64,000 nucleotides of DNA. Source: a bacterium. Its GTDB lineage: Bacteria; Pseudomonadota; Alphaproteobacteria; Acetobacterales; Acetobacteraceae. This document shows positions 1-64,000 of the stretch, one piece after another. Positions within the stretch are counted from its first letter, which is position 1. Every line of letters begins with the position of its first letter. The stretch is from contig JAMFRO010000084.1 in the NCBI GenBank assembly GCA_026224825.1, positions 124,001 to 188,000 on the forward strand, in the 5' to 3' direction. Below the pieces are notes generated by a model that saw only the letters and a list, made by a program, of their open reading frames with translations, was not told where the DNA came from and did no database searches. A program made the translations under genes and the position numbers.

Positions 1-2
1 GC

Positions 3-785
3 GCCGGCAAAACCATGGTGGTGCTGGACATCCTCCGCCGCCTGAAACCCAACCCTTACGGCCTCACCCGCGGCTATGGCGGCACGCAGGCCGGCCCGCT
101 GCTGGTGGACCGCGGCCAGCATGAGGCCGTGGATGTCGGCGACGAAGCCATGCTGCTCGCCGCCGTCGCCCCCACCGTGGTGGCGCACGACCGCGCCGCC
201 GGTGCCCGCCTCGCTTTGGCCGAAGGGGCCAGCGCCATCGTGATGGATGACGGGCTGCAAAACCCCTCCGTGCAGAAAACGCTTTCACTCCTGGTCATCG
301 ATGGCGGCTACGGCTTCGGCAACGGCCTGCTCCTGCCCGCCGGCCCCTTGCGCGAGCCGGTGCGCGCCGCCGCCGCCCGCTGCCAGGCCGCCGTGCTCAT
401 CGGCGCGGATGAAACCGGGGCGCTGGCCCTGCTCCCCCCCGGCCTGCCGGTGTACCGCGCCGAGCTGCAGCCGCTCTGCGCCGAATCCCTCGCCCGCCGC
501 CCGGTCATCGCCTTCGCCGGCATCGGCCGCCCGGAGAAGTTTTTCCGCTCCGTTCTCGCTCTGGGGGCCGAGCTGGTGGATACGCACTCGTATCCCGACC
601 ACCATGTCTATTCCGCGCGCGATATCACCTCGCTGCTCGGCCAGACCTCCTCCACCGGCGCAAAACTCGTGACCACGGCTAAGGATTACGTAAAACTCCC
701 GCCAAGCTTACGCGCCGCCTGCCTCGTGGTGCAGGCCCGGCTCACCTGGGAAGACGAAGCCGCCTGGGAAAATCTGCTGAAATGA
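3..785 (+). CDS. lpxK: Tetraacyldisaccharide 4'-kinase (lipid A), 5' end outside window
   Basis: Reads GKTMVVLDILRRLKPNPYGLTRGYGG...VMDDGLQNPSVQKTLSLLVIDGGYGFGNGLLLPAGPLREP, typical LpxK; open to the window edge. Confidence 0.9.
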   Translation, partial: AGKTMVVLDILRRLKPNPYGLTRGYGGTQAGPLLVDRGQHEAVDVGDEAMLLAAVAPTVVAHDRAAGARLALAEGASAIVMDDGLQNPSVQKTLSLLVIDGGYGFGNGLLLPAGPLREPVRAAAARCQAAVLIGADETGALALLPPGLPVYRAELQPLCAESLARRPVIAFAGIGRPEKFFRSVLALGAELVDTHSYPDHHVYSARDITSLLGQTSSTGAKLVTTAKDYVKLPPSLRAACLVVQARLTWEDEAAWENLLK

Positions 786-1714
786 GCGGCGAACAAGTGA
801 AGTTCGCCCATCGCGCGGAAGCCGCGCTGGTCTGGCTGCTCATCCGCCTCCTGCGCCCGCTCTCCCCCGCCACCGCCTCGCGCATCGGCGCTGGCGTGGC
901 GGGCTTTATCGGCCCGTTCATCCCCACCTCCAAAACCGCCGATAAAAACCTGCGCCTGGCCATGCCCGAGCTGGATGCAGCGCAACGCCGGCAGATCGTG
1001 AAAGAATGCTGGCAGAACCTGGGCGCCACCGCCGCCGAGCTGGTGAACATCGGCAAAATCCATGAAATCCCGCTGGACGCGCCCGGCCCCGGCTTCACCG
1101 TGATCGGCTGGCACGAACACGCCGCCCCCGCCATCGCCGCCGCGCAAGCCGCAGGCGGCCCCACGCTCTTCTTCACCGGCCATATCGGCAATTGGGAAAT
1201 CCTGCCCGCCAGCGGCTTCGCCCATGGCGTGGACATCGGCTTCATGTACCGCGCCGCCAGCAACCCGCTCGTCAACAACATGATCATGCAACTGCGCGAA
1301 TCCAACTTCCAACGTAAACTCACCATGTTCGCCAAAGGTGCCCCCGGTGGCCGCGCCGCCTACACCCATCTGCTCAAAGGCGGCATCCTCGGCCTGCTCG
1401 TGGACCAGAAACTGGACACAGGCCTGCCCATCCCCTTCTTCGGCCACACCGCCATGACCATGGATGCGCTGGCCATTTTCGCCCTAAAATTCCGCTGCCC
1501 CGTCATCCCCACCCACGTCACCCGCATCGCCCCCGCCCGCTTCCACGTCATCTGCGAAGCCCCCCTGGCCCTGCCAGCAACAGGCGACAAACAAGCCGAC
1601 CTGACCACCCTAACCACCACCATGAACCAAACCCTGGAACACTGGATCCGCCAACGCCCCGGCGCCTGGCTGTGGCTGCACCGGAGATGGCCCAAGGGGA
1701 CTGTGGTTAAGTAA
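782..1714 (+). CDS. Lipid A biosynthesis lauroyl/lysophospholipid acyltransferase family protein
   Basis: HIGNWE and GRAAYTHLLKGGILGLLVDQK motifs of the LpxL/HtrB family; 4-bp overlap with lpxK. Confidence 0.88.
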   Translation: MSGEQVKFAHRAEAALVWLLIRLLRPLSPATASRIGAGVAGFIGPFIPTSKTADKNLRLAMPELDAAQRRQIVKECWQNLGATAAELVNIGKIHEIPLDAPGPGFTVIGWHEHAAPAIAAAQAAGGPTLFFTGHIGNWEILPASGFAHGVDIGFMYRAASNPLVNNMIMQLRESNFQRKLTMFAKGAPGGRAAYTHLLKGGILGLLVDQKLDTGLPIPFFGHTAMTMDALAIFALKFRCPVIPTHVTRIAPARFHVICEAPLALPATGDKQADLTTLTTTMNQTLEHWIRQRPGAWLWLHRRWPKGTVVK

Positions 1715-1914
1715 AAAGGCTGGGGCTCCGCCCCTGACCCCTAGACTTTAAGGATATGAGAGAGGGGCTATGCGCCCCCACGGACCGTGAACAATGTTCA
1801 CGGTCCGTGGGGGCGCATAGCCCCTCTCTCATATCCTTTTAAAAGCTAATGGGGGTCCGGGGCCTCAGGCCCCGGCGGGTCCAGGGCGGAGCCCTGGCCT
1901 TTTTACTTAACCAC
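1703..1914. repeat. Large inverted repeat between convergent genes, with 44-bp perfect inner hairpin arms (1750-1793 / 1795-1838)
   Basis: AAGGATATGAGAGAGGGGCTATGCGCCCCCACGGACCGTGAACA/a/TGTTCACGG...CCTT; outer arms GTGGTTAAGTAAAAAGGC (1703-1720) and its reverse complement (1897-1914). Confidence 0.95.
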
Positions 1915-2763
1915 CCGCCCCTGCCATTCCCGGTCCAGCGCGGCGTTCAGCTCGGCGCCGAAGAGGACGACGTAGGCGGTTATGTAGAACCACATCATCA
2001 GGCCGATGAGGGTGGCGAGGGGGCCGTAGCTGGCTGAGTAGGCGGCGAAGTGGCCTACGTAGAAGCCGAATGCGGACGAGGCGGCTAGCCAGGCTATGGT
2101 GGCTACGGCGGCGCCGGGGGCGTAGAACAGGCGGCCTTTGCCGTCGGGGCCGTAGCGGTAGAGGAGGGCGAGGGCGCCGGCGATGAAGAGGATCATGGTG
2201 CCGGGGCCTATGAGGGCGGCGAAAAAGCTGAACTCGGGGGGCAGGTAGAGATGGGCGAGGACGATGGGTACCAGGACCAGGAAGCCGATGGCGAGGCCGG
2301 CGCCGATGACGGCGATGATGGTCATGCTGAAGGCGACGAGTTGGAATTGGATGATGCCGCGGGATTCTTCCTCGTTATAGGCGAGGGTGAGGCCGTTGAG
2401 GATGGATTTGGTGCCGGTGGAGGATGACCAGAGCGAGATCACCAGCGAGACGATGAAGGACACGCCAAGGCCTTTGGTCGGCTGGGCGACGATGCTGTCG
2501 ATCCGGTCGGAGATGAGTTGGAAGGCGGCGGGGGGCATGAAGCCCTGGATGTAGTGCAGTTGCGGCTGCACGGTATCTGGGTTGTACACCAGCCCGTACA
2601 GCGAGATGAGCATGGTGATGGTGGGGAAGAGGGCGAGGGTGGCGTAGAAGGCGCAGCCCGCCGCCACCAGCGACACGCGCTGCGAGGCGGTGGCCCTTCC
2701 TGCGGAGATGATGGCCTGCCGGAGCAGAGGCAGAGACCCGCGATCGAAAAGCGTCCTGATCAT
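1903..2763 (-). CDS. YihY/virulence factor BrkB family membrane protein
   Basis: Multi-TM protein with FYATLALFPTITMLISLYGL and MMWFYITAYVVLFGAELNAALDRE. Confidence 0.88.
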   Translation of the reverse strand: MIRTLFDRGSLPLLRQAIISAGRATASQRVSLVAAGCAFYATLALFPTITMLISLYGLVYNPDTVQPQLHYIQGFMPPAAFQLISDRIDSIVAQPTKGLGVSFIVSLVISLWSSSTGTKSILNGLTLAYNEEESRGIIQFQLVAFSMTIIAVIGAGLAIGFLVLVPIVLAHLYLPPEFSFFAALIGPGTMILFIAGALALLYRYGPDGKGRLFYAPGAAVATIAWLAASSAFGFYVGHFAAYSASYGPLATLIGLMMWFYITAYVVLFGAELNAALDREWQGRVVK

Positions 2764-2821
2764 AGCTACAGATTTAGGCGGTGCCCGGCGCGCCGGGCAA
2801 CCCTTGCACTAAACTGTAATG

Positions 2822-3694
2822 TTAACCCTCGAGAAGAAAAGCCTTTACGCGCCCCATGCTGGCATAATCCATCAGTGCGGGCGCGTGCCCGGCATCCGGC
2901 ACGATGTAACCTTCCGCCCCGGTGGAGAGCATCCGGTCGTAGGTTTCGGGGAGGAGCAGATCGCTCTCCGCCCCGCGAATCACCAGCCGCGGCATGTTGA
3001 TGAACCCCCAGATCGGCCATGTATCCACATCCAGCGGCACGGTGGCGCGCATCGGCTCGATGATTTTTGGGTCGTAATGCATGGTGAAACTGCCCTGGCC
3101 GGTCTGGTCCAGCACCTGGCGGGCGGAGAAACGGGCGAGATGCGCCCATTCGGACGGCGAGAGCTTGCCGAACGGCGCGTGGATGAGCCGCAGATGCGCC
3201 TCCAGCGCCGCCAGGGAGGGAAAGCGCTCCGGGGAGCCTGCCATATAATCGCGGATGCGCAGCAGCGAGGCGGCGGGGATATGCGGGCCGATATCATTGA
3301 GCACGAGGCGGGTGATCGGCGTGCCGGGGGCGGCCGCCAGCATCATGCCGCAGATGCCGCCCAGCGAGGTGCCGACCAGCGCCACCGGCTTGTTGAGCAT
3401 GGCAAAGAGATGCGAGAGTGCGGCCACGTAGCTCGGCGGCTGGTAGGACATCGCCTCTGGCAACCAGTCCGACTTGCCGCGCCCCGGCAGGTCCGGGCAG
3501 ATGACGTGGAACCGGTCCTCCAGCGCCTCGGCCAACGTATCAAAATCGCGCCCATTACGGGTGAGCCCATGCACGCACACCACGGCGGGCGCGGCGGGAT
3601 TGCCGAATTCGACGAAGGCCATTTTATGGAAGCGCGTGCCGAGCAGATAAGTCACCGAACCAGAACGCGCCATCCAAATACCCCCATCGACCAA
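2822..3694 (-). CDS. Alpha/beta hydrolase
   Basis: VVCVHGLTRNGRDFD, nucleophile elbow LVGTSLGGICG, C-terminal DAGHAP. Confidence 0.88.
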   Translation of the reverse strand: MVDGGIWMARSGSVTYLLGTRFHKMAFVEFGNPAAPAVVCVHGLTRNGRDFDTLAEALEDRFHVICPDLPGRGKSDWLPEAMSYQPPSYVAALSHLFAMLNKPVALVGTSLGGICGMMLAAAPGTPITRLVLNDIGPHIPAASLLRIRDYMAGSPERFPSLAALEAHLRLIHAPFGKLSPSEWAHLARFSARQVLDQTGQGSFTMHYDPKIIEPMRATVPLDVDTWPIWGFINMPRLVIRGAESDLLLPETYDRMLSTGAEGYIVPDAGHAPALMDYASMGRVKAFLLEG

Positions 3695-3719
3695 AATCTT
3701 CGGTTGATCTAAGGCTTAG

Positions 3720-4877
3720 ATGATGCCGCCCGCCGCCTCAACCAACCCCCGCCGCGTTGTTTTGACCGCTGTTCTGGTGATATGCGGCACAATCAACCTG
3801 CTGGTGCTGAGCAATATCCTGCTTCGCCACCCTTTCATCAACGCCGATTTCATCGGTTTCTGGGCCTACCCGCGTTTTTCGCCGCTTGACCAGATCTACA
3901 ACCCCGATGCGATGATGCGCTTCCAGCAGAATCTATACCCCGGCTATAAGAGTTTTTTCCCTTACACCTACCCGCCGGATTTCCTGCTGTTCTGCGGCTG
4001 GATGCGCGGGGTTTCCTATAATGCGGCGCGGGCCATCTGGCTGCTCTGCGGGCTGGCGGTTTTTTGCGCCGCCGGCTGGGCGCTTTTGCGCAGGCCTGTG
4101 GGGGTGCTGGCTCTGCTGGCCAGCCCGGCGGCTTTGCTGTGCATCGTGCTCGGGCAAAGCTCGTTCTTTATCAGCGCGTTGCTGCTGGGCGGGCTGGCGG
4201 CGCTGCCACGGCGGCCCATACTGGCCGGGGTGCTGTTCGGCCTGCTCACGCTGAAGCCGCAGATGGGGCTGCTGCTGCCTTTGCTGCTTCTGGCGCGCGG
4301 CGAGTGGCGGGCCATCATCGCTGCCGCTTTTACCGCCGCGCTGCTGGTGGGCGTGTCCTGCCTCGCTCTGCCGCCTGAGCTGTGGCGGCTCTGGCTGACC
4401 TCCCTGCCGCAGATCCAGCGGGATTATTTCAACGGCGGGGTCAATCTGAACATCATGATCACCCCGGCCGCCAATTTGGTGCATCTAGGGGCGGTGCCTG
4501 CACTTGCCATGGGCGTGCAGGCGCTGTGCACCCTGGCGGCGGCGGCACTCACCTGGGCGGCGGCCCGGCGCGGCAGCTACGCCCAAGCGGTGGCGGTGCT
4601 GCTGGCCGCCATGTTCCTGGCCCAGCCGCATGCCTACGCCTACGACCTCGCCGCTCTGCCCGCCGCTTTGGTGCTGGGCCTGCGCGGCGCCCCGCTTTGG
4701 GGCCAGGCGCTGGGCGGCGTGCTGTATCTGGCCCCGCTGCTGCTGCTCTCCCCCTGGGCCGGCGGTTTCGTTTACGCCCCGCCGCTGGCCCTGCTGCTCG
4801 GCCTGCTGTGCTGGCTTGCATTACGGTCCCAAGCAGGCGCAGAGTCACGCCATGAGCCAGTTTCTATCGCCCTCTGA
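3720..4877 (+). CDS. Glycosyltransferase family 87 / DUF2029 polytopic membrane protein
   Basis: About 10 hydrophobic segments, early acidic residues, LTLKPQMGLLLPLLLLARGEWRA pattern. Confidence 0.75.
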   Translation: MMPPAASTNPRRVVLTAVLVICGTINLLVLSNILLRHPFINADFIGFWAYPRFSPLDQIYNPDAMMRFQQNLYPGYKSFFPYTYPPDFLLFCGWMRGVSYNAARAIWLLCGLAVFCAAGWALLRRPVGVLALLASPAALLCIVLGQSSFFISALLLGGLAALPRRPILAGVLFGLLTLKPQMGLLLPLLLLARGEWRAIIAAAFTAALLVGVSCLALPPELWRLWLTSLPQIQRDYFNGGVNLNIMITPAANLVHLGAVPALAMGVQALCTLAAAALTWAAARRGSYAQAVAVLLAAMFLAQPHAYAYDLAALPAALVLGLRGAPLWGQALGGVLYLAPLLLLSPWAGGFVYAPPLALLLGLLCWLALRSQAGAESRHEPVSIAL

Positions 4878-5301
4878 GCCACACGTCAGCGCCGGCATTT
4901 TGCTCCGCCGCTTCTTCGCTTTAATCGCCGATTTCTTCCTCATCGGCATCATTTTCTGGGTGGCGGTGATTTTCATCGGTATTTTCGGGATTTTCACGCT
5001 GGGCATCGGCTGGCTGGCCTTCCATGTGCTGCCCGCACTGCCCTTCGCCTATTACACTTTACTGGTGGGCAGTTCAGGCGCCACGCCGGGGCAGCGCATC
5101 TTCGGCCTCACCGTGCGGCAGGAGGGCTCACTTGCCCGCCCGAGCCTGCCGCAGGCTTTCGTCTGGTCGCTGCTGCTCTCGCTCAGCTTCGCCTTCGCCT
5201 GCATTCCCTTCCTTGTCGCTTTGCTCAATCCGCGCCACCGCGCCACGCATGATATTCTCTCAGGGCTGGTGATTCTCCGCGCAGGACAGATTCCTTATTG
5301 A
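4852..5301 (+). CDS. RDD family membrane protein
   Basis: LLRRFFALIADFFLIGIIFWV, GATPGQRIFGLTV, HDILSGLVILR; ATG at 4852 inside the longer supplied ORF. Confidence 0.85.
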   Translation: MSQFLSPSEPHVSAGILLRRFFALIADFFLIGIIFWVAVIFIGIFGIFTLGIGWLAFHVLPALPFAYYTLLVGSSGATPGQRIFGLTVRQEGSLARPSLPQAFVWSLLLSLSFAFACIPFLVALLNPRHRATHDILSGLVILRAGQIPY

Positions 5302-5335
5302 CGTAGCCCCGCGAAGACCCAAAGATTAGGCAGAC

Positions 5336-6100
5336 ATGAGCTTCAAGCCTGCACGCCGACCGCATTTCTTCTACACCACGGCGCCGCTGCCGTGCCCCTA
5401 CGTGCCGGGCCGTACCGAGCGCAAGGTGGTCACGGAACTCACCGGGGTGATGGCGGAGTCCCTGCACGACAAGCTCTCGCGCGGCGGTTTCAGGCGCAGC
5501 CATAACATCGCCTATGCGCCTGTGTGCCCGAGCTGCAATGCCTGTGTGCCCATCCGCATCCGCGCGGCGGATTTCGAGCCCAGCCGCACGCAAAAACGCA
5601 TATTGCGCGCCAATGCCGATATGCAGGTGCAGGAAATGCCGCCCCGCGCCACGGCCGAGCAGTTCCAGCTCTTCCAGGCCTACCAGCGCCAGCGCCATGG
5701 CGAGGGCGATATGGCCACCATGAGCTTCTACGACTACCGCGCCATGGTCGAAGACACGCCCATCGAGACCGCGGTGATCGAATTCCGTATGCCCAACGGC
5801 CAGCTCGCCGGCGCGTGCCTCACCGACCGCCTGGGAGACGGGCTCTCGGCGGTATACTCTTTCTTCGACACCAGCCTCACCACCCGCTCGCTCGGCACCT
5901 ATGCCATCATGTGGCTGGTCCAACGCGCCGTGGAGCTGGAACTACCCAACGTGTACCTCGGCTATTGGGTCGAAGAGAGCCGGAAGATGGCTTATAAGGC
6001 TAAGTTCCGTCCCTCAGAGATTCTTCGCGCGGGGCAGTGGGTGCCGATGCATGAGCCACAAATGAGCACAGTTCCAGCTTTTGTGGCCGTTGAGGGGTAG
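5336..6100 (+). CDS. bpt: Arginyltransferase (aspartate/glutamate leucyl/arginyl-tRNA-protein transferase, Bpt/Ate family)
   Basis: HNIAYAPVCPSCNACVPIRI, GLSAVYSFFD, YLGYWVEESRKMAYKAKFRPSEIL. Confidence 0.92.
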   Translation: MSFKPARRPHFFYTTAPLPCPYVPGRTERKVVTELTGVMAESLHDKLSRGGFRRSHNIAYAPVCPSCNACVPIRIRAADFEPSRTQKRILRANADMQVQEMPPRATAEQFQLFQAYQRQRHGEGDMATMSFYDYRAMVEDTPIETAVIEFRMPNGQLAGACLTDRLGDGLSAVYSFFDTSLTTRSLGTYAIMWLVQRAVELELPNVYLGYWVEESRKMAYKAKFRPSEILRAGQWVPMHEPQMSTVPAFVAVEG

Positions 6101-6189
6101 GCCCCCGTTTTTCGCCAGCCTCGCACCATTTACCAAGTAACTGTCCACAGATTTTGGTGGCACTAAATTCCGCATAAGGGAGAGTCTGC

Positions 6190-6552
6190 ATGGCTGACGG
6201 AGGTTGGGTTGTTCTGGGAACCGCACTTGGCACGGCTGGTTCAGTTCTAACAACGTGGCTGAACGCCTACCTTCTTCAAGACAAAACTAACAAGGTCTAT
6301 GACAAAAAGGTTATATTACTTTTGACGACAATGCTGGAAAGCGGCAATAACTGGCATGAATTTACAGAACTTAAGCGTTTAATCGGCGCAGAGAATAAGG
6401 ATGTAAAAGAATATTTAATCATGCTGGGTGCTCGGGGTAACGAAAAGAACGACACTCAATGGGGGCTACTAAAGCGTAATCCATTACCCGCAAAGTCGCC
6501 CAAAACGATGAATGGCGCTCAATCAAACCCGACACATGTCGTGTCTAATTGA
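6190..6552 (+). CDS. Hypothetical protein with N-terminal TM segment, low-GC gene
   Basis: 120-aa ORF in an AT-rich island; GWVVLGTALGTAGSVLTTWLNAYLL hydrophobic N-terminus; no family recognised. Confidence 0.55.
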   Translation: MADGGWVVLGTALGTAGSVLTTWLNAYLLQDKTNKVYDKKVILLLTTMLESGNNWHEFTELKRLIGAENKDVKEYLIMLGARGNEKNDTQWGLLKRNPLPAKSPKTMNGAQSNPTHVVSN

Positions 6553-6560
6553 ACGCCATT
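6511..6560. repeat. Nested inverted repeat at the end of the low-GC ORF (terminator or element end)
   Basis: AATGGCGCTCAAT...ATTGAACGCCATT (1 mismatch) enclosing GACAC-atgtc-GTGTC. Confidence 0.75.
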
Positions 6561-6575
6561 TCGCGATAGGCTATT

Positions 6576-7430
6576 TTAGTAGTTGTCGCGCAACCTACCG
6601 CCAACTGCACCCGCCACGCTGGCGATGAAGCCGCCTATGAGCAGCGAGACGAAGCCGAACAGCAACGCGCCGGAAGCCGCCTTGCGGGCTTTATCCGCCA
6701 CCTGCTTGGTTTTGACGATATCGGCCTGTTCGCGGTTCAGCACATCGCTTACCCGCGCCTGGGCATCTGCCGTGTTCAGCCCGGTTTGTTCCGTCACGAG
6801 CTGGGCCAGATAGGCCTGGTCATCGGGCGGTACGCCGCCCAGCGTGGCGTATTCGGCCACAATCACGCTGGCCTGGCCGTTCAGTTCCCTATCCGTCACC
6901 CCAGGTGCTGAGGTGCCTATAACCGTGCCGCCGCCAGGCGGGGTGCGGAGCAGCAGCGCGGTGTAGTAGGAGTTTGGCAGAGCGGTGGCGGCATCGGCCG
7001 CCGCCTTGGTCCCCAAGGAAGCGCCGCCGGTGCTGGCCGCGCCAAGGGCTGCCACGGTGAACAGCACCGAGAGTGCCCAGGCCAGGAAGCCGTGGGCTGT
7101 GTCGCGGAAGAACACTTCATCCGTATGCACCGCGACGTATTTGGTGCGCAGCCGCCCGGCCATATAGCCGCCCACGAAGCTCGCCACCCATTGCACGATG
7201 ATGAGCCACACGGCGGCCAGAGCGGTAAAGCCGGCGACGGACACGCCCTCGCCACGCCAGGGCGAGACGGCGGCGAGGCCCAGGCCCGCGCCGAATATGC
7301 CCAGTATCGTGGCGATGGCGGCGGCACTCACGCCGCCGGCGAACACCGCGGCCCAGGAGACGGCGGAGACGTTTCCGCCGGGCGTAATCGCCTCGCCGTC
7401 CTCCAATCCGGTTAGAATGATGTCACTCAT
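6576..7430 (-). CDS. Hypothetical multi-TM membrane protein
   Basis: MSDIILTGLEDGEAITPGGNVSAVSWAAVFAGGVSAAAIATILGIFGAGLG...; ATG at 7430 preceded by AGGGGG; upstream ORF extension unlikely coding. Confidence 0.75.
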   Translation of the reverse strand: MSDIILTGLEDGEAITPGGNVSAVSWAAVFAGGVSAAAIATILGIFGAGLGLAAVSPWRGEGVSVAGFTALAAVWLIIVQWVASFVGGYMAGRLRTKYVAVHTDEVFFRDTAHGFLAWALSVLFTVAALGAASTGGASLGTKAAADAATALPNSYYTALLLRTPPGGGTVIGTSAPGVTDRELNGQASVIVAEYATLGGVPPDDQAYLAQLVTEQTGLNTADAQARVSDVLNREQADIVKTKQVADKARKAASGALLFGFVSLLIGGFIASVAGAVGGRLRDNY

Positions 7431-7441
7431 ATTCCTGCCCC

Positions 7442-7516
7442 CTAATGCCAGAGGAGAAGCAAAATGATGATGATGGGAATGGGCACGCCGAGCAGCCAGA
7501 GTAGAATGGCAGGCAT
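7442..7516 (-). CDS. 24-aa hydrophobic microprotein MPAILLWLLGVPIPIIIILLLLWH
   Basis: ATG preceded by GGAGG with 8-nt spacing (CTTGGAGGAACCAAAAATG); stop lies beside the Shine-Dalgarno of the downstream membrane protein; absent from supplied ORF track because of length. Confidence 0.75.
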   Translation of the reverse strand: MPAILLWLLGVPIPIIIILLLLWH

Positions 7517-7775
7517 TTTTGGTTCCTCCAAGTGTTGGTTTGGTCCCATTCATTTCGGCGGCTAAGTCATTGCTTCAAGGCGAAAAGCCTTGGATGGCGC
7601 CGTTGTCACACGGCTGTTAATGTTGGGGACGGCGTGCCCGCAGCCTTGCGTCCCCGCAGCGCCCATGCGAAACCGCCCTCACTTCACGTGACTGGCGATT
7701 TGAGATGGGACACCATCGGGAAGCGTGAAGTTTTTCGCCGCGCGCCTGGGCAGTCTCAGTTATAGGAGCCGCCAC

Positions 7776-9332
7776 GTGTCCGATATCGTCCCCATCCGCA
7801 CCGCCCTCATCTCTGTTTCCGACAAAACCGGGCTGATCGATTTTTGCACCGCCCTCGCCGGGCATGGCGTGAAAATCCTCTCCACCGGCGGCACCGCCAA
7901 GGCCATACGCGAGGCTGGGCTGGCGGTTACGGATGTATCCGAGCACACCGGCTTCCCCGAGATCCTCGATGGCCGTGTAAAGACGCTGGTGCCGCAGGTA
8001 CATGGCGGCATCCTGGGCCGACGCGGCGTGGCTGAACATGTGGCGCAGATGGCGGAGCATGATATTGCCCCCATCGATCTGGTCGCGGTGAACCTTTACC
8101 CGTTCGAGGCCACCGTGGCGCGCGGTGCGGCGTTCGAGGATTGCATCGAGAATATCGACATCGGCGGCCCGGCCATGATCCGCTCGGCGGCCAAGAACCA
8201 TGAGAGCGTGGCGGTGCTGACGCAGCCTGCGCATTACGCAACGATTCTCGCCGAGCTGAAGGCGCATGGCGGCACCACCCTGGCCACACGCAAGCACCTC
8301 GCGGCATCCGCCTATGCCCGCACGGCCGCGTATGATTCCGCCATCTCCGGTTGGTTCGCAACGCAGAATGGCGAGGAGTATCCTGAGACTTTCTCTTTCT
8401 CCGGTGCGAAGAAGCAGGAGCTGCGCTACGGCGAGAACCCGCATCAGACCGCCGCCTTCTATACCTCTTCCCCCGCCCGTTTCGGTGTGGCAACCGCCAC
8501 GCAAGCGCAAGGCAAGGAGCTGTCCTACAACAACTATAACGACACCGACGCCGCCTTCGAATGCGTCGCGGAATTCTCCGAACCGACCATCGTGATCGTG
8601 AAGCATGCCAACCCCTGCGGCATCGCCACCGCCGCCAATGTGGCCGATGCATGGGACGCCGCTCTGGCCTGCGATCCGGTCTCCGCCTTCGGCGGGATCG
8701 TGGCGCTGAACCGCACGCTCGATGCCGCCACGGCCGAGAAAATTGTGACGATCCTCACCGAGGTCATCATCGCCCCCGACGCCACGGACGAAGCCAAGCA
8801 GATCCTCGCCCGTAAAAAGAACCTCCGCCTGCTCACCACAGGCGGCGTGCCGGACCCGGTGGCCACGGGGGTCACTTTCAAATCCCTGGCCGGCGGGTTT
8901 TTGCTACAAAGCCGGGACGCCGGGCGCATCACCCCGGCCGAGCTTAAAATCGTCACCGAACGCGCCCCCACAGCGGCGGAAATCGACGATCTGATCTTTG
9001 CCTTCCGTGCCGCCAAGCATGTGAAGTCCAACGCCATCGTCTATGCCAAAAACCACGCCACCATCGGCATCGGCGCCGGGCAGTCCAACCGCGTGGACTC
9101 CGCCCGCATCGCCGCCTGGCGCGGCAAGGCCGCGAACCTCGATTTTACCGGCTGCGTCACCGCCTCGGACGCCTTCTTCCCCTTCGCTGACGGGCTTGAG
9201 GCCGCCATCGCCGCCGGGGCCACCGCCGTCATCCAGCCCGGCGGTTCCATCCGCGATAATGAGGTGATCGCGGCTGCCAACAAGGCGGGTATTGCCATGG
9301 TGTTCACCGGCATGCGGCATTTCCGGCACTGA
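7776..9332 (+). CDS. purH: Bifunctional AICAR formyltransferase/IMP cyclohydrolase
   Basis: [54 protein letters not shown] start at 7776 after TAGGAG. Confidence 0.96.
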
Positions 9333-9391
9333 AACACTCCGTCAATCATTAACATGGACCGATCCGGCGCCAACCGAGTATAAAGCGAGTC

Positions 9392-9808
9392 ATGCCGATG
9401 AATGTCCCCTTCCTCCCCGATTGGATGCCCGGTTGGGCCATACTGGCCCTGGCCGTGCCGGCTTTGCTCTGGGGCCTGGCCTTCCTGCTGGTGCCGTTCA
9501 GCACCATTGGGCTGAAGGCGCGGCTGGAATCGCTGGAGGGCCAGGTGGAAGCCATGCATGAGGATCTGCGCCTCATGGCCATGCGCGCCTCGGGCGCTCT
9601 GCCCACCGCGGCCCGGCATCTGGACCCGTATGACGACGTGCCGCAGTTCAACGCGCTGAAACGTGGCCGCGCCGCGCCGGCCGCCGAGCCCGAAACCCCA
9701 CGCCGCGCCCCCATTCCCACCCCCGCTCCCAGCGCCCCGCGCGCGAATGAGCGGTTGACGCCACTGCCCCCCTCCATCCGCCCCCGCCGCGAGCCCCGGC
9801 TGGACTGA
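9392..9808 (+). CDS. Hypothetical membrane-anchored protein
   Basis: Single N-terminal TM then short helical and proline-rich tail; stop abuts downstream GTG start. Confidence 0.6.
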
Positions 9809-10723
9809 GTGAGAGTTTTTGTCTCCGGCGCCACTGGTTACATCGGCGGCGCCATTGCCCGCCATGCCGTCGTGTATGGCGTAGTGTATGGCGGCGTACG
9901 GCAGCGCACTGAGCTGGGCGCCGGCATAAAACCCGTCATCACCGGCGACCTCTCGGAGACCCGCTTTGGCCTGCCCGATGTGGATGTGGTGATCCATGCC
10001 GCCGGCCTCGGCCATAAACGCGGGGTAGACCACGCCACCTGGCAGCGCCAAAACGTGGATGCCGCCGTAAACCTCGCCCGCGCCGCCAGACTGGTGGGTG
10101 CAAAACGCTTCATCCTCATTTCCACCGCTTATGTGCACGGCCGCATCCATGATGGCGTGGTGAGTGATGACACCGCCCCCACCCCCATGGATGACTACGC
10201 CCAGAGCAAGCTGGATGCCGAAGCCGCCGTGATTCAGGCTTTTGGCCCCGGTGTCAGCATCATCCGCCCCACCGCCGTTATCGGCCCCGGCTGCCCCGGC
10301 AATATCCAGCTCCTTATAAAGCTGCTGAAACGCGGCATGCCGCTGCCTTTCGCGGCACTGGGCAACAAACGCGGCTTCATCCCCGCCACCGACCTCGCCG
10401 CCCTGGCCCTGGCCGTGGCGCAGGCCGAAAACCCGCCCCCGGTGATCCTCGCGGCCCATCCCGAGACCATTTCCACCCCCGCCCTCATCCGCGCTCTGGC
10501 CGAGGGCCTGGGTGTGCCCGCCCGCCTGCTCCCCTGCCCCGCCGCCCTGCTTTCCCTGGGCGCCACAATCACCGGCCGCAGCGCCATGTGGCAAAGCCTC
10601 TCTGGGAATTTCGAAACATCTCCCCGCGCCGCCCTGGCGTTGGGCTGGAAACCGGCGGAATCCCTGGTGGAATCCCTGATCGCCACGGCACGGTATAGTA
10701 ATACCACACACAAAACCCCTTGA
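9809..10723 (+). CDS. NAD-dependent epimerase/dehydratase family protein
   Basis: [19 protein letters not shown] Rossmann motif; STAYVHG...[16 protein letters not shown]. Confidence 0.88.
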
Positions 10724-10787
10724 CGCAGCATCGCAATCTCCCCATAAGCCGCCGCACGGTGTGCGGACGCACACCTCTCTTTGAGTG

Positions 10788-10850
10788 AGAGCCGGATCGT
10801 TCTCACCCAAGGATCACTTTGTGATCCTTGGGTGAGAACGATCCGGCTCT
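10788..10850. repeat. 30-bp perfect inverted repeat with 3-nt loop just upstream of rplM
   Basis: AGAGCCGGATCGTTCTCACCCAAGGATCAC-TTT-GTGATCCTTGGGTGAGAACGATCCGGCTCT. Confidence 0.95.
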
Positions 10851-10867
10851 GTTAACTAGGTGAACAC

Positions 10868-11332
10868 ATGAAAACGACAATTTCCATCAAGCCGGCGGAT
10901 GTGAAGAAGGACTGGATCCTTATCGACGCCGAAGGCCTGATCCTCGGCCGCCTCGCCGCCATTGTGGCGACCCGCCTGCGCGGCAAGCACAAGCCGACCT
11001 TTACCCCGCATGTCGACTGCGGCGATAACATCGTCATCGTCAACGCGGAAAAAGTGAAGCTGACCGGCAAGAAGCTGGACGACTCCTTGCTCTATTACCA
11101 CACGGGCTACGCCGGTGGCATCAAGAGCCGTTCCATCAAGGACCGCCTGACCGGCAAGAATCCGCAATCCGTGGTCGAGAAGGCCATCGAGCGCATGATC
11201 ACGCGCGGCCCCCTGCAGCGCCAGCAGATGAAGAACCTGCACGTCTATGCCGGCCCGGAACACCCGCACGCCGCACAGCAGCCCAAGGCGTTCGACGTCG
11301 GCGCGCTGAACACCAAGAACCGGAGGGCTTAA
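10868..11332 (+). CDS. rplM: 50S ribosomal protein L13
   Basis: [39 protein letters not shown]. Confidence 0.97.
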
Positions 11333-11335
11333 TCC

Positions 11336-11818
11336 ATGTCCGACACCAATGCATTTGCCGGTCTGAAAGACCTTTCCACCACCGTAACCGCTGAGAACGC
11401 CGCACCCGTGCGCGTTGCCAAGCGCGACGCGCTGGGCCGCTCCTACGCCACCGGCCGCCGCAAAAACGCCATCGCCCGCGTCTGGGTCAAGCCCGGCAAA
11501 GGCGAGATCCTGATCAACGGCCGCAAGGCGCCGGTGTACTTCGCCCGCCCCGTGCTGCGCATGCTCATCACCCAGCCCTTCCTGGTGGCAGACCGCTACA
11601 ACCAGTTCGACGTGTATTGCACCGTCAACGGTGGCGGTCTCTCCGGCCAGGCCGGCGCTGTGCGCCACGGCATCTCCCGCGCGCTCACACTGTACGAGCC
11701 GGAACTGCGTGGTATTCTCAAGGCCGCCGGCTTCCTGACGCGCGACAGCCGCATGGTCGAGCGTAAGAAATACGGCAAGCCGAAAGCCCGCCGTAGCTTC
11801 CAGTTCTCCAAGCGCTAA
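11336..11818 (+). CDS. rpsI: 30S ribosomal protein S9
   Basis: [27 protein letters not shown]...C-terminal RSFQFSKR. Confidence 0.97.
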
Positions 11819-11820
11819 GC

Positions 11821-11872
11821 TTGCTCAAACAAAAAGCCCCGGATTTTCCGGGGCTTTTTTTGTTTGAGTAAG
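11821..11872 (+). terminator. Rho-independent terminator after rplM-rpsI, likely bidirectional
   Basis: CTCAAACAAAAAGCCCCGGA-tttt-CCGGGGCTTTTTTTGTTTGAG. Confidence 0.93.
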
Positions 11873-11980
11873 CAGTCGCTTTTTGAAAAAAGCGACACCA
11901 AAAACTTTTATGACCTTGGGGCATGGGGTGTGACCCATGGGGCGCCTCTTCGTCACGTGAAAGCTCACGTCCCCTCCACA

Positions 11981-12010
11981 CCGTCATGCCCGCGAAAGCG
12001 GGCATCCCGG
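11981..12010. repeat. REP-like palindromic repeat CCGTCATGCCCGCGAAAGCGGGCATCCCGG
   Basis: GCCCGCgaaaGCGGGC palindrome; related to the element at 52786-52865; overlaps the 3' end of the hpnK-like gene. Confidence 0.85.
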
Positions 12011-12781
12011 CACCAGTAGCGCCTCGAACTCCGCCACATGCTCATAATCCGGCATCAGCGCCGCCAGCACTTCATCGCGTACCGTTGCCGGATGAAAATA
12101 AATCTCGCTCCGCCCCTCGGGCAGCAACGGCAGCAGCCGTTCAATCCGCTCACCGGTCATGTGCCCCGACCATTTTATCCCAAACACCTGGTCCGGCATT
12201 TCCATCCCGCGCGCCTGCCAGCGCAACAGCCGCGTCCACGCATATAGCGCGTAATCCGCAAAGCCTACGCGCTCACCTAGCGCTTTCATAATCCCTGGCG
12301 GTTCCGCCGGTACCCGCAGCCGTTTCAGCCCGTACCGCCGCCCCACCTTAATCATCATCGAAGCAATCGTCGGGTGGAGCAGAAAATGCTTATGCGCATC
12401 GGCATGGTGCAGTTCCAGCCCGGTCGCCGCAAACGCCGCGAACTGCGCCTCGATCTCCGCGTACAACTCCCGCCGCGCCGTGGCTGAGAAAAAATACTTC
12501 ACCCCCAGCGCCGCCTGATCCACCGAGAACCGCCCGTCCGCCTGGGTTATATGCGGCAGTCGCGCATGCCCCAGCAGTGATGCACCATCCACCAGCACCA
12601 GATGCAGCCCGACATTCAACCCCGGCAGCCCCGATGCCCGCGCCACCGCGTCCGCCGCCGCCGGTGCCGCCACCATCAAACTCGCCTGTGTCAGCCTGCC
12701 CAAACGGCAGCCCTGCTCCACCGCCTCATTCACGGAAACGGTCAGGCCGAAATCATCGGCCGAGAAAACCAGCTCTCTCAG
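11984..12781 (-). CDS. hpnK: ChbG/HpnK-family deacetylase (hopanoid biosynthesis-associated HpnK-like)
   Basis: FSADDFGLTVSVNEAVEQGC, LPGLNVGLHLVLVDG, HHADAHKHFLLHP; 5' extension to a CTG at 12781 restores the SADDFG motif (see findings). Confidence 0.75.
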   Translation of the reverse strand: MRELVFSADDFGLTVSVNEAVEQGCRLGRLTQASLMVAAPAAADAVARASGLPGLNVGLHLVLVDGASLLGHARLPHITQADGRFSVDQAALGVKYFFSATARRELYAEIEAQFAAFAATGLELHHADAHKHFLLHPTIASMMIKVGRRYGLKRLRVPAEPPGIMKALGERVGFADYALYAWTRLLRWQARGMEMPDQVFGIKWSGHMTGERIERLLPLLPEGRSEIYFHPATVRDEVLAALMPDYEHVAEFEALLVPGCPLSRA

Positions 12782-13242
12782 CTATCGTTCCTCGGCGCCC
12801 ACGGAATGCGCGCAAAGGTGATCCCCTCCTCCTCCAGCGCCTCGGCTTCCTCATCGGTACTCTCGCCGTAAATGCCGCGCGGGTTGGTCTCGCCATTATG
12901 GATGCGCCGCGCCTCCTCGGCGAAATCGGCACCCACGTAATCGCAATTCTTCTCCACCTCTTCGCGCAGTTTATGCAGCGCCACGCGCACGCTATCGGGC
13001 ATCAGGCCGCCCGCCGCCGGCAGCGCGCCGCTCGCCGGCACCTGCTCGGCTTCTGGGGTCGGCACCGGCTCGCGCCCCTTGCGCGGTATCCCCGGCGCCA
13101 TCAGCGCGCGCGCCACATCGGTATTGCCGCAACTGGGGCAGGCCACAAAACCGGAGGCCGCCTGCACCTCGAACCCGTCGCTATTTTTGAACCAGCCGTC
13201 GAACTCATGGTCGGCGGCGCAGCGGAGCTGGTAATGGATCAT
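12778..13242 (-). CDS. DUF1178 family protein
   Basis: MIHYQLRCAADHEFDGWFKNSDGFE and CPSCGNTDVARALMAPGIP. Confidence 0.9.
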   Translation of the reverse strand: MIHYQLRCAADHEFDGWFKNSDGFEVQAASGFVACPSCGNTDVARALMAPGIPRKGREPVPTPEAEQVPASGALPAAGGLMPDSVRVALHKLREEVEKNCDYVGADFAEEARRIHNGETNPRGIYGESTDEEAEALEEEGITFARIPWAPRNDS

Positions 13243-13496
13243 GCGCGCAGCAGCGGGTCCAGTTTCCCGGCCCGGTCCAGCGCCAGCAGATCGTCGCAGC
13301 CGCCAATGGCAGCACCGTCGATAAAAATCTGCGGCATTGTGGTGCGGCCGCCGGAACGCTCCGTCGCCGCGCGGCGCTCAGGGCTGCCGTGCGGCGCGTT
13401 AATCTCGGTAAACGCCACACCCTTGGTGGTCAGCAGGCTTACAGCCCGTGAGCAATAGGGGCAGTAGGGCTGGGTATAAATCTCAACTTTGGCCAT
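13239..13496 (-). CDS. grxC: Glutaredoxin 3
   Basis: MAKVEIYTQPYCPYCSRAVSLL, TMPQIFIDG, GGCDDLLAL. Confidence 0.93.
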   Translation of the reverse strand: MAKVEIYTQPYCPYCSRAVSLLTTKGVAFTEINAPHGSPERRAATERSGGRTTMPQIFIDGAAIGGCDDLLALDRAGKLDPLLRA

Positions 13497-13523
13497 AGCC
13501 CAGCAATTAACGGGAGACAAAAA

Positions 13524-14267
13524 CTATGCAAGAGCCAGCCCCTCGAAACGCGGGTCTGTCACCCGCGCCGCGGTGAGCACATCCACCCGCCTGGCCCCGG
13601 CCGCCAGCAAAATGCGCGCGCATTCATTGGCCGTGGTGCCTGAGGTCATCACATCGTCGATCAGCAGCACCCGCTTGTCGCGCACATCGGCATCCGCGCG
13701 TATCCCTATGGCCCCCTCCAGCTCGGCGCGGCGAGCGGCCAGGCCCAGCCCTTCCAGCGGTGCGGTCTCACGGTGGCGGACCAGCGTATCCAGCCCCAAA
13801 GGCCGGCCTGTAAGCCTTGCGAGCTGAATGGCCAGAAGTGCCGCCTGGTTGAAGCGGCGCGCGCGCAGGCGGCTGGCATGCAAAGGTACGGGCACCAGCA
13901 TATTGGCGGCCTGCAGCAGCGGCTCGCCCGGCCGGCGCATCAGCACGGCCAGCCCGTTCACCGCCTCGGTATGGTCGGCATATTTCAGCGGTAATATCAT
14001 CCGCCGCGCCGTCTCATCATAGCGCAAAGCCGCGCGCGCCTGGGTGAAGGCCGGGGCGGTCTCGTTGCAGGGGGCGCATTTCTGTATGCCGCTGGGCTCG
14101 GCAAACGGCAGCGGCACGCCGCAGCAGCGGCAGAACGGGGCAGAGACGAAATTCGCCGCCTTGAAGCACGCCACGCAGAATTGCCCTTCCTTCTCCACCG
14201 GCGCATCGCAGGCGAGACAAGTGGGGGGCAGCACTGTATCCAGGAGCCAACGGAACAGGGGTTTCAT
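13524..14267 (-). CDS. ComF family protein (phosphoribosyltransferase-like)
   Basis: Paired Cys motifs and LIDDVMTSGTTANECARILLAAGARRVDVLTAAR. Confidence 0.92.
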   Translation of the reverse strand: MKPLFRWLLDTVLPPTCLACDAPVEKEGQFCVACFKAANFVSAPFCRCCGVPLPFAEPSGIQKCAPCNETAPAFTQARAALRYDETARRMILPLKYADHTEAVNGLAVLMRRPGEPLLQAANMLVPVPLHASRLRARRFNQAALLAIQLARLTGRPLGLDTLVRHRETAPLEGLGLAARRAELEGAIGIRADADVRDKRVLLIDDVMTSGTTANECARILLAAGARRVDVLTAARVTDPRFEGLALA

Positions 14268-15071
14268 GTGCGGCCTATCTTCGACTTCGCGGCGATGGTG
14301 AAACACAGGGAGCGGGCGGCGCCGTGCCTGGAGGAGCTACGCCCTGTGCTGAACGATCTGGCCGAGCGCCTGCTCGACCGGCTGGACGACACCAGCCGGC
14401 GGTTTGCAACCGGGCTGGATTTTGGCGGCCGCGGCGCCGTGGCACCGGCGCTGCTGGCGCGCGGCATGGCGGTGACCTCGGCGGATTTTTCCCCCGCCAT
14501 GGCGGCGCGTGCCGGCGGCGTGCCGCTCGTGCTGCAGGGTGCGGAGGATTTCGGCCTGCCTGAAGCCTCGTACGACCTCGTGGTCGCGCATCTGGGCTTG
14601 CATTTTCTTGACGATCTGCCGGGCGCGCTGATCCAGCTCAAACGCGCGCTGAAGCCAGGCGGGCTGCTGCTCGCCTCCATACCGGTGCTGGGCACATTGC
14701 AGGATTTCCGCGTGGCCTTGCTGGATGCTGAAGAGGCCATCAGCGGCGGCGTCAGCCCGCGCGTCTCCCCCTTCCCCGCCCTCAGCGATTGCGCCGGGCT
14801 GCTGCAACGCGCCGGATTCGCGCTGCCCGTGGCGGATGCCGAGGAGGTCAATTTTCTGTACGCCAACCCGCTCCACCTGCTGCACGAGCTGCGCGCCGCC
14901 GGCGAGACCAACGCGCTGGTCGAGCGCAGCCGCCGCATTCCGTCCCGCGTACTCTTCCCCGCCGCCCTGGCCGCTTTGCCCCAGGAGCAGGGGCGGACAA
15001 AAGTGACATTACGGATGGCAATGCTGACGGGCTGGGCGCCGGACATGGTCACAACAGCCCCGCTTTCCTGA
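14268..15071 (+). CDS. SAM-dependent methyltransferase (BioC/NDUFAF5-like)
   Basis: IFDFAAMVKHRERAAP N-terminus, LDFGGRGAVAPALLARG, AHLGLHFLDDLPGALIQLKRALKPGGLLL; GTG start at 14268 keeps the N-terminal motif. Confidence 0.82.
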   Translation: MRPIFDFAAMVKHRERAAPCLEELRPVLNDLAERLLDRLDDTSRRFATGLDFGGRGAVAPALLARGMAVTSADFSPAMAARAGGVPLVLQGAEDFGLPEASYDLVVAHLGLHFLDDLPGALIQLKRALKPGGLLLASIPVLGTLQDFRVALLDAEEAISGGVSPRVSPFPALSDCAGLLQRAGFALPVADAEEVNFLYANPLHLLHELRAAGETNALVERSRRIPSRVLFPAALAALPQEQGRTKVTLRMAMLTGWAPDMVTTAPLS

Positions 15072-15804
15072 AACTGAGCCAGTTGCCGTTGCCGATGATG
15101 ATATGGTCGTGCAGCACCAGCCCCAAAGCCGCCGCCGCCTGCTTTATCTCCCGCGTCATGACGATATCGTCATCGGAAGGCGACGGATCGCCGCTGGGAT
15201 GATTATGCACCAGGATAATCGCGGTGGCATGCAGCTCCAGCGCCCGCTTGATCACCTCTCGCGGATACACCGGCGTATGGTTCACCGTGCCTTTGGCATG
15301 CACGATATCCGCCAGCAATTTGTTGCGGTTATCCAGATACAGCACCCGGAACTGCTCCACTTTCTCGCGGGACAGCACCGATTGCAGATATTCCATCAGC
15401 CGCTCCCAATTGCTCAGGATCGGCCGGTACAGCACCTCGGCCTTGGCCAGCCGCTGCGCCGCGGCCTGCACCAGCTTCAGCGCCGCCGCCCCCGCCTCGC
15501 CCAGCCCTTCCACGCTCAGCAATTCGGGCAGTGGTGCTGATATAACATTGGCATAAGAGCCGAAACGCGCCAGCAGATCGCGGGCAATCGGCTTGGTGTC
15601 CCGCCGGGGTAAAGCCAGAAACAGGATCATCTCGATCAGCTCATGCTCGGCCACCGCATCTGCCCCGCCGGCGAGGAAGCGGGACCGCAGCCGCGCGCGA
15701 TGCCCCTCCACCCCTATGGCGGGTTTAACCGGCCTTATCTCCGGTGAGAGAGTCTCCAGCAAGGAGACATCGGCAAAACCTGTCGTTGAGTCCCGTCGCT
15801 TCAT
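15049..15804 (-). CDS. radC: DNA repair protein RadC (JAB/MPN domain)
   Basis: LDNRNKLLADIVHAKGTVNHTPVYPREVIKRALELHATAIILVHNHPSGDPSPSDDD. Confidence 0.95.
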   Translation of the reverse strand: MKRRDSTTGFADVSLLETLSPEIRPVKPAIGVEGHRARLRSRFLAGGADAVAEHELIEMILFLALPRRDTKPIARDLLARFGSYANVISAPLPELLSVEGLGEAGAAALKLVQAAAQRLAKAEVLYRPILSNWERLMEYLQSVLSREKVEQFRVLYLDNRNKLLADIVHAKGTVNHTPVYPREVIKRALELHATAIILVHNHPSGDPSPSDDDIVMTREIKQAAAALGLVLHDHIIIGNGNWLSFRKAGLL

Positions 15805-16294
15805 GACAAGCACAGGCTGCCACGAATTCGTAATTAAGGAAAGCTTAAGTTGAGCAATACTCAGTAACAACGCGCTCAGGGTGCAATCGTTGTCCCGTTT
15901 CGTCCCGTTACCGAATTACGCCTGAAAGTTGCTGAAAAACAATGAATTATTTTAGAACGACCACGAATCAATCGTTTTGCACCGCACCAAGCCGTAACGG
16001 AACCGTACCAGCCTGGACGATATGTAACACAAATCTGTGTCCCTCGCACATATCGCCCAGGCCAGGGCATCACGCCTGAATCCACCGTTCAGCGCAACGC
16101 GACTCGCACAGACACACCAACACCGCCCGCACATCACCGCCCAAAACAGCGGCAATATAGGCAGCATCCCTGTCTGAAATTCCTTCCAACCAGGACGAGC
16201 ATTTTGCTCAAATCAACAAGCTGAATTTTTCATTTAATCGGAAATAAGACAACCACTATACCGTATATTCCGGCATAACTTCTTCGTGATGGAA

Positions 16295-19200
16295 CTACTC
16301 CGCCTGTGCCTTATTACCGGAGACCGTCAGATACACCGCTGGGACCACGAACAGGGTGAACAGCGTGCCGATGGACAAGCCCCCGGCGATGACCATGCCC
16401 ATGGCGAAGCGTGCCGCGGCACCGGCGCCGGTGGCGATGATCAGCGGCAGCACCCCCAGCACCATGGCCGCGGTGGTCATCAGGATCGGGCGCAGGCGGA
16501 TGGAGGCGGCATGCTCGATCGCCTCGCGCTTGCCCATGCCATGCAGCCGCGCCTCATTGGCCACCTCGGTCATCAGGATGCCATGCTTGGAGATCAGCCC
16601 CATCAGCGTCACCAGCCCCACCTCGGTATAGATGTTGAGCGAGAGCCCGCCGATGCCGAGATAGATGAAGATCAGCGCGCCGGCGATCGACATCGGCACG
16701 GAGACGAGGATGATCAGCGGATCGCGGAATGAGTTGAACAGCGCCGAGAGAGCCAGGAAGATGATGATCAGCGCGAAGATGAAGGTGAAGATGAATCCGC
16801 TGCTGGTATCGATGTATTGGCGGATCGGTCCGCCGTAATCGATGTGATCGCTCGGCGCCAATATGGTTTTCGCCGCATCCTGCAGCGCCAGCAGCGCCGT
16901 CGCCTGGCTCACGCCGGGTGCCGGCACGCCCTGGATGGTCGCGGAGTTCTGCTGCTGGAAATGATTGATCGATTCCGGAATCACACTGGTCTCGATGGTC
17001 GCGATGGCGGAGAGCGGCACGTTGATGCCGCCCGATGACAGCACATAGTAATTATTAAGATCCGAAACATTCAACCGGTCGGCCCGCTGCACCTGCGGGA
17101 TCACCTTATAGGAGCGGCCATCGAGGCTGAAGTAATTCACATAGCCACCGCCCAGCGCCTGGGCCAAAGCCGCGCCCACCTGGCTCATGTTCAGCCCGAG
17201 CGAGGCCGCCTTGTCGCGGTCGATTACGATATTGGCCTGCGGCTGGTCGATCTTCAGATCGCTCTGCAGAAAGATGAACTTGCCGCTCTTCAACCCGGCC
17301 GCCAGCATTGCCTGCGCCACCGGATACATCTGCGCCACCGGATCGGTCGATTTGATCACGAACTCCACGGGCAGCCCCTGGGCGCCGGGCAACGGCGGCG
17401 GCTGGGCGAACACCACCTGCTGCCCGGCAATCTGCTCATTCGCCTGACTCTGCCACAAGGTCTGGTAATATTGCGCATTATGCTTGCGCTGGCCCCAGGG
17501 CTTCAGCACCTCACCGGTCAGATCAATCCCCGGCATGCTGATATGGAAGGTGAGCTGCAGGTCCGGCGTCTTCAGCAGCATCGCACTCACCTCGCGGTCC
17601 CACATGGCACTCTGGGTAAAGGTGCTGTTCGGTGAGTTGGTGGAGAAGGCGAAGGTGACACCCTGGTCCTCATTCGGTGCCAGCTCCTTGGACGCGCCAG
17701 TGGCAAGGAAGCCGATGCTGACCAGTATGATGGCGGCGAAGGTCAGCGTCACCGGCACGGCATTCAGGCTGCCGCGCAGCAGATAGAAATAGAGCCGGTG
17801 CACCTCATCCATCCGCGCATCGATGAAATTCACCAGCCGCGATTCCAGGTTCGACGACTGCCGGTCAACATGCCGCAGAAAGTGCCTGGACAACATCGGC
17901 GTCAGCGTCAGCGCGATCAGCGCCGAGATCGTCACAGCCCCGGCCAGCGTGAACGCGAACTCGGTGAACAGCGCCCCCGTGAGGCCGGACTGAAAACCGA
18001 TCGGCACATATACCGCGATCAGCACCGCCGTCATCGCGATGATCGGCCCGCCCAGCTCCGCCGCCGCCGCCCGCGCCGCCACCAGCGGCGGTTCACCTAA
18101 ATCCAGATGCCGGTTTACATTCTCCACCACGATGATGGCGTCATCCACCACCAGCCCGATGGCCAACACCAGCGCCAGCAGCGTGAGCAGATTGATGGAG
18201 AAGCCGAACGCCGCCATGATCGCGAACCCGCCGACCAGCGAGAGCGGAATGGCGATGACCGGAATGAGCACCGAGCGCGGCGAGCCGAGGAAGGCGAACA
18301 CCACGAAGGTGACGATCACCAGCGCCTCGCCCAAAGCGATCAGCACCTCCACGATCGAGGCATTCACGAACTGCGTCGCATCGAAGCCGATCTCGGTCTG
18401 CATGCCATGCGGCACATTGGCCTGGATATCCGGGTAGATTTTGCGCACCCCGGAAACCACGCTGAGCAGATTGGCCGCCGGCGCCACATCGATACCGATA
18501 AACACCGTGGCCTGGTTGGAGAAGGTGATGTTCTGGTCGTAAGTATCGGAGCCCAGCTCCACCGTCGCCACATCGCTCAGCCGTATGATCGCGCCGTTCT
18601 GCTCCTTGATGATGAGGTTGCGGAATTCATCGGCACTATGCAGCCCGGTATTGGCGGTCAGCGTCACCTGCGTCATCTGCCCCTTGGTATTGCCAAGCGG
18701 CGAGATGAAGTCATTGGCGGCCAGCGCATTCCACACATCGGTGGGGGTGAGCCCGTAGGAGGCGAGCTTGGCCGGCTTCAGCCATACGCGCATGGCATAA
18801 TCCTGCGCCCCGATCACCTCGGCCAGTTGCACCCCCGGCACCGCCTGCAATTGCGGCTGCACCACGCGCTCCACGTAATCCGTGAGCTGGTTACCGGAGA
18901 GCTCGGTGCTGTTGAAGGAGATATACATCGCCGCCAAGGTCTGGCCGATCTGCAATGTCAGCACCGGCTGCTGCGTGCCCTGCGGCAACTGGCTCAGCAC
19001 GGAATTCACTTTCGCGCTTATCTCTGTGAGTGCCGCGTCGGCATTGTAATTCAGCGCCAGGTTGATGGTGATGGTCGACACCGAGGTCTGGCTCGTCGAT
19101 GTCATGTAATCGATGCCGTTCACCTGGGCGACGGCCTGCTCCATCGGCGTGGTGACGAAGCCCGCCACCGTATCCGGCGAGGCGCCGGGATAGGTCGTGG

Positions 19201-19345
19201 TGATGGTGATCGTGGCCGACTGCGTCTCAGGATATTGCTGCACGGGCAGTGACATCACCGCGCGCAGGCCCAGCACCAGCACCAGAATGCTGACCGCGAT
19301 GGACAGCACCGGCCGGGCGATGAAGAGGTCGGTAAAGCGCTTCAT
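16295..19345 (-). CDS. RND-family multidrug efflux permease
   Basis: 1016 aa; FTDLFIARPVLSIAVSILVLVLG, GLVVDDAIIVVENVNRH, GLISKHGILMTEVANEARLHG. Confidence 0.95.
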   Translation of the reverse strand: MKRFTDLFIARPVLSIAVSILVLVLGLRAVMSLPVQQYPETQSATITITTTYPGASPDTVAGFVTTPMEQAVAQVNGIDYMTSTSQTSVSTITINLALNYNADAALTEISAKVNSVLSQLPQGTQQPVLTLQIGQTLAAMYISFNSTELSGNQLTDYVERVVQPQLQAVPGVQLAEVIGAQDYAMRVWLKPAKLASYGLTPTDVWNALAANDFISPLGNTKGQMTQVTLTANTGLHSADEFRNLIIKEQNGAIIRLSDVATVELGSDTYDQNITFSNQATVFIGIDVAPAANLLSVVSGVRKIYPDIQANVPHGMQTEIGFDATQFVNASIVEVLIALGEALVIVTFVVFAFLGSPRSVLIPVIAIPLSLVGGFAIMAAFGFSINLLTLLALVLAIGLVVDDAIIVVENVNRHLDLGEPPLVAARAAAAELGGPIIAMTAVLIAVYVPIGFQSGLTGALFTEFAFTLAGAVTISALIALTLTPMLSRHFLRHVDRQSSNLESRLVNFIDARMDEVHRLYFYLLRGSLNAVPVTLTFAAIILVSIGFLATGASKELAPNEDQGVTFAFSTNSPNSTFTQSAMWDREVSAMLLKTPDLQLTFHISMPGIDLTGEVLKPWGQRKHNAQYYQTLWQSQANEQIAGQQVVFAQPPPLPGAQGLPVEFVIKSTDPVAQMYPVAQAMLAAGLKSGKFIFLQSDLKIDQPQANIVIDRDKAASLGLNMSQVGAALAQALGGGYVNYFSLDGRSYKVIPQVQRADRLNVSDLNNYYVLSSGGINVPLSAIATIETSVIPESINHFQQQNSATIQGVPAPGVSQATALLALQDAAKTILAPSDHIDYGGPIRQYIDTSSGFIFTFIFALIIIFLALSALFNSFRDPLIILVSVPMSIAGALIFIYLGIGGLSLNIYTEVGLVTLMGLISKHGILMTEVANEARLHGMGKREAIEHAASIRLRPILMTTAAMVLGVLPLIIATGAGAAARFAMGMVIAGGLSIGTLFTLFVVPAVYLTVSGNKAQAE

Positions 19346-19351
19346 CGCCGA

Positions 19352-20542
19352 TCACTCATTCGGGGGTGTGGGGTTGGGGCTGTTGGCCGGCAGCAGGGTA
19401 TTGTTCACGACCACGACGGCGCCGTTGCGCAGTTTCACCTGCCCCGCCACCACCACCTGGTCGCCGGCTTTCACGCCCGAAAGCACCGCCACCTGGTCGC
19501 CGCGCGTATCGCCCAGCGTGACGAACAATTGGTTGGCGATGAGATCCGGCTGGCCCTTGGCATCGGTGCCCTGGCTGAGCACGTAAACCGTATCGCCATA
19601 GGAATTATAGGTGATCGCCGTCTGCGGCAGTGTCAGTGCCTGCTGCGCCGTGCCGATGCTCACCGCGATATTGGCGAACATGCCCGGGCGGAGCAGCAAT
19701 TTGCTGTTATCGAGCTTGGCCCGTACGGCGATGCTGCGGGTTGCCTGATCCACATTGGAATCCAGCGCCAATATGGTGCCGCTGAATTTCTGCGCGGGGT
19801 AAGCATCCACGCTCACATCCACAATCTGCCCCGGCTGCACCTGCGCCAGCGCCTGCTGCGGCAGATGGAAATCCACATACACCGGGTTGAGCTGCTGCAA
19901 GGAGACGATCTCCGTGCCCGCCGCCAGAAACTGTCCCAGATCCACCTGGCGGATGCCAAGCCGGCCCGAGAACGGTGCCCGCACCTGCTTCTCATCAATC
20001 AGCGCCTGCTGTGCCGCCACCTGCGCCTGGGCCGAGGCCAGTTGCGCCCGGTCGCTGTCGAGCTGCGATTGCGCGATGGCATCGGCCGCGAGCTGCTTCT
20101 CATCGCGCGCCTCGGTAATCGCGGCCAGCGCCGCCTGGGCCTGGAGCTGCGCCAGCACGGCGGGGTCGTTATTGGCCCGCAATGTCAGCAGCAGATCGCC
20201 CTTGCGCACATCCTGCCCGGATTCAAAATGAATCGTATCGACAACCCCGCCAACCTCAGCCGAGAGCGAGGCGCCGTTCACGGCGGTGATGGAGCCCACC
20301 GATTGCAGATTGGGCTGCCAGCCGGTCGTCTCCGCCGTCATCGTCGCCACGGTTTGCACCTGGTTGGCGAAGCCCGCCAGGAATTTAGCGATGAAGAAGG
20401 AGCGCAGCGCGCCGTAACCGAACACCAGCCCGAACAGCACCGCCACGGCGATGAGCATGATCGCCATGCGCCCGGGCATGTTCGGCTTGCGGCTGCGCTC
20501 GGGGTTACCGCGTAGGTTTTCATCGCGTGTGGGAATGCTCAT
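19352..20542 (-). CDS. Efflux RND transporter periplasmic adaptor subunit (HlyD/MFP)
   Basis: GGVVDTIHFESGQDVRKGDLLLTL, VRAPFSGRLGIRQVDLGQFLAAGTEIVSL. Confidence 0.94.
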   Translation of the reverse strand: MSIPTRDENLRGNPERSRKPNMPGRMAIMLIAVAVLFGLVFGYGALRSFFIAKFLAGFANQVQTVATMTAETTGWQPNLQSVGSITAVNGASLSAEVGGVVDTIHFESGQDVRKGDLLLTLRANNDPAVLAQLQAQAALAAITEARDEKQLAADAIAQSQLDSDRAQLASAQAQVAAQQALIDEKQVRAPFSGRLGIRQVDLGQFLAAGTEIVSLQQLNPVYVDFHLPQQALAQVQPGQIVDVSVDAYPAQKFSGTILALDSNVDQATRSIAVRAKLDNSKLLLRPGMFANIAVSIGTAQQALTLPQTAITYNSYGDTVYVLSQGTDAKGQPDLIANQLFVTLGDTRGDQVAVLSGVKAGDQVVVAGQVKLRNGAVVVVNNTLLPANSPNPTPPNE

Positions 20543-20552
20543 ATCGCCAACC

Positions 20553-22013
20553 TCATGGAATCACGCCACAGCATTTCTGCGCCACATCGTTACGGTGCCA
20601 CCAGCCGCCGCCAAGCGCCACATAAAGTGCGGCTGTATCGCTCAACCGTGCCGCTTTGGCCTTCACCTCGGCGATGGCAGCGGTATGCAACGCGGTCTGT
20701 GCCGTCAGCACCGTCACCAGCGGCTCGCCACCCAGCTTGAACTGCGCCTCTGTCACCGTCAGGCTCGCTTCAGCCGCCTGGCGCGCCGCCGTCGCCGCCT
20801 GCAATTCATCTGCATCATATTGCAGCGCCGCCAGCACATCCGCCACATTCTGGAAGGCGGTGATCACCGTATGCTGATACGTCGCCCCGGAGCCCTGCAG
20901 CGCCGCGATCGCCCCCCGGCGATTGGCCAGCAGCTCGCCGCCCTCGAAAATCGGCTGGCTCGCCCCGGCCACGAGATTCCACAGCAAGGTCTGCGGCGTG
21001 AACAACGTGCCGGTGGTGAGCGATTGATGCCCGATCTCGCCGGTAAGGTTGATCTGCGGCAGCATCTGCGCATCCGCCACCCCTACATTGCTGGAGGCCA
21101 CCTGCAACTGCGCCGAGGCGGCGCGAATATCCGGCCGCTGCGCCACGATGGCGGAGGGAATGCTGAGCGGCACATCCGCCGGCAGGGTCAGCGCATCCAG
21201 CGTGACAACCGGCGGCGCGGCATTGCCGGGAAACGCCCCCTCATAAGCGGCCAACTCATCCTGCGTCTGCGCCAGCGCCTGCTGCAACGGCGGCAGCGTG
21301 GCCTGGGACTGCGCCAGTTGCGCCTGCTGCTGCAGCACTTGCGCGCCTGAAGCGCCGCCCAGGCTATGTTGCGTCTGCAATATCGTCAGCAATTGCTGCT
21401 CGGCGCCAATCACCTGGTTGGTCGCATCTATCTGCCCCTGCAGCGAGGCCGCCTGGATCGCGGCAGTCACGATATTGCCGGTCAGCGACAGATACGCCGC
21501 CTCCAACTCGTCGCGCTGATAATCCGTCTGCGCTTTCAACCCCTCGATGTCGCGCCGCGCCTCGCCCCAGAGGTCCAGCGAATAGGAGACGGAGAGCGTG
21601 GCATTATACAGGGTAAACGGCGGGATTTCGCCGGAGCCGCCGCTGCTGCCGAAGGTCGCCAGACCGGCGGCGGAGGGTTTTTCACGCTCCGCACTCAACG
21701 CGCCCGTAACCGTGGGCAGCAGCACCCCGCCGGCCGCGCGTAAACTCTCCTCCGCCTGCACCAGGCTGGCCTGCGCCGCCGTAAGGCTCGGGTTATTGGC
21801 CAGGGCCGTGCTGATCATCAGGTTCAGCGCCGGGTTCTGGTATAATGTCCACCAATCGCCCGCGATATCGCCGCCTGGCGTAATGCCCTGCGGCACCGCC
21901 GTGAAACGCGCCACCGGCGCTTTGGGCGCATGAAAATCGGGCCCCACCTCGCAGCCTTGTAAGCACGCGAGCAGCCCCATCCCCCAGACAATCCGGAAAC
22001 CCGTTGGTTTCAT
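20553..22013 (-). CDS. Efflux outer membrane lipoprotein, NodT/OprM-like
   Basis: Lipobox LACLQGC; VAGDWWTLYQNPALNLMISTAL; TolC repeats. Confidence 0.93.
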   Translation of the reverse strand: MKPTGFRIVWGMGLLACLQGCEVGPDFHAPKAPVARFTAVPQGITPGGDIAGDWWTLYQNPALNLMISTALANNPSLTAAQASLVQAEESLRAAGGVLLPTVTGALSAEREKPSAAGLATFGSSGGSGEIPPFTLYNATLSVSYSLDLWGEARRDIEGLKAQTDYQRDELEAAYLSLTGNIVTAAIQAASLQGQIDATNQVIGAEQQLLTILQTQHSLGGASGAQVLQQQAQLAQSQATLPPLQQALAQTQDELAAYEGAFPGNAAPPVVTLDALTLPADVPLSIPSAIVAQRPDIRAASAQLQVASSNVGVADAQMLPQINLTGEIGHQSLTTGTLFTPQTLLWNLVAGASQPIFEGGELLANRRGAIAALQGSGATYQHTVITAFQNVADVLAALQYDADELQAATAARQAAEASLTVTEAQFKLGGEPLVTVLTAQTALHTAAIAEVKAKAARLSDTAALYVALGGGWWHRNDVAQKCCGVIP

Positions 22014-22077
22014 GGTTTCCAGCTACCGGGCTTTGCGCGGAGCGTCAAGCACGGATTGATTGACAACCGAACCCAAT

Positions 22078-22094
22078 GAAAACTTGCAGGTTTC
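22078..22094. promoter_or_regulatory. Candidate imperfect palindromic operator between tetR and the efflux operon
   Basis: GAAAACTTGCAGGTTTC in the divergent intergenic region. Confidence 0.35.
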
Positions 22095-22100
22095 CGTTTT

Positions 22101-22790
22101 ATGCAGGATAATGCTTGCATGTCGGGACAGATGCGCAAACCGGGACGAAAAGCAGAGCAGGCCGCGCGCCTGCCTGGTTTGCTGGCAGCGGCCGAGGCGG
22201 TGTTCCTGCAAAAAGGCTATCATGCCGCCACGATGAGCGATGTCGCCAAAGCCGCCGGCATGTCGAAAAAAACCATCTACGAGCTGATCGATTCCAAGAT
22301 CGAACTATTCTTCGCCATCCTCGCCGACCACCACGAGAAAATCACTTTTCCGCGCCCCGAGCCCGGCTGGAGTGTGGCCGATACCCTCACCGCCAATTTG
22401 CTGGCCCTCGGGCGTTTCCTGCTGGAGCCGGCACAGGTGGCGCTCATCCGCCTGATCATGGCCGAATACACGCACAGCCCGGATTTTGGCCGGTTGTTCA
22501 TGCGCTCGCGCCTCATGAAAGCCAAAGCCGGGCTGGAGGATGCGCTGGCCAGCGTGGCGCGCGAACAAGGCGTGCCCGCCGCCGAGGCCAAGGAGGGCAG
22601 TGCGATGCTGTTCGGCATGGCTTTGGGCGAATTCCACATCGGCACGCTCATCGGCTTCCGCCCGCCGCCCACGCGCGCCGCACTTGAAACCCGGGTGCGC
22701 CGCGCCGTGGAAATCTTCCTCGCCGGCGTCTGCCCGGAGGGGTTCAGCCCCCCGTCAGAGACATGTGGCGCGCCACCGCCGGCCGCGTGA
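22101..22790 (+). CDS. TetR/AcrR family transcriptional regulator
   Basis: [48 protein letters not shown]; divergent to the efflux operon; start could be the ATG at 22119. Confidence 0.92.
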
Positions 22791-23715
22791 TATCGAAATT
22801 ATGCCCCAGCGGCTTGCGCGCGATGGCGGCATGAATCGCTTGCTCCAACGCGGTATCATCCGCGCTGGCGCGTAAGGGGGCGCGCAAATCCGCCGCATCC
22901 TCCTGCCCCAGGCACATATACAAAGTGCCGGTGCAGGTCAGCCGCACGCGGTTGCAGTCATCGCAAAAATGGTTCGAGAGCGGGGTGATAAACCCGATTC
23001 TGCCCCCTGTCTCCGCCACATCCCAATAGCGCGCCGGGCCGCCGGTGGCGTGGTGGCTTGGGCTCAGCGTAAACTCCTGGGCCAACCGCTGCCGCACCCC
23101 ATCCAACGGCAGATGCGTCTCCGCCCGGTGCACCACCTCGCCCATCGGCATGGTCTCAATCAAACAAAGATCAAACCCCTGGTTCCCGCACCAGGCGAGC
23201 ATCGAGGAAATTTCATCCTCATTCACGCCCTTCAGCGCCACCATATTGATCTTTATCCGCAAGCCCGCCGCCTTGGCAGCCTGAATGCCCTCCAACACCT
23301 GCGGCAGCCTGCCCCAACGGGTAATTTCCGCGAATTTGCGCTCATCCAGCGTATCCAGGCTGATATTGATCCGCTCCACCCCGGCCGCCTTCAACCCGGC
23401 CGCATGAGTGACCAGTTGCGAGCCATTGGTGGTTAGCGTCAGCTCTTCCAGCCCCTGCCCCAGATGCGCGCCCAGCCGCTCGACCAGCCCCATCACGTTT
23501 TTACGCACCAGCGGCTCGCCCCCGGTCAGCCGCAATTTTTTCACCCCCAGCCGGATGAACGCGGCACAAACCCGCTCCAGCTCCTCCAGGCTCAGCAAAT
23601 CCGCTTTCGGGAGAAAATTCATATCCTCCGCCATGCAGTACACACAGCGAAAATCACAGCGATCCGTCACGGAAACGCGTAAATACTCCACCACCCTGCC
23701 AAACGGATCGATCAT
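22744..23715 (-). CDS. moaA: GTP 3',8-cyclase
   Basis: [52 protein letters not shown]-terminal MSLTGG. Confidence 0.96.
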
Positions 23716-23804
23716 CCGCCTAATTTCGGACCAATGCGGTCCGGATGCAAGATGCGCTTGCGCCAGCACACGGCAGCACCTAGCCTCGCCGCAAAACGGG
23801 AGCG

Positions 23805-24218
23805 ATGCCAATGAGCGTCAAAATGAACAATTTCAAACTGGTGGTCGGGGACCTTGCCCGCGCCGAGCGGTTTTACGCCGCCCTCGGCTTGGTTGTTGTC
23901 AACCGCAACCTCGGCGGCGAGGACGAAGTCCGGCAGGAGCAAAGCTGGATGTCCGAAACAGGCGATATGCAGAGTTTTGTCCTGATCCTGACCCGCTTCA
24001 CGGAGCTGCCGCCCCCGCCACGCGCGACCTACCCCGGTGAAGTCTGGCTGGTATTCACCGTACCGGATGTAGATGCGGCACTTGCGCGTATCGAGCAGGA
24101 AGGCGGCAGCATTCTGCGCCCTGGCCAGAACCGGCCCGAACATCACGTCCGCGCCGCCGTGGCCGCCGATGTGGAAGGCCACCCCATAGAGCTCGTCGGC
24201 CCGCTGCTGCCGGATTAA
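23805..24218 (+). CDS. VOC/glyoxalase family protein
   Basis: [53 protein letters not shown]. Confidence 0.85.
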
Positions 24219-24391
24219 TCCACCTCGGCCCGCTCCAGCCCCACCACGCTCACATCCACCAGCACCTTGCCGGCATTCTCGAACATCACCGTTACCCGGG
24301 TGCCGATGGCCGATTGCACCTGCCCCAACCCCCAATCCGATTGTTGCGGGTGGCGCACGTAATCCCCCGGCGCGAATTCAGAGCGTTCCAC
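24215..24391 (-). CDS. DUF3553 domain protein
   Basis: ERSEFAPGDYVRHPQQSDWGLGQVQSAIGTRVTVMFENAGKVLVD; GTG start at 24391. Confidence 0.75.
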   Translation of the reverse strand: MERSEFAPGDYVRHPQQSDWGLGQVQSAIGTRVTVMFENAGKVLVDVSVVGLERAEVD

Positions 24392-25043
24392 CGCAGGCCT
24401 CCACATTCGCCTGCATATGCACCGGCACCGGCGCCGTGGCTGCGGCCGCCGGGGTGGTGGGCAGGCTGATGGCACGGGCCAGCAACTGCATCGGCCCCGC
24501 CCCGCCGCCATACACGGCATCGCCAAGTATCGGGTGCCCCAGCAGTGCGGCATGGGCGCGGATTTGATGTGTACGGCCAGTCTTCGGGCGAAATTCCAGC
24601 AGCGATATATCACCATGCCCGCCCAGCACGCGCCATTCCGTCACCGCCGTCTGGCCCGCCGCATCCGGCACCATTTTCCAGGCGCGCTCTTGCGTATGCT
24701 TGGCCAGAGAGGCGTCGATCACCCCCTCAGCCTCAGCCGGTACGCCGCGCACCACCGCCCAGTAGGTTTTCTGCACGGCCCCCGCCGCGAACAGCGCCTG
24801 CGCCTCCAGCAAAAAATTCTTTTTCAGCGCAATCACCAGGCAGCCCGACGTATCCCGGTCCAGCCGATGCGCCAGCCACGGGCCTTGCCGCCCGCGCTGC
24901 CAGCGCTGGAAATAATCCTCAACACTCGGGCCGCCGGCGCGGCCGGGATGCACCGGCAGCCCAATCGGCTTGTCGATGATCAAAAACGCCCGGTCACGGA
25001 GCAAAATATCGGGGACAAAAACCCCCGTTTTATCCACGGACAT
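24378..25043 (-). CDS. RluA family pseudouridine synthase
   Basis: LIIDKPIGLPVHPGRAG; AHRLDRDTSGCLVIA; PKTGRTHQIRAHAALLGHPILGD. Confidence 0.92.
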   Translation of the reverse strand: MSVDKTGVFVPDILLRDRAFLIIDKPIGLPVHPGRAGGPSVEDYFQRWQRGRQGPWLAHRLDRDTSGCLVIALKKNFLLEAQALFAAGAVQKTYWAVVRGVPAEAEGVIDASLAKHTQERAWKMVPDAAGQTAVTEWRVLGGHGDISLLEFRPKTGRTHQIRAHAALLGHPILGDAVYGGGAGPMQLLARAISLPTTPAAAATAPVPVHMQANVEACGGTL

Positions 25044-25626
25044 GTGCAGGCACAATCAACCCCAGCCGCACCGGAATATCCCATTCCTCCTGCGCCCGGC
25101 GGTATTCACGGAACCCGGCGGCCAGGTAATTGGGCAAAGCGCGCGGATGGTCGGCCGTGCAGGTATTCACCGTCATCCCGCCCAGCCCGACAGCGCCCGT
25201 GAACACGGACTCCACCGCCGCATTCAGCAGCACGCTACCCAGGCCGCGCCCGATATAGGCATCGCGCAGGCCAAAATAATTGAGGTTCACGAACGGCCAA
25301 TGCCCGGCATCGGTCTCAAAAAAACCCGCCACCTCGCCTTTTACCCGCAGCAGGTAAATGGACAAAGTGGGGCTGGAGAGATGCCGCGCCAGCATGTCAT
25401 CGGGCATCATCCGGCGCAGCCACCACAGCCAGGACGCGCCGATCTCATTGTATAAAGCCCGGTAGGCGGCCACATCCAGCCGCTCGCGCGTCAGCGTCAC
25501 CCCCGGCGGCGGCACCACAGGCGCGCGCACCGGTGCGCGCGTCATGCGCAGAAACACCACGGTCACCAGTGCCCGTTCGGTCTTCTCGCCTGCCCTGGGC
25601 CGCGCGTAATCGAGAATATTGCCCAC
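25030..25626 (-). CDS. GNAT family N-acetyltransferase
   Basis: YFGLRDAYIGRGLGSVLLNAAVES; VNTCTADHPRALPNYLAAGFREYRR. Confidence 0.85.
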   Translation of the reverse strand: MGNILDYARPRAGEKTERALVTVVFLRMTRAPVRAPVVPPPGVTLTRERLDVAAYRALYNEIGASWLWWLRRMMPDDMLARHLSSPTLSIYLLRVKGEVAGFFETDAGHWPFVNLNYFGLRDAYIGRGLGSVLLNAAVESVFTGAVGLGGMTVNTCTADHPRALPNYLAAGFREYRRAQEEWDIPVRLGLIVPAHVRG

Positions 25627-25638
25627 GGCCAGACCCCG

Positions 25639-27549
<1,911 letters not shown>

Positions 27550-27659
27550 AGTGGGCAGTACTCCGGGAACAGACAGCGTCTATATTTTACAATTCGTTAG
27601 ATAGGCAACAAGCTTGCCGGATTCGAGGAGGCATCCGGCAGTTGTAATGCAGGGCTGGG

Positions 27660-29492
27660 CTACGCCTCGGCGCTGCCCGCCTCGCCTGACTCGGCCTGGC
27701 GCAGTAAATGCGTATAGCGTTTCAACCGCTCCTGCGCCTCCTCATCGTCCATGCGGGCGGCATAATCGCGCAGCGCCTCGTCATGCTGGGCGCGCAAAAT
27801 GCGGATGATGTCACTCATATGATTATACCAATTCCACCATTTTTGTACCGCATCGGCCGGGCTCTCCAGGGGGTCGAACACACGCCCCTCATCACGGCTG
27901 AGGGTAGTTTCAAGGTCACGCGCCTGGCCACCAAGGCCGGAGGCGTCGAGATGGGCGAGCAGTTTTGCTCTGTCAAGGGTTTTTGCGTGCATGGAGAACT
28001 CATGCAGCGCATCGCGCAGCCGGGATTCCGCCTCCGGCAGCGCAATATGGGAAAAAGCCTCGTCCAGATCGTGGATCAGCTCGGGGTGCCAGAAGAAGGT
28101 GGCCAGCATGTGGCGCGCCCGCAGCAGGTCGGATTTATCCGCATTCGGGGCCACGCGCGGCGCCAGAGCCACCGGCCGGGGGCCGGGCTTCTGCCATTTG
28201 GCGCCGGGCTGGAAGGCTGGGCGGCTCTGCGCCCGGCTCTGGCTGCGCTCATCATAGAAGAGTTTGCGTAAATGCGTCTTATATTCAGCCGCTAAGGTCT
28301 TGTCTTTTATGCTATTCGCGACATCGTCCAGCCGGTGCAGGAAGGCCGCGTTCAGTTCCGGCGTATTGCGCGCCAGCCCGCCTGCCAGCATGGGGTAGAG
28401 CGCCGAGGAGATCGGCTGCGCCTTGTCCAGCACGGCCTGGAACGCTTTCGGCCCGCCCTTGCGGATCAGGCTGTCAGGGTCATCCCCGCCTGTCAGGGTT
28501 AATAGTTTCAATGATTTATCGGGGGCGAGTTGGGCCAACGCCAGCTCGGTGGTCTTCAGCGCGGCGCGCTGCCCGGCGGCATCGCCATCAAAACAGATCA
28601 CCGGCTCCGGTGTCACCCGCCAGATCTCCTCCAGATGCTCCTCCGTAAGCGCCGTGCCGAGCGGTGCCACAGCCCCGGCAAACCCGGCCTGGGAGAGGGC
28701 GATGACATCCATATATCCTTCAACAACAATAACTTTTGCACCTTTCCTGGCGCCATTGCGGGCCTGGTCCAGGTTGTAAAGCGAGCGCCGTTTGGAGAAC
28801 ACGGACGTCTCCGGCCCGTTCACATATTTGGGCTGGCCATCGCCCATGATGCGCCCGCCGAAGCTGATGGCCGCCCCGCGCCGGTCGCGGATGGGAAACA
28901 TCACGCGGGAGAAAAACATATCCACCGGGCCGTTATCGCCCTGTTTCATAATCCCGGCCTCAACCAGTTGCTCCGGCTTTATATCCTTTGGCCGCAGCGC
29001 GCCGGCGATCTGTCCGCGCCCCTCGCCGGACCAGCCGAGGCCAAAACGCTTGATGGTCTCATCCGCGAGCCCACGCCCGCGCAGATATTCCAGCGCCGCT
29101 TTGCCCTGCGGTTCGTAGAGCCATTTGGCGTAAGTGGCGGCGGCCGCCTCCAGCACCTCGGCAATCCCGGCCTGGCGCGCCGCCTGCTCAGCGGCTTGCG
29201 GCGTCGGCTTGGGCACTTCCACCCCGGCCTGCGTCGCCAGATCCTCCACGGCTTCCATGAAGGAGGCCCCGGTGCTCTTCATGACAAAACTGATGACATC
29301 CCCATGCTCGCCGCAGCCAAAACAGTGGAAATGGTCGTCATATACATAAAAGGACGGCGTTTTCTCGCCATGGAACGGGCAGCAGCCCTTTCGCTCCCGG
29401 CCCGAGCGCGCGAGTTTTACCGTACGCCCGATCACCGTGGCGATGGGGCTGCGCTGCCTCAGCTCGTCAAGAAAATTGGCCGGGAGGGCCAT
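27660..29492 (-). CDS. dnaG: DNA primase
   Basis: CPFHGEKTPSFYVYDDHFHCFGCGEHGDVISF zinc finger; toprim VVEGYMDVIALSQAGF. Confidence 0.97.
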   Translation of the reverse strand: MALPANFLDELRQRSPIATVIGRTVKLARSGRERKGCCPFHGEKTPSFYVYDDHFHCFGCGEHGDVISFVMKSTGASFMEAVEDLATQAGVEVPKPTPQAAEQAARQAGIAEVLEAAAATYAKWLYEPQGKAALEYLRGRGLADETIKRFGLGWSGEGRGQIAGALRPKDIKPEQLVEAGIMKQGDNGPVDMFFSRVMFPIRDRRGAAISFGGRIMGDGQPKYVNGPETSVFSKRRSLYNLDQARNGARKGAKVIVVEGYMDVIALSQAGFAGAVAPLGTALTEEHLEEIWRVTPEPVICFDGDAAGQRAALKTTELALAQLAPDKSLKLLTLTGGDDPDSLIRKGGPKAFQAVLDKAQPISSALYPMLAGGLARNTPELNAAFLHRLDDVANSIKDKTLAAEYKTHLRKLFYDERSQSRAQSRPAFQPGAKWQKPGPRPVALAPRVAPNADKSDLLRARHMLATFFWHPELIHDLDEAFSHIALPEAESRLRDALHEFSMHAKTLDRAKLLAHLDASGLGGQARDLETTLSRDEGRVFDPLESPADAVQKWWNWYNHMSDIIRILRAQHDEALRDYAARMDDEEAQERLKRYTHLLRQAESGEAGSAEA

Positions 29493-29951
29493 TTAGCCGG
29501 CCAGAGCGGTTTTCACCGCGGCGGAGGTGATGCCCATGTCCAGAGCCGCGCCATGCTTGGCTTTCAGCGCGCCCACAACCTTGCCCATGTCCTTGGCGGT
29601 GGTGGCGCCCGTGGACGCAATCGCCTCCTTGATCGCGGCATCCAGCGCCTCGCCTTCCAGCGTTTGCGGCAGAAATTCCGCAATAATAGTAATTTCCGAC
29701 TCTTCCTTCACAGCCAGCTCTTCGCGCCCGCCCTGGCGGTACAGCGTCACGGAATCCCGGCGGGATTTGATCATCGAGCGCAGCATGGCCAGAATCTCGT
29801 CATCCGGAATCGCCTCGATGCCTTTCGGCCGGGCCGCGATGTCCGTATCCTTCAGCTTGGCCTGGATCAGCCGCAGGGTCGAGGTGCGCTCGGCATTGCG
29901 CGCCAGCATCGAGGTTTTTACGGCGGCGGTCAGTTCTTCACGTAGTCCCAT
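29493..29951 (-). CDS. GatB/YqeY domain-containing protein
   Basis: LREELTAAVKTSMLARNAERTSTLRLIQAKLKD; C-terminal MGKVVGALKAKHGAALDMGITSAAVK; could start at 29966. Confidence 0.92.
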   Translation of the reverse strand: MGLREELTAAVKTSMLARNAERTSTLRLIQAKLKDTDIAARPKGIEAIPDDEILAMLRSMIKSRRDSVTLYRQGGREELAVKEESEITIIAEFLPQTLEGEALDAAIKEAIASTGATTAKDMGKVVGALKAKHGAALDMGITSAAVKTALAG

Positions 29952-29969
29952 TACTTCTGCTCCCATGCT

Positions 29970-30020
29970 CCGGAAAAAATTTCCGGCTTTTTCCGATTAG
30001 AGTTGAGGCCGGAAAAAAAA
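29970..30020. promoter_or_regulatory. Cluster of four CCGGAAAA-like half-sites in the yqeY/carA divergent region
   Basis: CCGGAAAaaaTTTCCGG at 29970-29986, CTTTTTCCG at 29988-29995, CCGGAAAAAAAA at 30009-30020. Confidence 0.5.
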
Positions 30021-30038
30021 TCCAGTATCCATCCTACC

Positions 30039-31367
30039 ATGCAAACGCACATCGAAGAAGTCATCCGCCGCCTCGGAGGTGCCGACGCCGCCGCCACCCT
30101 CACCGGTGTCTCGGCCGAGGCCGTCCGCAAATGGCGCAGCGCCAATGCCATCCCCGCCCGGCACTGGCAGGCGATCATCGCCGCCACCGGGCTCACCATG
30201 GCGGATTTTTCTGCTCCCCCCGCTGAGGGCGAGGTGCCGCCTGGTGCCACCGCCGCTCTGGTGCTGGCCGATGGCAGTGTGTTCTGGGGCCGTGGGTTTG
30301 GTGCCTTCGGCGTCAGCGCGCCTTCGGAGCTGTGCTTCAATACCGGGCTCACCGGCTATCAGGAGACGCTCACCGACCCCTCCTATGCCGGGCAGATCAT
30401 CACTTTCACCTTCCCGCATATCGGCAATACCGGCACCAATGCCGAGGATATGGAAGCGGCGCAGATTTTCGCGCGCGGGCTGGTGGTGAAGGAGGATTAT
30501 TCCGCGCCCTCCAACTACCGCTCCACTGCGGATTTGGGTGAGTGGCTGCGCAAATTGGGCATTCCCGGTATTTCCGGGGTGGATACGCGGGCGCTGACCT
30601 TGCGCATCCGCGATTTGGGCGCGCCGAGTGCGGTGCTGGCATTCCCTGAGGATGGCAAGTTCGACCTGGCGGCGATGGCTGCCGTGGCGGCGGGCTGGGC
30701 CGGGCTGGAGGGGCTCGATCTGGCGAAAGAGGTGTCCTGCACCCAATCCTATAAATGGGAGGGCGGGACCTGGGGCTGGGAGAACGGGTTTGCCGCTCCC
30801 CAAGGCGGCAAGCATGTGGTGGCGGTGGATTACGGCGCCAAGCGCAATATTTTGCGCTCCCTCGCCTCCGCCGGCTGCCAGGTGACAGTGGTGCCCGCGA
30901 ATTTCACCGCTGAGCAGATTTTGGCGCATGCCCCGGATGGCGTGTTCCTCTCCAACGGCCCCGGTGACCCTGCGGCAACGGCGGCCTATGCCGTGCCAGC
31001 CATCCAGGGCATCATCGCCGCCGGCGTGCCTATCTTCGGCATCTGCCTGGGGCACCAGCTCCTGGCCACGGCGCTGGGGGGCAAGACGTACAAGCTGGAG
31101 CGGGGCCATCGCGGTGCCAACCAGCCGGTGAAGGATTTGGTTTCCGGGAAAGTGGAGATCACCTCGCAGAACCATGGGTTTGCGGTGGATGAGGCATCGC
31201 TCCCCGAGGGCGTCGAGGTGACGCATGTGTCGCTGTTCGATGGCTCGAATGAGGGCATCGCCTGCAAGGCCAAGCGCGTGTTCTCGGTGCAGTACCACCC
31301 CGAGGCAAGCCCGGGGCCGAGCGATAGTTCGTATCTGTTCACGCGGTTTATGGAGATGATGGGGTGA
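30039..31367 (+). CDS. carA: Carbamoyl-phosphate synthase small subunit with N-terminal helix-turn-helix domain
   Basis: HTH MQTHIEEVIRRLGGADAAATLTGVSAEAVRKWRSANAIPARHWQAIIAATGLTMADF fused in frame to CarA (ALVLADGSVFWG..., GICLGHQLLATALGG). Confidence 0.93.
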   Translation: MQTHIEEVIRRLGGADAAATLTGVSAEAVRKWRSANAIPARHWQAIIAATGLTMADFSAPPAEGEVPPGATAALVLADGSVFWGRGFGAFGVSAPSELCFNTGLTGYQETLTDPSYAGQIITFTFPHIGNTGTNAEDMEAAQIFARGLVVKEDYSAPSNYRSTADLGEWLRKLGIPGISGVDTRALTLRIRDLGAPSAVLAFPEDGKFDLAAMAAVAAGWAGLEGLDLAKEVSCTQSYKWEGGTWGWENGFAAPQGGKHVVAVDYGAKRNILRSLASAGCQVTVVPANFTAEQILAHAPDGVFLSNGPGDPAATAAYAVPAIQGIIAAGVPIFGICLGHQLLATALGGKTYKLERGHRGANQPVKDLVSGKVEITSQNHGFAVDEASLPEGVEVTHVSLFDGSNEGIACKAKRVFSVQYHPEASPGPSDSSYLFTRFMEMMG

Positions 31368-31759
31368 TCGACCTTTCAGCCTTGCGGCGCGCCTTAGCGA
31401 CGCTGGATGAAGCATTGAATGCCGCTGCGCGCGCGCCGGAGGATGCGCTGGTGCGCGATGGCTGCATTCAGCGTTTCGAATATTCCTATGAATTGACGCA
31501 CAAAACCCTGCGCCGCCACCTTGAGGCCACGGAGCCTGCAGGTGTCGCGGAATTGTCCTTTCCGAGCCTGATCCGCCTTGGCTTTCAGCGCGGATTGCTG
31601 GCGCAAAGCTGGGATTTTTGGAATGATATACGCGATGCGCGGAATGCCACCAGCCATGGCTACGATGAGAAAAAAGCACGCGGCGTTGCCGCGAAAATTC
31701 CCGCCTTTGCCGAAGCCGCGCGGTTTCTTCTCGGCCAGATCGAAGCACGGCAGATATGA
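31364..31759 (+). CDS. HI0074-type nucleotidyltransferase substrate-binding (HEPN) protein
   Basis: RFEYSYELTHKTLRRHLEA and RNATSHGYDE (Rx4H-type HEPN motif); GTGA overlap with carA. Confidence 0.9.
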   Translation: MIDLSALRRALATLDEALNAAARAPEDALVRDGCIQRFEYSYELTHKTLRRHLEATEPAGVAELSFPSLIRLGFQRGLLAQSWDFWNDIRDARNATSHGYDEKKARGVAAKIPAFAEAARFLLGQIEARQI

Positions 31760-32064
31760 TCGATTTGACGCCCGAGGACCTAGCACTGGTGCAGAAAATT
31801 TTGCGCGACGGCTTGCCGGAGGCGGCACGCGTCTGGGTGTTCGGCTCGCGCGCGAAAGGCACGACGAAGCGCGCCTCGGACCTCGACCTCGCGATCGACG
31901 CGGGTTCACCTTTGCCGTTTTCGGTCACCGCGCGGTTGAACGGCGTTTTCGACGAAACACCTTTGGCCTTCTCGGTCGATCTTGCCGATCTGCACGCCGT
32001 CTCGCCTGAATTCCGCACCCTCATCGATGCGCATAAAATTCCGCTGCCGGGATTTGAAACATGA
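31756..32064 (+). CDS. MNT-type minimal nucleotidyltransferase domain protein
   Basis: VWVFGSRAKGTTKRASDLDLAIDAG (GSx10DxD motif); ATGA overlap with the HEPN gene. Confidence 0.9.
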   Translation: MIDLTPEDLALVQKILRDGLPEAARVWVFGSRAKGTTKRASDLDLAIDAGSPLPFSVTARLNGVFDETPLAFSVDLADLHAVSPEFRTLIDAHKIPLPGFET

Positions 32065-32080
32065 ACACCGCTCCCGCCTT

Positions 32081-32165
32081 GTCATTGCGAGGGCGCAGCC
32101 CGAAGCAACCCATCTTCCGTGCCACAGCCGGCAAAGATGGGTTGCTTCGCTGCGCTCGCAATGAC
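32081..32165. repeat. Interspersed palindromic repeat (GTCATTGCGAG...CTCGCAATGAC)
   Basis: GTCATTGCGAGGGCGCAGCCCGAAGCAACCCATCTT with inverted partner AAGATGGGTTGCTTCGCTGCGCTCGCAATGAC. Confidence 0.9.
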
Positions 32166-32207
32166 GGGTTTTTTTGGCCCGGCTTGTCCGAGCATCGCAC
32201 GGGGCTC

Positions 32208-32270
32208 AAAGCCGTCAAGCACGCTGCGCGCCGCCTGTGGCGGTGGGCTCCGCCCATCCTTGACCGCTTT
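32208..32270. repeat. Second structured inverted repeat in the carA-carB gap
   Basis: AAAGCCGTCAAG...CTTGACCGCTTT (1 mismatch) enclosing GC-rich hairpins. Confidence 0.7.
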
Positions 32271-32350
32271 TCCCCCCGCGCAATTCTGAACTCGGCCGGG
32301 ACAGAGAAATGGCCTGTTCAACCGAACAGAGAAACGGATTTTAAGAGCAA

Positions 32351-32788
32351 ATGATCACAGCTCTAGTTTCCGCTTTAGTGACTGCAATTGCGGCGCTGAG
32401 CGTAGCGATTTTGACAATGAGGAACGCTACGCAGCGAGATCGTGAATCTGATTGGCGCAAAATAAAGTTGGACATGTATCGTGACTTTATTTCAGCACTA
32501 TCTGGAATTGTAGAAGGCCGCACCACTGAAGCTTCGGAAATAAAATATCTTGATGCCTCTCATAATTTGATGCTGATCGCTTCGCCAGACGTGTTGAAAA
32601 TGTTATATCAATTTCAGCATAGTCAGTTCGACAAGAGAAACTTAACTCCACTTATGATAGCGATCCGAAATGACATTAAGCCAAGAGCTGATAGAACAGA
32701 CCAGGGCATAGAATTCCAAACTTTTACGTTCGGGAGTCTAATGCCTCAAGCCCAAGCGAGTGCACCGCAAAATCTTGGTGATAAATAA
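32351..32788 (+). CDS. Hypothetical protein with N-terminal TM segment, low-GC gene
   Basis: [53 protein letters not shown]...; 145 aa; no family recognised. Confidence 0.65.
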
Positions 32789-32820
32789 ACTTCCTTTCTC
32801 TTGCTGAACTGAGAATTAAA

Positions 32821-36061
<3,241 letters not shown>

Positions 36062-36063
<2 letters not shown>

Positions 36064-36081
36064 GCCGCCGAAAGGCGGCTC
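36062..36081. repeat. GAAA-tetraloop hairpin overlapping the carB stop codon
   Basis: GAGCCGCC-GAAA-GGCGGCTC; no T-tract. Confidence 0.7.
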
Positions 36082-36147
36082 ACCTATTTAACCCTAACCC
36101 CACCCCCCTGATCTCGTTGGGGGCCTAAGCGCCTTTGAGGAGAAGAA

Positions 36148-36621
36148 GTGCAGAAATTCCCCATGACCGCTCCCGGTCTCGTGGCTCTTGAAGAAGAATT
36201 GCGGCATCTGAAGGCGAAGGAACGTCCGGCCATCATCCGGGCCATCGCGGAAGCGCGCGCGCATGGCGATCTCTCGGAAAACGCCGAGTATCATGCCGCG
36301 CGTGAACGCCAATCCTTTACCGAGGGGCGCATCGCCGAGCTGGAGGAGATCACCTCCGCCGCCGAAGTCATTGATCCCGCTTCGCTTTCTGGCGATACGG
36401 TGAAATTTGGCGCGACCATCCGCCTGGTGGATGAGGATAATGATACCGAGGTGACGTATCAGATCGTCGGCATGTATGAGGCCGATGTTAAGCGCGCGCG
36501 CCTGTCCATTACCTCACCTCTGGCCAAGGCGCTCATCTCCAAGCGCGTGGGCGATACCGTGGCCGTGCCCGCACCGGGTGGGGACCGCTCCTACGAAATC
36601 CTCCAAATCAACTACGTCTGA
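36148..36621 (+). CDS. greA: Transcription elongation factor GreA
   Basis: [37 protein letters not shown] start after GAGGAG. Confidence 0.97.
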
Positions 36622-36625
36622 GCCG

Positions 36626-37822
36626 ATGATCACTTTCCAGGACGTTGAGGCCGCCGCCGCGCGCATCAAGGGGGCAGTATTGCGCTCGCCGTTTTTGCGG
36701 GCGGATGGGATTTCGCGGCTCACGGGCGCGGAAGTGTACATCAAATACGAGCATCTGCAGGCCACCGGCGCGTTCAAGGAGCGCGGGGCAGCCAACCGCA
36801 TCGCGCTGCTGACGCCGGAGGAGCGGGCGCGGGGTGTTGTGGCGATGTCCGCCGGCAACCATGCCCAGGCGGTGGCGCGGCATGCCCAGTTGGCCGGTAT
36901 CAAGGCCACCATCGTGATGCCGAAGCATACGCCGGCCACGAAAGTGAGCCGTACCGCGAGCTGGGGCGCCAATGTGGTGCTGCACGGCGAGATGCTGGCC
37001 GAAGCCGCGGCGGAAGCGCACCGGCTGGAGGCGGAAAACGGGCTGGTGTTCATCCACCCCTATGACGACCCGGCGGTGATGGCCGGCCAGGGCACCATGG
37101 CGCTGGAAATGTTCGAGGATGTGCCGGATCTGGATGCGCTCATCGTCGCCACCGGCGGCGGCGGGCTTATATCCGGCAGCGCCATCGTGGCCCGGTATCT
37201 GCGCCCGGAATGCAAGGTTTATGGCGCCGAGGTGGAGCATTACTCCGCCTTCGCCCAGGTGCTGAGCGGTGCTGAAATCTCCGTGGGTGGCCCGACCATC
37301 GCCGAGGGCATCGCGGTGCGGGACATCGGCCAAAATCCGCTGGCGGTGCTGAAGGCGCTGGGCATACCGGTGCTGGTGGTCTCGGAACACGCGGTGGAGA
37401 GTGCTATTTCACTCCTGGTGGAAAGTGCGAAGCAGGTTGCCGAAGGCGCCGGTGCCGCAGCCCTCGCCGCCTTGTTGAGCTTCCCCGAGCATTTTACGGG
37501 TAAGAAGGTCGGCATCTCCATCTCGGGCGCCAATATCGACTCCCGCATCCTCGCCAACACGCTGATGCGCAATCTGCTGCGCGACGGGCGGCTGCTGCGC
37601 GTGGTGCTGGAAATGCCCGACCGGCCCGGCATGCTGGCCGAAGTGGCGACACGCATCGGCGCTTTGGGGGGCAATATTCTGGAGGTCGCGCATCACCGGT
37701 TGTTTTCCAGCCCGTCCGTGCAGGATGCGCAACTGGAAATCATGATCGAGGCGCGTGACGCGGCGCATGGTGCGGCCATTGAGGCATCCTTGGCCGAGGT
37801 GTTCGTGCTGCGCCGGATTTAG
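36626..37822 (+). CDS. ilvA: Threonine ammonia-lyase with C-terminal ACT domain
   Basis: YIKYEHLQATGAFKERGAANRI; ATGGGGLISG; ACT-like C-terminus RVVLEMPDRPGMLAEVATRIGALGGNI. Confidence 0.93.
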   Translation: MITFQDVEAAAARIKGAVLRSPFLRADGISRLTGAEVYIKYEHLQATGAFKERGAANRIALLTPEERARGVVAMSAGNHAQAVARHAQLAGIKATIVMPKHTPATKVSRTASWGANVVLHGEMLAEAAAEAHRLEAENGLVFIHPYDDPAVMAGQGTMALEMFEDVPDLDALIVATGGGGLISGSAIVARYLRPECKVYGAEVEHYSAFAQVLSGAEISVGGPTIAEGIAVRDIGQNPLAVLKALGIPVLVVSEHAVESAISLLVESAKQVAEGAGAAALAALLSFPEHFTGKKVGISISGANIDSRILANTLMRNLLRDGRLLRVVLEMPDRPGMLAEVATRIGALGGNILEVAHHRLFSSPSVQDAQLEIMIEARDAAHGAAIEASLAEVFVLRRI

Positions 37823-38415
37823 GGCTGGTTGGGAGAAGCCAGCGCTATTACGGGTAGCCCAAGTGCCAGTTGGAGTTTCGTCCGGATCACGGCATCGCCG
37901 TCATCTTCCAGAATTTCCAACCATTTCACACCAGCCTTGCGCAGCGCCTCCTTTTTTACAGCATCGCGCATTGGCGCATTGCCTTGAAAATGCCCCCCAC
38001 CCTGCATCTCGATGGCCAGCACCGGCATACCCCTGGGGTCTATCACGAGCACATCAACACGCTTGCTGTTAATGGTCCAATAAACGTCACTATCGCAGGA
38101 CAATATCTCCCCCATGCTGACCTGCGCCATTACCCGGTTGCCCGAAGAGCTTTCTTTCAAAATCTCCTCGGCACTTCGGAAAACTCTGTATTCGCCCTTA
38201 TTCATGAGCTTGCGGGCGGTAAATTTGGTCGCCACGACAATATCCAGCGGCGTATTCGGGCGAGGTTTTTCTGCCACCGGTGGCTGAAACACCGGTGGCG
38301 GCGCCATGGATGTACGCGGCGCCATAGTGTGAATTATCTGGCTCCCTCGCCGTTTGACCGCCCAACCCCAATAGAGACTTACCACAAGGCAGAGGAACAA
38401 TAGGCCAGACAGCAC
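37819..38415 (-). CDS. DUF2726 domain-containing protein
   Basis: N-terminal TM; KRVDVLVIDPRGMPVLAIEMQGGGHFQGNAPMRDAVKKEALRKAGVKWLEI. Confidence 0.8.
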   Translation of the reverse strand: MLSGLLFLCLVVSLYWGWAVKRRGSQIIHTMAPRTSMAPPPVFQPPVAEKPRPNTPLDIVVATKFTARKLMNKGEYRVFRSAEEILKESSSGNRVMAQVSMGEILSCDSDVYWTINSKRVDVLVIDPRGMPVLAIEMQGGGHFQGNAPMRDAVKKEALRKAGVKWLEILEDDGDAVIRTKLQLALGLPVIALASPNQP

Positions 38416-38517
38416 GCGTTTCTCCTCACAAGCAAAATGCTACCTGAGGCATAATCTTCCGCACATCTTTCTACCCGCCTAATGCCTTCTGCAAGAACAC
38501 CACAGGCACAGGCTGGC

Positions 38518-39570
38518 TCAACCCTTCGGCGTGAACGGCTTGGGTTGGCGCGCCCCACCCTGCCGGTCCAGCATCCAGCCCGGATACTCTGGCGGCAGCG
38601 CGCTGACCGTATCGAGATAGGCAATCTCACCATCGGAAAGCGTCACCTCCACCGCGGCGAGATTATCATCGAGCTGGGAAATGCTCTTCGCCCCGATGAT
38701 CACGCTCATCACATGCGGCTTCGCCAGCAGCCATGCCAGCGCGATCCGTGCCACCGACGCCCCGCCATGCGCCCGCCCGATCTCGCGCATCGCCTCCACA
38801 CAGGCCCAGGCGCGCTCCAGATTAACCGGCGGGAAGTCGAAATGCGTCCGCCTGGCATCCTCCTGCTTCTCCGCCCCCGGCCCGAACTTGCCCGAGAGCA
38901 GGCCGCCGGCCAGCGGGGACCAGACCATGAGGCCGAGTTTTTCCTCGTTGATGAGCGGCACCAGCTCGCGTTCCAGGTCGCGCCCGGCGATGGAGTAATA
39001 GGCCTGCAGCGTGTCGAAGCGGGTGTAGTTTTTGGCCTCCGCTATGCCCAGCGCCTTGGCGATTTTCCATGCCGCCCAGTTGGAGATGCCGATATAGCGC
39101 ACCAGCCCCTGACGCACGAGGTCATCCAGCGCGCGCAGGGTCTCCTCGATGGGGGTTACCGGGTCGTTGGCGTGGATCTGGTAGAGGTCGATGTAATCGG
39201 TTTGCAGCCGCTCCAGGCTGCGCTTCACGCCATCGAGGATATGGCCGCGCGAGGCACCGCGGTCGTTCGGGCCGGGCCCCATCTCGCTGTATACTTTGGT
39301 GGCGATGACCACATCCTTGCGGGGGATGTCGAGGTTTTTCAGCGCCTGGCCGGTCAGCGTCTCGGAAGAACCGAAGGAGTAGACATCGGCGGTGTCGATG
39401 AAGTTGACCCCGGCGGCGACGGCGCGGCCGATGAGGCCGTCCACCTCGGCTTGCGGTAGCTGGCCGATGGATTTCCACATGCCGGCCTCGGGCTGATCAC
39501 CGAACGTCATGGTGCCGAGGCAGATCTCGGACACATACAGGCCGGTGCGGCCAAGCTGATTATACTTCAT
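38518..39570 (-). CDS. Aldo/keto reductase
   Basis: MKYNQLGRTGLYVSEICLGTMTFG; FIDTADVYSFGSSE; DYIDLYQIHANDPVTPIEETLRALDDLVRQGLVRYIGISN. Confidence 0.94.
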   Translation of the reverse strand: MKYNQLGRTGLYVSEICLGTMTFGDQPEAGMWKSIGQLPQAEVDGLIGRAVAAGVNFIDTADVYSFGSSETLTGQALKNLDIPRKDVVIATKVYSEMGPGPNDRGASRGHILDGVKRSLERLQTDYIDLYQIHANDPVTPIEETLRALDDLVRQGLVRYIGISNWAAWKIAKALGIAEAKNYTRFDTLQAYYSIAGRDLERELVPLINEEKLGLMVWSPLAGGLLSGKFGPGAEKQEDARRTHFDFPPVNLERAWACVEAMREIGRAHGGASVARIALAWLLAKPHVMSVIIGAKSISQLDDNLAAVEVTLSDGEIAYLDTVSALPPEYPGWMLDRQGGARQPKPFTPKG

Positions 39571-39666
39571 TTTCTGCTCCCATGTTCGGGCGCTATATGG
39601 GGCGCATGAGTGCCGCTACAATGCTGGCGTTGACTTAAGGTGGGGTCTGTCCCACCAGGAGCCGCC

Positions 39667-40296
39667 ATGAGTTACGCCGTGAAAGAGATGTTTTACACGC
39701 TGCAGGGTGAGGGCCGCCAGGCCGGGCGCCCGGCTGTGTTCTGCCGTTTTGCCGGCTGTAATCTGTGGTCGGGGCGCGAGGAGGACCGCGCGGAGGCGGT
39801 GTGCCGGTTCTGCGATACGGATTTTGTGGGCATGGACGGTGTGGGCGGCGGGCGGTTTGCCTCGGGTGAGGCGCTGGCCAAGGCCATTGCGGCTTTATGG
39901 CCTGCGGGCGGCGCGCGGCTGGTGGTGCTGACCGGCGGCGAACCGCTGTTGCAGGTGGATGAGGCTCTTATAACGGCACTGCATGATGTGGGGTTCGAGA
40001 TCGCCATTGAGACCAACGGCACGATTGCGCCGCCGCCGGGCGTAGACTGGCTGTGCGTCAGCCCCAAGGCCGGCGCCGAACTGGTGGTGATGGCGGGCGA
40101 TGAGCTGAAGCTGGTGTTCCCGCAGGCTGACGCCGCGCCCGCTTCGTTTGAAGCCCTGGAATTTGCGAACTTCCTGCTCCAGCCCATGGACGGGCCGGAC
40201 CGCGCCGCCAATACTGAGGCAGCCGTCGCCTACTGCCTGGCGCATCCGCAATGGCGGCTTAGCCTGCAAACCCATAAAATCCTCGGGATTTCCTGA
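39667..40296 (+). CDS. queE: 7-carboxy-7-deazaguanine synthase
   Basis: YAVKEMFYTLQGEGRQAGRPAVFCRFAGCNLWSG...CRFCDTDFVG; VLTGGEPLLQVD. Confidence 0.95.
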   Translation: MSYAVKEMFYTLQGEGRQAGRPAVFCRFAGCNLWSGREEDRAEAVCRFCDTDFVGMDGVGGGRFASGEALAKAIAALWPAGGARLVVLTGGEPLLQVDEALITALHDVGFEIAIETNGTIAPPPGVDWLCVSPKAGAELVVMAGDELKLVFPQADAAPASFEALEFANFLLQPMDGPDRAANTEAAVAYCLAHPQWRLSLQTHKILGIS

Positions 40297-40670
40297 TGTT
40301 CGAACTCGCCAAGCAATTCAGTTTTGAGGCTGCGCACACATTGCGCCGCAGTGTCGATGCCGCCCCCAGCCGGCGCATCCACGGCCATTCCTACAAGGCC
40401 GAGGTGGTGGTGCAGGGCGAGCGCGACGAGCACGGCATGGTGCTGGATTTGGCCCTGTTCGGCCGCGCCATAGAGGCCGCGCGCATGGGGCTGGACCATC
40501 ATTTTCTCGATGAGGTGGAAGGGCTTGGCCCCGCGACGATTGAGAATCTTACCGCCTGGATCTGGCGGGTTGTGGAACCCACCTGCCCTGGGCTCGCGCG
40601 TGTCGCGGTCTGGCGCGAGTCATCGGGCGACCGCTGCACGTATTTTGGTCCGCAGGCGCCGCATGAGTAA
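40296..40670 (+). CDS. queD: 6-carboxytetrahydropterin synthase
   Basis: [11 protein letters not shown]...[21 protein letters not shown]. Confidence 0.93.
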
Positions 40671-41352
40671 TGCCCTGGTACTGTTCTCCGGCGGGCAGGA
40701 TTCCACCACATGTCTGGCCTGGGCGTTGGCGCGGTTTGATCATGTCGAGACCATCGGTTTTGATTACGGCCAGCGCCACCGCATAGAGCTGGATGTGCGC
40801 CCGGCGGTGTTGGCGGGGTTGCGCAAGATTGCTGACTGGGACAGCAGGCTTGGGGAGGACCGTGTGATCGATCTCGCCGTGCTGGGGCAGATCAGCCAGA
40901 CGGCGCTGACGCAGAATGTCGCCATTGCGATGCAGGACAACGGGCTGCCGAACACGTTTGTGCCAGGCCGTAACCTCATCTTCATGAATTTCGCCGCGGC
41001 CGTCGCCTACCGGCGCGGGATAAAAAACATCGTCACCGGCGTGTGCGAGACGGATTTTTCCGGCTACCCGGATTGCCGGGACGATACGATGAAGGCGGTG
41101 CAGCTCGCGCTGAACCTGGGGATGGAGGCGCGGTTCGTGATCCATACGCCGCTGATGTGGATTGATAAAGCGCAGACCTGGGAACTTTCCCAAGAGCTGG
41201 GTGGCGGGGCGCTGGTGGATTTGATCCGCGAGGATACGCATACATGCTACAATGGCGACCGCACGCATCGGCATGATTGGGGCTATGGCTGCGGTGCGTG
41301 CCCGGCTTGTGAGTTGCGCGCGCAGGGGTATGCGCGTTTTACGGCGGCGTAA
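40663..41352 (+). CDS. queC: 7-cyano-7-deazaguanine synthase
   Basis: [52 protein letters not shown] at 40663 overlaps the queD 3' end. Confidence 0.96.
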
Positions 41353-41378
41353 ATAACACTGTCATTGCGAGCGTCACG

Positions 41379-42173
41379 CTATTTTTTTGCGCCCCGTCCC
41401 AATTCCGTAACAACCCCATGCAGCGTGTTCAGCTCCTGGCGTGTCACCTCACCGCGCTGGAAGAAATGCCGCAGATTACGCACCATCCCCGGCCGCTTCT
41501 GTTCATTGCGCAGGAACCCGCTGTCATCGCAGGCGCTGACGAGGTGGGTCATGAAATTATCCAGCTCACCTTTGGTCGCGGGCGTGGTTTCATTCACCTG
41601 CAGCTCGCGCACCGGCTGTTCCGGGCTGCGCGCCAGCCACCATTCATAGCCGAACACCATCACCGCCTGGGCTAGGTTCAGCGACATGAAATCCGGGTTG
41701 AGATCGTAACGGATTAGGCTGTCCGCGCAGGCGATGTCCTCGTTGTCCAGTCCCGTGCGCTCCGGGCCGAATAGCACACCGGTTTTCGAACCCCGCAGGC
41801 CACAGGCCACCACTTCACCAGCCCCGCCGCGCGCGGTGAGCACGGGCTTGATGATATGCCGCGGCCGCGGGCAGGTGGCGAACACGCGGTGCAAATCCGC
41901 CACCGCATCAGCTACGGTCGCAAAAACCTGCGCGGAATCCAATATCCGATGCGCCCCCGAGCCCGTAATCCACGCACGCGGCAACGGCCAGCCATCACGC
42001 GGCGCCACAATGCGGAGATGAAACAGCCCGCCATTGCCCATGGCCCGCGCCACAGCCCCAATATTCTCCGCCAGCTGCGGCCGCACCAGCACCACCACCG
42101 GCGAAGGCTCGATGGGTGCGAGTTCCGCGCCGCCATCCCGCCCTGTCAAAGTTTCAGCCTCTTCCACTTCCAA
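41379..42173 (-). CDS. trmJ: RNA methyltransferase (TrmJ/TrmH family SPOUT)
   Basis: VVLVRPQLAENIGAVARAMGNGGLFHLRIVAPRDGWP; GVLFGPERTGLDNEDIA; LNLAQAVMVFGYEW. Confidence 0.9.
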   Translation of the reverse strand: MEVEEAETLTGRDGGAELAPIEPSPVVVLVRPQLAENIGAVARAMGNGGLFHLRIVAPRDGWPLPRAWITGSGAHRILDSAQVFATVADAVADLHRVFATCPRPRHIIKPVLTARGGAGEVVACGLRGSKTGVLFGPERTGLDNEDIACADSLIRYDLNPDFMSLNLAQAVMVFGYEWWLARSPEQPVRELQVNETTPATKGELDNFMTHLVSACDDSGFLRNEQKRPGMVRNLRHFFQRGEVTRQELNTLHGVVTELGRGAKK

Positions 42174-43663
42174 CCCTGGGGGGTGTCCGTGAGAACTACT
42201 CCATCCAACACGAGTGCTCTGCGAAGCCGATCAATTTTTGCCGCATTTCCCGAAGACGTAGCCAAATTGAGGTCATCAACAAATTTATCGGCTTGCTCAT
42301 AATCAAGTTTATTTGGCGGCCTACTTCCAATACTGAAATCACCATCTAACATATCTTCAATAAAAAAGCCTTGCAGAGCAAGTTCGTAACGAAGCCTATC
42401 CGCTTTATCATAATCTTTCTGATTACGAGCATCTTTGCGTTCTAACGCAGTTTCATAGATTTCTGACGGAACATTTCTCCCAAACCACTCTTTCGGAGTT
42501 GTATTGAATAGCCCCAGCAATTTACCGGCTGCTTTCAATGCGGCCGCCCCGGCCGCGTTACCGGCAAATGCCAAGTCAGCATATTTATGCAAAGCAGCAA
42601 TCGCGGCCGGCGTGTTCAAATCATCCAGCAGCGCATCGAACACCAGCATCACCGGCACCTGTCGGTCAGTCGCTTCCGGGTGCTTCTCAATCGCGCGATA
42701 AAACCGGTCCAACTCGGCTTTAGCCTCCACCAGCCCAGCATCGGAAAAATCCAACGTAGAACGATAATGCGAACGCATCAGCAGAAACCGCACCGCCTCG
42801 CCTGGTGCCTTCTCCAGCACATCGTGCAACACCAGAAAATTGCCCAGCGACTTGCTCATCTTCTCGCCATTCACCAGCAGCATGCGGTTATGCACCCACA
42901 CATTGGCGAAGTTCGAGCCCGGAAAGGCGCAGCAGGATTGCGCGATCTCATTCTCATGATGCGGGAAGATCAGGTCATCCCCGCCGCCATGAATATCGAA
43001 ATCCTGCCCCAGGTGTTTCCAGCTCATCGCCGAGCATTCAATATGCCAGCCCGGCCGGCCGCGCCCCCAGGGGCTGTCCCAGCCTGGCAGGTCGGGGGTG
43101 GAGGGCTTCCACAGCACGAAATCCCCGGCATCGCGCTTATAGGCGGCCACATCCACCCGGGCGCCGGCGAGCAGTTCATCCGGGGTATGGCCGGAGAACT
43201 TGCCGTAATTCGGGTCGGAGGCCACCGCGAACAGCACATGCCCCTCGGCCTCATAGGCATGCCCATTGGCAATCAGCCGCTCGATAATCTCGATGATCTC
43301 GGGCAGATGCTCGGTCGCGCGCGGCTCGATATCGGGGGGCAGCGTGTACAGCAGCCCCATATCCTCATGGTACCAGCGCACCGGGCCTTGCGTGACCTCC
43401 TCGATGCTCACGCCCCGCGCCGCCGCCCGCTCGTTGATCCGGTCGTCGATATCCGTGATGTTTCGCACATAGGTCACGCGCGGGTAGATCCGGCGCAGCA
43501 GGCGGATCAGAATATCGAAAATGACCACATTGCGCGCATTGCCGATATGCGCCCTGTCATACACCGTCGGCCCGCACAAATAGGCACGAATATTCTCCGC
43601 ATCGAGCGGTACGAACAATTCCTTGGCGCGGGTGCGGGTGTTGTAGAGCGTCAACTGGGTCAT
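42146..43663 (-). CDS. cysS: Cysteine--tRNA ligase with atypical C-terminal extension
   Basis: CGPTVYDRAHIGNARNVVIFDIL; GRPGWHIECSAM; KMSKSLGNF; ATG at 43663. Confidence 0.95.
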   Translation of the reverse strand: MTQLTLYNTRTRAKELFVPLDAENIRAYLCGPTVYDRAHIGNARNVVIFDILIRLLRRIYPRVTYVRNITDIDDRINERAAARGVSIEEVTQGPVRWYHEDMGLLYTLPPDIEPRATEHLPEIIEIIERLIANGHAYEAEGHVLFAVASDPNYGKFSGHTPDELLAGARVDVAAYKRDAGDFVLWKPSTPDLPGWDSPWGRGRPGWHIECSAMSWKHLGQDFDIHGGGDDLIFPHHENEIAQSCCAFPGSNFANVWVHNRMLLVNGEKMSKSLGNFLVLHDVLEKAPGEAVRFLLMRSHYRSTLDFSDAGLVEAKAELDRFYRAIEKHPEATDRQVPVMLVFDALLDDLNTPAAIAALHKYADLAFAGNAAGAAALKAAGKLLGLFNTTPKEWFGRNVPSEIYETALERKDARNQKDYDKADRLRYELALQGFFIEDMLDGDFSIGSRPPNKLDYEQADKFVDDLNLATSSGNAAKIDRLRRALVLDGVVLTDTPQGWKWKRLKL

Positions 43664-43739
43664 GGCCGCTCTTTTGGCCGGTTTGCCGCCCAAATCAAGC
43701 CATGTTGATTTTTTTAAGGTCAGCGCCCCAGATAGGCAC

Positions 43740-45125
43740 ATGGAAAAGATACTTGATACGGTGGACGCCCAGCTCGAATCCGGCCTGGAGAGGCTGTTCG
43801 CCTTCCTGCGCATCCCCAGCATTTCCGCCCAGCCGGCGCATAAAGGCGACTGCCTGGCCGCCGCCGAATTTATCCGGGCCGAGCTGCAGACCATGGGGTT
43901 TGCCGCCCGCCTGTCCGAGACCACCGGGCTGCCGGGGGTCATCGCCACCAACCATGAGGCCGGGCCGGACGTGCCGCATGTGCTGTTCTACGGCCATTAC
44001 GACGTCCAGCCCGTTGATCCGCGCAGCCTGTGGCACGCCGACCCGTTCGACCCGCAGCTTGTGGACGGGCCGAGGGGTAAAAAAATCGTGGCGCGGGGGG
44101 CGGTGGACGATAAAGGGCAAGTTATCAGCTTCCTGGAAGCCTGCCGGGCGCATCTGGCCGTTAACGGGCGCCTGCCGGTGCGGCTGACCATGCTGCTGGA
44201 AGGCGAGGAGGAGAACGGCAGCCCCTCGCTGGCCGAGCTTCTCAATAATGAGCGCGAGACACTGGCGGCGGCGGATTTCGTCTATGTCGCGGACACCAAC
44301 ATGTGGGATGCCGCAACGCCCGCCATTACCGCAAGCTTGCGCGGGCTGGCGGCCATGGAGGTGCGCATCCATGGGCCGAGCCGCGATCTGCATTCCGGCT
44401 TCTTCGGCGGTCTGGCGCTGAACCCCATCCAGGTGCTGGTGGACATTCTGGGCCAGCTCAAGGATGCTTCCGGGCGCATCGCTATACCTGGGTTTTACGA
44501 TGGCATCACGGAGGTTTCGCCCGCGCAGGAAGAAGCCTGGGGGCAGCTTGGGTTTGATACCGCCGGTTTCCTCGGCGGCGTCGGACTGAGCACCCCGGCC
44601 GGCGAAGCGGGGCAGATCCCGCTGGCGCAAATCTGGGCCCGGCCGACCGCCGAAATCAACGGCATATACGGCGGCTACCAGGGCGATGGCAGTAAAACGG
44701 TGATTCCCGCCCATGCCACGGCCAAGCTGACGTTTCGGCTCGTTGCGGGGCAGGACCCGGCGCAAATCCAGGAGAAATTCGAGAATTTTGTCACATCCCG
44801 CCTGCCGCCCGACGCGCGCGCGGAATTTATCCGCGGCGCTGCGGCACCCGGCTATGGGCTGAACCCACAGGCCTCGTTTTTACGCGCGGCCCAGGCGGCT
44901 TTGACCGAGGAATTCGGCAAACCGGCCGCACTTATCGGGTGCGGCGCCTCCATCCCCGTGGTGGAAGCGTTTAAGACGCATCTGGGGCTGGACACGCTGC
45001 TGGCCGGCTTCGGGCTGGATGATGATTGCGTGCACTCGCCCAATGAGAAATTCGATCTCGCCTGTTTCCATCGCGGCACCAGGGCGCATGCGCGGCTGCT
45101 GGCGGCGCTGGGGGGAAACCGTTGA
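43740..45125 (+). CDS. M20 family metallopeptidase (dipeptidase)
   Basis: VLFYGHYDVQPVDPRSLWHADPFDP; GAVDDKGQVISFLEACRA; LEGEEENGS. Confidence 0.93.
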   Translation: MEKILDTVDAQLESGLERLFAFLRIPSISAQPAHKGDCLAAAEFIRAELQTMGFAARLSETTGLPGVIATNHEAGPDVPHVLFYGHYDVQPVDPRSLWHADPFDPQLVDGPRGKKIVARGAVDDKGQVISFLEACRAHLAVNGRLPVRLTMLLEGEEENGSPSLAELLNNERETLAAADFVYVADTNMWDAATPAITASLRGLAAMEVRIHGPSRDLHSGFFGGLALNPIQVLVDILGQLKDASGRIAIPGFYDGITEVSPAQEEAWGQLGFDTAGFLGGVGLSTPAGEAGQIPLAQIWARPTAEINGIYGGYQGDGSKTVIPAHATAKLTFRLVAGQDPAQIQEKFENFVTSRLPPDARAEFIRGAAAPGYGLNPQASFLRAAQAALTEEFGKPAALIGCGASIPVVEAFKTHLGLDTLLAGFGLDDDCVHSPNEKFDLACFHRGTRAHARLLAALGGNR

Positions 45126-45470
45126 TGAGCGAAAATCGATTTCCCAACGACGACAATGGCAATGTGCTGCGAAGGCTGGTTCGAGAACGGAGATAACCTC
45201 AATATTCCGCGGAATATCGATTTCCAGGTCGTGTCACCCAGCGCAGATGCTGCGGAAAGACTTGCGGATACGATTCGCGCCCGGGGGTACGCTGCTTCGG
45301 TTCACTTCCCTGGCTGTGTTTCCACTCTTCCATGGGAGGTGCATGTCATATGCCATATGTTACCAACTCACGAAGGCATAACGCGCTTTGAACATGAATT
45401 GGAACAAGCAGCGGCGTCCCTGGGTGGCCGTAATGACGGTTGGGGATGTTTTAACGTCAAGACAAACTAA
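45125..45470 (+). pseudogene. RraB-like (ribonuclease E inhibitor B) gene with a single-base frameshift
   Basis: Frame 1 MSENRFPNDDNGNVLRRL then stop; resumes in another frame as ENGDNLNIPRNIDFQVVSPSADAAERLADTIRARGYAASV...MLPTHEGITRFEHELEQAAASLGGRNDGWGCF; removing C45182 restores one ORF. Confidence 0.75.
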
Positions 45471-45488
45471 ACGGCAAAACCCCAGATC

Positions 45489-45899
45489 TCAACTATACCG
45501 TATCGCATCCACCAGCATCTCGACCATGCCCCCCGCCACCAGCGCGACATCAATGCGCATCTCGTCCCGCGCCCAGTCCTCGTGCAACGCCAGTGCCACA
45601 CTTGCCGCCTCCAGCAGCCGCGCCTGCTGCCGGGCCGAGACGGCATAGGCCGCATCCGCCAGGCAGCCCCGCGCCTTCACCTCGACAAACACCAGCCGCT
45701 GCGCATCCGCCACAACCAGATCGATTTCCCCAGCACCGGTGCGTAAACGGCGCGCCAGCACGGTAAACCCCTGCCCCTCCAATTGCGCCGCGACAATATC
45801 CTCAGCGCCGCGCCCCATCATCTCCGCAGCGCGGCGTTTTGCCGGGGCACGGGGTTTGGCAATGGCCGCCAGTGGAAAATTTTGCATCTGCATCATCAC
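45489..45899 (-). CDS. YraN family endonuclease-like protein
   Basis: AEDIVAAQLEGQGFTVLARRLRTGAGEIDLVVADAQRLVFVEVKAR. Confidence 0.92.
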   Translation of the reverse strand: MMMQMQNFPLAAIAKPRAPAKRRAAEMMGRGAEDIVAAQLEGQGFTVLARRLRTGAGEIDLVVADAQRLVFVEVKARGCLADAAYAVSARQQARLLEAASVALALHEDWARDEMRIDVALVAGGMVEMLVDAIRYS

Positions 45900-45961
45900 G
45901 AACTTAATATCTCAGAAATTAGTTAATATTTTCCTAATTTTCCTCGGCCTATCAGCCCGGC

Positions 45962-47017
45962 CTACTTCTGCCCCGTCGACCGCCACGTTCCGCGCTGCTG
46001 GTCGGCGAACTCCTCGGCCATGGCCAGGCCCAGGGCCAGCAGCACCGGCCCGAGGAACACTCCCAGCGCGCCAAACGTAATCGCCCCGCCCAGCACGCCG
46101 ATCAGCGTTACCGCATAGGGTAGCGACGCCCCGCGCGCGATCAACCAGGGGCGCAGGATGGAATCCGCCCCGCCGACCACGACGAAGCAGTAGATCAGCA
46201 GCAATAGCGCGAAGACCGGATGGCCCATCGCCAGCATATACAGGCAGAGCGGCACGTAGATGATCATCGCCCCGGCCGGCACGATGGACACCAGCCCCGC
46301 CACCACCGCCAACAGCAGCGGCTGCGGTGCGCGGAATATCGCGAACCCCACCGCGTACAGCACGCCCTGGAACGCCGCCGTGCCTAGAATCCCGAACACC
46401 ACCCCGCGCACAGTGGCCGCCACCAGCCCGAACAGCTCGTCCAGCCGCGCCTGGTTGATCATGCGCGCCAGCACCAGCCGTGCCCGCGCCACCACCAGCT
46501 CGCCTGAGAGGAAAAACAGGAAGGCGAAGAACAGTGCCACGATGGTGTCGAACAGACCATGCGTGGCGCGGATCAGCAGATGTATCCCCGAATGCGCCAC
46601 CGAGCCCAGCACCGGCTGCAGCGAGGTCGCCATGCCGCCCAAATCATCGGCCGAATTATTCCAGAAATCGCTGATGAACCCGCCCAGCAGCGGGATTTTC
46701 TCGAGAAACGCCGGCGCCGGCGGCAGGCCGTTCTGCAGCACGCTGGTCACCCAGCCCCGGCTCTCGCGCGCCTCCTTGGCCGCCAGCAGCGCCACATGCA
46801 CCAGCGGCACCAGCACCAAAGCCGATACCACCAGCGTGATGACGAACGCCGCCACGGTCGGCCGTACATAGCGGCAGAACCGGGTGTAGACCGGCCACAG
46901 GCAGTAGACCAATATCGCCGCCCAGATCATGGCCGGCAAAAAAGGCAGCAAAATCAAAAGGCAACTGAAGCCCAGCGCCACGGCGAGTGCCAGCAGAATG
47001 ATCCGGTCAGGTTTCAT
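45962..47017 (-). CDS. AI-2E family transporter
   Basis: LLILLPFLPAMIWAAILVYCLWPVYTRF; GLVSIVPAGAMIIYVPLCLY; GAITFGALGVFLGPVLLALG. Confidence 0.88.
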   Translation of the reverse strand: MKPDRIILLALAVALGFSCLLILLPFLPAMIWAAILVYCLWPVYTRFCRYVRPTVAAFVITLVVSALVLVPLVHVALLAAKEARESRGWVTSVLQNGLPPAPAFLEKIPLLGGFISDFWNNSADDLGGMATSLQPVLGSVAHSGIHLLIRATHGLFDTIVALFFAFLFFLSGELVVARARLVLARMINQARLDELFGLVAATVRGVVFGILGTAAFQGVLYAVGFAIFRAPQPLLLAVVAGLVSIVPAGAMIIYVPLCLYMLAMGHPVFALLLLIYCFVVVGGADSILRPWLIARGASLPYAVTLIGVLGGAITFGALGVFLGPVLLALGLAMAEEFADQQRGTWRSTGQK

Positions 47018-47179
47018 GCGTTACTGATGCCCGAGCTTGCCCCTTACCCGCAATCCCCCCACTCCCTAGTTTGTCACAGTGCTGACACAGTCTAGTCAAC
47101 GGCAACCATTCTCGTCGGCTGCAATTGTTTTCAACATTTCCGCCATGCATGATTTTCCATGGCGCTCTATCTTTTTTTA

Positions 47180-47192
47180 TGAGATTATCTCA
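47180..47192. promoter_or_regulatory. Candidate palindromic operator TGAGATTATCTCA upstream of the XRE gene
   Basis: Perfect palindrome TGAGAT-T-ATCTCA, about 52 nt before the ATG. Confidence 0.4.
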
Positions 47193-47244
47193 CAGAATGT
47201 GGGACATGTTCGTCTACAATCTTTCAGCGCTGTAAGGAAAAAAA

Positions 47245-48123
47245 ATGCGCTTCAATGAAATCGGCCAGCAATTGCGCGCCTACCGGATGGAATCCGGGCT
47301 CAAAGCCGAGGAAATCTCCGCCCGGCTTGGGGTCTCCCGCGCTGCCTTGTACCGCTATGAAAAAGGCGAGGTCATCAAACTCGACACCGTCAACCGCCTG
47401 GCCGAGCTGCTGAAAATCTCCCCCCTCACGCTGCTGGGAATCGGCGTGGAATATTACGCCAAGCCGGTGGGTTACGCTGAGCGCCTGCGCCAGATTGAGG
47501 AAACCTCGGACCAGATCCTGCAGGTTTTTGGCCCGGTCTGTTATCTTATCACCTCCGACCAGTACGATTCGCTCCTGGCGCAGATGTTCGAGGAGCATGC
47601 CGAGTCTCAAGGTGCCGACCGCGCCACCGCCCGCGCCGCTGCCGAGCAACTGATGAGTGTGATGATCTCGCGCAAGCGCATGTATGCCTCGCGCAAGCCG
47701 TCCATCATCGGCATTCTCACCATCGGCTCCATCCAGAAACTGCTGGCCGAGGGCATCGCGCCGGCCGCCAATGTTAGCGATACCCTGCGCAATGCGGCGC
47801 GCGAGGTTGCCGCGCGCGAGATCGAGCTGGTGGCCGGCCATATGGAGAGCGAGCCGATCGGGCTGCAGCTCGGGCTGATGGCGCATGGCGAGCCCAACGG
47901 CCCGTTCACTTTGCTGCGCTCGCGTGAGCGCGCCACTCTGGCCATCAACCCCTTCCCTGCGGACGCCCCGCCCAGCCAGCAATCCGGCGTGTCCATGATC
48001 ACCAGCGCCGAGGACGCCGTGGCGGCGCATCAGCGCGTCTCGGAGCTCGCCTGGCGCGAAGCCATCAAAGGTTCGGCGGCGGCGGAGCGGGTGCGCGGCC
48101 TCGTCGCGGCATCGCGGGCGTGA
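47245..48123 (+). CDS. XRE-type HTH transcriptional regulator with large C-terminal domain
   Basis: IGQQLRAYRMESGLKAEEISARLGVSRAALYRYEKGEVIKLDTVNRLAELL. Confidence 0.9.
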   Translation: MRFNEIGQQLRAYRMESGLKAEEISARLGVSRAALYRYEKGEVIKLDTVNRLAELLKISPLTLLGIGVEYYAKPVGYAERLRQIEETSDQILQVFGPVCYLITSDQYDSLLAQMFEEHAESQGADRATARAAAEQLMSVMISRKRMYASRKPSIIGILTIGSIQKLLAEGIAPAANVSDTLRNAAREVAAREIELVAGHMESEPIGLQLGLMAHGEPNGPFTLLRSRERATLAINPFPADAPPSQQSGVSMITSAEDAVAAHQRVSELAWREAIKGSAAAERVRGLVAASRA

Positions 48124-48944
48124 GCGCACTCGTATCGGCCGCGGCGCTGCTGGGCCGCACGGATGTCAAACTACTGGACGCAACCTATTACCTGCCCAAT
48201 GAGGGCAAGGATGCGGCCGCTTTGTTCGCGCAAGCGCATATCCCCGGCGCCCGGTTCTTCGACATCGACAAGGTGGCGGACCAATCCTCCGGCCTGCCGC
48301 ATATGCTGCCCAGCGGATCGGTGTTTGCCGAAGCCCTGGGCCGACTCGGGGTCGACTCGGCGGATCGCGTGGTGGTGTACGACCAGCGCGGCATTTTTTC
48401 AGCCCCCCGGCTGTGGTGGATGCTGCGCGCCTTCAGCCATGACGACGTGCAGGTGCTGGACGGCGGGCTGCCCGCCTGGATCGCCGCCGGCGGCACCACG
48501 GAGAGCGGCGAACCGGCCCCGGCAGCACCCGCGCATTTCACCGCCGGCTTCCGCAGCAGAATGGTGCGCAGCCTCGATGACATGCAGAATAATCTGAAAA
48601 CCCGCCAGGCTTTGGTGCTCGATGCCCGCAGCGCCGCGCGCTTTTTCGCAGGCGTGCCGGAGCCGCGGCCCGGCATGCGCAGCGGCCATATCCCCGGCTC
48701 CGGCTCGCTGCCCTATACCGAGCTGCTGGAGAACGGGCATTTTCTCCCGCCCGGCAAACTGCGCGCCAAATTCATCGAGATCGGGGCGGATGGCTCGGAC
48801 CCGCTCATCGCCACCTGCGGCTCGGGCGTTACCGCCTGCGTGCTCGCCCTCGGGCTCACGCTGGCGGGCCTGCCTGAGGCCGCCATATACGATGGTTCGT
48901 GGGCGGAATGGGGTTCCAGGGATGACACCGCCATAGCTGTGTAG
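48120..48944 (+). CDS. sseA: Sulfurtransferase (two rhodanese domains; 3-mercaptopyruvate sulfurtransferase-like)
   Basis: LLDATYYLPN...HIPGARFFDIDKVADQSSGLPHMLPS; VYDQRGIFSAPRLWWMLRAFSHDDVQVLDGGLPAW; ATCGSGVTACVLAL. Confidence 0.93.
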   Translation: MSALVSAAALLGRTDVKLLDATYYLPNEGKDAAALFAQAHIPGARFFDIDKVADQSSGLPHMLPSGSVFAEALGRLGVDSADRVVVYDQRGIFSAPRLWWMLRAFSHDDVQVLDGGLPAWIAAGGTTESGEPAPAAPAHFTAGFRSRMVRSLDDMQNNLKTRQALVLDARSAARFFAGVPEPRPGMRSGHIPGSGSLPYTELLENGHFLPPGKLRAKFIEIGADGSDPLIATCGSGVTACVLALGLTLAGLPEAAIYDGSWAEWGSRDDTAIAV

Positions 48945-48956
48945 GTACAAGCTTGC

Positions 48957-50135
48957 ATGGTCAAAAAAATCGAAACCGCTTTGGTCCATGCCGGGCGCAA
49001 ACCCACCCGCTCCTACGGGCTGGTCAACCCGCCGGTGGCGCGCGGCTCCACCGTGCTGCATACCTCCATCGCCGCCAAAGCCGCCATCGGCAAGCGCCAG
49101 TTGGAACCTGTGGAAATCTACGGGCTCTGCGGCACGGAGACGCATTTTGCCCTGGAAGCCGCCATTGCCGAGATCGAGGGCGGCAGCCATGCCCAGGTGA
49201 CCGGCTCCGGCCTCTCCGCCATCACCGTGCCGTTGCTGTCCTACCTCAAAACCGGCGATCATCTGCTGGCCCCGGATTCCGTCTACGGCCCCACCCGCAC
49301 CTTCTGCGACTCGTTGCTGCGCCGATTCGGTATTGAGACCACATATTACGACCCGATGGCCACGCCCGAGGCTTTGCGCCCGCTGTTCCGCCCCAACACC
49401 CGCGTGCTCTTCACCGAATCCCCAGGCAGCCATACGTTCGAGGTGCAGGACATCCCCGCCCTCTCGGCCTTGGCACATGAGCTTGGCGCCAAGGTGTTCC
49501 TCGACAACACCTGGGGTATCCTTCACTTTCAACCCTTTACCCATGGTGTGGATGTCTCCATCCATGCGCTGACCAAATACCCCGGCGGCCATTCGGACAT
49601 CGTGCTCGGCGCCGTGGTGGTTAACAGCGAGGCGGACTGGCGCTGGCTGCGGAACGGCTCACTCGAACTCGGCAATTACGCCAGCCCCGATGATTGCTGG
49701 CTGGCCCTGCGCGGCCTGCGTACGCTGCATGTGCGGCTGAAAGCGCAAGAAGCCGCCGCCCTGCGAATCGCCACATGGCTCGAGTCGCAGCCCGAGGTGG
49801 CCCGTATTCTCCACCCGGCTTTCCCCTCCTGCCCCGGCCATGAATTTTATCTCCGCGATTTCACCGGCGCCTGCGGCCTGTTCGGCGTGGTCTACCAGCC
49901 GCAATTCACCGCCGCCGATGTGGTCCGCATGATCGACGGGCTGAAACTCTTCGGCATAGGGGCGAGTTGGGGCGGTTACGAGAGCCTGGTGCTGCCCACC
50001 ACCGGCACCATCCGCCGCTCCGCCGGCACCGGCGTGTTCGAGGGCGAGATGGCGCGTTTTCACATCGGGCTGGAGAACACCGACGACCTCATCGAGGATC
50101 TTGCACTGGGTCTGAAAATTCTGCGCGGCACATGA
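48957..50135 (+). CDS. metC: Cystathionine beta-lyase
   Basis: LVHAGRKPTRSYGLVNPPVARGSTVLH; VDVSIHALTKYPGGHSDIVLGAVV; GIGASWGGYESLV. Confidence 0.93.
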   Translation: MVKKIETALVHAGRKPTRSYGLVNPPVARGSTVLHTSIAAKAAIGKRQLEPVEIYGLCGTETHFALEAAIAEIEGGSHAQVTGSGLSAITVPLLSYLKTGDHLLAPDSVYGPTRTFCDSLLRRFGIETTYYDPMATPEALRPLFRPNTRVLFTESPGSHTFEVQDIPALSALAHELGAKVFLDNTWGILHFQPFTHGVDVSIHALTKYPGGHSDIVLGAVVVNSEADWRWLRNGSLELGNYASPDDCWLALRGLRTLHVRLKAQEAAALRIATWLESQPEVARILHPAFPSCPGHEFYLRDFTGACGLFGVVYQPQFTAADVVRMIDGLKLFGIGASWGGYESLVLPTTGTIRRSAGTGVFEGEMARFHIGLENTDDLIEDLALGLKILRGT

Positions 50136-51397
50136 ACGCCTTCCTGCCCGCCCCGCTCGGCGCTTTTCTCGGCACCATTGGGCTGGCCTTCATCATCGGG
50201 CTGGAGCTGCACGCCTACCGGCGGCGCGATAACGCCAACCTCGCCCCCGAGGCGCTGGGCTTCGGCACCACACGCACTGTCACTTTGCTGGCCGCTCTCG
50301 GCTTCGCGCTCTGGATCATCGGGCTGATCCCCTTCGCCGTCGGCCTCGGCGCGATGAACCTGTTTCTCCTGGTCGACTACCGCAAACGCGTTAAAACCGG
50401 CGATTCCTCGCTGCTGCCCACCATCATCGGCCAACTCGCCTTCATCCTCGGCCCGCTTGTGCTCACCGCCCCTCTGGCCTTGCTCGCCGCCTTCGTCATC
50501 CTCATCCTCTTCGCCCTTGGCGAGCAGGCGCAAATCCGCCGTTTCTCGGATGCTTTCCCCGCCGCGGAGGGCGTCACCTTCGCCAAATTCGCCATCCTCG
50601 CCGGGCTCATCCTGCCGCTCCTGCCGGATAGCGCCATCCCCTATATCGGCGGCATCACCTGGATAAAGGTGTGGACGGCGGTGCTGGTCATCTCCAGCAT
50701 CTCCTACGTCTCCTATCTCGCGCATCGCTACGTGTTTCCCAGCGCCGGTAGCCTGCTCACTGGCGCGCTCGGGGGGCTCTACTCTTCTACCGCCACCACT
50801 TTGGTACTGGCCCGCGCCATGCGGGCCGATGCCACCGCCAGCTTCATCCCTGCCGCCGTCATCCTCTCCACCGGCATGATGTACGCGCGGCTGCTCATCA
50901 TCATCGCCGTGCTAGGCCATGCCGATGCGGCACTCGCTCTGGCCATCCCATTCGGCGGGCTGTTCATCGCCTCAATGGCCGTGGCGGCGCTGTTCGCCTG
51001 GCGCGAGAAGGGCACTCGCACCGCCACACATGAAACCGTCAGCGCCAACCCGCTGGACCTGCCCGTCGCCTTGCTCTTCGCCGTGCTGTTCATTGTCTTC
51101 GCTGCTGTCACCAATTTCGTCACCACCCATTACGGCACCAACGGGCTGCATCTGCTCAGCTTCGTGGTGGGGTTCTCGGACATCAACCCGTTCATCTTCT
51201 CGCTCCTGGACGGCAAGCTCCAGGTGAGCCCCGCCGCCGTGGTGAGTGCCGTGCTCATCGCCACCGCCAGCAATAATCTGCTCAACGCCGCTTATGCTTT
51301 TGGCGTGTCGCGCAGCCGTAAGATGCTGCCCGCCGCCGCATGGCAATGCGCCGCGGCGGTGTTTCTGTTCGGCTACGCTTTCTTCGCTCTGGATTAA
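50132..51397 (+). CDS. MgtC/SapB family / DUF4010 membrane protein
   Basis: GTIGLAFIIGLELHAYRR; GALGGLYSSTATTLVLARAM; ATG at 50132 forms an ATGA overlap with metC. Confidence 0.82.
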   Translation: MNAFLPAPLGAFLGTIGLAFIIGLELHAYRRRDNANLAPEALGFGTTRTVTLLAALGFALWIIGLIPFAVGLGAMNLFLLVDYRKRVKTGDSSLLPTIIGQLAFILGPLVLTAPLALLAAFVILILFALGEQAQIRRFSDAFPAAEGVTFAKFAILAGLILPLLPDSAIPYIGGITWIKVWTAVLVISSISYVSYLAHRYVFPSAGSLLTGALGGLYSSTATTLVLARAMRADATASFIPAAVILSTGMMYARLLIIIAVLGHADAALALAIPFGGLFIASMAVAALFAWREKGTRTATHETVSANPLDLPVALLFAVLFIVFAAVTNFVTTHYGTNGLHLLSFVVGFSDINPFIFSLLDGKLQVSPAAVVSAVLIATASNNLLNAAYAFGVSRSRKMLPAAAWQCAAAVFLFGYAFFALD

Positions 51398-51470
51398 GCG
51401 GGCACAACTACCCCTTGTGAAGCCTTACATTTCAGATAGGATTCCGTAACCTCGCACACACGGAGTCTCC

Positions 51471-51854
51471 ATGCGCCTACGCCCCAGCCTGCTCGCTTTC
51501 ATCTGCCTCGCCCTCACCGGCTGCGCCAATAATTTCGAAACAATCGCCATACAGACCACCGCCGAGGGCGCCCCAGTGGCCGGCGCGCAATGCTCCCTCT
51601 CCAACGCCAAAGGCAACTGGACCATCATCACCCCCGGCTCCACCACGGTGCATCTCGGCTCCGAGCCGCTCGGCATAGATTGCGTGAAACAAGGCTATGC
51701 GGAGGCAAAAACCGACGCCCACTCCTCCGTCGACGCCACCAACATCCTGCTCGAAGGAACCTATTCCACAATAGACGGCTCCGCCTGGACCTACCCGCAG
51801 AACATCACCGTACCCCTGCAGCCCCTGCCCGCCACGCCCACACCGCAAAGCTGA
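51471..51854 (+). CDS. Hypothetical lipoprotein
   Basis: Signal peptide and lipobox LALTGC; 127 aa. Confidence 0.75.
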   Translation: MRLRPSLLAFICLALTGCANNFETIAIQTTAEGAPVAGAQCSLSNAKGNWTIITPGSTTVHLGSEPLGIDCVKQGYAEAKTDAHSSVDATNILLEGTYSTIDGSAWTYPQNITVPLQPLPATPTPQS

Positions 51855-51866
51855 GGGTTTTTGCGC

Positions 51867-51898
51867 ACGCGGCCGTTTTCACTGGAAAACGGCCGCGT
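51867..51898. terminator. Strong hairpin between lipoprotein and DUF2189 genes
   Basis: ACGCGGCCGTTTTC-actg-GAAAACGGCCGCGT. Confidence 0.75.
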
Positions 51899-51956
51899 AA
51901 CGCCCTAAGTTGTGCCCAACGACAAGGCCAAAGGCCGAAGCAAAAGGGGACACCAT

Positions 51957-52748
51957 ATGAGCATAGCGCCCGCCGCGACTTTGCCCGGTACGACAAAGCC
52001 GGTGCTTACCATCCGCCATCCCGGCCTGGGAGACATGCGCGAGGCTTTGCGCCTCGGCATCGCTGACTGGCGCGCCTGCCACACCGAAGTGCCGATGCTG
52101 GCCCTGCTCGCCCCCGTCGCCGCCATCATGCTGGCCGCCGTCGTCACCGCCCCCAGCCTCATGCCCTTCGTCTTCCCCGTCTGCGCCGGCTTCGCCCTCC
52201 TCGGGCCGATGGCCACCATCTGGTTCGCCGCCCTCAGCCGCGTGCGCGAGCAAGGCGGCCAGGCCACCGCCGAGGAAGCCGCCAAAGTGTTCGACACAAA
52301 CCGCCGCATCACCATCCAGAACCTCGGCCTCACCGCCGTCGGGCTGTATCTGGCCTGGGTCGCGGTCGCCGCCTACATCTATTTCCACACGCTCGGCGCC
52401 AACGGCCCGGCACATGGGCTGGATTTCTTCCGCAGCGTCATCACCACACAGGCCGGCTGGGAGATGACCCTCATAGGCTGCGTCGCCGGCGCCGTCTTCG
52501 CCGTCATCATGCTCGGCATCGGGCTGGTCTCCTTTCCCCTGGCGCTCGACCGCGACGTGTCCACCTGGCAAGCCCTCACCACCGCCTTCACCGCCATCCT
52601 CCGCAACCCGGCAGTGGTGTTCATCTGGGGCGCGCTGGTCGCGAGCCTACTGTTCCTGGGCTCCCTCCCCGCTATGCTGGGGCTGGCGCTGGTCATGCCC
52701 ATCCTGGGGCACTCGACCTGGCATATGTACCGGCGGCTGGTGGGCTAA
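51957..52748 (+). CDS. DUF2189 domain-containing membrane protein
   Basis: LGDMREALRLGIADWRAC...FALLGPMATIWFAALSRVREQG; FPLALDRDVSTWQALTTAF. Confidence 0.85.
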   Translation: MSIAPAATLPGTTKPVLTIRHPGLGDMREALRLGIADWRACHTEVPMLALLAPVAAIMLAAVVTAPSLMPFVFPVCAGFALLGPMATIWFAALSRVREQGGQATAEEAAKVFDTNRRITIQNLGLTAVGLYLAWVAVAAYIYFHTLGANGPAHGLDFFRSVITTQAGWEMTLIGCVAGAVFAVIMLGIGLVSFPLALDRDVSTWQALTTAFTAILRNPAVVFIWGALVASLLFLGSLPAMLGLALVMPILGHSTWHMYRRLVG

Positions 52749-52785
52749 ACAAAGCCGCAATGCCCGTCATCCCCACGTAAGCACT

Positions 52786-52865
52786 CCGTCATCCCCGCGA
52801 AAGCGGGGATTTCTCGCTCCCAAGGCCATGGGAGTCACAGATCCCCGCTTTCGCGGGGATGACGG
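52786..52865. repeat. REP-like inverted pair CCGTCATCCCCGCGAAAGCGGGGAT / ATCCCCGCTTTCGCGGGGATGACGG
   Basis: 25-nt perfect inverted arms, loop with CTCCCAaggccaTGGGAG; degenerate flanking copies at about 52764 and 52875. Confidence 0.93.
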
Positions 52866-52912
52866 CAGAAGGGCGGGATGACGGGAGCGGATAAGCATTT
52901 TACAACAGGCTC

Positions 52913-53251
52913 TTAAGCCTTCCAGAACGTCATGAGCATACCGCCGGCCAGGATCAGCGCCCCGCCAGCAATGATGGGTAGAGTGGGTTTACTGCCGAAT
53001 GCGAAGAAATTGATGATCTGCGCCACCACGAAAAACAGCGACACATAAACACCCAGCAGTTTGCCGAAATCCCAGGGCGGGAGGTTTACGGTGACGCCGT
53101 AGATGAAGAGGACGAGGGCGGCGGCGGCGAAGAGGCCGAGGCGGACCATGGGCACGGCCTGGCTGTGCAGAGCGGTGCGGGCGATGGCGTCGCCGCCGGC
53201 CTCTAAGGTTGCTGCCAGGGCCAGCAGGAGCAGGATTACGGCGTTATTCAT
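52913..53251 (-). CDS. SMR/EmrE-like small transporter
   Basis: 112 aa, four TM; LALAATLEAGGDAIARTAL with membrane Glu; GGALILAGGMLMTFWKA. Confidence 0.7.
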   Translation of the reverse strand: MNNAVILLLLALAATLEAGGDAIARTALHSQAVPMVRLGLFAAAALVLFIYGVTVNLPPWDFGKLLGVYVSLFFVVAQIINFFAFGSKPTLPIIAGGALILAGGMLMTFWKA

Positions 53252-53366
53252 AGGTTACCTCCCACACAACAAAGCCGGAGCAACTTGCCCCGGCTTTGCC
53301 GCGCACACATGGGGAACATACCCCGGCCGAAGTGGCTGTAAACAACTTCCGGGATGGTTTGGTATG

Positions 53367-53382
53367 AGCAAGCCCCGTGCCA
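53367..53382 (-). promoter_or_regulatory. Sigma-54 (RpoN) promoter upstream of the SMR-like gene
   Basis: Minus strand TGGCACGGGGCTTGCT matches TGGCACG-N4-TTGCW throughout. Confidence 0.7.
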
Positions 53383-53549
53383 AAGCCTGAGCGGCGGAAA
53401 TCCAGGATTCTGCCTGGCCGAGCATGGCGTAATTCACGCCAAATGTTACATTTTTACCCTGACAGTAAACAAATTTGCCCATCAAGAAGGCAAATTGAGC
53501 CCAAATACATCCACTTTCACAATGAAATCATCTAGGCCAGTCTTACCCC

Positions 53550-54062
53550 ATGCTCGCCCGCCGCGCCTCCATCACAGCTTTACTATGTCTTCTGCCATCG
53601 GCAGCCATGGGGGCGCCGTCCACCAGGATTATCGTAAAGGCCAGCGGCACCACCCAGCTCGCAGTACAATTCGATCAGGCCAAAGTCTCTGTTACCTTCA
53701 TTACCGAGACTTTGGACATCGGCAGCATCAATAAACCAGCGCCGGACGCACCGTTGAACAACTGCACCTATAGCCGCTACCCGTGCAGTCTGGTGCAGCG
53801 CATCGGCTTTGCCATAAACGGTCAATCTGTATACGCATTGCTATCGGTATTTGGCGATCTTTCCGATCTAAACGCTGCAACCCTTAGCCGCGACGGAAAA
53901 TATTATGTCCTGACCTTGGAGGGCGGGGATGCCGCCGCCAGCTATGAGGCCGTAATCCGCTTCGATAAGGACCAGGTTCATTCGCGTGATTTGATCTGGA
54001 GCGAAGCCAATCAGATCGCGGAACACAGCATTTACCCGGTGCTTGTTCCACTCGGCCAGTAA
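53550..54062 (+). CDS. Hypothetical secreted protein
   Basis: Signal peptide MLARRASITALLCLLPSAAMGA; no recognised domain. Confidence 0.65.
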   Translation: MLARRASITALLCLLPSAAMGAPSTRIIVKASGTTQLAVQFDQAKVSVTFITETLDIGSINKPAPDAPLNNCTYSRYPCSLVQRIGFAINGQSVYALLSVFGDLSDLNAATLSRDGKYYVLTLEGGDAAASYEAVIRFDKDQVHSRDLIWSEANQIAEHSIYPVLVPLGQ

Positions 54063-54095
54063 GGCCGAAGCTGCCTATCGGAAATCACTCGGGCA

Positions 54096-54536
54096 TCAAA
54101 AATTCTTCCGGTACTGAATGAACCCCGACTTCGCCGCCACCTTGTCGTACAGCACTTGCGCCGTGGCATTGCTCTCATGCGTCACCCAGTACACCCGCTT
54201 CGCGCCTTGCGCCTGGGCTTTGGCATACACCGCCTCGATCAACCCGCGCGCAACCCCTTTGCCGCGCGCTTCGGGCGTGGTGAACAGATCCTGCAGATAG
54301 CAGATATCATCCAGAAACCAGGTGCTGCGGTGGAACAGATACTGCACCAGCCCGCGCAACTGCCCATCCTCTTCCGCCACGCAAGCGTATACCGGCTCGG
54401 CGGGGTCGAAGAAGCGGGCCCATGTGCGTTCGGTGACCTCCGGCGGCATATCGAACACGCCGTAAAACGCTAAATACCCTTGCCACAGCTCCGCCCATTG
54501 CGCGCGGTCTCCACTCTGAATGTCGCGTACCAGCAT
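54096..54536 (-). CDS. GNAT family N-acetyltransferase
   Basis: LQDLFTTPEARGKGVARGLIEAVYAKAQAQGAKRVYWVTHESNATAQVLYDKV. Confidence 0.92.
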   Translation of the reverse strand: MLVRDIQSGDRAQWAELWQGYLAFYGVFDMPPEVTERTWARFFDPAEPVYACVAEEDGQLRGLVQYLFHRSTWFLDDICYLQDLFTTPEARGKGVARGLIEAVYAKAQAQGAKRVYWVTHESNATAQVLYDKVAAKSGFIQYRKNF

Positions 54537-54549
54537 GGCGTTTACTCCC

Positions 54550-55746
54550 TCAGGGCACGAAGAAACCTTGTACGGGCCGCGGCCTGGAGGCCAGGATCGA
54601 CCCTTGCATGGTAGCAACAATATCAGCCGCCGCCACCTCCACCCCATGCGGCGCCCGGGCGCGCTTGCGGGTGGCGCGGGCCAATGTGCGGGCCTTATCA
54701 GGAGCGGCGAACACGCGCTCCAGCACCTCTTCCAGCCGCCCCGGCCGGAAGTCGAACATATAAGGTGCCAGCTCCGGAAAGTTTGCTCCCGTATAGGCGT
54801 TGCTATCGGATACCGGCATGATCCCGGCCCCTAAAGCGGTGAAAAACCGGTCGTGCGCGGAGTGGTTGATATTCGGGTTCATCGTCAGGCTCGCGGTGGC
54901 GCCGGAAAACTGCGCCTCCAGCGTGGCGTAATCCACCGGCCCGTGAAACTTCGCCCGCGCTTTGGATTTATCCAAATAATCCCAGCCCTGGCCATACACA
55001 TCCACATCGAAGGACAGCAGCGCCTGGGCCATGGCCTCGCTCTTCTGCCGGCGGATATAATCATCGAGCTGCACGAACATGAAACGGCCGAGCTGGCTGT
55101 AGGGCTGCAGGTACAAATGACGCGCCGCACTCACCCGCGCCAGCACTTCGGAAAAATCCGCCACATGCGCATTGCCTTTTTGCGTCAGCGCCAGCTCGTC
55201 CAACGCATCGTGCAATATGCGTTCCAGCTTGGGCGCCGCGCGCCAGCTCGCCGCCAGCAGCGCGGGCGGGTTGCCGGTTTTGGCGAATATCACCTGCGGC
55301 CGCCCCTTCGGGCGCGGTGCCACCGGCAGCTCCGGAATGCCGTAATGCAGCGACATCACGGTGTTATTCGCTTTCACCGCCTGCGTTTGAAACAGCGCGT
55401 GGTCCTGGAACATATAGCCCAGCACCGTGCTGGGCGGCTGGCTGATGTGGTGCTTGGGAAAATACGCCGGGTGGTCGAGCAGCAGCGAGAACACCGGCAA
55501 CTCTATCTTCGCCCAGATATTACTGCCTTCCAACGTGAGATGCGCGCCCACGCCCGAGGTGCAGAACACGAAAGCGACGCGCCTGGTGGTGAGCAATTCC
55601 TTCAGCCGTGCGACCCAGCCATCCGCCGACATGTCGAGCTCGATCATCTCGAGCCCTTGTTTCCTCCAGCTATCCGCGAAATGCCGCACCAGCCCGCGCA
55701 CGGATTGGTAAGCGGATTTCCACGTCAGCGAGAGGACGACATCCAT
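54550..55746 (-). CDS. Glycosyltransferase family protein (CgeB-like C-terminus)
   Basis: Low-complexity-free 398 aa; C-terminal SLTMNPNINHSAHDRFFTALGAGIMPVSDSNAY. Confidence 0.7.
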   Translation of the reverse strand: MDVVLSLTWKSAYQSVRGLVRHFADSWRKQGLEMIELDMSADGWVARLKELLTTRRVAFVFCTSGVGAHLTLEGSNIWAKIELPVFSLLLDHPAYFPKHHISQPPSTVLGYMFQDHALFQTQAVKANNTVMSLHYGIPELPVAPRPKGRPQVIFAKTGNPPALLAASWRAAPKLERILHDALDELALTQKGNAHVADFSEVLARVSAARHLYLQPYSQLGRFMFVQLDDYIRRQKSEAMAQALLSFDVDVYGQGWDYLDKSKARAKFHGPVDYATLEAQFSGATASLTMNPNINHSAHDRFFTALGAGIMPVSDSNAYTGANFPELAPYMFDFRPGRLEEVLERVFAAPDKARTLARATRKRARAPHGVEVAAADIVATMQGSILASRPRPVQGFFVP

Positions 55747-55749
55747 GCC

Positions 55750-58395
55750 TCAGCCAATCCGCGCCAGTGCGGCGCTAAGCCTCTTCACCTCTTCCCCAAA
55801 ACTTTGCTGCCGCTCGCGATGCTCTTCAAGCACCGCTTCGGGGGCGCGCGAGGTGAAATCGGCATTGCCGAGTTTGGCGCTCACCTTGTCCAGTTCACTT
55901 TGCGCTTTCGCCAGCGCCGCAGCCAGACGTTTGCGCTCGGCGTCGAGGTCGATAAGCCCTTCCAGCGGGAGCAAAATCGTCGCCTCGCCCAGCACGGTCT
56001 GCGCCACGTTCTTCGGCACAGCACCTACCAGCGGCCCGATCTCGGAGGCCCGCGCCATGCGTGAGATCGCCTCGAACCAGGCTTGCGCCCGCGCTAAAGT
56101 TTCGGCCGAGGCATCCTGCAACAGCACCGGGGATTTTTGGCTCGGCGGCACGTTCATCTCGGAGCGCACGGTGCGGATGTCGGAGATAAGGTCCACCACC
56201 CAGCCTACTTCCGCCACCGCCGCCGGCGCATCATGCACCGTAAGCGCCTCCGGCCAGGGCTCGGAAATCAACGAGCTGGCCTCGCCATAGCCGAAATGGT
56301 CCCACAACTCTTCCGTTACGAACGGGATGAGCGGGTGCATCAGCCGGAGCAGAATCCCCAGAACATATGCGGCGGTATCGCGAATCTCCGCCGCATCGGC
56401 GCCCGCAAAACCCGGCTTGGCGAATTCGATGAACCAGTCGCACACATCGCCCCAGGCGAAGCGGTAGCAGGCGGCGGCGTAGTCATTCGGGCGGAACGCG
56501 TCGAGCCCGGTGGTTGCCGCCGCAATCGCCTCATTGGCGCGCGAGAGGATCCAGCGGCAGAGCGGTAGTTTCGCGTCTTCAGGTTTATAAGCCGGGTTGG
56601 GCTTCACCCCGTTCATCTCCAGAAAGCGCGCGGCGTTCCAGATCTTCGTGATGAATCCGCGGTTGTTCTCGACGATCTTGGCGCCGAGTTTCACATCGCG
56701 CCCCTGCCCTGCCGCCGAGGCCACGGAGTAGCGCAAAGCATCGGTGCCGTATTCATCGATGAGGGTGAGCGGGTCGAGGACATTGCCCTTCGACTTGGAC
56801 ATTTTCTGCCCCTTCTCGTCGCGCACCAGCCCGTGGATATACACCGTCCGGAACGGCACATCGCCCATGAAATGCAGCCCCATCATCATCATCCGGGCGA
56901 CCCAGAAGAAGATGATGTCGAAGCCGGTCACCAGCGTATCGGTGGGGTAATATTTATCCAGTTCCGGCGTTTTCTCCGGCCAGCCGAGGGTGGAGAACGG
57001 CCACAAGGCGGAGGAGAACCAGGTGTCGAGCACATCGTCATCCTGCGTCAGCACCACGCCGGCACCGGCCTGCGCCTGCGCCGCCGCCTCGTCGCGCGCC
57101 ACATACACCTTGCCGGATTCATCATACCAGGCCGGTATGCGGTGCCCCCACCAGAGCTGGCGCGAGATGCACCAGGGCTGGATGTCGCGCATCCAGGCGA
57201 AGAAGGTGTTCTCCCACTGCTTCGGCACGAACTGGATTTTGCCGCTCTCCACGGCCTCAATGGCCGGTTGCGCCAGCACATGCGCGTTGCAATACCATTG
57301 CACGGTCAGCAGCGGCTCAATGATGCTCCCCGAACGGTCGCCATAAGGCACGGTATTGGCGTGCGGTTTCACCTCCACCAGCGCCTCTATCCGTTCCAGC
57401 TCGGCCACGATCTCCTTGCGCGCGACAAACCGGTCCTGGCCCTCAAGCCCCTGCGCAAACGCCGAAACCTCGCCCAGCTCGGCCAGCACCACGCGGCCCT
57501 GGCGGTCCAGCATCGAGGGCATCGGCAGGCCGTGCCTTTTGCCCACTTCGAAATCGTTGAAATCATGCGCCGGGGTGATTTTCACCGCCCCGGTGCCCTT
57601 CTCAGGGTCCGCATAATCATCCGCGATGATGGGAATGCGCCGCCCGGTGAGCGGCAAAGTCACCAGCCGGCCGATGAGATGCTTGTATTTCTCATTCTCG
57701 GGATGCACCGCCACGGCGGTATCCGCCAGCATCGTCTCCGGCCGCGTCGTGGCGACGATGATCTCCTCGCCGCCATCCACGGGGTAGCGAATATGCCACA
57801 TGCTGCCCTTGCTCTCGCGGCTCTCCACCTCAAGGTCTGAGATCGCGGTTTGCAGCGAGGTATCCCAGTTCACCAGGCGCTTGTCCTGGTAGATCAGCCC
57901 CTCATCATGCAGCCGCACGAAAACCTCGCGCACGGCGACGGAGAGCCCCTCATCCATGGTAAAACGCTCGCGCGCCCAATCCGGCGAGGCACCGAGCCTG
58001 CGCAACTGCTGCGTGATCGTGCCGCCGGACTCAGCCTTCCACTGCCACACGCGGGAGAGGAAAGTCTCGCGCCCGAGCTGCTTGCGGCTCACACCCTCTT
58101 TATCCAGCAGCCGCTCCACCACCATCTGCGTGGCGATGCCGGCATGGTCGGTGCCCGGCTGCCAGAGCGTATCGCGCCCCTGCATGCGCCGGAACCGGAC
58201 AAAAATATCCTGCAATGTCATGGTCAGCGCATGCCCCACATGCAGGCTGCCGGTTACATTCGGCGGCGGGATCATGATGCTGTAGGGGGCGGCATTGCGC
58301 TCGGGATGGGCGGCGAACGCGCCTGCCTGTTCCCAACCGGCATAAAGCCGCGCCTCAGCCGAGGACGGCTCGAAATTCTTATCCAGTGTCGTCAA
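55750..58395 (-). CDS. valS: Valine--tRNA ligase
   Basis: PPPNVTGSLHVGHALTMTLQDIFVRFRRMQG; KMSKSKGNVLDPL; coiled-coil C-terminus. Confidence 0.98.
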   Translation of the reverse strand: MTTLDKNFEPSSAEARLYAGWEQAGAFAAHPERNAAPYSIMIPPPNVTGSLHVGHALTMTLQDIFVRFRRMQGRDTLWQPGTDHAGIATQMVVERLLDKEGVSRKQLGRETFLSRVWQWKAESGGTITQQLRRLGASPDWARERFTMDEGLSVAVREVFVRLHDEGLIYQDKRLVNWDTSLQTAISDLEVESRESKGSMWHIRYPVDGGEEIIVATTRPETMLADTAVAVHPENEKYKHLIGRLVTLPLTGRRIPIIADDYADPEKGTGAVKITPAHDFNDFEVGKRHGLPMPSMLDRQGRVVLAELGEVSAFAQGLEGQDRFVARKEIVAELERIEALVEVKPHANTVPYGDRSGSIIEPLLTVQWYCNAHVLAQPAIEAVESGKIQFVPKQWENTFFAWMRDIQPWCISRQLWWGHRIPAWYDESGKVYVARDEAAAQAQAGAGVVLTQDDDVLDTWFSSALWPFSTLGWPEKTPELDKYYPTDTLVTGFDIIFFWVARMMMMGLHFMGDVPFRTVYIHGLVRDEKGQKMSKSKGNVLDPLTLIDEYGTDALRYSVASAAGQGRDVKLGAKIVENNRGFITKIWNAARFLEMNGVKPNPAYKPEDAKLPLCRWILSRANEAIAAATTGLDAFRPNDYAAACYRFAWGDVCDWFIEFAKPGFAGADAAEIRDTAAYVLGILLRLMHPLIPFVTEELWDHFGYGEASSLISEPWPEALTVHDAPAAVAEVGWVVDLISDIRTVRSEMNVPPSQKSPVLLQDASAETLARAQAWFEAISRMARASEIGPLVGAVPKNVAQTVLGEATILLPLEGLIDLDAERKRLAAALAKAQSELDKVSAKLGNADFTSRAPEAVLEEHRERQQSFGEEVKRLSAALARIG

Positions 58396-58512
58396 AACGC
58401 AGCTCCGGCACCGCTAGGCGGCACGTTAAAAGTCTGGTGCCGCTCAAAACTTCAGCGGTCACCCAAATCTAACCCGCGCCGCGCTACGTCGCGGCGCGGC
58501 GCGAGCGACAAA

Positions 58513-59133
58513 TCACATACGGTCGACGACGCGGCCGATCTCGGCGCGTACCACGCGCTCCACCAGGCTCGGCAGATGGCTGTCCAGCCAGGCTTTCAGC
58601 ACCGGCTTCACTTCTTCACGCACCAGATCCTCGATGGTGACACCAGGGCGGCCGATCTGCACTGAGCGCTCAGCGCTCACGCTGCGCACCAGCGAGCCAA
58701 CCGAATTGGCAATTTCGTTGGCGAGCTTGTCGCCTACCAGGCCCTGGGGAGATTCCACTTGATCGTCCATGTAATTTTCCTTTTCGTTGAGCGTCGAAAG
58801 ACTTTGGTTGGGCTGGACCACGGATACGGGGATATATTGCGCCCCCCCGTCAGGCGTTTGCCCGGCCCCGCTCTGGCTGTCCAGTGTGGATTCGGAGCTA
58901 ATCTGGCCATTGGCCGGATCGGAATTCTGTCCAAGGGGCGCCGAGGGCACCATGGCGGCGGAATCGAGCACCAATATATCGTCATCGGGCTCTTCGGCCG
59001 GGGCGGCCGGGGCGGTGGCGCGCTCGCTCTCCTCCTCGGTCAGAATCCGGCGGATGGAGGCCAGAATCTCTTCCATCGAGGGTTCGGAGCCGCTGGAGGG
59101 CCCGCCATTATTGCCGATACCGTTATCACTCAT
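58513..59133 (-). CDS. popZ: DUF2497 / PopZ-like polar organizing protein
   Basis: SMEEILASIRRILTEEE N-terminus and VREEVKPVLKAWLDSHLPSLVERVVRAEIGRVVDR C-terminus around an acidic/proline linker. Confidence 0.82.
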   Translation of the reverse strand: MSDNGIGNNGGPSSGSEPSMEEILASIRRILTEEESERATAPAAPAEEPDDDILVLDSAAMVPSAPLGQNSDPANGQISSESTLDSQSGAGQTPDGGAQYIPVSVVQPNQSLSTLNEKENYMDDQVESPQGLVGDKLANEIANSVGSLVRSVSAERSVQIGRPGVTIEDLVREEVKPVLKAWLDSHLPSLVERVVRAEIGRVVDRM

Positions 59134-59146
59134 CACTTTGCATCCT

Positions 59147-60703
59147 TCATGGCGCCGGCTCAGCCGTGGGGGCGGGGGGCGCATCGAGCAGCGTACCGTC
59201 GGCCGCGATGCCGGCCTTATGGTCGGCCCACTCGCCCGTGCCGAAACCGGCATATTTAACGGCATTGTAGTACTTCAGATCGTCATACTCCTGCACCGGC
59301 AATCCCAGGTCCCGCACCGTCAACCGCCCGATCGCGGATGTCACGGTATAGGTGTTGCTTACCAGTGTACCAATATTCTGAACCTGTTGCACCTGTGAGT
59401 TCAACAATAATTGTTGAGCGTTAAGAACATCAAGTGTGGTTCGCGTGCCAACCAGCTCCTCGCGCTCGGTTCCATCCAGCGCGATGGCATTGGCCTTGAT
59501 CTCCACATTGCTGGCGACGATGGCAGCGCGGGTCGCCACAATCGCCTCCCAGGCCTGCGCGCCCTGGTACCAGGCGGTGCGCTGCGCGTCCAAAATTCCA
59601 GCAAAACTCTGCTGTTCCTTGGCCCGCGCGCTACGGATGGCGGAGTATTCCTGGCCGCCCTGGTACAAAGGCACGGTCAACTGGCCGATCACGGAGCCGC
59701 CCTTGAGCTGCGAGCCGGAATAGGATTGCCCGACCTCATGAAAGGCCGAGGCCTGGATCTGCAACTGTGGCAGCAGTGCCGAGAACGCCACATTCACCGC
59801 ATCCTTGGCCGCGGAATCCTCAAACTCGGCCGCGATCACATTTGGGTTATTGGCCACCGAGGCCGTCGCCGCGTCGGTTTTGCTGCCCACCGGCAGCAGC
59901 AACGGCTGCGGCGGCGTCAGCACATCGGCCGGGTAGCTCCCCACCAACTGGCGGAAATTCTCCTGGGCGATCTTCAGATTGCCATTGGCAACCTCCACCT
60001 GCTCCACCGCCTGGGCCAGAGAGGCCTGGGCCTGGGCCACCGAGGTCATGGTGATCTCGCCGACATTGAACTGCGTCTGCGTGTCCTTCAACTGCTGGTG
60101 CAGCACCACCACGTTATTCTGCTGCAGCGCCAGCACCTGGGTATCCGTCACCACCGACACATAGGCCTGCACGACGTTGAGGAACACGGTCTGCTCGGTG
60201 GCCAGAAGCTGGGCACGCGCCGCATAGACCGAATTTTTGCCCTGGCGCAGCTCCGCCGTGGTCTTGCCGCCGCTGTACAACTGCTCGGTCGCGGTCGCCT
60301 CGGCCGTCGACTGGTTGAAATTCTCACCCGACGTCTGGTCACTCGTCACACCCGTGAAGGCATTCGTCTGCTCCTGCGTCAGATTCTCACTGGTGCGGCC
60401 ATAGCTGCCGGAGAGCGACACGGTGGGGAGCCAGCCGGACAAAGCGGTGGGCACGGCCTCATCGGACTGGCGCAACTGGGCGCGCTGCTCCTGCAAAGTG
60501 GCATTGTTCTGGTAGGCCTCGACCAGCGCCTGCACCAGCGTGGACGGCAAAGCAGCGGCGCTGTCCACCGGGGTGGCAGCGGGGGATTGGTCGGCAACAG
60601 CATTACCCGCCTGGTCCGCCAGCGCGGATTGCGCCGGCAGGGTGACACAGACGAGCGCGATGCCGGCCAGCAGCAATGAGCGCATGGGAAAATTATCCTT
60701 CAT
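59147..60703 (-). CDS. tolC: TolC family outer membrane protein
   Basis: LVQALVEAYQNNATLQEQRAQLRQSDE; TEQTVFLNVVQAYVSV; VPLYQGGQEYS. Confidence 0.93.
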   Translation of the reverse strand: MKDNFPMRSLLLAGIALVCVTLPAQSALADQAGNAVADQSPAATPVDSAAALPSTLVQALVEAYQNNATLQEQRAQLRQSDEAVPTALSGWLPTVSLSGSYGRTSENLTQEQTNAFTGVTSDQTSGENFNQSTAEATATEQLYSGGKTTAELRQGKNSVYAARAQLLATEQTVFLNVVQAYVSVVTDTQVLALQQNNVVVLHQQLKDTQTQFNVGEITMTSVAQAQASLAQAVEQVEVANGNLKIAQENFRQLVGSYPADVLTPPQPLLLPVGSKTDAATASVANNPNVIAAEFEDSAAKDAVNVAFSALLPQLQIQASAFHEVGQSYSGSQLKGGSVIGQLTVPLYQGGQEYSAIRSARAKEQQSFAGILDAQRTAWYQGAQAWEAIVATRAAIVASNVEIKANAIALDGTEREELVGTRTTLDVLNAQQLLLNSQVQQVQNIGTLVSNTYTVTSAIGRLTVRDLGLPVQEYDDLKYYNAVKYAGFGTGEWADHKAGIAADGTLLDAPPAPTAEPAP

Positions 60704-60712
60704 AATCAGAAA

Positions 60713-61384
60713 CTAAATGCCCGAAAAACTAAAAATTGGCGCCAGACGGAATTGCGGCAGCAGCCGGGCGGTGCAGTCGAACAGCCGCCTTGTGGCGTAA
60801 CCACCGCCGGCCGGCTCGGCCAGCACGGCGCGGCCGATGCCGTCCTGCCCACCATCAGCCAAAACGGCCACCACGCGCCCGGCGGGGGTGAGCTGTGCCG
60901 CCAGAATGGCCGGAATTTCCGGTACCGCGCCCTCGATGACGATGACATCATACGGCCCGCCCGCCGGCCAGCCCGCAGCCAATGGCCCGCTCACCGGCTC
61001 GGCATTCTGGCCATAACTTGCCAGCGCCCCGGTATCGAGCCGGGCTTCTTCCTCCAGCGCCACCACGGCCACACCCGCGGCCCCCAGCAGTGCCGCGAGA
61101 TAACCAGCCCCCGAACCCAGCACCAGCGCATGCGCCGGATTGCCGGCAAGTGCCGCCTGCGCCAGCCGCGCGGTAAGGCTGGGGTTGAACAGATAACGCC
61201 CCTGCCCCAGCGGAATATCGGCATCCGCATAGGCATTGGCGCCGGCGGGGGCAAAGGCCTCGCGCGGCAAAGCGCGCATCGCCCCGCTCACCCGCACGTC
61301 GGACACATGGTTAGGGCGGACCTGGCAGTCCACCATGATGTTGCGTTCAACTGTATTACGCTCAAGCTCGCGGGCATGCTGCAC
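60713..61384 (-). CDS. Protein-L-isoaspartate O-methyltransferase family protein
   Basis: NIMVDCQVRPNHVSDVRVSGAMRALPREAFAP; ALVLGSGAGYLAALLGAAG; start uncertain (GTG 61384 or ATG 61336). Confidence 0.88.
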   Translation of the reverse strand: MQHARELERNTVERNIMVDCQVRPNHVSDVRVSGAMRALPREAFAPAGANAYADADIPLGQGRYLFNPSLTARLAQAALAGNPAHALVLGSGAGYLAALLGAAGVAVVALEEEARLDTGALASYGQNAEPVSGPLAAGWPAGGPYDVIVIEGAVPEIPAILAAQLTPAGRVVAVLADGGQDGIGRAVLAEPAGGGYATRRLFDCTARLLPQFRLAPIFSFSGI

Positions 61385-61541
61385 TGCCAAAAACCTTCCA
61401 AGCCGGTAGTTGCGCTCTTTATAGCGGCGGGGGGGCGGATAACTCAACCATCCCACGGCGCAACACGCCGCGCGTTATTCAAATCGGCCGCCCCGCTTGA
61501 CCGAAGCGGGCTGTACAAGGATATAGGGGCCACACCCCTAT

Positions 61542-61615
61542 GGTCCGGTGGCAGAGTGGTGATGTAGCGGACTGCAAATCCGCGTATGTGGGTTCGATTC
61601 CCGCCCGGACCTCCA
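61542..61615 (+). tRNA. tRNA-Cys(GCA)
   Basis: GGTCCGGTGGCAGAGTGGTGATGTAGCGGACTGCAAATCCGCGTATGTGGGTTCGATTCCCGCCCGGACCTCCA: paired acceptor stem, CTGCAAA anticodon loop, GGTTCGATTCC T arm, encoded CCA. Confidence 0.96.
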
Positions 61616-61857
61616 GCCCCCGCCCGGCAGGGCAGCCGGGGCTTCCTGAAATTATCGGCTTGCATAGCCACGGCGTCCGCGCGGGGACTCTTGTACTCGC
61701 CCCAAAACACTACCAGATCATTGAATATATCTGGTTTTACCTGCGTTGCAGAATAAAGCTCTAAGGATTGATGACCAACCCGTTCTACCGGAAGTAAACC
61801 TGAGCAAGCGTGCCGCAACTCTCGCGCCCGTTGCCCCCAACCGGAGTCACCGACACC

Positions 61858-62052
61858 ATGTTCGCCCAGTTACACTATGTATTATGCCGGGTCTTCTATG
61901 TATTATGCCGGGTCTTCAAGGACCGCCGCGCCGTCACGGCAATCGAATACGCGCTGATAGCCGCGCTAATCGCCGTCGTCATTGTCGGCGCCGCCACCCA
62001 ACTCGGCACACACGTCAGCGCCACCTTCAATAAAGTCAGCAGCGAGCTTTAA
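61858..62052 (+). CDS. Flp/Fap-type (type IVb) pilin with a tandem heptapeptide repeat in its leader
   Basis: FKDRRAVTAIEYALIAALIAVVIVGAATQLG matches Flp pilins; leader YVLCRVFYVLCRVF. Confidence 0.9.
   Translation: MFAQLHYVLCRVFYVLCRVFKDRRAVTAIEYALIAALIAVVIVGAATQLGTHVSATFNKVSSEL
61876..61917. repeat. Perfect 21-bp tandem duplication inside the pilin gene
   Basis: TATGTATTATGCCGGGTCTTC twice in succession. Confidence 0.97.
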
Positions 62053-62074
62053 GGCGCCACCTTCCACCCAAGCT

Positions 62075-62132
62075 GGTGATATAGCGGATTGCAAATCCGC
62101 GTATGTGGGTTCGATTCCCGCCCGGACCTCCA
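62075..62132 (+). repeat. 3' tRNA-Cys fragment, att-like direct repeat of 61558-61615
   Basis: GGTGATATAGCGGATTGCAAATCCGCGTATGTGGGTTCGATTCCCGCCCGGACCTCCA; 48-bp identity (62090-62137 vs 61573-61620) continuing into GCCCC. Confidence 0.93.
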
Positions 62133-62271
62133 GCCCCTCATTCGCAGATGATCGCCCCCGGCCGCAAAGCCAGGGAAAGCAAGGGTTTTTGGCGCTCGCT
62201 TGTCCTTGAAGAGTCGCTCTGAACCGCCTATATCCGCCTTCTCAGTGTGGGTGCGAACGAAGGTTTGGAGG

Positions 62272-62988
62272 ATGGCCAGAACCACGGCAAAATTGGCAGC
62301 AATCAAGGTCACAGCGGTCCTGAAAGCTGGTGACAAGCGAAGCTATGCTGACGGTGGAAATTTATATCTGCAAGTGACCGGATCTGGGACGGGATCGTGG
62401 CTTTTTCGCTACGCTGAAAAAGGCAGTGGGGTGAAAGGCAGCAAGCCTCGGACGCACTGGCTAGGGCTTGGATCCGCCAATACGGTCAGCCTTTCACTTG
62501 CCCGGGAAAAGGCAAAGACACTCCGCGCGGAAATTCTTGCGGGTATCGACCCTGCCGCAAAACGCCAGGAGGCAAAAACTGCGCCCCAAGGGGCACTGAC
62601 CTTCGCTGAAGTTGCTGACCTATATATTTCAGCGCAGGAACCAGGTTGGAGCAGCGCCATACATGCTCGGCAATGGCGCTCTAGCCTACGTGACTACGCG
62701 ACTCCAATTCTTGGCCCCCTCCCCGTCTCGAACGTCGAGACGGGTCATGTGATCCAGGTGCTCGAACCGATTTGGGTTATAAAAACCGAAACTGCATCCC
62801 GCGTGCGCCAACGAATCGAGGCGATTCTGGATTATGCCAAGAGCCGCGGATGGCGAAGCGGCGAGAACCCGGCGCGATGGAAAGGCCATCTATCGAACCT
62901 CCTTGTCGCAAAAGAACGCATTGCCCCGGTGAAACACCACCCTGCTTTGGACTGGCAAAAGGTTCCTGACTTTGGTCCAACCCCCTAG
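62272..62988 (+). pseudogene. P4-type tyrosine integrase, truncated 3' by an IS insertion
   Basis: N-terminal arm-binding domain (YADGGNLYLQVTGSGTGSWLFRY...HWLGLGSANTVSLSLAREKAKTLRAEILAGIDP) and core-binding region; ends before catalytic R..HxxR..Y residues. Confidence 0.9.
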
Positions 62989-63030
62989 AACTGCTCCACC
63001 ATTGATGTAGTTTTTTGGTGGAGGTGTTAG

Positions 63031-63309
63031 ATGCCGAGACGGATTTACAAACCTGAGGAGATTATTGCGAAGCTTCGGCAGGTTGAGGTTTTGACCTCGC
63101 AAGGCAAGTCGGCTGTCGACGCGATCCGGTCGATTGGTGTGACGGACGCCACGTACTACCGGTGGCGCCAGGAGTATGGCGGGCTGAAGATTGGCCAGGT
63201 GAAGCGCATGAAGGAATTGGAAGCTGAGAATGCGCGGTTGCGGCGTGCGGTGTCGGATTTGACGCTGGAGAAGCTGGTCTTGAAGGAAGTGGCTTCGGGA
63301 AAGTTTTGA
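63031..63309 (+). CDS. IS3-family transposase OrfA (HTH)
   Basis: MPRRIYKPEEIIAKLRQVEVLTSQGKSAVDAIRSIGVTDATYYRWRQEYGG...LRRAVSDLTLEKLVLKE. Confidence 0.93.
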   Translation: MPRRIYKPEEIIAKLRQVEVLTSQGKSAVDAIRSIGVTDATYYRWRQEYGGLKIGQVKRMKELEAENARLRRAVSDLTLEKLVLKEVASGKF

Positions 63310-64000
63310 GCCCGGCGCGCCGCCGGGTTGGCATTAAGCATGTTGTTGCGACGCTTGGCGTGTCGGAGCGTTTTGCCTGCCGCATGATTGGGCAGCACCG
63401 CACCACGCAGCGTTTGGTGCGCAAGACCGCTGATGACGAAGCGGCGCTGACGGCGGACATCATCGAACTGGCGCGGCAGTATGGCCGCTACGGCTATCGG
63501 CGCATCACCGCACTTCTGCATCAGGCGGGCTGGGTTGTTAACAAGAAACGCGTGGCGCGCATTTGGCGCAGAGAAGGGCTGAAAGTTCCGCAACGGCAGC
63601 CAAAGCGGGCGCGGCTTTGGCTGAATGAGGCTTCGTGCATGCGGCTCCGTGCTGAGTACCCCAATCATGTATGGTCCTATGATTTTGTCGAGGATCGCAC
63701 GCATGACGGGCGCAAGATCCGGATGCTGAACATCGTCGACGAATTCACCCGCGAGCCACTGGCGATCCGTGTGGCCCGGCGGCTGAATTCCAACGATGTC
63801 ATCGATGTCCTCTCCGATCTGTTCATCCTGCGCGGTGTGCGGGGGCATATACGCTCAGACAATGGGCCTGAGTTCATCGCTAAGGCCGTGCAGGTTTGGA
63901 TCACAGCCGTGGGCGCCCAGACCGCCTATATCACGCCAGGAAGCCCTTGGGAGAACGGCTATATCGAAAGCTTCAATGCCCGGCTGCGCGACGAATTCCT
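63306..64000 (+). CDS. IS3-family transposase OrfB (DDE), -1 frame, truncated by window end
   Basis: Own translation: ARRRVGIKHVVATLGVSERFACRMIG...YPNHVWSYDFVEDRTHDGRKIRMLNIVDEFTRE...RSDNGPEFIAKAV...PGSPWENGYIESFNARLRDEF. Confidence 0.92.
   Translation, partial: MSPARRRVGIKHVVATLGVSERFACRMIGQHRTTQRLVRKTADDEAALTADIIELARQYGRYGYRRITALLHQAGWVVNKKRVARIWRREGLKVPQRQPKRARLWLNEASCMRLRAEYPNHVWSYDFVEDRTHDGRKIRMLNIVDEFTREPLAIRVARRLNSNDVIDVLSDLFILRGVRGHIRSDNGPEFIAKAVQVWITAVGAQTAYITPGSPWENGYIESFNARLRDEF

Follow-up and report, generated by a model that had tools for sequence, protein, structure and literature searches.

The question raised by this locus is how a tRNA-Cys gene came to be followed, on the same strand, by a partial copy of itself, with a pilin gene between the two and an integrase gene beyond. 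An earlier note on this DNA had read the arrangement as tandem att sites left by successive integrations, the pilin segment being a mini-island or a remnant of one. The stretch analyzed (the window, 64,000 nucleotides) is C22:124001-188000 of an Acidocella draft genome (G000; 4.27 Mb, 108 contigs), and close matches of its host are to Acidocella; contig C22 itself extends past the window, to 201401. As relatives we compared 27 other Acidocella genomes with at least 500 bp of sequence behind tRNA-Cys. Overall, this is a mobile-element site of an ordinary type, whose one odd detail is the sequence into which the element appears to have inserted.

ARAGORN calls only one tRNA gene in the window, the complete tRNA-Cys(GCA) already recognized in the note, at 61542-61615 on the forward strand, where it adjoins an opposite-strand PCMT gene in an arrangement conserved genus-wide. 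Nucleotides 16-74 of this tRNA together with the following GCCCC (61557-61620) recur as a 64-bp direct repeat at 62074-62137 on the same strand, with 2 mismatches (97% identity). The 48 bp of identity described earlier lie exactly where they had been placed and form the exact block inside this longer repeat; the tRNA 3' fragment given as 62075-62132 is likewise real, although its start is 62074, and the interval quoted as ~460 bp measures about 453 bp between the 64-bp copies (61621-62073). The chance expectation for the repeat core in L003 is 0.00 matches (200 shuffles), and a 43-bp probe has exactly two matches genome-wide, both at this locus. Repeat alignment thus delimits a truncated tRNA-Cys copy of 59 nt (62074-62132, forward strand) that differs from the intact tRNA at 2 of 59 sites and is not called as a tRNA by ARAGORN. 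It is non-functional as a tRNA gene, most likely served as the attB of the element beyond it, and now forms that island's left, integrase-side att junction. On its upstream side, where CCACCCAAGC meets TGGTG, there is no homology with the 5' part of the tRNA. The fragment is absent from all 27 relatives, with or without an island. A foreign source for it was considered and rejected: the 43-nt fragment-specific sequence has no match among viral contigs, and the region, searched against plasmids, gave no DNA match.

The integrase that the note had placed beyond the second copy is indeed there, but as a truncated tyrosine integrase gene (62272-62972, forward strand) in which the Arm-DNA-bind_3 (PF13356, 64.6 bits) and Phage_int_M (PF22022, 103.5 bits) domains are present and the Phage_integrase catalytic domain (PF00589) is missing. 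Its frame is broken at 62972/62973 by an IS3-family insertion sequence on the same strand, which runs from 62973 through the window's last position, 64000 (orfA 63031-63309, orfB from 63306), and has the ends TGGTCCA...TGGACCA, the right one lying outside the window at C22:188221 (L003:8221). The bases at its two ends (CTT and GTC) do not match as a target duplication, and an IS-associated deletion is the likely cause of the missing catalytic part. With that part lost to the insertion, the island would be unable to move by itself. Completion of the integrase behind the insertion sequence was rejected, the next gene there being unrelated. Elsewhere, one partial catalytic-domain match was found, on contig C24, in a 208-amino acid ORF (L250, 1456-2082) covering positions 79-168 of PF00589; the ORF seems to fuse transposase-like sequence with the C-terminal part of a tyrosine recombinase, and it is at most a candidate for the integrase's missing part. 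Nor were the genes behind the insertion sequence accepted as proven island cargo, since their homologues are scattered over other contigs of the relatives, at roughly 65-75% identity.

A distal att copy, for which the earlier note had suggested extending the contig, was not found on the stretch of C22 scanned but was located on contig C33. A tolerant probe detected no third tRNA-Cys copy on C22 up to 199000, only the two known ones, and a distal att on that contig was accordingly rejected. The last 14 nt of the tRNA (CGCCCGGACCTCCA) have one further exact copy in the genome, at C33:109570-109583 (minus strand), which leaves 560 bp to the end of that contig. These 14 bp of tRNA 3' end lie within a 19-bp att core, CGCCCGGACCTCCAGCCCC, whose left copy is at 62119-62137 on the forward strand and whose right copy is at G000:C33:109565-109583 on the minus strand. 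By motif comparison, AGTGTGGGTNCG, a putative integrase arm-type site at 62244-62255 (forward strand), accompanies both att copies, toward the integrase at the left end and toward the island on C33; it also occurs in the sister species G014 and is absent elsewhere in 253 loci. Beyond the att, C33 carries a methyltransferase and a regulator, collinear at 72% with another sister species, G021, where the two genes follow tRNA-Cys at a distance of about 2-3.5 kb and in the same orientation. The shared core, the motif on the island side and the tRNA-Cys right flank beyond together identify the C33 site as the distal att; as the draft is in 108 contigs, the link between C22 and C33 is one that we infer. 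The island side of this att (L105, G000:C33, 9756-10142) holds the end of an ORF at the contig edge that by eye resembles an old-yellow-enzyme-type oxidoreductase.

Thus the att core sits at a tRNA 3' end on C22 and its distal repeat sits beside chromosomal flank on C33. An integrase behind tRNA-Cys is missing in 26 of the 27 relatives, the sole carrier being G014, where this integrase region comes immediately after an intact tRNA-Cys and no pilin separates them. This region is 91.5% identical between the two genomes over 648 bp as against about 80% for the neighboring chromosome, which fits a mobile element acquired separately in both species. The G014 integrase (L107, G014:C75, about 77-126) is also cut off near a contig end, its frame turning to unrelated sequence. 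The distal att and the related element on an intact tRNA-Cys bear out the earlier proposal that a larger, tRNA-targeting element starts at about 62.1 kb.

The segment between the two tRNA copies does contain the Flp-type pilin ORF that had been noted (pilin1, 61858-62052, forward strand), which scores 61.6 bits against PF04964, for which the curated cut-off is 32.2 bits. A repeat search and translation revealed an in-frame 21-bp tandem duplication in its leader (61875-61916, forward strand; YVLCRVF twice), which lengthens the prepilin leader. Nine of the 27 relatives have a Flp pilin on the strand of tRNA-Cys, 80-332 bp behind it. Mapped on the PCMT gene tree, where the pairing is clustered, with G014 scored positive via a syntenic pilin on its contig C114, the trait requires 5 changes against about 9 when shuffled, and 2 of 500 shuffles are equally low. 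That G014 pilin, placed in the tRNA-Cys right flank by synteny, is also the nearest sequence to pilin1. The pairing occurs in one part of the genus (e.g. L111, L113, L115, L116, L117 and L124). One of the nine (G034; L110, G034:C5, 3430-3978) has two tandem Flp pilin genes directly behind tRNA-Cys, and the stretch examined there has neither an island nor a tRNA fragment beside them. That an orphan Flp pilin so regularly accompanies tRNA-Cys in Acidocella is a minor new finding. The recurrence suggests that the pilin is an old neighbor of tRNA-Cys and not likely to be island cargo; most likely, the pilin between the tRNA copies is a chromosomal gene of the site.

This bears directly on the mini-island, by which the pilin segment would be a very small element between att sites, or what is left of a larger one, separately integrated in tandem with the island. 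The geometry of intact tRNA, short segment and tRNA 3' fragment fits this reading, as does G014, where tRNA and integrase adjoin without the pilin segment, and there are reports of att repeats, 46-49 bp long, whose sequence is that of tRNA 3' ends (PMC11476347). Against it, a same-strand pilin linked to tRNA-Cys recurs in the relatives, clustered on the PCMT gene tree. The segment (61621-62074) has no TGTGGGT-like arm-type motif, whereas both island ends carry one, and it has no integrase gene. The core used by the integrase itself measures 19 bp and not 48-59 bp, and the reconstructed repeat, instead of being limited to tRNA-derived sequence, takes in a further 15 bp of native flank; an attP does not normally carry native flank beyond the tRNA end. 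The relatives, named in the earlier note as the place to look, give a divided answer in that the pilin recurs without an island whereas the second tRNA fragment is seen in this genome alone. With the fragment missing from every relative, and long att repeats being known, integrase-mediated insertion of the segment keeps a small share of the probability, and we consider it quite improbable. A related reading, in which the 517-bp unit of tRNA 3' end and pilin is a minimal integrase-less cassette moved in trans by tRNA-Cys-targeting integrases, appears very improbable; if true, it would mean that orphan pilin genes are shuffled at the Acidocella tRNA-Cys site.

What the island's insertion site had looked like can be approached by joining the two island ends at the core. 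Over 74 bp the joined sequence is a copy of the tRNA-Cys site with 2 mismatches, and these 74 bp take in 15 bp outside the tRNA that are identical to GCCCCCGCCCGGCAG, the flank downstream of the intact gene (61616-61630, forward strand), which recurs at the island's far end on C33; the tRNA site and attR have a 29-bp exact block, CGCCCGGACCTCCAGCCCCCGCCCGGCAG, in common. Since the joined ends recreate a tRNA-Cys site, a second tRNA-Cys 3' end with its native flank, followed by a second pilin gene (pilin2, on C33), would have pre-dated the island, and the reconstructed pre-island site is, as judged from its sequence, the signature of a duplication. The distal att keeps just 14 bp of tRNA, so the island's attP is most likely not what supplied the longer stretch of tRNA in the second copy.

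These data favor a two-step history, which we regard as the best explanation and as probable. First, recombination would have doubled a unit made up of tRNA-Cys nt 16-74, the 15 bp of downstream flank and the pilin gene, to give the order tRNA-Cys, flank, pilin1, truncated tRNA-Cys, flank, pilin2, MTDT orf and methyltransferase. Second, and with good support, an island with an arm-type-domain tyrosine integrase would have entered the 3' end of the truncated tRNA via the 19-bp core, which left the real tRNA-Cys untouched and would have parted pilin1 (contig C22) from pilin2 (contig C33). Later, the IS3-family insertion, probably with a deletion, would have taken the catalytic part from the integrase. 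No other genome examined has the duplicated site, be it with the island or without it.

The first step is the less simple of the two. The best match of pilin2 is pilin1 (73%), and the dS between them is 0.53, against 0.70 and 0.88 when the G014 pilin is the partner, a weak difference over 41 codons only. The full pilin tree groups pilin2 apart from pilin1, and a joint pilin1-pilin2 grouping is not rejected (p-AU 0.21); with 138 columns the pilin trees are too short to decide the origin of pilin2. Divergence between the pilins is about 27%, and the similarity of the spacers is not significant after the first 15 bp, so spacer homology failed as proof of one tandem duplication and a simple tandem duplication became less favored. 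One old duplication in tandem leaves the near-identical tRNA and flank unexplained beside diverged pilins and spacers unless there was later gene conversion. The data would be reconciled if gene conversion had acted on the tRNA part, or if a diverged pilin allele had been captured through homologous recombination on one side.

The same contrast between young tRNA and flank repeats and diverged pilins with unrelated spacers would also be explained if the island had first entered the real tRNA-Cys, the arrangement seen in G014, and homologous recombination with a related strain's DNA had later added the flank, pilin1 and fragment. The incoming piece would then have one homologous and one illegitimate end, in line with the junction of CCACCCAAGC and TGGTG being unlike the 5' part of the tRNA, and homology-facilitated illegitimate recombination is documented in bacteria (PMC3240628). 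Such a piece would have had to end precisely at the border of tRNA and integrase, no donor sequence is known, and the genomes compared do not separate this order of events from the two-step history; we hold it to be unlikely. A misjoin in the assembly, of strain variants tRNA-pilin and tRNA-integrase within their common tRNA sequence, might be suspected in a draft of 108 contigs with an exact repeat of 48 bp. Misjoined normal alleles would not yield the truncation of the fragment at nt 16, the novel junction or its two private substitutions, and the contig continues for another 15 kb, which makes an artifact highly unlikely.

On the two-step history, what looks like a tandem att pair needs no second integration: the duplicated piece of the tRNA takes up the island as attB, and the real gene is spared. 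This is a caution for tools that call islands by tRNA-fragment repeats alone. The pilin itself resembles the Flp/Fap (type IVb) pilins of Tad systems, including the others of the same genome, in its PF04964 domain and EYALIAALIAV core, and differs from them as a lone pilin gene at tRNA-Cys, with no other pilus genes in the segment, and in the 21-bp duplication of its leader.

tRNA gene fragments are common beside islands, and the Acidocella case belongs with the known islands of this kind, its attB being unusual. It shares with tRNA-targeting islands that carry arm-type (DUF4102/P4-like) tyrosine integrases an integrase gene beside the tRNA 3' end, an att core at that 3' end with a distal att repeat, putative arm-type motifs at both ends and a tRNA left intact. 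Unlike those islands, it has for attB a truncated tRNA duplicate behind a pilin gene, and its integrase is broken by an IS3-family element. A close parallel is the tRNA-Cys-GCA pair around a ~121-kb genomic island in Pseudomonas fluorescens SBW25 (PMC9897764), where again an intact Cys-GCA gene and a low-scoring partial copy accompany an island at tRNA-Cys. The SBW25 copies flank their island, whereas both Acidocella copies lie on one side of theirs and the true distal att keeps 14 bp of the tRNA.
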